A stretch of 38,189 nt of DNA. Source: Aquificota bacterium. GTDB taxonomy: Bacteria; Aquificota; Aquificia; Desulfurobacteriales; DQVG01. Positions 1-38,189 of the stretch are shown in pieces. Positions within the stretch are counted from its first letter, which is position 1. Every line of letters starts with the position of its first letter. Under the pieces are notes generated by a model that saw only the letters and a program-made list of their open reading frames with translations, had not been told where the DNA came from and did not search any database. A program made the position numbers and the translations under genes. The stretch covers positions 1 through 38,189 of the forward strand of contig JAMOTM010000033.1 in assembly GCA_027002265.1 (NCBI GenBank). Reading direction: 5' to 3'.

Positions 1-36
1 ATAATTTTAAAACCATGAAATTCAAGAGTTTACAAA

Positions 37-1308
37 CTATCTACCCAATTTTTTTAAAATATCTTTTTTTGGAAATTTAACAAAAAGTGGTCTTCCATGA
101 GGACAAGTAATTTGACCACTTGAAAGAACTTCCAAAATAATTTCTTTTATTTCTTCTAAGCTCATCTTTCCTTTTTTTACAAGAGCGTATTTACAAGCAG
201 TTTTTTCATCCAGATTTAAAAAAACACTATTATAAATTTCGAAAATCAAATGAAAATCAAAATAATACACATACTCTTTTGTATAGCCTACAATAATATC
301 TTCATCCAAATATCCAAGAAGCTTTAAATCAAAAATGTTTTCTTGTTCCTCTTTTAATAAAAAACGCTCTTTAGAATAAAAAGGATAAACTTTTTTTCCA
401 AAAATATCTTTTAATTCTTCTTTTATTAAATCTTCAATAGCTTTGGATGTAAATTCAAATTTGTCTTTGTAGGGGCTTATATGAATATCAATATAAGCAG
501 GAGGAATATCTAAAATTACAATTATATTTTTATAGAAATTCTTTATGTTTTTTAAAAACTTATTTTCAAAAATTTTAAAATCCATAGGTCTTTTATTAAC
601 TATAAACAGATTTTCCAGTCCTTTGATTTTTTCGGAAGTATAAAAAATAGAAAAATATTTTCCTTTTATAGTTTCAAAAGATTTACCTTGAAAGATAAAA
701 TTTAGTTTTTCCTTGAAACTTAAGAAAGGTAAGTTAAAAAGTTCTTTTTTAGTTTTCAAGGTAAAAGAAACATCATAAACTAAGTAATAAGCAAGTAGAA
801 GGTTTTTTACAAAAGATAAAAATTTACTTTCCTTTAAACCTTTTCTTCGAGCAGGAAAATTGAAAAACAAATCTTCTACTAAGACTAAAGTTCCCTTATT
901 AAATGGAAAAGGTTTATGAACAGTTATTTTTCCTTCAACACTTTTTAAAAGACCGCCCACTTCTTCTTTTTCATATCTTGATTTTATAGTAAGTTTTGAA
1001 ACTAAAGAAATAGAATATAAAGCTTCCCCTCTATATCCTAAACTTTTTATGTTTTTTACGTCCTCTAAAGATGAAATTTTTGAAGTATAAAATCTTTTTA
1101 TAGCATTTGGCAGATCTTCATAAGGAATTCCTATACCATTATCTTTCACTTTAAAAGAAAATGGAGAAGTTATATCAATTTCTATATTTTTCGCATTTGC
1201 ATCTAAAGCATTTTCAATAAGCTCTTTTATAACTTGATTTGGAGTTGGAGTTCCTTGAGCTGCAGATATATAAGCTTTCACCTCAGAAGGTAAAGGTTTT
1301 ATTATCAA
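37..1308 (-). CDS. mutL: DNA mismatch repair endonuclease MutL (short form)
   Basis: MutL couples mismatch recognition by MutS to strand nicking. The N-terminal GHKL ATPase shows its motifs: E29/N33/D36 in KELIENALDA, DNGIG (56-60) and GYRGEAL (91-97). The last 80 residues carry an endonuclease-type domain: DFHLIFE (351-357) matches the DQHAxxE metal site with D, H and E kept, ACK (371-373) matches the ACR motif, and CPHGRP is at 402-407. At 423 residues it is short, like the MutL proteins of some deep-branching thermophiles. The start is TTG, placed by homology and by GGGAG upstream in the mRNA. It lies 5 nt after the Fe-S nuclease gene. The variant metal motif is odd (Phe and Leu for Gln and Ala, and no second Glu), but CPHGRP supports an active nuclease. 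The 36 bases beyond the stop could start another minus-strand gene, but too little is visible. Confidence 0.93.
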   Translation of the reverse strand: MIIKPLPSEVKAYISAAQGTPTPNQVIKELIENALDANAKNIEIDITSPFSFKVKDNGIGIPYEDLPNAIKRFYTSKISSLEDVKNIKSLGYRGEALYSISLVSKLTIKSRYEKEEVGGLLKSVEGKITVHKPFPFNKGTLVLVEDLFFNFPARRKGLKESKFLSFVKNLLLAYYLVYDVSFTLKTKKELFNLPFLSFKEKLNFIFQGKSFETIKGKYFSIFYTSEKIKGLENLFIVNKRPMDFKIFENKFLKNIKNFYKNIIVILDIPPAYIDIHISPYKDKFEFTSKAIEDLIKEELKDIFGKKVYPFYSKERFLLKEEQENIFDLKLLGYLDEDIIVGYTKEYVYYFDFHLIFEIYNSVFLNLDEKTACKYALVKKGKMSLEEIKEIILEVLSSGQITCPHGRPLFVKFPKKDILKKLGR

Positions 1309-1313
1309 TTTAG

Positions 1314-2195
1314 CTACTCCCTTTTTAAAAGCTTAAACAAATTTAGACAATAATTTTGATAATCACAATATCCACATAAAGCTTTATTTTTTCTTCTGTA
1401 AAATTCAAAATCTTTTATATTTACTACCTCAAAGATATTTTTGTAAATTAATTTTTCTTCAACTTCTAACAATTTATTTTTTATCTTTTTAAAAATTTTA
1501 TAGCCATCAAAATCTTCAAAACGTTTAGAAATTAATTTTCCATCTTTTACTATAAAAAAGCTGATAGTAAAGTTTTTTTCTTGAGTTTTTAAAGCTACTA
1601 GGCTTGCATACCAAAAAAGTTGTAAAGAACTTTTTTCCTTTAAAGTTTTTAGAATTTTTTTTAAGGAGCGATTATTCAAAATCCCGGTAGTTTTATGATC
1701 TATAATTCTAATTCCATCTTTATCTTTTAAAATAAGATCTACTTTTCCCCGAATAAAAACATTTTTATTTTCGTAATTTAAAGGAACATAATCTTCAGAA
1801 GCCCCATACGCCTTTTCTACTTCAAATAAATTTCCATTATCCTTTATATTTTTTACAAAATTTAAAATATTTGCTGCATATTTTTTAAAGTAATTTATAT
1901 CAAATAGGGGCTCATAATTTTCTTTTATATATTTAGCCAAATTAAAAAGGTTTTTTTCTTTTAAAGAAATAGGTTTTGTTAAAAGTTTTTCTATTACTAA
2001 ATGAACGCCATTTCCAAAGGCAAGATATTTGTTTCTTTTTGGTTCAATTTTATATACATACCTAAAGAAAAATTTTATAGGACAAGATTTAAATGTATCA
2101 TATTTTGAGAAGGACCAAGGACGCAAATTTTCCAAAGATACCCTTTTTTCATAATTAATTTCTATTAAATCCTCAAAAAAAGTTTTTTGATACAT
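1314..2195 (-). CDS. RecB/Cas4-like PD-(D/E)XK nuclease with Fe-S cluster motif
   Basis: A 293-residue single-domain nuclease of the RecB/AddB-C-terminal type. Visible motifs are a GNGVH block with His65, Asp153 in KVDLIL, DHKTTG (166-171) with the catalytic Asp-x-Lys, and LQLFWYA (191-197) as the QxxxY motif. Cys38 (in KSCPIKF) together with Cys274, Cys277 and Cys283 (CGYCDYQNYC) reproduces the one-plus-three cysteine pattern that binds a 4Fe-4S cluster in AddB and Cas4 nucleases. No helicase or cas genes are adjacent. The gene sits directly upstream of mutL with a 5-nt gap, which suggests a role in DNA repair. The substrate is unknown. ATG start with AGGA upstream. Confidence 0.85.
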   Translation of the reverse strand: MYQKTFFEDLIEINYEKRVSLENLRPWSFSKYDTFKSCPIKFFFRYVYKIEPKRNKYLAFGNGVHLVIEKLLTKPISLKEKNLFNLAKYIKENYEPLFDINYFKKYAANILNFVKNIKDNGNLFEVEKAYGASEDYVPLNYENKNVFIRGKVDLILKDKDGIRIIDHKTTGILNNRSLKKILKTLKEKSSLQLFWYASLVALKTQEKNFTISFFIVKDGKLISKRFEDFDGYKIFKKIKNKLLEVEEKLIYKNIFEVVNIKDFEFYRRKNKALCGYCDYQNYCLNLFKLLKRE

Positions 2196-2279
2196 TTGGG
2201 AAATTCCTAGTTTTTTAATAAGGTTTAAATAAGAAAACTGATATATTATTTTATAAAGATGTTAAAAGAAACAAAATTA

Positions 2280-2354
2280 TGGTGGGACGGGCAGGACTCG
2301 AACCTGCGACCTCCACCTTGTCGGGGTGGCGCTCTCCCACTGAGCTACCGTCCC
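2280..2354 (-). tRNA. tRNA-Val (anticodon GAC), CCA encoded
   Basis: Read on the minus strand the cloverleaf is complete: acceptor stem GGGACGG/CCGTCCC, D-arm GCTC/GAGC, anticodon stem CCACC/GGTGG, T-arm GCAGG/CCTGC with loop TTCGAGT, discriminator A73 and a genomically encoded CCA. The seven-base anticodon loop is CCGACAA, giving GAC at 34-36 (Val). A73, A35 and C36 fit valyl identity. Position 33 is C instead of the nearly universal U. It lies 17 nt after the rlmI-like gene and may be co-transcribed with it. About 68% G+C, far above the surrounding DNA. Confidence 0.93.
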
Positions 2355-2371
2355 ACAAGAACTGAAAACAA

Positions 2372-3589
2372 TTATCCCTGAACTACATCCCATTCAAATC
2401 TGCGCGCAAAAATACCTTTTAAATATCTACTTTCAGGAATTTGTAAAACAAAAGGATGATCCTTAGCTTGATATGTAGTGTAAAGAATTCTTAAAGGGGT
2501 TCTTGCATCTTGAGCAGCAGATAAAAGAATTTCTTCTAAAATCCAAGGGCTTACATGGTGAGAGCAAGAATAAACAGAAATTTTCCCACCTTTAGGAAGC
2601 ATTTTTAATCCTCTTAAAAATAGCTCTTTATATCCTCTTTTAGCACCTTCTACATAAGCCTTTTTCTTTGCAAAAGCTGGAGGATCTATAACTATTGAAT
2701 CAAACACTTCTCCATCTTTTTGCATATTTCTTAAAATTTCAAAACAATCCCCTTTTATAAAAGTACATTTTTCATAAACATTATTAAGCTTTGCATTTTC
2801 CTTAGCTAAATCCAAAGCAAGCTCAGAAGAGTCTACAAATACTGCTTCTTTAGCTTTTCCAATAATTAAGGCGTGTAAACCAAAACCACCTACATGACAA
2901 AAGGCATCTAAAAATCTATCTCCTTCATCTACAAACTCTTTAGCATGTAAAAGCTTATTTTCTCTTTGATCTAAAAAATATCCTGTTTTTTGTCCACCTT
3001 TTATTTGAGTTATTATTTTTATTCCATTTTCTTTAATAAAAACAGTTTCTGGGGTTTCACCATAAATTTGCTCTTCCTTTGGCTCTAAACCTTCTATTTC
3101 CATAGCAGTAGGCGTGGATTTTTCGTAAATGGACTTAGGTTTTAAAACTTTAATAAGAGCATTTATTATCATATCCTTTAGTAAGGTAATTCCATAGGTA
3201 CAAAATTGAACCACCGCGTGGTTATCATATACGTCGCAAATAAATCCAGGAATATAATCAGCTTCAGAATGAATAAGTCTAAAGGCCGTATTTTCTCTGT
3301 ATATTCCCGGAACTACTTTTTCTCTATATTTTAAAGCTTGAGAAATTCTTCTTACAAAAAACTCTTCATTAATCTCCTCGTTTTTATCAAAAGATAACAA
3401 GCGAATAGTTATGTAAGATTCAGGATTTATATAACCTTTAGCTAAAAATCTTCCTTTAAAATCTCTAACTACACAAAGTTCACCTTTTTTTGGCTTTCTT
3501 GAAAAAGATAAAATATCATTTTTCTTTACCCAAGGATAACAAGCTCTTATTTTCTTCTCTCTTCCAGGTCTAACTGTAACATGAAGCAT
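2372..3589 (-). CDS. rlmI: 23S rRNA (cytosine-C5) methyltransferase, RlmI-like
   Basis: A 405-residue class I SAM-dependent methyltransferase of the RlmI/YccW family, which makes 5-methylcytosine in 23S rRNA. An N-terminal PUA-like RNA-binding domain (about 1-75) begins MLHVTVRPGREKKI. A middle domain leads into GGQKTGYFLDQRENK, the SAM-binding region around FLDAFCHVGGFGLHA, and the catalytic-loop motif IVIDPPAFAKKK. SCSHH towards the C-terminus supplies the expected family cysteine region. Length is normal (E. coli RlmI is about 396). ATG start. The exact target base cannot be read from sequence; a related C5 or N-type rRNA methyltransferase is possible. Confidence 0.85.
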   Translation of the reverse strand: MLHVTVRPGREKKIRACYPWVKKNDILSFSRKPKKGELCVVRDFKGRFLAKGYINPESYITIRLLSFDKNEEINEEFFVRRISQALKYREKVVPGIYRENTAFRLIHSEADYIPGFICDVYDNHAVVQFCTYGITLLKDMIINALIKVLKPKSIYEKSTPTAMEIEGLEPKEEQIYGETPETVFIKENGIKIITQIKGGQKTGYFLDQRENKLLHAKEFVDEGDRFLDAFCHVGGFGLHALIIGKAKEAVFVDSSELALDLAKENAKLNNVYEKCTFIKGDCFEILRNMQKDGEVFDSIVIDPPAFAKKKAYVEGAKRGYKELFLRGLKMLPKGGKISVYSCSHHVSPWILEEILLSAAQDARTPLRILYTTYQAKDHPFVLQIPESRYLKGIFARRFEWDVVQG

Positions 3590-3632
3590 TTTTCATACCT
3601 TTTTAATTTATTTTTCATTTTTGCCTTATTAA

Positions 3633-3638
3633 ATTATA
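3633..3638 (-). promoter_or_regulatory. possible -10 box (TATAAT) upstream of the rlmI-like gene
   Basis: A perfect TATAAT on the minus strand, about 44 nt before the rlmI-like ATG, in the 114-nt gap after pilT. No convincing -35 was found, and in A+T-rich DNA such hexamers arise by chance. Confidence 0.3.
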
Positions 3639-3643
3639 ATTTA

Positions 3644-3668
3644 AAAATATTAAAAGATTTAATATTTT
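3644..3668. terminator. A/T-only palindrome after pilT, weak terminator candidate
   Basis: Perfect 11-bp inverted repeat (AAAATATTAAA with TTTAATATTTT) around a 3-base centre, lying 36 nt past the pilT stop and just upstream of the possible rlmI -10 box. With no G:C pairs it would be a weak terminator in a thermophile. It could instead be an operator-like dyad. Confidence 0.3.
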
Positions 3669-3703
3669 CAAGCTTTAAATATCTTATTTTTATTCAAACT
3701 TAT

Positions 3704-4849
3704 TTAAAATTTCCCAAAAGGTGGCTTTTGAGAAAATGGTGATGAAGAACCAAATCCAGAAGATATACCTGAGCTGGCTCCTTTTCCTAAAATATGTTTA
3801 AGTTCATCTGGATTAGGAGATACTCCAAGTGCAATATCTAAATCTATATATCCTTCTCTTATAAGCTCAGCAAGTCTTTGATTCATAGTTATCATTCCAG
3901 TTTCCTTTTGTCCAGATTGCATAAGAGGATAAATTTGATATATCTTATTAGAACGAATTAAATTTCTAATTGGCATATTTGGAATAAGAATCTCATAAGC
4001 TAAAACTCTACCACCTTTTTTAGAAGGTAATAATCTTTGGGAAATAATACCTTGTAAAACAAAGGATAATTCCATTAAGATCTGATTTTGTTCAGCTTCG
4101 TCAAAAACTCCTACAATTCTATTAATAGTTTCAATAGCACTATTTGTATGTAATGTACCAAATACTAAGTGTCCAGTTTCAGCGGCAGTCAAAGCAATTT
4201 TTATAGTTTCTCTATCTCTAAGCTCACCTACCAAAATAACATCTGGATCTTCCCGCAAAGCATCTTTTAAAGCTTGATTAAATCCTGGAGTATCTGTTAA
4301 AACTTCTCTTTGTCTTACAATAGATTTCTTTCTTTTATAAACATATTCAATTGGATCTTCAATGGTAATAATATGCTTTGGAAAGTTTTCATTAATATAA
4401 TCAATCATTGCAGCTAAAGTGGTAGTTTTACCAGAACCTGTGGGACCAGTAACCAAAATAAGCCCAAAATCTCTTTTACAAAGCTCTTTTAAAACGGAAG
4501 GTAAACCGAGCTCTTCAAAACTTCTAATTTTTTCCGGTAAAAGTCTTAAAACTGCAGAAAGTTTTCCTTTTTCATAAAATAAGTTAACTCTAAATCTTGC
4601 CACGCCTTGAATTCCAAAGGAGTAGTCTACACTTTTATTTTGTTTTAATATTTTTAAATGAGCTTCATTTAAAGTTGGGAAAAGATAATCTTTAATATCC
4701 TCTTCGGTTATGATTCCCCATTTTTCTATAAAATTAATAATTCCATTTATACGATAGGCAACATAATCATTTGAAACAAAATGAATATCCGAAGCTCCAC
4801 TTTGTTTTGCATCTTGTAAAATTTCTTTAAGTTTATCTAAACCAGCCAT
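3704..4849 (-). CDS. pilT: Type IV pilus retraction ATPase, PilT family
   Basis: Hexameric cytoplasmic ATPase that powers type IV pilus retraction. An N-terminal PAS-like domain (about 1-105) is followed by a RecA-like core with Walker A GPTGSGKTT (135-143), Asp box IEDPIE, Walker B ILVGELRD (205-212) and His box GHLVFGTLHT (226-235). The AIRNLIRE-equivalent retraction motif is seen as PIRNLIRSNKI, followed by QSGQKETGMITMNQRL. The Ser/Gly/Pro-rich tail from about residue 357 (GASSGISSGFGSSS) extends past the core. PilT and its paralogue PilU cannot be separated for certain. No other pilus genes are in the window. Its Shine-Dalgarno (GGGGG) overlaps the end of dapF. Confidence 0.92.
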   Translation of the reverse strand: MAGLDKLKEILQDAKQSGASDIHFVSNDYVAYRINGIINFIEKWGIITEEDIKDYLFPTLNEAHLKILKQNKSVDYSFGIQGVARFRVNLFYEKGKLSAVLRLLPEKIRSFEELGLPSVLKELCKRDFGLILVTGPTGSGKTTTLAAMIDYINENFPKHIITIEDPIEYVYKRKKSIVRQREVLTDTPGFNQALKDALREDPDVILVGELRDRETIKIALTAAETGHLVFGTLHTNSAIETINRIVGVFDEAEQNQILMELSFVLQGIISQRLLPSKKGGRVLAYEILIPNMPIRNLIRSNKIYQIYPLMQSGQKETGMITMNQRLAELIREGYIDLDIALGVSPNPDELKHILGKGASSGISSGFGSSSPFSQKPPFGKF

Positions 4850-4862
4850 AATATAAGCCCCC

Positions 4863-5630
4863 TTAATAATTTATCTCTAAATCTTTTAAAATATTTGCAT
4901 TTCCTTCTAAAAATACTTTTTCTCCTATCTCAACTTTTAAAGCTTCTTTTTCTCCAGCTTTGGGAACAACCAAGATATCTTTATCAAGATTTTTTATATA
5001 GTGAGATACAAGTGCGCTTGCAACTGATCCACTTCCACAAGCTAAAGTTTCTCCTACTCCCCTTTCATAAGTTCTTACTTTTATTTTGTTTTTATCTAAA
5101 ATTTTTACAAAATTAACATTAGAGTTGTACTTTTCTCTTAATTTTGGGGCTAAATCCTTCATATATTTATCTACAACTTCATCAAAATCATCTTCCTCTA
5201 CAAAAATAACAATATGGGGAACTCCAGTATTTACATAATAGTATTTTTCGTCTAAAAGAGCTATATCCGAAACTTTTGGAATTTGAATTTTTACTAAATT
5301 TTCTTTTAAGATTTCATATGGAACCTCCCCAGCTAAGGTCCATAAAGAACCTTCATCTTCCTTTATTAAACCAAAATTTTTAGCAGCTATAACTGAAAGC
5401 CGAGCTCCATTTCCACAAAATTCAGCACTAGAACCATCTTTATTATAAAAATCCCAAATAAAGTTTTTTTCATCTTTTGGGAATAAAACTATAAAACCGT
5501 CTGTATTATATTTTTCACAAGTTTCTTTTATTATTTTTTTTCTTTTAGAATAATTTAGATTAAGCCATTTAGAATCTCCTTTTAAAACTACAAAAGAATT
5601 TTTGCTAGCTTCTCCTAAAATCCCCTTCAA
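4863..5630 (-). CDS. dapF: Diaminopimelate epimerase
   Basis: Cofactor-free racemase converting LL- to meso-diaminopimelate for lysine and peptidoglycan synthesis. Both catalytic cysteines are present in their motifs: SSAEFCGNGAR in the first half and ACGSGSVAS in the second. ERGVGETLACG is also typical. The N-terminus is divergent: the usual GLGNDFV is replaced by ASKNSFVVLKG. 255 residues, slightly shorter than the roughly 275 of E. coli. The TTG start overlaps the stop of the upstream tRNA nucleotidyltransferase gene in a TTGA junction, so translation is probably coupled. Confidence 0.92.
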   Translation of the reverse strand: MKGILGEASKNSFVVLKGDSKWLNLNYSKRKKIIKETCEKYNTDGFIVLFPKDEKNFIWDFYNKDGSSAEFCGNGARLSVIAAKNFGLIKEDEGSLWTLAGEVPYEILKENLVKIQIPKVSDIALLDEKYYYVNTGVPHIVIFVEEDDFDEVVDKYMKDLAPKLREKYNSNVNFVKILDKNKIKVRTYERGVGETLACGSGSVASALVSHYIKNLDKDILVVPKAGEKEALKVEIGEKVFLEGNANILKDLEINY

Positions 5631-8344
5631 CTTTTCACCTCTACTTTTTTTCTTTCCAGATTTTCAAATTCTTCAAATATTTTTTCTTTATTACTTTTTA
5701 TATATTCTAAAGCTTCTTCCTTGCAAGCTATTTCTTTATCTAAAACTTTATGAAAAATTTTCCTTAAAGTAAAAGACATTATTTTGCTTTGAGGAAAACC
5801 AAGTTCTAGTAAATCTTTTCCAGAAATAACATTTTTAGTATTTTTTAACTTTAAAATAAAATAGGATATTTTTTTCTTCAATTCTGGATTGTAAGCACCT
5901 AAAAAAAGCAAAAACTCATTTGGATAATTTTTTAAAAGCTCGTAAATTTCACTATTTTTCTGTACTTTTTCAAGTTTTTTTGCTACTTTTACAGCTTCAT
6001 CAAAAATTAAGAAAATTAAACGCTTTTCGTTTTCTGGAGGGCACCATTTTTCTAAAATATTTTTTGCTTTCTCAAAAGGCATATTCCATAAAAAAGCAGC
6101 AAAATAAGGTATAGAATAATCTACTTTCTCATTAGGTGCTGTAATTTTATGCCAAATTATCATTTTTCTTAAATTTTCAAATAAACGTGCTTTTCCTTCG
6201 TTAAAAGAAATATCTTTTGAAAGTTCTTTTAAAACTCCATAATCATAAAGTTTCCTGATAACTCTTAAAGGATTATCTTCTAAAAATATCATTTTAAGTT
6301 CATGATAAATTCTACTTCCCTCTACTTTATCCAAAACATGTAAAGATATAGCTTGTTTAATTAGATATTCGGTTTGTTTACCAAATTCAAAACGATATCT
6401 AACTAAAAAGCGAAAAGCTCTTAAAATTCTTGTCGGGTCTTCAATAAAAGATAAACTATGTAAAACTCTTATTTTCCTTTCTTTTATATCTTCAAGTCCT
6501 CCAAAAAAGTCCAAAAGATATCCAAAATTATTTGGAGAAATATCACAAGCTAAGGTGTTTATTGTAAAATCCCTTCTATATAAATCTTTTTTTAAAGAAG
6601 CTTGCTCTATTTTTGGTAAAGCTCCAGCTTTTTTATAATATTCAGCTCGAGCAGTATTTATATCTATATGAAAATTTGGAGCTAAAAATACTTTTCCAGA
6701 TTTAAATCCGGGTGAAAAATGGGTTTTTAATTTAAATTTTTCTTTTATTTTTTTTAAAAGAAGTTTTGCATCCCCTTCAACTACTATATCTATATCGAAA
6801 TTTTCTCGCTCTAAAAATAAATCTCTTATAAATCCTCCAACAATATATGCCCTTATACCAAGATCTTGAGCTAATTTACCAATTTCCTCTATAAAATCTA
6901 AAAGATTAATACCATTTACTACTTTTTTTCTTAAAACTGATTTTAACTTTTGAGAAATATTTTTTATTTTTTTATTTCTAGATACAAACTTATAAAACTC
7001 ATCCTCATATATGGTAAGATCAGATTTTGTTAAAACTCCAACAACTTTTTCTTCTTTATTTTTTACAATAAGCATAGGAGGATTTCTTTTGGAAAAAAGA
7101 AGATATGCTTTATAAAGAGTGTCATCTTCATAAATGGTTTCTATATCTCTTTCACAGTAATCTCCAACTTTTTCTTTATATATATCCCCAAATTGTTTAA
7201 ATTTATCTACTAAATTTCTTGTAAGAAGTCCAAAAGGATTTCCGTTTGAGTCTAAAACGGGCAAAAAAGAAAAAGAATATTTTTCAAATAAATCTATAGC
7301 ATCTTTTATAGGCATATCTTTGTAAACACACTTTGGAGGTGAGGACATAAAATTTTTTACAAGTAAAGTATCTTTATAATAAATATCAAAAAGAATTTCC
7401 CTTAAAACAGTTTCAAGTTCGCTTATAGCAATATCCGTAACTGTAGCTGAAGCTGCACTTGAATGTCCCCCACCTTCTAAGGGTTTTTTCCTTAAAATAT
7501 AGCCTACATCTATTTCTTCATCTCGAGAACGAGCAATAATAACATTTCTTTTTTTATCTATATTTGTTAATAAAAATACTGCATCTAAATCCGTTTCAAT
7601 TTCAAAAAATTTAGAAAGTTTAGTAGCAAGCTCCCCAGTAGTTTTTTGAAGATTTGGAAGATTTATAATCCCTATTTTCTTTCCTTTAATATCTAAAATA
7701 TTTAAGTTATCTTTAAATAAAGTAATAAAATCTAAATCCTCTTTTGTTATTTTCTCTAAATAGCTTAAACATTTTTGAATAAAATTTATATCCGCTCCAA
7801 GCTTCATTAAAATAGAGGCAGCTTCAAAATCATAAAAGCTTGTACCAGAATAACGAAAAGATCCGGTATCTGAGTATATTCCAAGGAGTAAAGTATTTAA
7901 AATAATTTTGGGTGGAGAAAAATTTTTCTTTCTTTCATAAAGATGAGCTACTATAGAAGAGCAACTTCCGGTTTCTACTTTTTTTACATATATTTTATAG
8001 CCTTCCTTTTTATATTTCTCATATCCCTTTTCATCTTTATGATGATCAAAAATATATATTAAAGTTTTCTCTTTACTTATTTTTTTTAAAATTTCTTCAG
8101 GAATCCTTTCTAAATCACTAGTATCGGCTATAATCAATTTTTGGATATAAGCAAGCTTCTCTAGATCTTTTTCTTCCAAAAAGTTTAAAGGAAGATCTTT
8201 TTTATAAGACTTTAAAAATTCTGCAACTTCCTTTTCTTTTCGTTTAGGAATGTATAAAAAAGAATCCTTTATTAAATAAGACAAACCTATAGCAGATGCT
8301 AATGCATCTAAATCCGTATTTTCATGTGGAACTACTACTACCAT
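5627..8344 (-). CDS. DHH phosphoesterase-CBS-tRNA nucleotidyltransferase fusion
   Basis: A 905-residue multidomain protein. Residues 1-320 form a RecJ/NrnA-like DHH phosphoesterase: H7/D11/D13, D74, DHH (100-102), D159 and the DHHA1 motif GGGHSS (291-296). Residues 330-455 are two CBS domains. From about 485 on is a class II nucleotidyltransferase of the CCA-adding/poly(A) polymerase family: GGFIRD (503-508), catalytic DID (517-519), RRDFTINTLA (590-599) and EDPTRILRAFRF (635-646). The same architecture is known in Aquifex, where separate CC-adding and A-adding enzymes share CCA synthesis. Which activity this one has cannot be told from sequence. The CBS pair may sense adenosine nucleotides. 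The nuclease half could trim 3' ends or degrade short oligonucleotides; that link is inference. Confidence 0.9.
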   Translation of the reverse strand: MVVVVPHENTDLDALASAIGLSYLIKDSFLYIPKRKEKEVAEFLKSYKKDLPLNFLEEKDLEKLAYIQKLIIADTSDLERIPEEILKKISKEKTLIYIFDHHKDEKGYEKYKKEGYKIYVKKVETGSCSSIVAHLYERKKNFSPPKIILNTLLLGIYSDTGSFRYSGTSFYDFEAASILMKLGADINFIQKCLSYLEKITKEDLDFITLFKDNLNILDIKGKKIGIINLPNLQKTTGELATKLSKFFEIETDLDAVFLLTNIDKKRNVIIARSRDEEIDVGYILRKKPLEGGGHSSAASATVTDIAISELETVLREILFDIYYKDTLLVKNFMSSPPKCVYKDMPIKDAIDLFEKYSFSFLPVLDSNGNPFGLLTRNLVDKFKQFGDIYKEKVGDYCERDIETIYEDDTLYKAYLLFSKRNPPMLIVKNKEEKVVGVLTKSDLTIYEDEFYKFVSRNKKIKNISQKLKSVLRKKVVNGINLLDFIEEIGKLAQDLGIRAYIVGGFIRDLFLERENFDIDIVVEGDAKLLLKKIKEKFKLKTHFSPGFKSGKVFLAPNFHIDINTARAEYYKKAGALPKIEQASLKKDLYRRDFTINTLACDISPNNFGYLLDFFGGLEDIKERKIRVLHSLSFIEDPTRILRAFRFLVRYRFEFGKQTEYLIKQAISLHVLDKVEGSRIYHELKMIFLEDNPLRVIRKLYDYGVLKELSKDISFNEGKARLFENLRKMIIWHKITAPNEKVDYSIPYFAAFLWNMPFEKAKNILEKWCPPENEKRLIFLIFDEAVKVAKKLEKVQKNSEIYELLKNYPNEFLLFLGAYNPELKKKISYFILKLKNTKNVISGKDLLELGFPQSKIMSFTLRKIFHKVLDKEIACKEEALEYIKSNKEKIFEEFENLERKKVEVKS

Positions 8345-8345
8345 A

Positions 8346-10010
8346 TTATTTTATTACCCTATTTCTACCGGAACGCTTTGCTTCATAAACCTTTTTATCT
8401 GCTTCAAAAATAAAGTCTTTCATAGACCAACCATCTTTATATTCAGCTACTCCCGCACTTATAGTAATATTTATATTTTTAGAAGTAAATTTTCTACTTT
8501 CAATTTTTTTTCTAACATTTTCTATATATTCATAAGCTTTATCTAGGTCAGTAAACGGCATAACTACTATAAACTCCTCTCCCCCATATCGTGCAACAAC
8601 AAAACTAGGTGGAAGACTTTCTTTTATTACTTGAGCTACTTCTTTTAAAGCTTCATCTCCTACTAAGTGTCCATAGGTATCGTTAATTTTTTTAAAGTGA
8701 TCTATATCTATAATAGCTAAGCTAAGTGGATAAGGATTATGCTTATGTTCTTCTATCTTATTTTTTAAATATCCCCAAAGATAATTTCTATTATAAAGAC
8801 CCGTTAAATTATCTTTAACTGCCTTTTCATAAAGTTCGTTTTTAGTTTTCTCAAGTAAAAGATAATCTAAATTTTTCTTTAAAGATATAGCCATAGGAGA
8901 AGAAATTTTTTTGAAAAGAACATTTAGAAATTTTTCTTGCTTTTCATCTAATTTATCTGCAAATATATATATTTCTCCTATTTTATTTCCATCTTTTTCT
9001 AAAGAAAATAACTTTTTATAATTTTCAAAAAGCACTTCCTTATCGCAAATTTTTTTTGTTACTCCATCTTTACCTGCTTCAAATATTAATTTTTCTTTTG
9101 CCTCAGGGAACTTGGCTACAACTACTAATTTTTCTAAACTTGGAATTTCACTTTGGATATATTTAAAAAGATTTTCTAAAATTTTTTCAAAGGTAATATT
9201 TACTAAAGCATCTTCAAAAAATCTTTTTAAAATATTATCTGCTTTATCTAAAATAAAAACATCACTTTCATTTTCCTCAAGTAGAAAGAGTCCACAATCT
9301 AAATCTTTTAATTTTGAAATTACATAATCTATTAGTTCCTCTTTGATAATAGAGCCATGTTGAGGAGCTATAAGCTTTGGTTTTGCTTTTTCTATTTCTC
9401 TTAAAGCATAATTTAATATCGCCCTACTTGGCATATAATGCTTATGAAAAAGAAAAACACCTTCTAAATATTCTTTGGATTTATCTGCGTAAAACTTAAA
9501 CTTATCACTTATAGCTCCGAAAATATCGCTTGAGAATAAAGTTTTTGTCTTTTTATCAAGAGTACAAAAAGCTCCTGGGAAATGAGCATATGGGGTAAAA
9601 ATAAATTCAAGTTCTCTATCTCCAGCTTTTAATTTCCAATCGTGCTTATCTATTAAATAAAACGGAGTTTTCCACGCATAATGTTTTAAAAGAGCTTGCG
9701 TTCTCCAGTGAGTTACAACTCTCCTATCATCTCTATGAGGCATAATACTTTCTAAAGTAGAATAGCATCCAGTAATATCTGGGTCTTGATGATGCATAAT
9801 AATATATTTAATATCTCTTAAATTTACTACTTTATAAATCTTTTCCAAGACTACTGGAAAGACAATCATAGAACCTGGATCTATTAAAATACTTTCATCT
9901 TTATTTCTAATAACATAAGCATGACATTGAAAAGGATCATTTGGAACTACGTAACCCACCCAAAATATATCTTCCGCAATTTCAATAGGTTTAGAAAAAT
10001 CAAGTTTCAT
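8346..10010 (-). CDS. Diiron ODP (metallo-beta-lactamase fold)-GGDEF diguanylate cyclase
   Basis: 554 residues. The first 240 match the ODP/flavodiiron metallo-beta-lactamase fold, which binds a non-heme diiron centre and reacts with O2 or NO. All six ligand positions can be placed: H74, D76, D78 (motif HQDPD), H143 (YAHFPGAF), D162 (SSDIFG) and H218 (PQHGS); D76 stands where flavodiiron proteins have Glu. There is no flavodoxin domain, so this is a sensor rather than a reductase. Residues 250-385 are an unassigned linker domain. From about 395 is GGDEF with ARYGGEEF (active site 476-480), which looks catalytically competent; the RxxD inhibitory site is absent. Role by inference: oxygen- or NO-tuned c-di-GMP synthesis. 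Starts ATG with AAGGA, overlapping the ZnuA-like stop by 4 nt. Confidence 0.88.
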   Translation of the reverse strand: MKLDFSKPIEIAEDIFWVGYVVPNDPFQCHAYVIRNKDESILIDPGSMIVFPVVLEKIYKVVNLRDIKYIIMHHQDPDITGCYSTLESIMPHRDDRRVVTHWRTQALLKHYAWKTPFYLIDKHDWKLKAGDRELEFIFTPYAHFPGAFCTLDKKTKTLFSSDIFGAISDKFKFYADKSKEYLEGVFLFHKHYMPSRAILNYALREIEKAKPKLIAPQHGSIIKEELIDYVISKLKDLDCGLFLLEENESDVFILDKADNILKRFFEDALVNITFEKILENLFKYIQSEIPSLEKLVVVAKFPEAKEKLIFEAGKDGVTKKICDKEVLFENYKKLFSLEKDGNKIGEIYIFADKLDEKQEKFLNVLFKKISSPMAISLKKNLDYLLLEKTKNELYEKAVKDNLTGLYNRNYLWGYLKNKIEEHKHNPYPLSLAIIDIDHFKKINDTYGHLVGDEALKEVAQVIKESLPPSFVVARYGGEEFIVVMPFTDLDKAYEYIENVRKKIESRKFTSKNINITISAGVAEYKDGWSMKDFIFEADKKVYEAKRSGRNRVIK

Positions 10011-10744
10011 TTTCCTTTTACCTCACATTCCATAGCTTTTGCAAATACTTTTATATTATATCTCATTACATCTATATATGTAGTTGTTTTATTTCCAAAA
10101 ATACAAGGATTTACATAGTATATTTTCAAGTGATATTTTTTGGAAAGATATTCTGCTAATTTGGAATAGTATTTAGGAATGGCCAAAATTGCTTTTATGT
10201 GATATTTTTTTATAGCTCTTTCTATATTTGCAAGCTCTAAAGGAGATATATAATTTTCTTGAGATAAAGTTATTTGTTTTAAGTGATAATCCCTTGCCAA
10301 ATATCTCCAAGCTGGATGTGTAGTTATAAAAACTTTTATTTTACAAGTTTTAAATGTGTTTTCAAAAAGTTTATCTAAACTTTTTATATTCTTATATCCA
10401 GTTTCATTTGGAAAATAATTTTTTAAAACTCTTTTATATATATATAAAACTTCTTTAGGGCTATTCCAATAATGAGGGTCCACTTCTCCATTTATAAATA
10501 TTAAATTGGCACCTTTTGATAGATCAATATATTTTGCATTTGAAAGAAGCGTAATTTTCCTTTCCCAAGGATTTATTATATATCCGGCTCCCACAAAATA
10601 GTTTGCATTTTTAACCTTTAAAATATCTTGTAAAGTAGGTTCATATGTATGAATATTTACATTTGGTGGAACTAAATATGTAACATTAGAAACAAAAAGT
10701 TTTGTAATTAAATATATTGGGAAAATACTTGCTACAACATTCAT
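10007..10744 (-). CDS. ZnuA/TroA-like metal-binding protein lacking a signal peptide
   Basis: Resembles solute-binding proteins of zinc/manganese ABC importers (cluster A-I). The N-terminus matches the mature start of that family: VVASIFPIYLITKL, then VPPNVNIHTYEP with His32, DPHYWNSP with His91, and THPAWRYLARDY with His143, three of the usual metal ligands; an acidic residue near YIDVMRYN may be the fourth. The unusual point is the start. The protein begins where the mature domain begins, with no hydrophobic export signal or lipobox. The ATG has AGGAG 7 nt upstream and overlaps the tkt stop (ATGA), so the start is well supported. No importer permease or ATPase is adjacent. Either the protein acts in the cytoplasm or export is unconventional. 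Confidence 0.75.
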   Translation of the reverse strand: MNVVASIFPIYLITKLFVSNVTYLVPPNVNIHTYEPTLQDILKVKNANYFVGAGYIINPWERKITLLSNAKYIDLSKGANLIFINGEVDPHYWNSPKEVLYIYKRVLKNYFPNETGYKNIKSLDKLFENTFKTCKIKVFITTHPAWRYLARDYHLKQITLSQENYISPLELANIERAIKKYHIKAILAIPKYYSKLAEYLSKKYHLKIYYVNPCIFGNKTTTYIDVMRYNIKVFAKAMECEVKGK

Positions 10745-11700
10745 TTTAATTCTCCTAAGGCACGTTTTAAATCCTCTTCTGTTAAAGGTTTTCCATGATA
10801 TTTAACTTCATTTTCCATAAAAGATACACCTTTTCCTTTAATAGTCTTAGCTAGTATAAACGTTGGACGATATGGTTTAAAGTTATGCTTTTCCAAAATA
10901 TTTAAAACTCTTTTTTGCTCCTCCAAAGAATATTTTTCAAAATTGGAAACCATATCAAATAAAGATAAAGCGTATCTAACTTGATCAAAATTATGCCCAT
11001 CTATTTCTATAGTGTTAAATCCAAATGTTTTTAACCTTTCCATCATAGGGTAAATATTCATAATTTCATCCACTCTTCCATCAATTTGAAGGTTATTATT
11101 ATCAAGAATTACACAGAAGTTTGATAAATTGTAATGAGCTGCTGTATTAAAAGCTTCCCAAACACTTCCTTCTTGAGCTTCTCCATCTCCTAAAAGAACA
11201 ACTACCTTTGGAGCGTCCACATTATAAGAAAGTCTTAAACCTAATGCCATTCCTACACCTGCTCCTATTCCATGACCTAAAGATCCGGTTGTCATATCTA
11301 TTCCAGGAGTTTTATTCATATCTGGATGCCCCTGAAGATGAGAGCCAATTTGTCTTAAAGTATTTAAATCTGTAACTGGAAAATATTTACATAAAGCTAA
11401 AATTGCATATAAAGCTGGAGCTGCGTGTCCTTTAGAAAGTACAAATCTGTCTCTTAAGGCCCACTTTGGATTTTGAGGATTATGTTTTAAAAATTCAAAA
11501 TATAAATAGGTTAATAAATCTGTAGCTGAAAGAGATCCGCCCGGATGACCGGATTTTGCTCTTGTAGTTGCTTTTAAAACTATTTTTCTTACTTCTTTTG
11601 CAATATTTTCTAAGGTTCTATTATCTAATTTTCTTTTTTTTGTAAAATCTATATCCAAATTTAAATCCACATTATCAATATAAGTTATATCTTTTTTCAA
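10741..11700 (-). CDS. Transketolase, N-terminal (TPP-binding) half
   Basis: 319 residues covering only the PP domain of transketolase, which binds thiamine diphosphate for two-carbon transfer in the pentose phosphate pathway. Visible motifs: KSGHPGGSLSATDLL, LSKGHAAPALYA, GSLGHGIGAGVGMA and the TPP/Mg motif GDGEAQEGSVWEAFN, ending in an NNLQIDG stretch. A 25-residue N-terminal extension precedes it. Split transketolases encoded as separate N and C subunits are well known, normally adjacent. Here the downstream gene is the ZnuA-like gene, not the C-terminal half, so the partner must be elsewhere. The TTG start has GGGAGG 6 nt upstream. Confidence 0.9.
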   Translation of the reverse strand: MKKDITYIDNVDLNLDIDFTKKRKLDNRTLENIAKEVRKIVLKATTRAKSGHPGGSLSATDLLTYLYFEFLKHNPQNPKWALRDRFVLSKGHAAPALYAILALCKYFPVTDLNTLRQIGSHLQGHPDMNKTPGIDMTTGSLGHGIGAGVGMALGLRLSYNVDAPKVVVLLGDGEAQEGSVWEAFNTAAHYNLSNFCVILDNNNLQIDGRVDEIMNIYPMMERLKTFGFNTIEIDGHNFDQVRYALSLFDMVSNFEKYSLEEQKRVLNILEKHNFKPYRPTFILAKTIKGKGVSFMENEVKYHGKPLTEEDLKRALGELK

Positions 11701-11731
11701 TTTTTACCTCCCTAAAATGTTTTAGTGAATT

Positions 11732-13150
11732 CTACTTTAAATTTTCTTTTTCTTCCAAAAGCTTTAAAACATGCTTTACTTGATTTAAAGCAGTTCCTCC
11801 AATTACATTTCTTCTATTTATAGCCTTTTTTACATCTACAAGATCTTTATAGATTTTTTCAAGTTCCTCTAAAGAATACTTTTTTTCTAAAGTTTCTTTA
11901 TATTTACCTAAAAAACCTCTAAAATCTTTATAAGAAAGCTCGTCTAATTCTTTATCTGTATCTATAGCGAAACGAACAAATCTTCCAACTATATGATGTG
12001 CATCTCTAAAAGGAATTCCTTCTTTTGAAAGAAATTCTGCTAAATCTGTAGCAAGAGCATAGTTTGCTTTAGAAAGTTTTAAAGCTCTATCTTTATTTAC
12101 TTTTATGTTTTTTATAACTTCTGTTATTATTTTTATGGTTATTTTTGTTACCTCAACTGCATCAAATAAGAAGATTTTATCCTCTTGCAAATCTCGATTA
12201 TAGCTTAAAGGCAAAGCTTTTAAAAGCGTTAAAATTCCCATTAAATCTCCATAAAGTCTTGCTGTTTTTCCTCGAGAAAGTTCAAGTGCATCTGGATTTT
12301 TCTTTTGAGGCATTATGGAAGATCCGGTACATAACTTATCTGGAAGTTCAATTAAATTAAACTCATAGGTTGAATAAATAATAAAATCTTCTGAAAGTCT
12401 TGAAATATGCATCATTATCATAGCTAAGCAAAATATAGTTTCAGCTATAAAATCCCTATCGCTTACAGCATCTATACTATTTAAACTTATTTTGTCAAAA
12501 CCAAGAAGTTCCTTTGTAAATTCTCTATCTATATTTAAAGTTGTTCCGGCCAAAGCCGCACTTCCTAAAGGACATACATTTACTCTTTTCAAGGTATCTT
12601 TTATTCTTTCTTCATCTCTATCAAACATAAAGTAATAAGCTAAAAGATAATGAGAAAATAAAATAGGCTGAGCAAGTTGGAGATGAGTGTATCCTGGAAA
12701 AGGAGTATCTATATATTCTTTTGCTTTTTTAAGAATTTCTACTTTTAAAGTTTTTAAAAGACTTAAAATTTCATTTAAATTTTCCCGCGTATAAAGGCGA
12801 ACATCTGTTACTACCTGATCGTTTCTTGAACGAGCTGTATGGATTTTTTTTCCTAGATCCCCTAAAATTTCAGTAAGTCTTTTTTCTATATTCATATGAA
12901 CATCTTCAAGCTCAGTTTTCCATTTAAATTTTCCTTCTTCAATTTCCTTTTTAACTTGATTTAAAGCTTCTATAAGCTTATCTGCTTCTTCCTCTTTTAA
13001 AATTCCTTGTTTTTTTAACATTAAAGCATGAGCTGTAGATAAAGCTATATCATAAGGAGCAAGTTTCTTATCAAAACTTACACTTTCACTAAATTTTTCC
13101 ATTAATTTATCTACCTTTTCTGTAAATCTACCTTCCCAAGGTTTTTCCAT
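11732..13150 (-). CDS. argH: Argininosuccinate lyase
   Basis: Last step of arginine synthesis: argininosuccinate to arginine and fumarate, in the cytoplasm. Full length at 472 residues. Opens with the typical KPWEGRF, has SRNDQV (108-113), GYTHLQ with His155, and the fumarase/ASL superfamily signature GSSIMPQKKNPD (276-287) including the flexible-loop serine. ATG start, 9 nt after the ABC ATPase stop. No other arginine genes are nearby, so its place in this run is probably not pathway-based. Confidence 0.97.
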   Translation of the reverse strand: MEKPWEGRFTEKVDKLMEKFSESVSFDKKLAPYDIALSTAHALMLKKQGILKEEEADKLIEALNQVKKEIEEGKFKWKTELEDVHMNIEKRLTEILGDLGKKIHTARSRNDQVVTDVRLYTRENLNEILSLLKTLKVEILKKAKEYIDTPFPGYTHLQLAQPILFSHYLLAYYFMFDRDEERIKDTLKRVNVCPLGSAALAGTTLNIDREFTKELLGFDKISLNSIDAVSDRDFIAETIFCLAMIMMHISRLSEDFIIYSTYEFNLIELPDKLCTGSSIMPQKKNPDALELSRGKTARLYGDLMGILTLLKALPLSYNRDLQEDKIFLFDAVEVTKITIKIITEVIKNIKVNKDRALKLSKANYALATDLAEFLSKEGIPFRDAHHIVGRFVRFAIDTDKELDELSYKDFRGFLGKYKETLEKKYSLEELEKIYKDLVDVKKAINRRNVIGGTALNQVKHVLKLLEEKENLK

Positions 13151-13159
13151 GTTCCCTCC

Positions 13160-13843
13160 TTATAAGCTATCTACTATTTTTCCATCTTTTAAATATATTT
13201 TTCTTTTTGCATAACTTGCTGTAAAGGGATCATGCGTAACTAAAATTATAGTTTTTCCTTCCTTATTTAATTTCTTAAAAATTTCCATAACAGCTTTTGA
13301 AGATTTACTATCAAGCTGTCCGGTAGGTTCATCTGCTAAAATTATCTCAGGATCATTTAAAAGAGCTCTTGTAATAGCTACTCTTTGCTTTTGTCCTCCA
13401 GAAAGCTGATTAGGTTTAAAATTTATTCTATCTTTCAATCCAAGTTTTTCCAAAAGCTCTAAAGCTCGCTTTTCAAAAGGAAGTTTTTTTGAAGAATAAA
13501 GCATAGGAAGAAGAACATTATCTAATACATTTAAATAAGGAATAAGAAAAAAAGCTTGAAAAACAAAACCTATATTTTCATTTCTAAGTTTTGAAAGTTC
13601 ATTATCGCTAAGTTTTGATACTTCTTTACCTTTTAGGTAATACTTTCCAGAAGTAGGTCTATCTAAAAGTCCCATAATATTCATTAAAGTGGTTTTTCCA
13701 CTCCCAGAAGGTCCCATTATAGCTACAAATTCTCCTGGGTAAATTTCAAGATTAATATTTTTTAAAACGTGGGTTTTTACTCCTTCGTTTTCATATATTT
13801 TATTTATATTTTCAAGCTTTATTAAAGGTTTTTTATCATTCAC
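13160..13843 (-). CDS. ABC transporter ATP-binding protein, MacB/LolD type
   Basis: 227-residue ATPase with Walker A GPSGSGKTT, Q-loop, signature LSGGQKQRV, Walker B IILADEPTG and switch THD. The EPTGQLDS stretch and overall length are typical of the MacB/LolD/FtsE type VII group. It follows a MacA-like adaptor by 20 nt, as in MacAB-type exporters or peptide/lipid-linked systems. However, no FtsX/MacB-like permease lies on either side: argH follows. GTG start, with AGGAG about 12 nt upstream, which is rather far. Confidence 0.9.
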   Translation of the reverse strand: MNDKKPLIKLENINKIYENEGVKTHVLKNINLEIYPGEFVAIMGPSGSGKTTLMNIMGLLDRPTSGKYYLKGKEVSKLSDNELSKLRNENIGFVFQAFFLIPYLNVLDNVLLPMLYSSKKLPFEKRALELLEKLGLKDRINFKPNQLSGGQKQRVAITRALLNDPEIILADEPTGQLDSKSSKAVMEIFKKLNKEGKTIILVTHDPFTASYAKRKIYLKDGKIVDSL

Positions 13844-13863
13844 TTTAAAAAAACTCCTGTAAA

Positions 13864-15084
13864 TTATTCTTTAAAACTAATAACTACTTTTTCTCCTGGC
13901 TTTAAACCTCTTATAATTTGAATGTAACCATTACTTTCTACTCCAGTTGTTACCACACGTTTTTCTATTTTATTTCCCTTTAAAACATAAACAATTTCTT
14001 TTCCATTTTCCCATTTAACAGCTGAGAAAGGAATTGCAAGAACATGTTTTAAAGTTTTTATAATAATAGTATTATGAGAGGTCATTTCAGGTAAAAGCCC
14101 AGTTTCATTAAAACCACTTACCTTTACTAAATAGAAAACTACATTATTTTGTATACTAGGTTTTTTTATGATTTCTTGAATTTTTCCATAATATTTTCTG
14201 TTTGGATAGGCATCTACATAAAATATAACCTTTTGCCCATGTTTTATTTTTCCTATATCCGTTTCATCTACATAAACATAATTTATAAAATTTTTGGGAT
14301 TTAAAATTTCAAAAAGAGGATTTACAGGATAAGTACCTTCCTTTGCGTTTATAGTTACTACTTGTCCAGAAATAGGTGCTGTAATGTTATAGTCTTTTAA
14401 TTTTCTATACTTTTCTTTTAAATCCAATAAAAGATCTCTTCTTTCTTTTTCAAAAATTTTATTAGAAAATTTTAATTTTTCATTAATTATTTCTATATCT
14501 GCCTTTACTTTTTTTATATTTTCTTTTATAGAATTTATTTCATCTTTTAGCTTATCTAAGGTTAATTTTGCATTTTTATATTTTTCTTCAGAGATTAATT
14601 TACCATGTCTATATAAGTAGCTATATTTACTTACAAGCCAAGCATAGTATTTAAAATCTTTTTTTGTTTTTTCTAAATTAGTTTTTAAATTTTGAAGTTC
14701 ATAACTTAAATCTGTAAGCTGTTTATTGTAATCTTTTATTTCTTTTTTATGTTCAAAAATTAATTTTTGAAGTTTATTTTTTATTTCTTTTATATCTTTG
14801 TTTATATAGTAAGTATCCAAAGTGGCTAAAACTTCATTTTTACTTACATAATCTCCTTTTTTTATATAAACCCTTACTATCTTTTCATTTATAGGAGAAT
14901 TTATAGATACAAAGTTTCTATCTTGAACCTTTATAATCCCGGTTTCATCTAAAGTATCGTTTAGATCCATATATTTTGCTACTACAACTTTTTCGGGAAC
15001 TAAAATTTTCTTTTTCTTCTTTACTTTAAAAAATATAACCCCCCCTACCCCTACTATAAAAAAAAGTACTAATAATCTTCTCAC
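13864..15084 (-). CDS. Periplasmic adaptor (MacA/HlyD-like membrane fusion protein)
   Basis: 406 residues. A basic N-terminus and one hydrophobic segment (about 3-20, LLVLFFIVGVGGVIFF) anchor it in the inner membrane. Then come a lipoyl half-motif around residue 70 (RVYIKKGDYVSKNEVLATL), a long coiled-coil hairpin (about 90-225, rich in Lys/Glu/Leu heptads), the second lipoyl half with ITAPISGQVVTINAKEGTYP, and beta-barrel and membrane-proximal domains ending KGLKPGEKVVIS. It would bridge an inner-membrane ABC exporter to an outer-membrane channel. The adjacent ATPase is the likely partner; the permease is missing from the window. GTG start with AGGAG. Confidence 0.88.
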   Translation of the reverse strand: MRRLLVLFFIVGVGGVIFFKVKKKKKILVPEKVVVAKYMDLNDTLDETGIIKVQDRNFVSINSPINEKIVRVYIKKGDYVSKNEVLATLDTYYINKDIKEIKNKLQKLIFEHKKEIKDYNKQLTDLSYELQNLKTNLEKTKKDFKYYAWLVSKYSYLYRHGKLISEEKYKNAKLTLDKLKDEINSIKENIKKVKADIEIINEKLKFSNKIFEKERRDLLLDLKEKYRKLKDYNITAPISGQVVTINAKEGTYPVNPLFEILNPKNFINYVYVDETDIGKIKHGQKVIFYVDAYPNRKYYGKIQEIIKKPSIQNNVVFYLVKVSGFNETGLLPEMTSHNTIIIKTLKHVLAIPFSAVKWENGKEIVYVLKGNKIEKRVVTTGVESNGYIQIIRGLKPGEKVVISFKE

Positions 15085-15103
15085 TTTACTTCTCCTTAAA
15101 ACC

Positions 15104-15883
15104 TTATTTTTCAGTTTTTAAATCTTTGTATATTTTATACAAGGCTATTCCTGTTGCTACAGATACATTTAAAGAATCCGCTTCCTCATTCATATCTAAG
15201 TAAAGTATTAAATCTGAAAGTTCAAGAGCACTTTTTGAAACTCCCTTACCTTCTGAACCTACAATTAAAATTAAGGGATAGGGGATTTTTATTTCTGAAA
15301 GCTCTTTAATTTTTCTTATATTAATTTTTCCTAATTTCCTTTCTACAGATTTTGGAGCTTCTAAAGCCACAATCCAAATATTTCTTTTTTTTGCTTCTTT
15401 TAAAAATTTACTTGGGGAGTTTAAAAGAGCGTAAGGAACTTTAAAAACAGTTCCGGTAGATACTTTTACAACAGTATCATTTATATAGACACTTCTATCT
15501 TTGGGAATTAAAATTCCACTTGCTTTAAAAGCAAACGCACTTCTAAATATAGCTCCCACATTATGAGGATCTTCAAGATGATCTAAGTAAATGAGATATG
15601 GTAAAGTGTTATATTTTTTATAGTTCTCTAATCTTTCTAATATTTCCTCGAAAGATACTGGTTTTACAGGAGATATTAAAGCTACTATTCCTTGATGTTT
15701 ATCAGTATTTACAAGTTTTTTTAATTTATTTCTATCACTTTCTACAATTTTTACATTTTCTTTTTGAAGTTTTTTTAAAACATCTTTTAAAAATTCTTTT
15801 TTTCCCTTTAAAACGTAAACCTTAGATATAAATTTTCCTTCTTTTAAAGCTTCCAAAATTGCATTTTTCCCATATATATACAT
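15104..15883 (-). CDS. rlmB: 23S rRNA (guanosine-2'-O-)-methyltransferase RlmB (SpoU family)
   Basis: SPOUT-class trefoil-knot methyltransferase, expected to modify G2251 of 23S rRNA. The N-terminal substrate-binding domain starts YIYGKNAILEAL. SpoU motifs are DHLEDPHNVGAIFRSA (motif 1), LILIVGSEGKGVS (motif 2) and EADSLNVSVATGIALY (motif 3). 259 residues, normal for the family. The related TrmH-like tRNA methyltransferases lack the GKNAILEAL domain, which supports RlmB. ATG start, 19 nt after thyX. Confidence 0.92.
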   Translation of the reverse strand: MYIYGKNAILEALKEGKFISKVYVLKGKKEFLKDVLKKLQKENVKIVESDRNKLKKLVNTDKHQGIVALISPVKPVSFEEILERLENYKKYNTLPYLIYLDHLEDPHNVGAIFRSAFAFKASGILIPKDRSVYINDTVVKVSTGTVFKVPYALLNSPSKFLKEAKKRNIWIVALEAPKSVERKLGKINIRKIKELSEIKIPYPLILIVGSEGKGVSKSALELSDLILYLDMNEEADSLNVSVATGIALYKIYKDLKTEK

Positions 15884-15902
15884 ACTTACCTCTTATTGTT
15901 AT

Positions 15903-16523
15903 TTATTCTATTTCTAATTTTTCTTTAAGCAGAGATATAACTATCGGACAATAAGGTTCCACGAGTTCTAAAATGGTTTTTGCATATTCTCTAATTTCCT
16001 TTTGAGCATGTTTATCAAGTCTTACCTTTAAAAAGTTTATAAGACTTCTTAAATTAACTTGCCAATAAAATACTGTATATAAAGAAACCGGTAAAATTCC
16101 ACGTGCAACTTCTTTTCTAACTCCACTTTTCACAAGTTTTTCATAAAAGCTTTTACAATTTTCGCAAAGTTTTATATATTCTTCTTTTAATTTTTCATTT
16201 AAATCTTCCGGGATAAAAAATTCCAAATTATCTTTAACATATCTTCTACTAATTTCTTGATAGGAACCTATTCTATGTCTAAACCACTGACGAGCAACGA
16301 AAATAGGACATTTAACCTCAAAAAGAAAATTAACAAATTCGAAAGAAGATGTAGGATTCCCAGCATGTTCAAACATTAATTTTTTTAATAAAAATTTTTT
16401 CTTATCTTCATCAAAAGTTTCAATTTTTCTTCCATAACATATAGAAGCAACTTTTAAAATATTATCTTCCTTTTCACCTTTAAGAAGTTTTATATATCCT
16501 TTATCTAAAACTTTTTTTTCCAT
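15903..16523 (-). CDS. thyX: Flavin-dependent thymidylate synthase
   Basis: Makes dTMP from dUMP with methylene-tetrahydrofolate and FAD/NADPH. The ThyX motif RHRxxSxxExSxRY is seen as RHRIGSYQEISRRY (82-95); FARQWFRHR-like context and NLRSLINFLKVRLDKHAQ downstream form the dUMP/FAD site. 206 residues, compact. ThyX replaces ThyA in many thermophiles. First gene of the long minus-strand run, with its own promoter candidate and a GGAG Shine-Dalgarno just before the ATG. Confidence 0.95.
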   Translation of the reverse strand: MEKKVLDKGYIKLLKGEKEDNILKVASICYGRKIETFDEDKKKFLLKKLMFEHAGNPTSSFEFVNFLFEVKCPIFVARQWFRHRIGSYQEISRRYVKDNLEFFIPEDLNEKLKEEYIKLCENCKSFYEKLVKSGVRKEVARGILPVSLYTVFYWQVNLRSLINFLKVRLDKHAQKEIREYAKTILELVEPYCPIVISLLKEKLEIE

Positions 16524-16561
16524 GTGGGGCTCCTAAATAAACTTACTTCAAAGGTAAATTG

Positions 16562-16570
16562 ATTATAGCA
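16562..16570 (-). promoter_or_regulatory. thyX promoter, extended -10 (TGCTATAAT)
   Basis: A perfect TGn-TATAAT extended -10 on the minus strand, 39 nt upstream of the thyX ATG, in the 102-nt gap between divergent genes. The -35 region is not consensus, as is common with extended -10 sites. Confidence 0.6.
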
Positions 16571-16584
16571 AATTAAAAAATTTT

Positions 16585-16593
16585 TGATATACT
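16585..16593 (+). promoter_or_regulatory. Promoter of the FliK-like/TPR/EAL run, extended -10 (TGATATACT)
   Basis: Plus-strand TGn-TATACT 33 nt before the ATG at 16626. It lies 14 nt from the thyX -10, so the two divergent promoters share the same stretch and may compete or share a regulator. Confidence 0.5.
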
Positions 16594-16625
16594 TAACTAG
16601 AAAAGCCTTTTTCGGAGAGTAAAGC

Positions 16626-18500
16626 ATGAGCTTAAGTTTACTTAATCTTCTTTTGAAAGAAATTCCAGATCTTAAGAATAATTTAGAAAAATCATCTAAT
16701 AAAAATTTAAAAAACAATACAAAAGATTTTCATAATATACTAATATCAATTTTAGATGAAAATTTAAAAAATTTCAATAATGATTTTAAAATTACAACAA
16801 ATTTTTCTCAAAATTTACTTCAAATAAATTTACAACTTGAGAGCAATTTAAATAAAAAAGTAAATTTGCTTGTATCTAATTTAAAAGCTCTTCTTTCCAA
16901 ACAAAAATTAAGTGTAAATGATTTAAATTTATTAGAAAGCTATATAAAATCCCTTTTAAATATATTAAAAAATAGTAGTTCTAATATTTCTTTTGAAGAT
17001 ATTTTTGAAATTTTAAGTGCTTTTAAAAACTTTATACTATCTAATATAGAAAAAAACGAAGATAAAAATACACCAAGTAATGATTTAAAAAATAATAATA
17101 TTAACTTTATCTTTAATTTTGAAAATGCAAAAAATTTTATAGAAAGCTTTCAAAAATATTTTGACAAAAAAAATAAATTAAATATAGACAAAATAGAAGA
17201 AAAAAGCAAAACCAAAAATCACAACTATGAAAAAAAAGAATCTAAGATTTCAATTTGGGATACAAAAAAAGATTTAATAAATTTTTTAAACAATTTTCTA
17301 TCCGCTATCCAAAGCATAAAAATGGAATTTCTTAAACAAAAAAATGAAATTGCAAAGAGAACTTTTAATCAAATCGATAAGTTTAATAAGTTTAAAAAAA
17401 ATAATACAGATATTACTTTTAAACATGCAAACAATAAAAGTTTAGATCTTCAGAAAAACAAAAGTAAGGAAAATTTATTATTAAATAATCAAAAATCACA
17501 AAATGTTCAATATAAGGAAAAACAAAATAATAATAATGTTATAAAAGAAAAGAACTTAGAGAAAACAAATATAGATAAAGATATATTTTTATTAAATTCC
17601 TTATCCAATAAAATAAAAAAGGAAAACAAAAAAAACGAAAAATTTTCTCAATTAAATAATTTAAATAATAAAAAAATAAATAACAATAGTATATTTTCCT
17701 TTTTTAAGAAAAATTCTTATCAAAATATACAAAAAACAAATCAAAAGGTAAGTTTCACAGAAATTCAGAATTTACCTTTACAGGAAAATAAACTCTCTTT
17801 GGAAAATACGAAAAATAAAAATACCAAACTAAAAAATAGATTACTTTCCTTAAAGAAAAAAAACAATTTATTTTCAATCTTTTCCAAGTATAAAAAGAAA
17901 GATAAAATAAATATTCTTCCCGAAAACTTAAATAATTTTTTAAATTCTGAAAAATCTTTGGAAAATTATATATCCAATTTCTCGCAAAGAAAAATTAATA
18001 TAAATTTAAGTTTGAAAAAAACATTAAATATCGAAAAAAGCTTAGATAATAAACAAGATTTACAAAATTTTGATTCTCAAAAGTTAAAAGAAAATATGAA
18101 TAATAAAACTAAATCTTTAAATTTCTATAATGTCTATAATTCTACAAATAAAAGCTATAATAATCAAAATATAAATTTTGAAAATAATCTAGTTGTTGGA
18201 AAAACTAATTTTGTTATTACCGAAACTAAATATCCAAATTTAAGAGTACTAAATGTTTATCAAAATCAAGAAAATTTAATGAAGGTTCGATATCATCTAG
18301 CAACCGGAGAACTTTCTTTAATACTAAAGGTAGAAAACATGCCTCCTGTTATGTTATCTATAATAAAAAAGGAAATAGAAAATGTTTTGGATGTATATAA
18401 TCTTACAAAAAGGAAAATTAAAATAAAAAATGAAAATAAAGAAAAAGAAAAAGAAAAATTTGAAAGAAAAGATGAGAAAGGATTATTTAAAGTTATTTAA
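16626..18500 (+). CDS. Large Asn/Lys-rich protein with a FliK-like C-terminus
   Basis: 624 residues. About 520 N-terminal residues are low-complexity and extremely rich in Asn, Lys, Leu and Ser, with no signal peptide or membrane segment. A short ordered stretch at the C-terminus (about 545-605) reads MKVRYHLATGELSLILKVEN, then helix MLSIIKKEIENVLDVYNL and a strand. That beta-beta-helix-beta plan resembles the conserved C-terminal domain of flagellar hook-length control protein FliK, which also has a long disordered N-terminus, but identity is too low to be sure. The tail is highly charged (Lys/Glu). GGAGAG precedes the ATG. It overlaps the TPR gene. No flagellar structural genes are in the window. 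Alternatively an unrelated secreted or scaffold protein. Confidence 0.6.
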   Translation: MSLSLLNLLLKEIPDLKNNLEKSSNKNLKNNTKDFHNILISILDENLKNFNNDFKITTNFSQNLLQINLQLESNLNKKVNLLVSNLKALLSKQKLSVNDLNLLESYIKSLLNILKNSSSNISFEDIFEILSAFKNFILSNIEKNEDKNTPSNDLKNNNINFIFNFENAKNFIESFQKYFDKKNKLNIDKIEEKSKTKNHNYEKKESKISIWDTKKDLINFLNNFLSAIQSIKMEFLKQKNEIAKRTFNQIDKFNKFKKNNTDITFKHANNKSLDLQKNKSKENLLLNNQKSQNVQYKEKQNNNNVIKEKNLEKTNIDKDIFLLNSLSNKIKKENKKNEKFSQLNNLNNKKINNNSIFSFFKKNSYQNIQKTNQKVSFTEIQNLPLQENKLSLENTKNKNTKLKNRLLSLKKKNNLFSIFSKYKKKDKINILPENLNNFLNSEKSLENYISNFSQRKININLSLKKTLNIEKSLDNKQDLQNFDSQKLKENMNNKTKSLNFYNVYNSTNKSYNNQNINFENNLVVGKTNFVITETKYPNLRVLNVYQNQENLMKVRYHLATGELSLILKVENMPPVMLSIIKKEIENVLDVYNLTKRKIKIKNENKEKEKEKFERKDEKGLFKVI

Positions 18501-20640
18501 AATTATCAAATATATGCTATTTATTTTCTTTTTTATATCTTTTAATAGTAGTTTGGGACAAGAAATCGTCCCAAGATATAAAAATAAATATAACTATACA
18601 GATAATATTTCTCCTAAAAATCTTCCTTATCCAAAATTAAATCCTGAAATTAAACAGAAACTTTTAGAAAAGAAATATAAAAAAGCTTTAAAGTATTTTC
18701 AAGAGCAAAACTATATTTCAGCTTTAAGTTTATTTTTTGATATTTTAAAACATCCTGAAAGCAAATACTTTGAAGATGCCCTTGCTTATCTAGCTGCGTG
18801 TTATTTAAAAATAGGGCAAAGAAATGATATAAAAAATTTGGTACAAAAAAGTATAAATATTTTAAAAAGTTATTATTCAATATGTTTAACTATTAACAAA
18901 AAAAAATTTCAGGAAAATGGATATATTTTAAAAAATATATGTAAGCCAAGCCCTATATACTATTATTTTCTTGGAGTTGCCTATGAAACTTTAGGATTTT
19001 ATAAACAAGCTCAAATTTATTATAAAAAAGCCTTGGAAAATATTTCCAAAAAATATATAAAATTTTTACCGTTAATAAAGTTAGGTCTACTTAGAATAGC
19101 TTTAATAAATAAAAATTTAGATAAAGCTAAAGAATATATTTATAGTTCACAATACTCTAGACTTTTAAATCCTGAAGAAAAAGGTGAATTGTATTTTTTA
19201 ATAGGTTATTATTATTTTCTTCAGGGAAAATTCGCATCTGCCCAAAAATATTTTAATTTAGGTATAAAAACTTTTAAACCATATCTTTCTTATAATCCAT
19301 TTATTTACTATACCGTAGCCGAAAATCTTTTTTATATGCAGGATTATGATAAAGCTTTGAAAATTTTTTTAAAGCTTAAAAATTATCTTAAAAATTTTGA
19401 AATTGTAGAAAAATCAAAACTTCGAATAAATGATATTTTATTTCAAACTGATAAAGCAACTAAAAAAGAGCTTACAAACAGTTATTTAACCTTAATTTCT
19501 GAAACTCAAGGAACTAAATTAAATTATATCGCAAAGGTCTCAGAAATTAAATTTTTAACTTTAATTGCAGATGACTTCAAATTAAAACTTTTTTACAAAA
19601 ATATATTAAAAAAATCAAAAATTAAAAATAAAGACAAGTTAGTTAAAGATCTAAAAGATCCTCTTGTATTTGCTGCTACCACTTGGGCCAAAAATAGAAA
19701 TAATTATATTGGAAATTATGCCCTCGGGCTTTTTGGATACGAAGTTTTAAGAGGAGATAAACTATACCTTTATGATTATCTTTCTAAAGAACTCAATTAT
19801 GCTCAAATAGATAAATTTTTACCTGAGCATAGACAATTTATTTCAAAACTTTGGCAAAGATATCTTCTTCAAGGGCTTCCATCTGTAAATGTGAAACTTT
19901 ATCTTTCAAACCCTACATTTTTTAATAATATTTTTTCCCCTTCAGTTTTATATAAAATTGCCTTAGATTTAACTCATGAAGGTTATAAACAAGAAGCAAT
20001 AAAGCTTTTTACTATAATCCCTAAAAAAACTATAAATGAAAACCTAGTTTTAAACAGTGTCGCAAATCTACTTATTTTGGGAAAACCTAAATTAGCCTAT
20101 AATATTTTAAAAAACTTCCCTTATAAGTCAGATGATTACCTAATTCTTCTTGGGGAGACCTACTATAAGCTATTAAATATAAAAAACTTAAAAATTCTTT
20201 TAAAAAATCTAAAAAAAATTCCAAGCAAAAGAATTTTAGCAGTTTACTACATTTTTAAAATTAATTTAGATAAGATAGAACATAACAAAATTAATAAAAA
20301 AGATCTTGAAAATCTTAAACTTTTCCTTGATTATTTAAAACCAAAAGATTACTTAGTTTTAGGAGATATTTTAACATCATTGGGAGATATAAGTTTAAGT
20401 AATCAAAACTATGCACTTGCAGAAAAAATATTTGAAAAATTATATAATTTAAATTACAATAGTTGCTATACAGGTATGAAGCTTGCATATACGTACTATA
20501 AGGAAAATAAATTAAAAGAAGCTAATGAGTTAATAAATTCTATTTCAAAAAGTTGCAAAAATCCTTACGTAAAATTAACTAAGTATTTAATAAACCTAAA
20601 AAATACTATGGCGGAAGTGCTAAACTATGAAAATAAATGA
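18472..20640 (+). CDS. Secreted TPR-repeat protein
   Basis: About 722 residues. A signal peptide is clear: MRKDYLKLFKIIKYMLFIFF, then ISFNSSLGQ with likely cleavage near LGQ. The start is placed at this ATG rather than an in-frame upstream ATG at 18430 that would add a Lys-rich stretch. TPR units are visible, such as KALKYFQEQNYISALSLFF, YYFLGVAYETLGFYKQAQIY, ELYFLIGYYYFLQGKFASAQ and a final MKLAYTYYKENKLKEANELI. The middle is helical without clear motifs. It overlaps the FliK-like gene by 29 nt and the EAL gene by 14 nt, so the three are probably co-translated. It probably acts as a periplasmic scaffold. Campylobacter PflA is a comparable signal-peptide TPR motility protein, but no homology is claimed. 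Confidence 0.8.
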   Translation: MRKDYLKLFKIIKYMLFIFFFISFNSSLGQEIVPRYKNKYNYTDNISPKNLPYPKLNPEIKQKLLEKKYKKALKYFQEQNYISALSLFFDILKHPESKYFEDALAYLAACYLKIGQRNDIKNLVQKSINILKSYYSICLTINKKKFQENGYILKNICKPSPIYYYFLGVAYETLGFYKQAQIYYKKALENISKKYIKFLPLIKLGLLRIALINKNLDKAKEYIYSSQYSRLLNPEEKGELYFLIGYYYFLQGKFASAQKYFNLGIKTFKPYLSYNPFIYYTVAENLFYMQDYDKALKIFLKLKNYLKNFEIVEKSKLRINDILFQTDKATKKELTNSYLTLISETQGTKLNYIAKVSEIKFLTLIADDFKLKLFYKNILKKSKIKNKDKLVKDLKDPLVFAATTWAKNRNNYIGNYALGLFGYEVLRGDKLYLYDYLSKELNYAQIDKFLPEHRQFISKLWQRYLLQGLPSVNVKLYLSNPTFFNNIFSPSVLYKIALDLTHEGYKQEAIKLFTIIPKKTINENLVLNSVANLLILGKPKLAYNILKNFPYKSDDYLILLGETYYKLLNIKNLKILLKNLKKIPSKRILAVYYIFKINLDKIEHNKINKKDLENLKLFLDYLKPKDYLVLGDILTSLGDISLSNQNYALAEKIFEKLYNLNYNSCYTGMKLAYTYYKENKLKEANELINSISKSCKNPYVKLTKYLINLKNTMAEVLNYENK

Positions 20641-22318
20641 ATTTGCAAAAATTTTTGGAGAGAAAAGGAAAAATTTTGAAGAGTTAAAAAAGTATTTTCC
20701 AAAAGAGGTTACAGATTACTTAGCAAAAAATATGGTAGATCTAATAAATAAATATTTACCTACCTCTAAAAATATCTTAATGTCCGGTGCTGGACAAGGA
20801 GCTTTTAAAGGAACTATAAAAGATTTTTTTGAAAAGGTGTTAAAAAAGGATAACAAAGACGAGCTTACTCCTTACTTATATGCAATATTTAAAACCCATT
20901 TAAGAAAAAATATTCCTTTTTCAGATTTTACTTTAACTTATATGAAATTTTTAATAGATGTTATTAATTTGTACAAAAATAAAAGAAAATTTTTAAAACC
21001 TTATGAAAGAGATAAATTTTTAGATTTTATAAAGTTTTTAATTATCATATATGCATTTTTTGTATATAACCAAAAAGAAACAAAACCTGAAGATAAAGAC
21101 TTTTTAACAAATACTTATACTAAGCACTACTTTTTTTATAATTATACAGAGCTTTTAAAAAGTTATACATATTTAATATACTTTGATATTAAAAATTTTA
21201 AGGAAATAAATCTATACTATGGATATTCTGTAGGAGATACTATATTATCTATATTTTCATCTGCTTTAGAAAATATTTTTCAAAATTCAGTTATAGTTAG
21301 GTATGGTCCCGATGATTTTTTAGTATTAACAAATACTAAATCTAATTATATCTACAAAAAAATTCAACAAATAAAAGACCTTATAAAAAATCATATAAAA
21401 AATATTCCTTCTAGATATGGACTTGTAAAAGTACCAATAGCTTTTAGTAGCTTTGCTATTCCAAATAAATACATTAGAAATTTAATTTTAGCCAAAATAA
21501 ATTGGATTTTAGAAAATGAAATTAAAAAGTTAAAATTCAGAAGACAAATATTTAAAATGTTATCAAAGGAAGATATAGAGAAATATATTTTAGATTATGA
21601 TCTTATTGTAAAAGTTATAGAAAATCTTAAGTCCAAAAGTGTGAAAGTTGCTCTTCAAGGAATATATTCTTTAGATAAAAAACTAATATTTAAAGAAGCT
21701 TTGGCAAGAATTCAAATAGACGGAAAATTAATTACACCTTATTTATTTATAGATAAAGTTAAAGATACAAGTATAGAAGCTAATCTAGACAGAATTGTTA
21801 TAGGAAAAGTTTTTTATTTCCTTGTAAAAAATAATTATCCTTTTAAAATTTCAATAAATACCTCTTCAAAATTTTTTGAGCTATATTTTGATTGGTTTAA
21901 AAGTATGATTTCTAAGTATCCAAAATTAAAAGAATATATCTTTATAGAAATTGTTGAAAGAAATAAACTTGATGAAATAAAGGAAACTTTTAATAATTTA
22001 AAAAAATTAGGTATGAAGGTTCTTATAGATGACTTTGGAAGTAGTTATTCTAATTACGATTTTATGAAAGCTTTTTCCTTTGATGGTATAAAAATAGATG
22101 GAAATATAGTGAAAAATATCTCCAAAGATCTTTTGGATAGAAGTTTTTTAGAATGCATGTTAAAAATTGCAAAATCAAAAAATATGTTTGTTATAGCTGA
22201 GTATGTAGAGACTCAAGAGGTAGTAGAAACTTTAAAAGACCTTTCTAAAAAATTAGATTATGAAAATATTGCCATTCAAGGTTATATTTTTGAAAAACCT
22301 ACAGTTCAAATAGAATAA
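20627..22318 (+). CDS. Degenerate GGDEF-EAL c-di-GMP phosphodiesterase
   Basis: 563 residues, soluble. Residues 1-150 are an all-helical sensor-like domain of unknown type, with a single His91 in FKTHLRKNIPFSDF; a globin-like fold is possible but unproven. Residues 155-300 are GGDEF-like, with the active site changed to RYGPDDF (225-231), so cyclase activity is unlikely. Residues 320-560 are EAL with apparently complete catalytic residues: EAL (357-359), N411, E441/E444, DDFGSSYS (468-475), K489, E525 in AEYVE and Q551 in QGYIFEKP. It is therefore predicted to hydrolyse c-di-GMP. ATG with GGAAG upstream, overlapping the TPR gene. Confidence 0.88.
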   Translation: MKINEFAKIFGEKRKNFEELKKYFPKEVTDYLAKNMVDLINKYLPTSKNILMSGAGQGAFKGTIKDFFEKVLKKDNKDELTPYLYAIFKTHLRKNIPFSDFTLTYMKFLIDVINLYKNKRKFLKPYERDKFLDFIKFLIIIYAFFVYNQKETKPEDKDFLTNTYTKHYFFYNYTELLKSYTYLIYFDIKNFKEINLYYGYSVGDTILSIFSSALENIFQNSVIVRYGPDDFLVLTNTKSNYIYKKIQQIKDLIKNHIKNIPSRYGLVKVPIAFSSFAIPNKYIRNLILAKINWILENEIKKLKFRRQIFKMLSKEDIEKYILDYDLIVKVIENLKSKSVKVALQGIYSLDKKLIFKEALARIQIDGKLITPYLFIDKVKDTSIEANLDRIVIGKVFYFLVKNNYPFKISINTSSKFFELYFDWFKSMISKYPKLKEYIFIEIVERNKLDEIKETFNNLKKLGMKVLIDDFGSSYSNYDFMKAFSFDGIKIDGNIVKNISKDLLDRSFLECMLKIAKSKNMFVIAEYVETQEVVETLKDLSKKLDYENIAIQGYIFEKPTVQIE

Positions 22319-22330
22319 GTAATAAGTATT

Positions 22331-23815
22331 ATGCCAAAAGAGCAAATCTTAGAAAAAATAAAGGGTATTTTTAATACTTCGGGCGTATATATTTTTAAAA
22401 ACAAAGATGGATTTCCTATATACGTAGGAAAATCCAGAAATTTAAAAGATAGAATTTTAAATCACCTAAATTCACCTATTGGAAGCAAAAGCTTCTATAT
22501 TGTCAATGAAGCTTATGATATAGAAATTATTTATACCGAAGATGAAACCAAAGCTTTTTTACTGGAAGAAAAGTTAATAAAAGAATATAAACCCAAATAT
22601 AATATTCAATTTAAAGATGATAAAACATATCCTTATCTTGCCGTAACTAAGGAAGATTTTCCAAGAGTAATCATCTTAAGAAAAGATAAGCCCCAGGAAT
22701 TCCTGTTTAAATGCGGCCCCTTTGTTAATCTAAGTGCTGCAAAAAGTTTAAAGGAATTTTTGGAAAAAACTTTTAAAATTAGAACTTGTCAAAATTTAAA
22801 AAAAAGAGAATGTTTAAAATACCACATTGGAGAATGCTCAGCTCCCTGCATAAATAAAATTTCAAGGAAGGAATATTTAGAAAATATAAATCGTGCTATA
22901 GAAATTTTAAAGGGAAATTTAGAAAAAATTCAAAAAGATTTAATAGACCTCATAAATAAATTTGCAGAAAATGGAGAATATGAAAAAGCTCTGTTTTACA
23001 GAAATATTTTAGAGGGGATAAAAAATATATATAGAACTAAAAATTTTAAAGATAAACTTCTTGATATTTCTACACTAAAAGAAGAAAAAAATATAGTTTT
23101 TAAAAAAAGTTTAGATCAGGAAAATATTTATGAAATTGAAACATTAAAAAGAGAATTTGAAAGTGTTTTTAAAAGAGCTTTCCCTCAGAGAGCAGAAGGC
23201 TTTGATATCTCTACTTTACAAGGAAAAGTTAATGTAGGTTCTTGTGTTGTCTTTATAAATGGAAAACCTGAGAAAAAAGAATATAGAAAATATCTTTTAA
23301 AAAGTAATTTTGTGAATGACTATGAATGTATGAAAGAACTGCTTTTCAGAAGATTTAGAAGAATAAAAGAGGAAAATATAAAAACTGAGCTTATTTTACT
23401 AGATGGAGGAAAAGGTCAATTAAATATTGCAAAAGATTTAAAAAACTATTTTGGATTAGATTTTTACATTGTCGCTCTTGCTAAAGGTGAGACAAGAAAA
23501 GAAGCTAAACTTTTTACAGAAGATGGCTTATATTTGGACTTATATAATTATCCTTCCCTTTTAAAATTTTTTATATCAATAAGAGACGAAGCTCACAGAT
23601 TTGCTAAAAACTATCTTTGGCAAAGATTAAAAAAAATAAATTTTGAAGATATTTTGAAAGATATTAAGGGTCTTGGAGAAAAAAGACTTAAAGCGTTAAA
23701 AAGTATATATAAAAACATTTATGAACTTTCAAAAGCAAGCGAAATGGAGCTTATAAATTTAGGAATTCCAAGAAATGTGGCAAAAAAAATATTAGAGAGA
23801 TTAAAAAATGATTAA
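22331..23815 (+). CDS. uvrC: Excinuclease ABC subunit C
   Basis: Dual-incision nuclease of nucleotide excision repair. GIY-YIG domain at about 12-95 (GVYIFKNKDGFPIYVGKSRN, with the catalytic Glu in LLEEKLIKEYKPKYN). A cysteine cluster CQNLKKRECLKYHIGECSAPC-type block (four Cys) follows, then a UVR motif (about 200-235), the RNase H-like nuclease with FDISTLQG, LLDGGKGQL and SIRDEAHRFA giving the D/D/H set, and helix-hairpin-helix motifs in the last 50 residues. At 494 residues it is shorter than the 610 of E. coli but has all domains. It starts 12 nt after the EAL gene with only a weak Shine-Dalgarno. Confidence 0.96.
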   Translation: MPKEQILEKIKGIFNTSGVYIFKNKDGFPIYVGKSRNLKDRILNHLNSPIGSKSFYIVNEAYDIEIIYTEDETKAFLLEEKLIKEYKPKYNIQFKDDKTYPYLAVTKEDFPRVIILRKDKPQEFLFKCGPFVNLSAAKSLKEFLEKTFKIRTCQNLKKRECLKYHIGECSAPCINKISRKEYLENINRAIEILKGNLEKIQKDLIDLINKFAENGEYEKALFYRNILEGIKNIYRTKNFKDKLLDISTLKEEKNIVFKKSLDQENIYEIETLKREFESVFKRAFPQRAEGFDISTLQGKVNVGSCVVFINGKPEKKEYRKYLLKSNFVNDYECMKELLFRRFRRIKEENIKTELILLDGGKGQLNIAKDLKNYFGLDFYIVALAKGETRKEAKLFTEDGLYLDLYNYPSLLKFFISIRDEAHRFAKNYLWQRLKKINFEDILKDIKGLGEKRLKALKSIYKNIYELSKASEMELINLGIPRNVAKKILERLKND

Positions 23816-23817
23816 AT

Positions 23818-23839
23818 GGCGGGGATAAAATTCCCCGCC
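23818..23839. terminator. Bidirectional terminator hairpin between uvrC and fusA
   Basis: A perfect 8-bp G+C-rich stem, GGCGGGGA/TCCCCGCC, with a 6-nt A/T loop between the convergent stops of uvrC and fusA. There is no long T-run immediately after it on either strand (T-rich stretches come about 10 nt later), so it may end transcription from both sides or protect 3' ends. Confidence 0.75.
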
Positions 23840-23845
23840 AAAAGA

Positions 23846-25984
23846 CTATTTATTTTCCTTTTTTCTTTCTCCAATAATTTTTTCAGCAACATGTGGTGGA
23901 ACTTCTTCGTAATGGCTAAATTTCATCATATAAGATCCTCTACCTTGAGTAAGAGAACGTAAGGTAGTTGCATATCCAAACATTTCTGCAAGAGGAACCT
24001 CGGCTTTAACAATTCTTGTATTTCCTCCTGCAGATTCCATAGACATAATTCTTCCACGTCTAGAATTTAGATCCCCTACTACAGCCCCTAAAAACTCTTC
24101 TGGAACTGTAACTTCAACTTCCATAATAGGCTCTAGAAGAACCGGATTTGCTTTTTTCATTGCTTCTCTAAATGCTTGTGCCGCAGCAATTTGGAAAGCA
24201 ATATCAGAAGAGTCTACTTCGTGATAAGAACCATCAAATAAAGTTACTTTAACGTCAACTACAGGATATCCAGCTACAACTCCAGATTGCATAGCTTCTC
24301 TAATACCTTTTTCAACAGATGGAATATACTCTTTTGGAATTACTCCACCCTTAATTTGATCTACAAATTCAAATCCTTTTCCTCTTTCTAAAGGTTCAAC
24401 TTCAATCCAAACGTGTCCGTATTGTCCTCTACCACCAGATTGACGAATAAATTTACCTTCTTGTTTTACCTTTCCTTTAATAGTTTCTCTATACGCAACT
24501 TGAGGTTTACCAGTATTAACTTCAACTCCAAACTCTCTTTTAAGTCTATCTACAATAATTTCTAAGTGAAGTTCACCCATTCCAGAAATAATTGTTTGAC
24601 CAGTTTCTGGATCAGTATGCACTCTAAAAGATGGGTCTTCTCTCATTAATTTTTGTAAAGCTAAAGAAAGTTTTTCTTGGTCTGCCTTTGTCTTTGGCTC
24701 TACAGCAATAGATACAACAGGTTCCGGGAATTCCATAGATTCAAGTAAAATTGGATGTTCTGGATCACATAAAGTATCTCCTGTTAAGGTTTCTCTAAGA
24801 CCTACTCCTGCTGCAATATCCCCAGCTCCAAGAACAGGGATTTCCTCTCTTTTATTTGCGTGCATACGTAAAATTCTTGCAAGTCTTTCCTTTTTATCAC
24901 GAGTAGCATTATATACATATGAACCAGATTCCATAAGTCCAGAGTATACTCTAATGAAAGTAAGTTGACCTACAAATGGGTCTGTTAAAATTTTAAATGC
25001 AAGAGCTGCAAATGGCTCATCATAAGAAGCATGTCTTACTTCTTTTTCTCCAGTTTTTGGATTAATACCTTCTACCGGAGGAATATCAAGTGGAGATGGT
25101 AAGTAATCTACAATGGCATCTAAAAGAGGTTGAACCCCTTTATTTTTAAAAGAAGAACCACAAAGCATTGGGAAAAATTCTAGATTAATAGTTCCCTTTC
25201 TAATAAGTTTTTTAATTTCTTCTTCAGAAAGCTCTTCTCCACTTAAATATTTTTCCATTGCCTCTTCATCAACTTCTACAACAGTTTCAAGCATTTTTTC
25301 ACGCCATTCTTCAGCAAGAGCTTGAAGTTCTTCAGGATTGTACTCTTCAGGTAAATCTTTTATATCCATAATGTCATATTTTGCTCCAAGTTCATCCCCA
25401 CGCCATACAATAGCTTTCATAGTAATAAGATCTATTACTCCAATAAAGTTATCTTCTTTTCCTATTGGAATTTGAACAGGAAGTGGTTTGGCTCCAAGTT
25501 TTTCCTTAACATCCTCTACACATGCAAAAAAGTCTGCTCCAACTCTATCCATTTTATTTACATAAATAATTCTTGGAACTCTATATTTATCAGCTTGACG
25601 CCAAACAGTCTCAGTTTGAGGTTGAACTTTTCCAACAGAACAAAGAATAGTAACCGCTCCATCTAATACTCTTAAGGAACGCTCAACTTCTACAGTAAAA
25701 TCAACGTGTCCTGGGGTATCAACAATGTTAATTCTATGATCTCTCCAAAAGCAGGTTGTTGTAGCAGAAGTAATTGTAATACCACGTTCCTTTTCTTGTT
25801 CCATCCAGTCCATTTCAGCATTTCCGTCGTGAACTTCTCCTATCTTATGAATACGACCTGTATAATATAAAATACGTTCAGTTGTAGTTGTTTTACCCGC
25901 ATCAATATGAGCAATGATTCCAATATTTCTAACTTTATCTAGTGGCACCTTAATTTGATCAATAAGTTCTTGTTTTTTTGCCAT
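23846..25984 (-). CDS. fusA: Translation elongation factor G
   Basis: GTPase driving ribosomal translocation. G motifs: [17 protein letters not shown] (P-loop), RGITITSA (switch I), DTPGHVDF, and NKMDRVGA. 712 residues with all five domains (domain [18 protein letters not shown] and the C-terminal [14 protein letters not shown]). ATG with GGAGGG. Last gene of rpsL-rpsG-fusA. tuf, which commonly follows, is absent: the stop is 6 nt from a terminator hairpin. Confidence 0.99.
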
Positions 25985-25999
25985 CTTATCCCTCCAAAA

Positions 26000-26473
26000 T
26001 TACCATCTGTAGTGAGCAAAAGCTTTATTAGCTTCAGCCATTCTGTGAACATCTTCACGTTTTTTATAAGCACCACCTCTTTGATTGTATGCATCAATAA
26101 TTTCCTTAGCAAGCTTATTAATCATTCCACGAGCATCTTTTCTTTCTCTTGCTGCCTCTACAAGCCATTTTAAAGCTAGATGAATTTGTCTTCTTTCTGG
26201 TACTTCCATAGGAATTTGATAAGTAGCTCCTCCTACTCTTCTTGGACGAACTTCATAAATTGGTTTTATATTTTCCAAAGCTTTTAAAAAGTATTCCAAT
26301 GGATCTTGCCCGGTTTCTTCTTGAATTTTTTTAAATGCTTCATATACAATCCACTCGGCGGTAGATTTTTTTCCATCTTTCATAACTTTATTAATAAGTT
26401 TTGCAACAATAACACTATTATATATAGGATCTGGTGCTATTTCTCTTGGAGGTACTGGTCCTTTTCTTGGCAT
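26000..26473 (-). CDS. rpsG: 30S ribosomal protein S7
   Basis: Primary 16S rRNA-binding protein of the small-subunit head. 157 residues, starting [20 protein letters not shown]; conserved [14 protein letters not shown] and the C-terminal [14 protein letters not shown] are present. 17 nt after rpsL, 15 nt before fusA, as in the classic str operon. Confidence 0.98.
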
Positions 26474-26490
26474 TTCTCACCCCTTTCTAA

Positions 26491-26871
26491 TTATTTTTGA
26501 TCTTTTGGTCTTTTTGTTCCATATTTAGAACGAGAAGTTCTTCTTCCTTCAACTCCAGCACAATCTAAAGCTCCTCTAATAACTTTATAACGAACCCCTG
26601 GTAAATCTTTAACTCTACCACCTCTTACTAAAACAACAGAGTGCTCTTGTAAATTGTGTCCTATTCCAGGAATATAAGCTGTAACTTCATATCCGTTTGA
26701 TAATCTAACTCTGGTAACCTTTCTCAAAGCAGAGTTTGGTTTTTTAGGAGTAGTTGTAAATACTCTTATACAAACTCCCCTTTTTTGAGGACAACCTTGT
26801 AAAGCTGGAGTCTTAGATTTCCATTTTTTCTCCTTTCTTCCAAGTCTAATTAATTGGTTTATTGTAGGCAT
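26491..26871 (-). CDS. rpsL: 30S ribosomal protein S12
   Basis: Decoding-centre protein of the 30S subunit. The family's usual start [13 protein letters not shown] corresponds to the ATG at 26871. A GTG two codons upstream would add Met-Arg but lies only 2 nt from AGGAGG, whereas the ATG has 8-nt spacing, so the ATG is chosen (126 residues). [20 protein letters not shown] and [22 protein letters not shown] are all conserved, with the lysines that streptomycin-resistance mutations change in related proteins. Confidence 0.98.
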
Positions 26872-26873
26872 AC

Positions 26874-26911
26874 GCACTTCCTCCTTTCTAAATTCACATA
26901 AAATTTAGTGC
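26874..26911 (-). promoter_or_regulatory. rpsL leader: nested stem enclosing the Shine-Dalgarno
   Basis: The mRNA can form GCACT (26911-26907) with AGTGC (26878-26874) as an outer stem and AAATT/AATTT inside (7-bp alternative CTAAATT/AATTTAG, 26908-26902 with 26894-26888). The AGGAGG Shine-Dalgarno (26885-26880) sits in the enclosed loop. Possible translational control of the str operon; it depends on the transcript starting at or before 26911. Confidence 0.35.
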
Positions 26912-26916
26912 CTATT

Positions 26917-26925
26917 ATTTTAACA
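26917..26925 (-). promoter_or_regulatory. rpsL promoter, extended -10 (TGTTAAAAT)
   Basis: Minus-strand TGn-TAAAAT, 46 nt before the rpsL ATG, in the 97-nt gap after the beta-barrel candidate. No clear -35. It predicts a very short leader. Confidence 0.45.
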
Positions 26926-26968
26926 TGTTTTATGAAAATTTTACAGCAAATATAAACTTAATTTGATT

Positions 26969-27544
26969 TTAAAAACTTAAATCTATATCCAAGGCAAATC
27001 CCTTTTGAATACTGCTACTACCTAATGTCAAAAATTTTCTATCTTTGTAGTAAAAGTTTTTTTCCGGGAGATAATATAAATATGCTTGAGGTAATATCAA
27101 AAGATAATGTGTAGGTCTTAAATATAATGTTAATCCAATTCCTCCACCTACTTTCCAATTCCCAGTTTTATAAAGAATTTTTGTAGAATTTTCTAACGTG
27201 ATATGCGCATATCTTGCAATTATAAAAGGAGATAAATAAAGATCCCACAATTTTGTTGGAATAGATATACCTAAATTAATATAACTTTTTGTATACTTAT
27301 AATTTAGATTTTGAGTTTGATTTGAGGTTCCATTTAAAATATACGTAAAAGAACCTTTGTATTCTTTATCCTTAGTTTGACCATATAAAAATAAATATTT
27401 GGGATAAAATATATTTCCAAAAGGACTTTCTATTCCTAATCTATATCCCAAACTTCCATATCCAAGCTTAAAATATATTCTAGCGTAAGATACAGAAATT
27501 ATGAATAATGTTAAAAGTAAAATATTTCTCCCTATTTTTTTCAA
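26969..27544 (-). CDS. Small outer-membrane beta-barrel protein candidate
   Basis: 191 residues with a signal peptide (MKKIGRNILLLTLFIISVSYA, cleavage after SYA). The mature part is rich in aromatic, Gly and Tyr residues in alternating strands (for example YLSPFIIARYAHITL, VGGGIGLTLYLRP, YLLILPQAYLYYL) and ends ALDIDLSF. A C-terminal Phe is the classic outer-membrane insertion signal. About eight strands fit. No family was recognised. It directly follows trpG/pabA, sharing no obvious function with it. Confidence 0.7.
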   Translation of the reverse strand: MKKIGRNILLLTLFIISVSYARIYFKLGYGSLGYRLGIESPFGNIFYPKYLFLYGQTKDKEYKGSFTYILNGTSNQTQNLNYKYTKSYINLGISIPTKLWDLYLSPFIIARYAHITLENSTKILYKTGNWKVGGGIGLTLYLRPTHYLLILPQAYLYYLPEKNFYYKDRKFLTLGSSSIQKGFALDIDLSF

Positions 27545-28234
27545 TTATCTTACCTCTCCTTGTAATTTATAGTTTTTAATATTTCTTACAATATCCATAA
27601 AATTTTTACATATTTTTAAACCTTCTTCGGATAAAATACTTTCCGGATGAAATTGAACTCCAAAAACGGGATACTTACGGTGCTTTATACCCATAATTTC
27701 AAAATTTTCTATATTTTTATTTAAGATTTTTAATGCTCCGGATAAAGAAATGTCTTTACTTTTTAATTCTTCCTCCAAATTTTTATTTTCTATACTAATT
27801 GCAGTAATTTCCAAATCTTTAGGAAGAGAACTTATATCTACAGCTAAAGAGTGATATCTTATTGCATAAAATGGATTTTTTACATTTTTAAATATGTCTT
27901 TTTTATTATGGAAAATATAACTACCTTTCCCATGCATAAGTTTTTTTGCTTTTATTATTTTTCCTCCAAAAGCATAAGCTATACTTTGGTGACCTAAACA
28001 AATTCCAAAAATAGGTTTTTTTGCATAAAAATACTTTATAACTTTAACAGAAATTCCAGCTTCTTTTGGAGTACAAGGGCCCGGAGAAATAATAATCCCA
28101 TCTGGATTAAGATCTTCTATTTCTTTTATAGATATTTCATCATTTCTATAAACTAAAACTTTTTCTCCAAGCTTTTGAAAATATTGAACTAAGTTATATG
28201 TAAAAGAATCGTAATTATCTATCATAAGGAGCAT
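27545..28234 (-). CDS. trpG: Anthranilate/aminodeoxychorismate synthase glutaminase subunit
   Basis: Class I glutamine amidotransferase supplying ammonia for anthranilate (TrpG) or aminodeoxychorismate (PabA). DNYDSFTYNL, ISPGPCTP, GICLGHQSIAYAFGG (nucleophile Cys) and VQFHPES (His, Glu) are all present. At 229 residues it is longer than the usual 190 or so: an insertion of about 30 residues rich in Lys/Glu/Asn follows EITAIS and precedes EIMGIKHRKYP. TrpG and PabA cannot be told apart by sequence, and no trp or pab partner gene is adjacent. Starts ATG within the end of the bamD-like gene; an alternative ATG three codons later is possible. Confidence 0.9.
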   Translation of the reverse strand: MLLMIDNYDSFTYNLVQYFQKLGEKVLVYRNDEISIKEIEDLNPDGIIISPGPCTPKEAGISVKVIKYFYAKKPIFGICLGHQSIAYAFGGKIIKAKKLMHGKGSYIFHNKKDIFKNVKNPFYAIRYHSLAVDISSLPKDLEITAISIENKNLEEELKSKDISLSGALKILNKNIENFEIMGIKHRKYPVFGVQFHPESILSEEGLKICKNFMDIVRNIKNYKLQGEVR

Positions 28235-28974
28235 GATAAACTTTCTACCTCTTTTTTCTTATTTTCTAAATATTTTATTTCATTTTTTAATAGAGAAATC
28301 CAATTTAGATAAATATTCTTGTGTTTTTCGTCTTTTTGTATTTTCTCTTCATATTCCCTTATTTTTTCTTCTCTTTCTTTTATCATTTTATTTATTTGAG
28401 ATATAGCTTTTGGTTTAAGCTCTTTAAATAATTTTTTTATTTCTTTTTTATGTTTGTAAATCTCATCCTTATATTTCTTTTTTCTACACAAATTATAAAG
28501 TCTATCTAAAGCAGCATAATAATTATTTCGTTTTATTTCTTCTTTAACTATGATATATTCATGATTAAACAAAATATTTTTTGCATAGGCTTTAAATTTT
28601 TGAAATTCCTTTTTATATTTTCCATTTGGATATAAAAGTAAATATTTTTTTGAAAGATTGTAAAGCTTTTCTGCAAAATATGGATCATACTCTGGACCAA
28701 AAATAAATTTCTTGTAGCTAATAGCAAGCATATAAAAAACATCTTGGGCATGTGGAGAGTATGGAAAATATTTTAAATAAACTTCAGCCTGAGCTATAAC
28801 ATCTTCATATTTTTTTTCTTTAAAAGATTTTTCTATATTTTTATATAAATTTTTTTCCGAAAAATTTTGAGAAACAAGTTTTAGATCTTCTTTTTGTCCA
28901 CAAGAAAATAAAATAGATGACAAAAGAAAGAAGGTAAGCACAAAAGAATTTTTAAAAAATTCTTTAAGATTCAT
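28222..28974 (-). CDS. BamD-like outer-membrane assembly lipoprotein
   Basis: 250 residues with a lipoprotein signal: hydrophobic VLTFFLLSSILFSC, lipobox LFSC. Two or three TPR units follow (KYEDVIAQAEVYLKYFPYSP, DVFYMLAISYKKF, LYNLSKKYLLLYPNGKYKKE), matching the BamD pattern of pairs ending in YP. The C-terminal third is a Lys/Glu coiled coil (IKEREEKIREYEEKIQKDE) in place of the last BamD TPRs. Likely part of the BAM complex, but a YfgM/YbgF-type TPR lipoprotein is also possible. ATG with AAAGGAG; overlaps pyrC by 11 nt. Confidence 0.75.
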   Translation of the reverse strand: MNLKEFFKNSFVLTFFLLSSILFSCGQKEDLKLVSQNFSEKNLYKNIEKSFKEKKYEDVIAQAEVYLKYFPYSPHAQDVFYMLAISYKKFIFGPEYDPYFAEKLYNLSKKYLLLYPNGKYKKEFQKFKAYAKNILFNHEYIIVKEEIKRNNYYAALDRLYNLCRKKKYKDEIYKHKKEIKKLFKELKPKAISQINKMIKEREEKIREYEEKIQKDEKHKNIYLNWISLLKNEIKYLENKKKEVESLSCSL

Positions 28975-30250
28975 AAACGAGCTCTCCTTTATAAAAAGTT
29001 TTTAAAATTTTCCCTTTCAAAGTTTTTCCTAAAAATGGTGAATTAAATGATTTAGATTTATTAACTTCCCTTGTATAAACCCAAGTTTCATCTGTATTAA
29101 ATACAGTAATATTTGCTAAACTACCCGGTTTTAAATTTCCAATAAAAGGTTTTCCTATAATTTGAGACGGTTTTGTAGAAAGTTTTTCTATAAGCTTTTC
29201 TAAAGATAAATAACCTTCTTCTACAAGCTTTAAGGATAAAGAAAAAGCTGTTTGAAGTCCTATAATTCCAAAAGGAGCTTTCTCAAAAGATATATTTTTT
29301 TCTTTTTCACTATGAGGAGCATGGTCAGTAGCAATTACATCTATAATATTTTCAGATAAAGCCTTCTTTATAGCTTTTACATCATCCTTACTTCTTAAAG
29401 GAGGATTCATTTTTAAATTTGGATCTAAATCTTTCAAAAGCTGTTCTTCACTTAAGGTAAAATGATGTGGAGTAGCTTCAGCTGAAATATTTTCTTTTTT
29501 AAAAACTTTTAAAAGTTTTACTGTTTCTTTTGTAGAAACATGCTGAAGATGGAGTCTAGCTTTAGTCCTTAAAGCTAAAATTATATTTCTATAAGCTCCA
29601 ATAGATTCACACTCATTTAAAATTCCTTTAATTCCATAAAAGGATGAGGCTTTTCCTTCATTTAAATGTCCATCTTCAAAAAGATATTTATCTTCACAAT
29701 GACTAAATACAACAAGATTATATTCCTTTGCCAGCTTCATAGCATTATAAAGAAGTAAGGTATCACTTACATCATTTCCATCGTCCGAAATGCCAACTAT
29801 TAAATCTTTATATTTTTCTTTTAAATATATAAAATCACTTAAAGCTTCTCCTTTTCTACTTCTAGTTATAGTAGTAGCTACATATATTAAACAAGGTAAA
29901 TTTTTTCTTTTTTCATTTATATAAAAAAGAGCAAGTTCATCATCTAAAGGTGGATTTGTATTTGGCATGCAAACCACACTTGTAAATCCACCAGAAATTG
30001 CAGCTAAACTTCCCGTTTCTAAATCCTCTTTGTAAGTAAACCCAGGATCTCTGAAGTGGACGTGAATATCTATAAAACCTGGTGAAAGATAATTTGCTTC
30101 AAGATCTATAACCCTAGAAGCTTCAAAGGAAGAGATATTTTTATCTATCTTTATTATTTTTCCATTTTCTATTAGAATATCTGAAAGTTTATCACCTTTT
30201 AAATTTTGAAGAGGATCTATTATCTTTGCATTTTTTAATAAAATACTCAA
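28964..30250 (-). CDS. pyrC: Dihydroorotase
   Basis: Third step of pyrimidine synthesis, N-carbamoylaspartate to dihydroorotate. Class I type: metal-binding HVHFRDPG, GGFTSVVCMPNTNPP, SHCED, HLQHVST and DVIATDHAPHS, about 428 residues. Start choice is uncertain. A TTG at 30250 gives SILLKNAKIIDPLQN, the usual family beginning, with GGGGGA 4 nt upstream; a TTG at 30262 would add MGDI but lacks a Shine-Dalgarno. Positioned between the triheme cytochrome and the bamD-like gene. Confidence 0.94.
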   Translation of the reverse strand: MSILLKNAKIIDPLQNLKGDKLSDILIENGKIIKIDKNISSFEASRVIDLEANYLSPGFIDIHVHFRDPGFTYKEDLETGSLAAISGGFTSVVCMPNTNPPLDDELALFYINEKRKNLPCLIYVATTITRSRKGEALSDFIYLKEKYKDLIVGISDDGNDVSDTLLLYNAMKLAKEYNLVVFSHCEDKYLFEDGHLNEGKASSFYGIKGILNECESIGAYRNIILALRTKARLHLQHVSTKETVKLLKVFKKENISAEATPHHFTLSEEQLLKDLDPNLKMNPPLRSKDDVKAIKKALSENIIDVIATDHAPHSEKEKNISFEKAPFGIIGLQTAFSLSLKLVEEGYLSLEKLIEKLSTKPSQIIGKPFIGNLKPGSLANITVFNTDETWVYTREVNKSKSFNSPFLGKTLKGKILKTFYKGELVYES

Positions 30251-30273
30251 AATATCCCCCAAAATAGGGCTAA

Positions 30274-30687
30274 TTATTTTTCATAAATAACGATAATGTT
30301 TTTTTCTTTTAAATCTACAGGTTGATGACACTTAGCACAATTTCCATATGTTCCAAAACTTAATTTTCCATTGTGACAATATCCACATCCTTTACCATTA
30401 TTTATATCTTGCATAGTTAAATGAAGAGGTTTTGCAGCTTGAGGGAATATTTTTTGTCTATAATGACAATCTCCACATTTAAGTTTATGTTTAAGGCAAT
30501 GATCCCTATGGGAAAAAACTACGGGATTAGTTCCTTTTACGACAAAAACCAAAGTTTTATTTAAAATTCCACTTTTATTTTTTTGAAAAGCTGCGATAAC
30601 TGCAAAAAGAGCTACTAAGAGGGATATTCCAGCTAAAAATATATATGTTTTTTTATCCTTCTGATGAGTTTGATTTTTTTCCTCCAT
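30274..30687 (-). CDS. Membrane-anchored triheme cytochrome c (c7 type)
   Basis: 137 residues: a cytoplasmic Lys-rich start, one membrane helix (about 14-35, IFLAGISLLVALFAVIAAF), then a periplasmic domain with three CxxCH heme motifs: CGDCH (71-75), CGYCH (101-105) and CAKCH (117-121). His60 and His63 (FSHRDH), His67 and His89 are candidates for the distal heme ligands. The FSHRDHC opening is typical of the cytochrome c7/c3 superfamily, used for low-potential electron transfer in sulfur-, iron- or H2-using bacteria. It is a single gene with no adjacent redox partner. AGGAGG lies 9 nt before the ATG. Confidence 0.9.
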   Translation of the reverse strand: MEEKNQTHQKDKKTYIFLAGISLLVALFAVIAAFQKNKSGILNKTLVFVVKGTNPVVFSHRDHCLKHKLKCGDCHYRQKIFPQAAKPLHLTMQDINNGKGCGYCHNGKLSFGTYGNCAKCHQPVDLKEKNIIVIYEK

Positions 30688-30695
30688 GAAAAATA

Positions 30696-30724
30696 GCCTC
30701 CTAAAAGGGAGGCCAAGGCCTCCC
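30696..30724 (-). terminator. rplQ terminator overlapping an SD-sequestering hairpin
   Basis: After rplQ the mRNA has GGGAGGC, CTTG, GCCTCCC, then TTTT: a strong stem and short U-tract. The second arm (GCCTCC, 30713-30708) can instead pair with GGAGGC (30701-30696), which contains the Shine-Dalgarno of the cytochrome gene. The two hairpins exclude each other. Confidence 0.7.
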
Positions 30725-30732
30725 GAAATATT

Positions 30733-31185
30733 TTAAGATTCTTTATTTTCTTGTATTTCCTGAGCAACCTCTAAATTAGATTCTTTTCCCATATTTCTAA
30801 CTTCTTCAGGAGTAAGACCAGTTAAAAGAACAACTGCGGTTTCAGCTTGATCTCCTACTCTTCTTCTAAATTTTAAAACACGGGTATATCCACCATTTCT
30901 ATTTTCAAATTTTGGAGCAATATGATGAATTAATTTCCAAGCTACATCTTTTTTAGTTAAAGTTCCAAGAATTTTTCTTATTCTAGTTAATCTTTTCTTT
31001 TCATCCTTATTAGCTTGTTTAGCCCAAGTAATAATTCTATCTGCAAATCTAGAAAGTTCTTTTGCTCTTGCTACGGTAGTTTCTACTTTTCCATGTTCAA
31101 AAAGAGCAGTTGCCATTCCTCTAAGCATTAAAAGCCTATGCTCGGTTGGTCTTCCAAGTTTTTTGTATCCTTTTCTATGTCTCAT
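30733..31185 (-). CDS. rplQ: 50S ribosomal protein L17
   Basis: Large-subunit protein at the tunnel exit. MRHRKGYKKLGRPTEHRLLM and the TTVARAKELSRFADRIIT block are diagnostic. 150 residues with an acidic C-terminal extension (EVAQEIQENKES) beyond the usual core of about 120. Starts 2 nt after rpoA. Confidence 0.98.
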   Translation of the reverse strand: MRHRKGYKKLGRPTEHRLLMLRGMATALFEHGKVETTVARAKELSRFADRIITWAKQANKDEKKRLTRIRKILGTLTKKDVAWKLIHHIAPKFENRNGGYTRVLKFRRRVGDQAETAVVLLTGLTPEEVRNMGKESNLEVAQEIQENKES

Positions 31186-31187
31186 TT

Positions 31188-32126
31188 TTATTTAACCTCC
31201 AATCCAAGCTTTACTAGAAACTTTCTTATTTCCTCTAAAGATTTCTTTCCGAGACCCTCTATTTGTTCTATTTCTTTCATATCTTTTTGAATTAAATCTC
31301 TAACAGTAAGAATTCCCGCTTCTCTAAGTTTTTTAAGAGGTCTTCCTTTAAGACCGGCTTCCTCTAAAGTCTTGTTAAGAATTTCCTCTGATGGACCTTC
31401 CTTTTCTTTTTGAGATGCAGTTTCAAGTTTAGTTTCACAAAGTTTGTCCGCAATTAAAGTAAAGTGATCGGTTAGAATTTTACAAGCTTCACCTAAAGCT
31501 TCTTTTGGAGTTACAGAACCATCTGTCCAAATTTCAAGTTCAAGACGATTATAATCTGTTTTATCTCCTACTCTTGCATCAGAAACATGAAATGCAACTT
31601 TCTTTACAGGAGAAAAATCGGCATCTAAAGCTATCCATCCAGCTGCACTAATTTCAAGTTCTTTTTGAATATCTTCGGCAAGAACATATCCCTTTCCTTT
31701 ATCAACTCTTAGTTGAAACTCTAACTTTCCACCTTCTTCTAAATGTGCAATTACTTGGTTTGGAGTAAGAAGCTCAACTTGAGACGGAAGTTTTAAATCT
31801 TTTGCAGTAACTACTCCCGGTCCTTCCTTTTCACATTCAATAAAGTAAGGTCCTTCTCCATGAAGCTTAAAACGAAGTTTCTTGAGATTTAAAATAATTT
31901 CAACTAAATCTTCTCTCACGCCCGGTAAAGTAGTAAACTCGTGAAGAGCACCCTCAAATTTAACTGCTGTAGGAGCAGCTCCACGAATAGAAGAAAGTAA
32001 AACTCTTCTTAAACTATTTCCAATAGTTACACCGTATCCTTTCTCTAAAGGTTCAATTACACATTTTCCGTAAGTAGGAGTTTCTTCTTCCCACTTTAAA
32101 GTAGTGGGCATTATAAATTTAATCAT
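31188..32126 (-). CDS. rpoA: RNA polymerase alpha subunit
   Basis: 312 residues. The N-terminal dimerisation domain has YGVTIGNSLRRVLLSSIRGAA; the C-terminal DNA- and activator-binding domain (about 245-312) has LKKLREAGILTVRDLIQ and IEGLGKKSLEEIRKFL. The ATG at 32126 is favoured by AAGGAGG 10 nt upstream over an internal ATG five codons on. A short hairpin separates it from rpsD. Confidence 0.99.
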   Translation of the reverse strand: MIKFIMPTTLKWEEETPTYGKCVIEPLEKGYGVTIGNSLRRVLLSSIRGAAPTAVKFEGALHEFTTLPGVREDLVEIILNLKKLRFKLHGEGPYFIECEKEGPGVVTAKDLKLPSQVELLTPNQVIAHLEEGGKLEFQLRVDKGKGYVLAEDIQKELEISAAGWIALDADFSPVKKVAFHVSDARVGDKTDYNRLELEIWTDGSVTPKEALGEACKILTDHFTLIADKLCETKLETASQKEKEGPSEEILNKTLEEAGLKGRPLKKLREAGILTVRDLIQKDMKEIEQIEGLGKKSLEEIRKFLVKLGLEVK

Positions 32127-32166
32127 GACGTGCAGGCCTCCTTAAATCTAAGTAAAAAGTAAAAAA

Positions 32167-32185
32167 GGAAGCCCATAGAGGGCTT
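32167..32185 (-). terminator. Internal terminator/attenuator between rpsD and rpoA
   Basis: In the mRNA GAAGCCC-TCTAT-GGGCTTC forms a 7-bp stem followed by CTTTTTACTTTTTAC, just after the rpsD stop and about 40 nt before rpoA. It fits an intrinsic terminator, probably leaky, lowering rpoA-rplQ relative to the ribosomal genes. Confidence 0.7.
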
Positions 32186-32189
32186 CATA

Positions 32190-32822
32190 TTATTTAGAAT
32201 AGAGCTCAACGATTAAGTGATCTTCTACTGGAATTTCAACTTCTTCTCTAGTAGGTTCAGCTTTAACAATAGCTTTAAAGTTTTCTCTATCAACTTCTAT
32301 CCAAGAAGGAACTCCTCTTTTATCAGAAAGTTCAAACCAAGCTTTTTTAACATCTGGAATTTCCTTAGTTTTATCTTTTATAGTAATAACATCTCCAGGC
32401 TTTACTTGATAAGAAGGTCTATCTACTTTTTTTCCATTAACAAGTACGTGACCATGTACTACAAGTTGACGAGCATGTCTATGAGAAGTCGCAAATCCAG
32501 CTCTATATACAACATTATCAAGTCTACTTTCTAAAAGTTTAAGTAAGTTGTCACCTGTTCTACCTTTCATACGGGTAGCTTTATCAAAGTATCTAATGAA
32601 CTGCTCTTCTCTTACTCCATAATAGAATTTAACTTTTTGTTTTTCCATAAGTTGGCGAGCATAATAAGAAAGCTTTCTTCTTCCTTCTCTTCCATGTTGA
32701 CCTGGAGGATAAGGTCTTCTATCTAAAATAGATTTTCCTTTTAAAGATTTTTCTTCTCCAACATATATATTACAACCAAGTCTTCTTGCTATTCTCCACT
32801 TAGGTCCAGTATATCTTCCCAT
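32190..32822 (-). CDS. rpsD: 30S ribosomal protein S4
   Basis: Assembly-initiating 30S protein. 210 residues starting [36 protein letters not shown] and the S4 RNA-binding domain [20 protein letters not shown] are clear. Only one of the zinc-ligand cysteines remains near the N-terminus, so this is the zinc-free form. The ATG overlaps the rpsK stop (TAATG). In E. coli S4 represses this operon; no such leader was identified here. Confidence 0.98.
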
Positions 32823-33208
32823 TATACCCTCCTTCTTTTCGGTGGTCTACACCCGTCATGAGGTAAAGGTGTAACATCTCTTAATACTTTAACATTTAAA
32901 ATATTTGCGATTGTTCTAATTGCAGTTTCCCTTCCAGGACCATTACCTTTTACTCTTATTTCAACATCTTGAACACCAAATTCTTTCTTAGCTTTATTAG
33001 CAGCTTTTTCTGCTGCAAGTTGAGCTGCATAGGGAGTTCCTTTTTTAGTTCCCTTATATCCAATGGTTCCACCGGATGCCCAACAAAGAGTATTTCCATG
33101 AGGATCAGTAATGGTAACTATTGTATTATTATATGTAGCTTGTATATATGCTAATGCAAAAGGCACTGTTTTTTTCTGTTTTTTCTTTCTAGAAGTTTTA
33201 GCAGCCAT
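32822..33208 (-). CDS. rpsK: 30S ribosomal protein S11
   Basis: Platform protein of the 30S subunit. 128 residues with [31 protein letters not shown] and the C-terminal [18 protein letters not shown]. Lys-rich start ([10 protein letters not shown]). 21 nt after rpsM. Confidence 0.99.
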
Positions 33209-33229
33209 AAGCTAACCTCCAAATTTAAA

Positions 33230-33610
33230 TTACTTTTTAGTAGCTTTCTTTTTACCAGGAACAGTTTTTCTTGGCCCTTTTCTGGTTCTTGCGTTAGTCC
33301 TTGTTCTTTGACCTCTAACTGGGAGACCAAGTTTATGTCTAATTCCACGGTAACATCCAATATCGATAAGTCTTCTAATATTCATAGCAATTTCTTTTCT
33401 AAGTTCTCCTTCTACCTTGTATTCATTTTCTACAATCTGACGAATTCTTGCAATCTCTTCTTGAGTAAGCTCTCTTACTCTCTTTTCTGGGTCCACCCCG
33501 GCTTTTTCACAAATTTTAAATCCGGACTTTATCCCAATTCCATAAATGTAAGCTAAAGAGTAAGGAACTTTTTTATCTTCCGGAATATCAACCCCAGCTA
33601 TTCTTGGCAT
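33230..33610 (-). CDS. rpsM: 30S ribosomal protein S13
   Basis: Head protein contacting the 50S subunit. 126 residues: [19 protein letters not shown] start, [19 protein letters not shown] and the basic tail [16 protein letters not shown] that contacts the P-site tRNA. Confidence 0.99.
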
Positions 33611-33624
33611 TTTACCCTCCTAAA

Positions 33625-33741
33625 TTATCTTCCTTGTCTCTGTTTGTGTTTTGGATTTTCGCAAATTACGTAAACTACACCCTTTCTTCTTACTATTTTA
33701 CATTTTGGGCAAATCTTTTTTACTGAAGGTCTAACTTTCAT
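33625..33741 (-). CDS. rpmJ: 50S ribosomal protein L36
   Basis: A 38-residue protein: [20 protein letters not shown], then [18 protein letters not shown]. The zinc ligands C11, C14, C27 and H32 are kept, so it is the zinc-binding (C+) form. ATG preceded by GGAGGG. Position between infA and rpsM is the standard one. Confidence 0.98.
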
Positions 33742-33751
33742 TTTTCCCTCC

Positions 33752-33970
33752 TTATCCCTTTCTATAAACTATTCTTCCACGTGTCAAATCATAGGGAGAA
33801 AGTTCTACGATAACTTTATCTCCTGGCAAAATTCTTATATAATGAACTCTCATTTTTCCAGAAACGTGAGCTAAAACTTCATGTCCATTTTCAAGTTTTA
33901 CTCTAAACATTGCATTAGGTAAAGCTTCTACAACCTCACCTTCCACTTGAATTCCTTTTTCTTTAGCCAT
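33752..33970 (-). CDS. infA: Translation initiation factor IF-1
   Basis: 72-residue OB-fold protein covering the A site during initiation. [20 protein letters not shown], then [20 protein letters not shown] and [13 protein letters not shown] are standard. Overlaps the map stop by 8 nt, so translation is likely coupled. Confidence 0.99.
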
Positions 33971-34739
33971 TTATAAATTCCTCCCAAGGAGTTAAAATTA
34001 AAGTCTCTCCTTCTAATATAGCGATTGTATGCTCAAAGTGAGCAGATATTTTACCATCTTTAGTAACTACTGTCCAGCCGTCTCTTTTTGTTCTCACTTT
34101 ATGTCGTCCAGCTGTTACCATAGGTTCTATAGCTAAAACCATTCCCTCTTTTAAGGTTATTTTATCCCCATATGGTGTAGGATAATTAAATACATGTGGT
34201 TCTTCGTGTAAATTTTTTCCTATTCCGTGCCCAGCATATTCCCTCAAAACATCAAAGTTAAACTTGGACACATAATTATATACCGCTTTCCCAATATCAC
34301 TAAGTTTATTTCCCGGTCGAGCAACTTTTATAGCTTCGTAAAGAGATTGTTTTGTAACATCTATAAGTTTTTTTGCAAGAGGAGAAATCTTTCCAACACC
34401 TACGGTAATAGCCGCATCCCCATAATATCCATCTAAATAAGCTCCAAAATCAAGCTTTACAATATCTCCCTCTTTTAATCTTCTTGTTTTAGAAGGAATT
34501 CCATGGATAACCTCATTATTTACAGATATACAAATATTTGCAGGGAAACCTCTGTAGTTATAAAAAGCACATTTTGCTCCTAATTTTTCACAGGTCTCTT
34601 TTGCTATTCTATCTAGCTCATAGGTAGTAATGCCTTCTTTAATTGCATTTGCTACTTCACCTAAAACTGTAGCTACTATTTTTCCAGCTTTTTTAATTTT
34701 TTTTATATCTTCCTCTGTATAAATATTTATATTTGCCAT
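33963..34739 (-). CDS. map: Methionine aminopeptidase type I
   Basis: Removes the initiator Met from nascent proteins. Metal ligands are in [16 protein letters not shown] (two Asp), [12 protein letters not shown] (His), AIEPM (Glu) and a final Glu-His pair FEHT. The start is placed at the ATG at 34739 ([12 protein letters not shown], 258 residues), 1 nt after the adk stop; a TTG at 34763 would extend into adk with no Shine-Dalgarno. Follows the common order adk-map-infA. Confidence 0.97.
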
Positions 34740-34740
34740 T

Positions 34741-35298
34741 TTATAGCCCCAAAGCTTTTTCAATTCTTTTTGTAACTTCCTCTATATCTCCAAGACCATC
34801 AACTTTTACTAAAATTCCTTTTTCTTCATAGTAAGTAATAACTGGAGCAGTTTTTTCGTAATATACTTTAAGTCTATTTTTAATTACTTCTTCTGTATCG
34901 TCCTCTCTACCTCTTGCAAGCATTCTTTTGATAAGTTCTTCATCCGGTACATCTAAAAAGAGAACCTTATCTAAGTTAATTCCAAGTTCTTTTAACATTT
35001 CTTCAAACGCTTTTGCTTGATTTAAAGTTCTCGGAAAGCCATCTAAAATAAATCCTTTTTCCTTTGCATTAACTTTTAAAAGAGCTTCTTTAATAATTCC
35101 AGTTACTATTTCATCTGGGACAAGCTCTCCTTTATCCATATACTCTTTTGCAATTTTTCCAAGTTCCGTTTGATTTTTAACAGCCTCTCTTAAAATATCT
35201 CCTAAAACAATAAGAGGAATGCCATATTTTTCCGCAATAATTTTAGCTTGAGTTCCTTTTCCTGCTCCTGGAGGTCCTAAAAATACTACTTTTATCAT
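34741..35298 (-). CDS. adk: Adenylate kinase (short-LID form)
   Basis: Interconverts ATP + AMP and 2 ADP. P-loop GPPGAGKGTQA, AMP-binding LGDILREAV, GFILDGFPRT. 185 residues with a minimal LID (ARGREDDTEEVI), lacking the zinc-binding insert of long forms. ATG start, with GGAGGA upstream. It is normally next to secY; here an Rpn gene lies between. Confidence 0.98.
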   Translation of the reverse strand: MIKVVFLGPPGAGKGTQAKIIAEKYGIPLIVLGDILREAVKNQTELGKIAKEYMDKGELVPDEIVTGIIKEALLKVNAKEKGFILDGFPRTLNQAKAFEEMLKELGINLDKVLFLDVPDEELIKRMLARGREDDTEEVIKNRLKVYYEKTAPVITYYEEKGILVKVDGLGDIEEVTKRIEKALGL

Positions 35299-35326
35299 TT
35301 GATTTTCCTCCTTTTTATAGAAATTT

Positions 35327-36235
35327 TTAAATTAAACCTTCTTTTTTTAACCAAAGTTTTATAGTTCTTTTAGGGATATTTGTAGATTTACTTATTAAAT
35401 CTATATCTATACCTGTTTTATACATATTTATTACCAAAGTTTTTATTTTCTCCTTTACTTTTTTTTCGGCAAGTTTTTTAGCTTTTTCCTCGGCGAGTTT
35501 TTTGGCTTTTTCCTCGGCAAGTTTTTTGGCTTTTTCTTCGGCAAGTTTTTCAGCAAGCCGTTTAGCAGCCTCTTCAGCCCATCTTCTTATATAGGATATT
35601 TCTAAAGGGTCTATGGCAAGTGGCATTTTGATTCCTCCAAATTTTTCAAAATATTTTCTTGTTTCTTTTCTTAAATTAGATAAAAAAAGTAAAGCCTCAA
35701 TATATCTAATTCTTTTGGTTGGTGATAAGGATTTTAATTTATTTATTATTTTTTCCAAGATTTCTTTTTTGTTTTCTATTTTACATAAAATGGCAATTAT
35801 CCAATCTTCTATATTCTCACTTTTTAAAAGCTCTTTTCCATCTATATCTTTTAAAGCTACTATCTTGTAGTTATAATCTATACCTTCCGCTTTCAAAACA
35901 TTTTTCATTTTCTTTAAATCCCTTTCTCCAAGATAAATAACAACCTGAACAGGAATTTTTTTGAAAGTAGAATATATCAAAGATAAGTATATAAGCATTC
36001 TATCCAACATAAATTCATCTTGAGTTTGGAATTCTATATGATAAATGGCATTTTTGTACTCAAATAAAATGTCAGGTCTTTTTTCAATAAATTTTGGTAA
36101 GTTAATACTTAAGGATTTTTCTTTTAAAAATTTTTCATCTATATCAATGTTCAATATAAGCTTAATAAGTCTTCTTAGAAAAGGGAAAAGTTCCTTTGTA
36201 AGAATATCATATTTTTTCTCTTTTTTTGTTTTCAA
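35327..36235 (-). CDS. Rpn-family (YhgA-like) PD-(D/E)XK nuclease between secY and adk
   Basis: 302 residues, related to recombination-promoting nuclease/putative transposase proteins (PDDEXK_2/YhgA-like). Core nuclease motif: RPDIL with D55, then HIEFQTQ with E68 and Q70, and a following Arg/Tyr helix (DRMLIYLSLIY). A Lys/Glu/Ala-rich linker built of 8-residue repeats (EEKAKKLA) separates the nuclease from a C-terminal helix-turn-helix-like segment (DLISKSTNIPKRTIKLWL). TTG start with GGAG 8 nt upstream, 15 nt after the secY stop, so it is read within the operon. This position is foreign to the conserved secY-adk order and suggests insertion. No terminal inverted repeats were seen. Confidence 0.82.
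   Translation of the reverse strand: MKTKKEKKYDILTKELFPFLRRLIKLILNIDIDEKFLKEKSLSINLPKFIEKRPDILFEYKNAIYHIEFQTQDEFMLDRMLIYLSLIYSTFKKIPVQVVIYLGERDLKKMKNVLKAEGIDYNYKIVALKDIDGKELLKSENIEDWIIAILCKIENKKEILEKIINKLKSLSPTKRIRYIEALLFLSNLRKETRKYFEKFGGIKMPLAIDPLEISYIRRWAEEAAKRLAEKLAEEKAKKLAEEKAKKLAEEKAKKLAEKKVKEKIKTLVINMYKTGIDIDLISKSTNIPKRTIKLWLKKEGLI
35467..35550. repeat. 24-bp tandem repeat in the Rpn linker
   Basis: Three near-identical 24-bp units (CGGCAAGTTTTTTAGCTTTT type; 35467-35490, 35491-35514, 35515-35538) and a partial fourth. In frame they encode repeated EEKAKKLA, a helical linker. Likely to vary in copy number between strains. Confidence 0.9.
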
Positions 36236-36250
36236 GATTTTACTCCAAAC

Positions 36251-37585
36251 TTATATTCCCAGCTTTTTTAGTTTATGAATAAGTTTTGGCTTTTTCAAAA
36301 ATCCATCATAAGAAAATTCTAAAGCTGCCGCTTCAAGTCTTCTGAGTATATCAAGTCCTACCCCAACTACGATTAAAACTGCAGTTCCTCCTACATAGAA
36401 AGGAATTCCAAGTTTATAGGTAACAAGCAAGGGAACGATAGCTATAATAGTTAAAAATACAGCCCCTATAAAGGTAAGTTTATTAACAATTCTTGCCAAA
36501 TATTTTTCAGTTTCTTTTCCAGCTCTCACTCCGGGGATATACATTCCCATTTTGTTTAAATTTTCTGCAAGTTCTTTAGGGTTAAAAATAACTGCGGTGT
36601 AATAATATGTAAAAATAAAGATTAAGGCAGCATAAATTATATAATACCAAGGATTTTGTGGAGACAAAATTTCAGAAATTTTAACAGCCCAGGGTTTTTG
36701 AATAAATTTAGCAATAGTAGCAGGAAACATTAAAATGGAAGCTGCAAAAATAATAGGTATAACATTTGCAGGATTGAGTTTTAAAGGAAGATAGCTTCTA
36801 TTTGATGATACTATTAAGGTTTTGGAAACAAATCTTTTAGTTTGACGAATCGGAACTTTATACTCTGCAAGTTCAACTGTAATAACAGAAATTATCATGA
36901 AAGCTACAACTAAAGCTAGAATTATAAATTTATTAACTTCCATTTGACCAGTTTTAAGATAGGTGATTAAATTAATTATTGCTCCAGGCAAAGATGCTAA
37001 AATTCCAGCCATAATAATTAAAGATACTCCGTTTCCTATTCCTTTGGAAGTTATTTTTTCTCCAAGCCAAAGTAGAAACATAGTTCCTGCAGTTAAAGTA
37101 ACTACAGTCGTAATAATAAATCCAAATCCAGGTTCTGGAACTATAGGTATTCCGGAAGGTGCATGCATTTTCTCAAGTCCAATTGCAATTCCAGCAGATT
37201 GAATGATAGCTATAAGTAAAGTTAAATATCTTGTATATTGCATTATTTTTCTTCTACCATATTCTCCCTCTTCTTTAGCAAGTTTTTCTAAAGATGGAAA
37301 ACTGGCAGTTAGAAGTTGCATAATAATAGAAGCAGAAATAAAAGGCATAACTCCAAGTGCAAAAACCGTAAGTCTCGACAAAGCCCCTCCGGAAAACATA
37401 TTTACAAAACTTAAAATAGTTCCAGATGCGCTTTTAAAAAATTCTGCTAACGCAGTAGTATCTATTCCAGGAGTAGGAATATGTGCTCCAATTCTATATA
37501 TAAGTAAAATAAAAAAAGTAACTAAAATTTTCTTTCTTAATTCTTCTATACGAGGTATTTTTTTTATTATTTCTATAATATTCAA
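36251..37585 (-). CDS. secY: Protein translocase subunit SecY
   Basis: Channel of the Sec translocon. 444 residues with ten predicted membrane helices; typical stretches are YRIGAHIPTPGIDTTALAEF, the plug region GGALSRLTVFALGVMPFISASIIMQLL, and KLGIPFYVGGTAVLIVVGVGLD near the end. TTG start with GGGGGA just upstream. Normally preceded by rplO; here it starts its own transcript facing a Uma2-family gene. Confidence 0.98.
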   Translation of the reverse strand: MNIIEIIKKIPRIEELRKKILVTFFILLIYRIGAHIPTPGIDTTALAEFFKSASGTILSFVNMFSGGALSRLTVFALGVMPFISASIIMQLLTASFPSLEKLAKEEGEYGRRKIMQYTRYLTLLIAIIQSAGIAIGLEKMHAPSGIPIVPEPGFGFIITTVVTLTAGTMFLLWLGEKITSKGIGNGVSLIIMAGILASLPGAIINLITYLKTGQMEVNKFIILALVVAFMIISVITVELAEYKVPIRQTKRFVSKTLIVSSNRSYLPLKLNPANVIPIIFAASILMFPATIAKFIQKPWAVKISEILSPQNPWYYIIYAALIFIFTYYYTAVIFNPKELAENLNKMGMYIPGVRAGKETEKYLARIVNKLTFIGAVFLTIIAIVPLLVTYKLGIPFYVGGTAVLIVVGVGLDILRRLEAAALEFSYDGFLKKPKLIHKLKKLGI

Positions 37586-37591
37586 AGTTTT

Positions 37592-37613
37592 CCCCCTGAA
37601 AATTATTTTGGGG
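37592..37613 (-). promoter_or_regulatory. Possible hairpin over the secY Shine-Dalgarno
   Basis: The mRNA can pair CCCC (37613-37610) and AAAA (37609-37606) with TTTT and GGGG (37602-37593), with a CA bulge, burying the GGGGG Shine-Dalgarno. It requires a transcript starting upstream of 37613, while the best -10 predicts a start near 37610, so this is doubtful. Confidence 0.25.
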
Positions 37614-37616
37614 TTA

Positions 37617-37625
37617 ATTGTATCA
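37617..37625 (-). promoter_or_regulatory. secY promoter, extended -10 (TGATACAAT)
   Basis: Minus-strand TGn-TACAAT 32 nt before the secY start. A TTGAAA at 37643-37648 is 20 nt away, longer than the ideal spacer. Rest of the 144-nt gap (37586-37729) shows a plus-strand TATAAT at 37659-37664, a possible -10 for the Uma2 gene, but no clear -35. Confidence 0.45.
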
Positions 37626-37729
37626 CAAGCTTTTTATTCGACTTTCAAAATTTTAATTTATAATTTTTAATATAGAAGGAAGTTTTTTCTTAATATTAAA
37701 AAATAAAATAAAAGGGAAAAGAATAAAAA

Positions 37730-38189
37730 ATGAGCTTAGCTGAAAAATTTAAAGAATACTATACATATAAAGACTATAAAACTTGGAAAGGAGATTGGGA
37801 GCTTATAGAAGGTATTCCATTTGCTATGTCTCCTTCTCCGAGTGTTAAACATCAATTGATTCTTTCTAAACTTATTTACTTATTAAATAAGGAATTTAAA
37901 AAAAACAAATGTAAAAAATGTTTTGTATTACCTGAAACCGATTGGGTTATAAGTTTTGATACTGTAGTTAGGCCTGATATATCTATTGTTTGCCATTTAG
38001 AAAATTTTGAGGATTACATAAATAGAACTCCCGAAGTTATTTTTGAAATCGTATCTCCTTCTTCGTATAAAAGGGATGAAAGATTAAAATTTGAGCTTTA
38101 TAAAAAAGAAGGAGTTAAGTTCTATATCTTGGTTTATCCAGATTTAAAACTAATTAAAGCATACAAATTTGAAAATGGAAATGTTATAT
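37730..38189 (+). CDS. Uma2-family (DUF820) endonuclease-like protein, partial
   Basis: Open to the right edge: 153 codons from the ATG, no stop. Uma2-family pattern: WELIEGIPFAMSPSPSVKHQ, then VVRPDISIV with D83 in the PD motif, EVIFEIVSPSSYKRDERLK with E106 and the SPS motif, and LYKKEGVKFYILVYP. These match the PD-(D/E)XK fold of Uma2 proteins, whose biological role is poorly known; many occur in multicopy families. A pair of Cys (C61, C64) is an extra feature. Divergent from secY. AAGGGA precedes the ATG. Confidence 0.88.
   Translation, partial: MSLAEKFKEYYTYKDYKTWKGDWELIEGIPFAMSPSPSVKHQLILSKLIYLLNKEFKKNKCKKCFVLPETDWVISFDTVVRPDISIVCHLENFEDYINRTPEVIFEIVSPSSYKRDERLKFELYKKEGVKFYILVYPDLKLIKAYKFENGNVI

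Follow-up and report, generated by a model that had tools for sequence, protein, structure and literature searches.

A candidate single-gene RpnL/RpnS toxin-antitoxin module between secY and adk in an Aquificota genome

INTRODUCTION

Proteins of the Rpn (YhgA-like) family are best described from Escherichia coli. In RpnA, the substitutions D11A, D63A, E82A and Q84K were reported to cause loss of all phenotypes in vivo, and Q84A and R94A to cause loss of recombination while toxicity was kept (PMC5350276). The same paper gives the motif PDDEI as identical among the family members of E. coli K-12; we take this motif as a mark of the E. coli group and do not assume its validity for the whole Rpn family. 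According to a later study (PMC10327210), full-length RpnA is a nuclease that cuts DNA and is toxic, and its reading frame contains an internal start, M244, whose ribosome site was proven by mutation. The C-terminal part, made separately in RpnA-type genes, is described there as dimerising via its first helix and as blocking the nuclease by binding to the same part of it, with the number of repeats setting specificity, and phage protection was demonstrated for RpnP2 (PMC10327210).

Here we describe an Rpn-type gene that lies between secY and adk in an Aquificota bacterium. The window, as used below, is the whole stretch of DNA analysed, 38,189 nucleotides, which is all of contig C33 from a draft genome (G000) of 1.39 Mb in 81 contigs.

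RESULTS

In the ORF list of the window, an intact reading frame of 302 aa with a TTG start was found on the minus strand at 35327..36235 (hereafter rpn), and its neighbours on the same strand were identified by Pfam as secY on the upstream side (36251..37585, −; PF00344, E = 1.8e-106) and adk on the downstream side (34741..35298, −; PF00406, E = 2.2e-56). The secY ORF ends at 36251, which leaves a gap of 15 nt to the rpn ORF, and the rpn stop is 28 nt apart from the adk start at 35298; map, infA and ribosomal/rpoA genes, as named from their translations, follow adk. A Shine-Dalgarno sequence GGAG (36243..36246, −) is located 7 nt before the TTG. The ORF list thus agrees with the preliminary description, which had placed an Rpn-type nuclease gene between secY and adk, 15 nt past secY, on the same strand and with GGAG in place. 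No terminator-like site was found on this strand in the secY-to-adk stretch. Judging from the shared strand, the Shine-Dalgarno sequence of its own, the short gaps and the lack of a terminator-like site there, rpn is likely to be co-transcribed with secY and adk. Promoter-like sites numbered 21, compared to 16.5 ± 4.1 in shuffled sequences, which is uninformative on internal or extra promoters, and the G+C content of rpn (26.2%; secY 31.1%, adk 31.5%, window 27.9%) is not decisive.

At the other end of secY, a divergent Uma2-type PD-(D/E)XK gene was observed (37730-38189, +; PF05685, E = 1.5e-19; PADLOC PDC-S03, E = 6e-28), which is truncated where the contig stops. At this place, ~300 bp upstream of secY, the same-genus genome has rplO instead, so that here secY is flanked by nuclease genes on both sides. 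The window also contains two long ORFs at 16626-20640 (+) of 624 and 736 aa, overlapping by 71 nt; the former has no Pfam match and the latter has TPR repeats.

The identity of the rpn product was examined by sequence and profile searches as well as by structure prediction. The window protein itself gave only sub-threshold matches to CoiA_nuc and DUF6115 in Pfam with no Transposase_31 match, no match to an Rpn model in NCBIfam including TIGR01784, and nothing convincing in PHROGs and PADLOC; a sequence search of the PDB with the protein and with a 17-sequence profile gave no nuclease match. Homologues were present in 32 of 101 related genomes, its own included, at up to 11 places per genome, and in 32 of 136 genomes in a phylum-wide search at a stricter limit. 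The closest ones are 35-40% identical, and the best of them (40%) carries a stop. At E up to 0.1, TIGR01784 was matched by 16 and PF04754 by nine of the 17 aligned members. None of the 10 rescored relatives and paralogues (19.8-49.8 bits) scored as high as the curated TIGR01784 cut-off (52.1 bits), and the window protein remained below the curated cut-offs of both PF04754 and TIGR01784, so that it is filed as divergent Rpn-like and not as a member of a curated model.

The putative nuclease part (codons 1-203; 35627..36235, −) contains D10, D55, E68, Q70 and R79, which are invariant across the 17 aligned sequences and are the equivalents of the PD-(D/E)XK residues D11, D63, E82, Q84 and R94 of RpnA. 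When a profile of the 17 Aquificota sequences was aligned to E. coli RpnA/B/C by hhalign, a modest match was obtained (E = 1.2e-4, probability 55%, 178 columns), and the four closest sequences gave E = 6e-4 and a probability of 28%. The alignment begins at residue 66 of the window protein, pairing E68/Q70/R79 with RpnA E82/Q84/R94 and M204 with M244; D10 and D55 lie outside it and are equated with D11 and D63 by position only. The PDDEI motif is absent from the translation. An AlphaFold2 model of the full-length protein (mean pLDDT 83.6) consists of a nuclease core, a low-confidence or disordered segment at 200-214, a helix at 213-273 and two short helices. In VIA-align, the best fold match was to NucS/EndoMS-type nucleases (Z 7.8, 2.9 Å, 98 residues), where a Z below 8 can reflect a common arrangement only, and residues 255-301 matched DNA-binding helix-turn-helix domains; Foldseek returned no match to the window model at E 0.001 or better. 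Since the relatives, the catalytic residues, the RpnA/B/C profile match and the predicted fold agree with each other, we classify the window protein as a divergent Rpn (YhgA-like) PD-(D/E)XK nuclease of predicted activity.

Codon 204 of rpn is an ATG (35624-35626, −) with GGAGG (35634..35638, −) 7 nt ahead, right before a series of 24-bp repeats, and its Shine-Dalgarno sequence is the best placed among the 12 in-frame starts of the gene; the TTG at codon 267 has a longer match, AAGGAG, at a spacing of 12 nt. For the window gene alone, GGAGG is weak evidence, because GGA-GGN is a likely coding of Gly-Gly in AT-rich DNA, and the case for an internal start therefore rests on the family. We collected 63 intact homologue ORFs, excluding open-ended, broken and <230-aa ORFs, and selected from them 25 non-redundant homologues by a greedy 70% identity selection; ORFs from two further searches and four own-genome genes besides that of the window are outside these counts. 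In all 25, the codon 204 column has an in-frame start (24 ATG and 1 TTG, two of them one residue off) that is led by a 5-8 nt match to TAAGGAGGTGAT, while a match of at least 5 nt is seen at only 26 of the 340 remaining in-frame starts of these ORFs. By synonymous-codon resampling, an average of 14.2 of the 25 were expected to have a match of at least 4 nt, with a maximum of 21 over 2000 draws, compared to 25 observed. The Shine-Dalgarno sequence codes for Gly-Gly in the window gene, paired in the profile alignment with Lys-Glu of RpnA, and for Glu-Glu or Glu-Val in most relatives, indicating that it is the DNA that is conserved. The same scoring, when applied to the E. coli genes as a positive control, found M244 in both rpnA and rpnB as well as M241/M242 in rpnC. 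The start column was chosen after viewing the alignment, though the published RpnS position predicts the same column. An RpnS-type antitoxin is therefore the probable product of the last 99 codons (35327..35626, −).

The 24-bp tandem repeats (35454..35554, −; period 24, 4.2 copies, 88% matches, score 146) have the top score of the 14 repeat rows for the window and code for an 8-aa unit of two 4-aa steps, i.e. the multiples of 4-aa repeats of an RpnS first helix are present. They begin ~16 residues after Met204 and lie within a predicted continuous helix of 61 residues (213-273), and in a model of the 99-aa putative RpnS alone (mean pLDDT 76.3), the helix H7-70 spans them. The repeats had previously been read as a variable linker; in the models they instead extend the long RpnS helix, and disorder is predicted at 200-214, the site of the internal start. 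Toward the C-terminus, a pair of helices resembling a helix-turn-helix is predicted at residues 278-298 (35342..35404, −).

Of the explanations other than a two-product gene, the one that survives best is an ordinary defence or Rpn nuclease that is made as the full-length protein only, with E-E-x-x-M-P being kept for protein reasons. The M-P-[IL] stretch is indeed conserved as protein too, but the Shine-Dalgarno sequence exceeds the synonymous-codon expectation (0 of 2000 draws) and is kept across Gly-Gly, Glu-Glu and Glu-Val, the start site falls opposite the proven RpnA start in the profile alignment, and the region around it is predicted to be disordered, so we consider an ordinary nuclease unlikely, if the strongest of the alternatives.

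Rpn paralogues elsewhere, whose search had been suggested in the preliminary description, were found in the same genome as three further Rpn-type genes, and all three carry a Shine-Dalgarno-led internal start. One is a second, more divergent gene on contig C6 (L208 10478-11419, −), which precedes rpsJ, a gene of the S10 operon on the same strand, by 241 nt, with a promoter-like stretch in between that appears by eye to be conserved in the sister genome. Divergent from it is a HepT/MntA-like pair (L208 11561-12284, +), whose nucleotidyltransferase is above the Pfam cut-off and whose HepT-like partner is below it. A 149-aa ORF at C6:11-460 was considered as Uma2-like and dropped, as Pfam gave nothing at E 0.01. 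The two others, on C58 (L002 / L210) and C57 (L200), are cut at contig ends and have EGLRKGLE- or EKGLKQGF-type repeats; the C58 gene adjoins an ORF named by eye as Cas6-like.

We also compared the secY-adk interval in related genomes. Among the 101 relatives searched, 97 have a secY match (98 loci scored, G071 being read twice), and in 87 of these secY and adk are joined on one strand with a gap of −4 to 19 nt, including all 21 genomes read from the sister family within the order. Four have a gene in between (the window, G079, G071 and G062), and the remaining six, all of genus g25, either lack an adk match in the stretch read (five) or reach a contig end (one). G001 (64% complete) is the only other genome of the genus, with a SecY 89% identical to that of the window; its secY and adk adjoin each other directly (L033), and the search found no rpn homologue in it. 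This empty site supports the earlier proposal that rpn was inserted, and rpn is accordingly a guest gene in a conserved joint, being absent from this site in the other 96 genomes whose secY locus was read. The gene in the joint is a carbonic anhydrase on the opposite strand in G079 (PF00194), a 412-aa ORF with no Pfam match in G071, and in G062 a 560-aa ORF (L188 843-2525, −) that is TnpB-like by eye with a sub-threshold Pfam match only and represents an independent insertion. These cases indicate that the secY-adk joint tolerates occasional insertions; the window insertion is not unique as such, but is unique in the gene inserted among the related genomes read.

Target-site duplications, also proposed as a check, were not found beyond chance: a likeness of GGAG and AAAATC upstream of rpn and adk was rejected as such a duplication, since this pair ranks 49th of 630 when all pairs of upstream regions of the 36 window ORFs are compared. 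No terminal repeats were noticed at rpn, the comparison of upstream regions bearing on the duplication only. For E. coli-type rpn genes, PMC10327210 likewise describes no detectable target duplication, and it argues against mobility by the protein itself. Relatives of rpn were not seen in viral_contigs with two peptide patterns, and plasmid and phage collections gave no tblastn match to rpn at E 0.001.

A selfish or decaying insertion in the operon, without host function, would be in line with the occupied joints of G062, G079 and G071 and with the many stop-bearing Rpn genes seen among the relatives' matches. On the other hand, rpn is intact in its frame, its two Shine-Dalgarno sites and its catalytic residues, and neither terminal repeats nor a target-site duplication were found with it, which makes such an insertion improbable, somewhat more so than an ordinary nuclease.

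Still less probable is a domesticated operon member regulating growth or ribosome synthesis. Its tight same-strand fit among essential genes, without a terminator-like site, and its intact catalytic residues could be taken in this direction, but the gene was not found in G001, is missing at this site from the other 96 genomes, and has close relatives that are at most 40% identical. Elsewhere in the family, Rpn genes occupy other genomic places, and by a simple ORF heuristic only 3 of 29 loci examined, that of the window among them, are flanked on both sides within 60 nt by genes on their own strand, indicating that operon embedding is not typical of the Rpn family here. Of the earlier suggestion of domestication or addiction, domestication is thus not supported, and addiction comes near to our preferred explanation, though for a reason not noticed there, the internal start of a putative RpnS. 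An assembly chimera falsely joining secY, rpn and adk is conceivable in a draft genome of 81 contigs, but on either side of rpn the junction is short and the Shine-Dalgarno site correct, and the flanking sequence carries on without a break from the sister genome's secY end and adk start, leaving it hardly any weight.

DISCUSSION

We propose that rpn is a self-contained single-gene RpnL/RpnS toxin-antitoxin, probably anti-phage, riding on the secY-adk transcript, and put the probability of this reading at roughly three in four (0.74). It builds on the results that the ORF is intact, that the site is empty in the sister genome, that the internal start is conserved throughout the family and that the catalytic residues are present, and by analogy with the E. 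coli systems it attributes to the products nuclease activity, toxicity, inhibition by RpnS and phage defence. One frame would give two proteins, full-length RpnL from the TTG with GGAG and the C-terminal RpnS from ATG 204 with GGAGG. RpnL would be a PD-(D/E)XK DNA nuclease and presumably toxic, and RpnS, composed of the long repeat-bearing helix and the helix-turn-helix, may bind the same region in RpnL and restrain the nuclease. The gene would have entered the secY-adk joint after the split from the sister species and, with no terminator on that strand, would be carried on the secY-adk-map-infA transcript, so that expression of the secY operon would always yield both products. The TTG of RpnL has a match of 4 nt and the ATG of RpnS one of 5 nt, which suggests that the antitoxin would be favoured over the toxin in the ratio of the products.

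A further, speculative and rather doubtful extension is that capture by the operon couples the supply of RpnL and RpnS to ribosome synthesis, such that shut-off of host transcription or translation by a phage would stop the supply of the antitoxin first and free the nuclease. If true, rpn would act as a defence gene responsive to how an essential operon is running, and its loss from that operon would be difficult. Searches of one open-licence library turned up no earlier description of Rpn genes within ribosomal operons. The locus indicates that such a gene can settle within an essential operon without breaking it, and offers a natural case in which to study how the balance of toxin and antitoxin is determined and whether a place in an operon makes a defence gene more stable.

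Among nucleases compared by structure, NucS/EndoMS, Card1 and Can2 are like the window protein in the predicted fold of the nuclease core, but are only 7-15% identical over the aligned part and have other added domains. With the Rpn (YhgA-like) family (PF04754 / TIGR01784), as described by Kingston et al. (2017, PMC5350276), the window protein shares the PD-(D/E)XK core, E-x-Q followed by Arg and a variable C-terminal tail, whereas it lacks PDDEI and a direct match to PF04754 or TIGR01784. The closest likeness is to the E. coli RpnL/RpnS systems (RpnA-E and RpnP2; COG5464), as far as these are described by Zhong et al. (2023, PMC10327210): one frame with an internal start; a Shine-Dalgarno sequence four to three codons ahead of the internal Met; short-unit repeats soon after this Met (8-20 residues in that paper and ~16 here); a long first helix followed by short helices, here predicted; the nuclease residues; and a patchy, species-specific presence with no detectable target duplication. 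The window protein differs from them in being divergent and below the curated cut-offs, in the embedding of its gene between secY and adk, in a repeat unit of 8 aa as two 4-aa steps, and in the length of the antitoxin (putatively 99 aa, compared to ~49 aa for RpnA counted from M244). The gene-within-gene antitoxin, known in E. coli and C. difficile according to PMC10327210, would thereby be extended to a group of deep-branching thermophiles, where a Shine-Dalgarno sequence kept across different amino acids serves as a signature of the whole family at the DNA level. The mechanism is one already known, and what is new here is a divergent member of it in a new genomic place.
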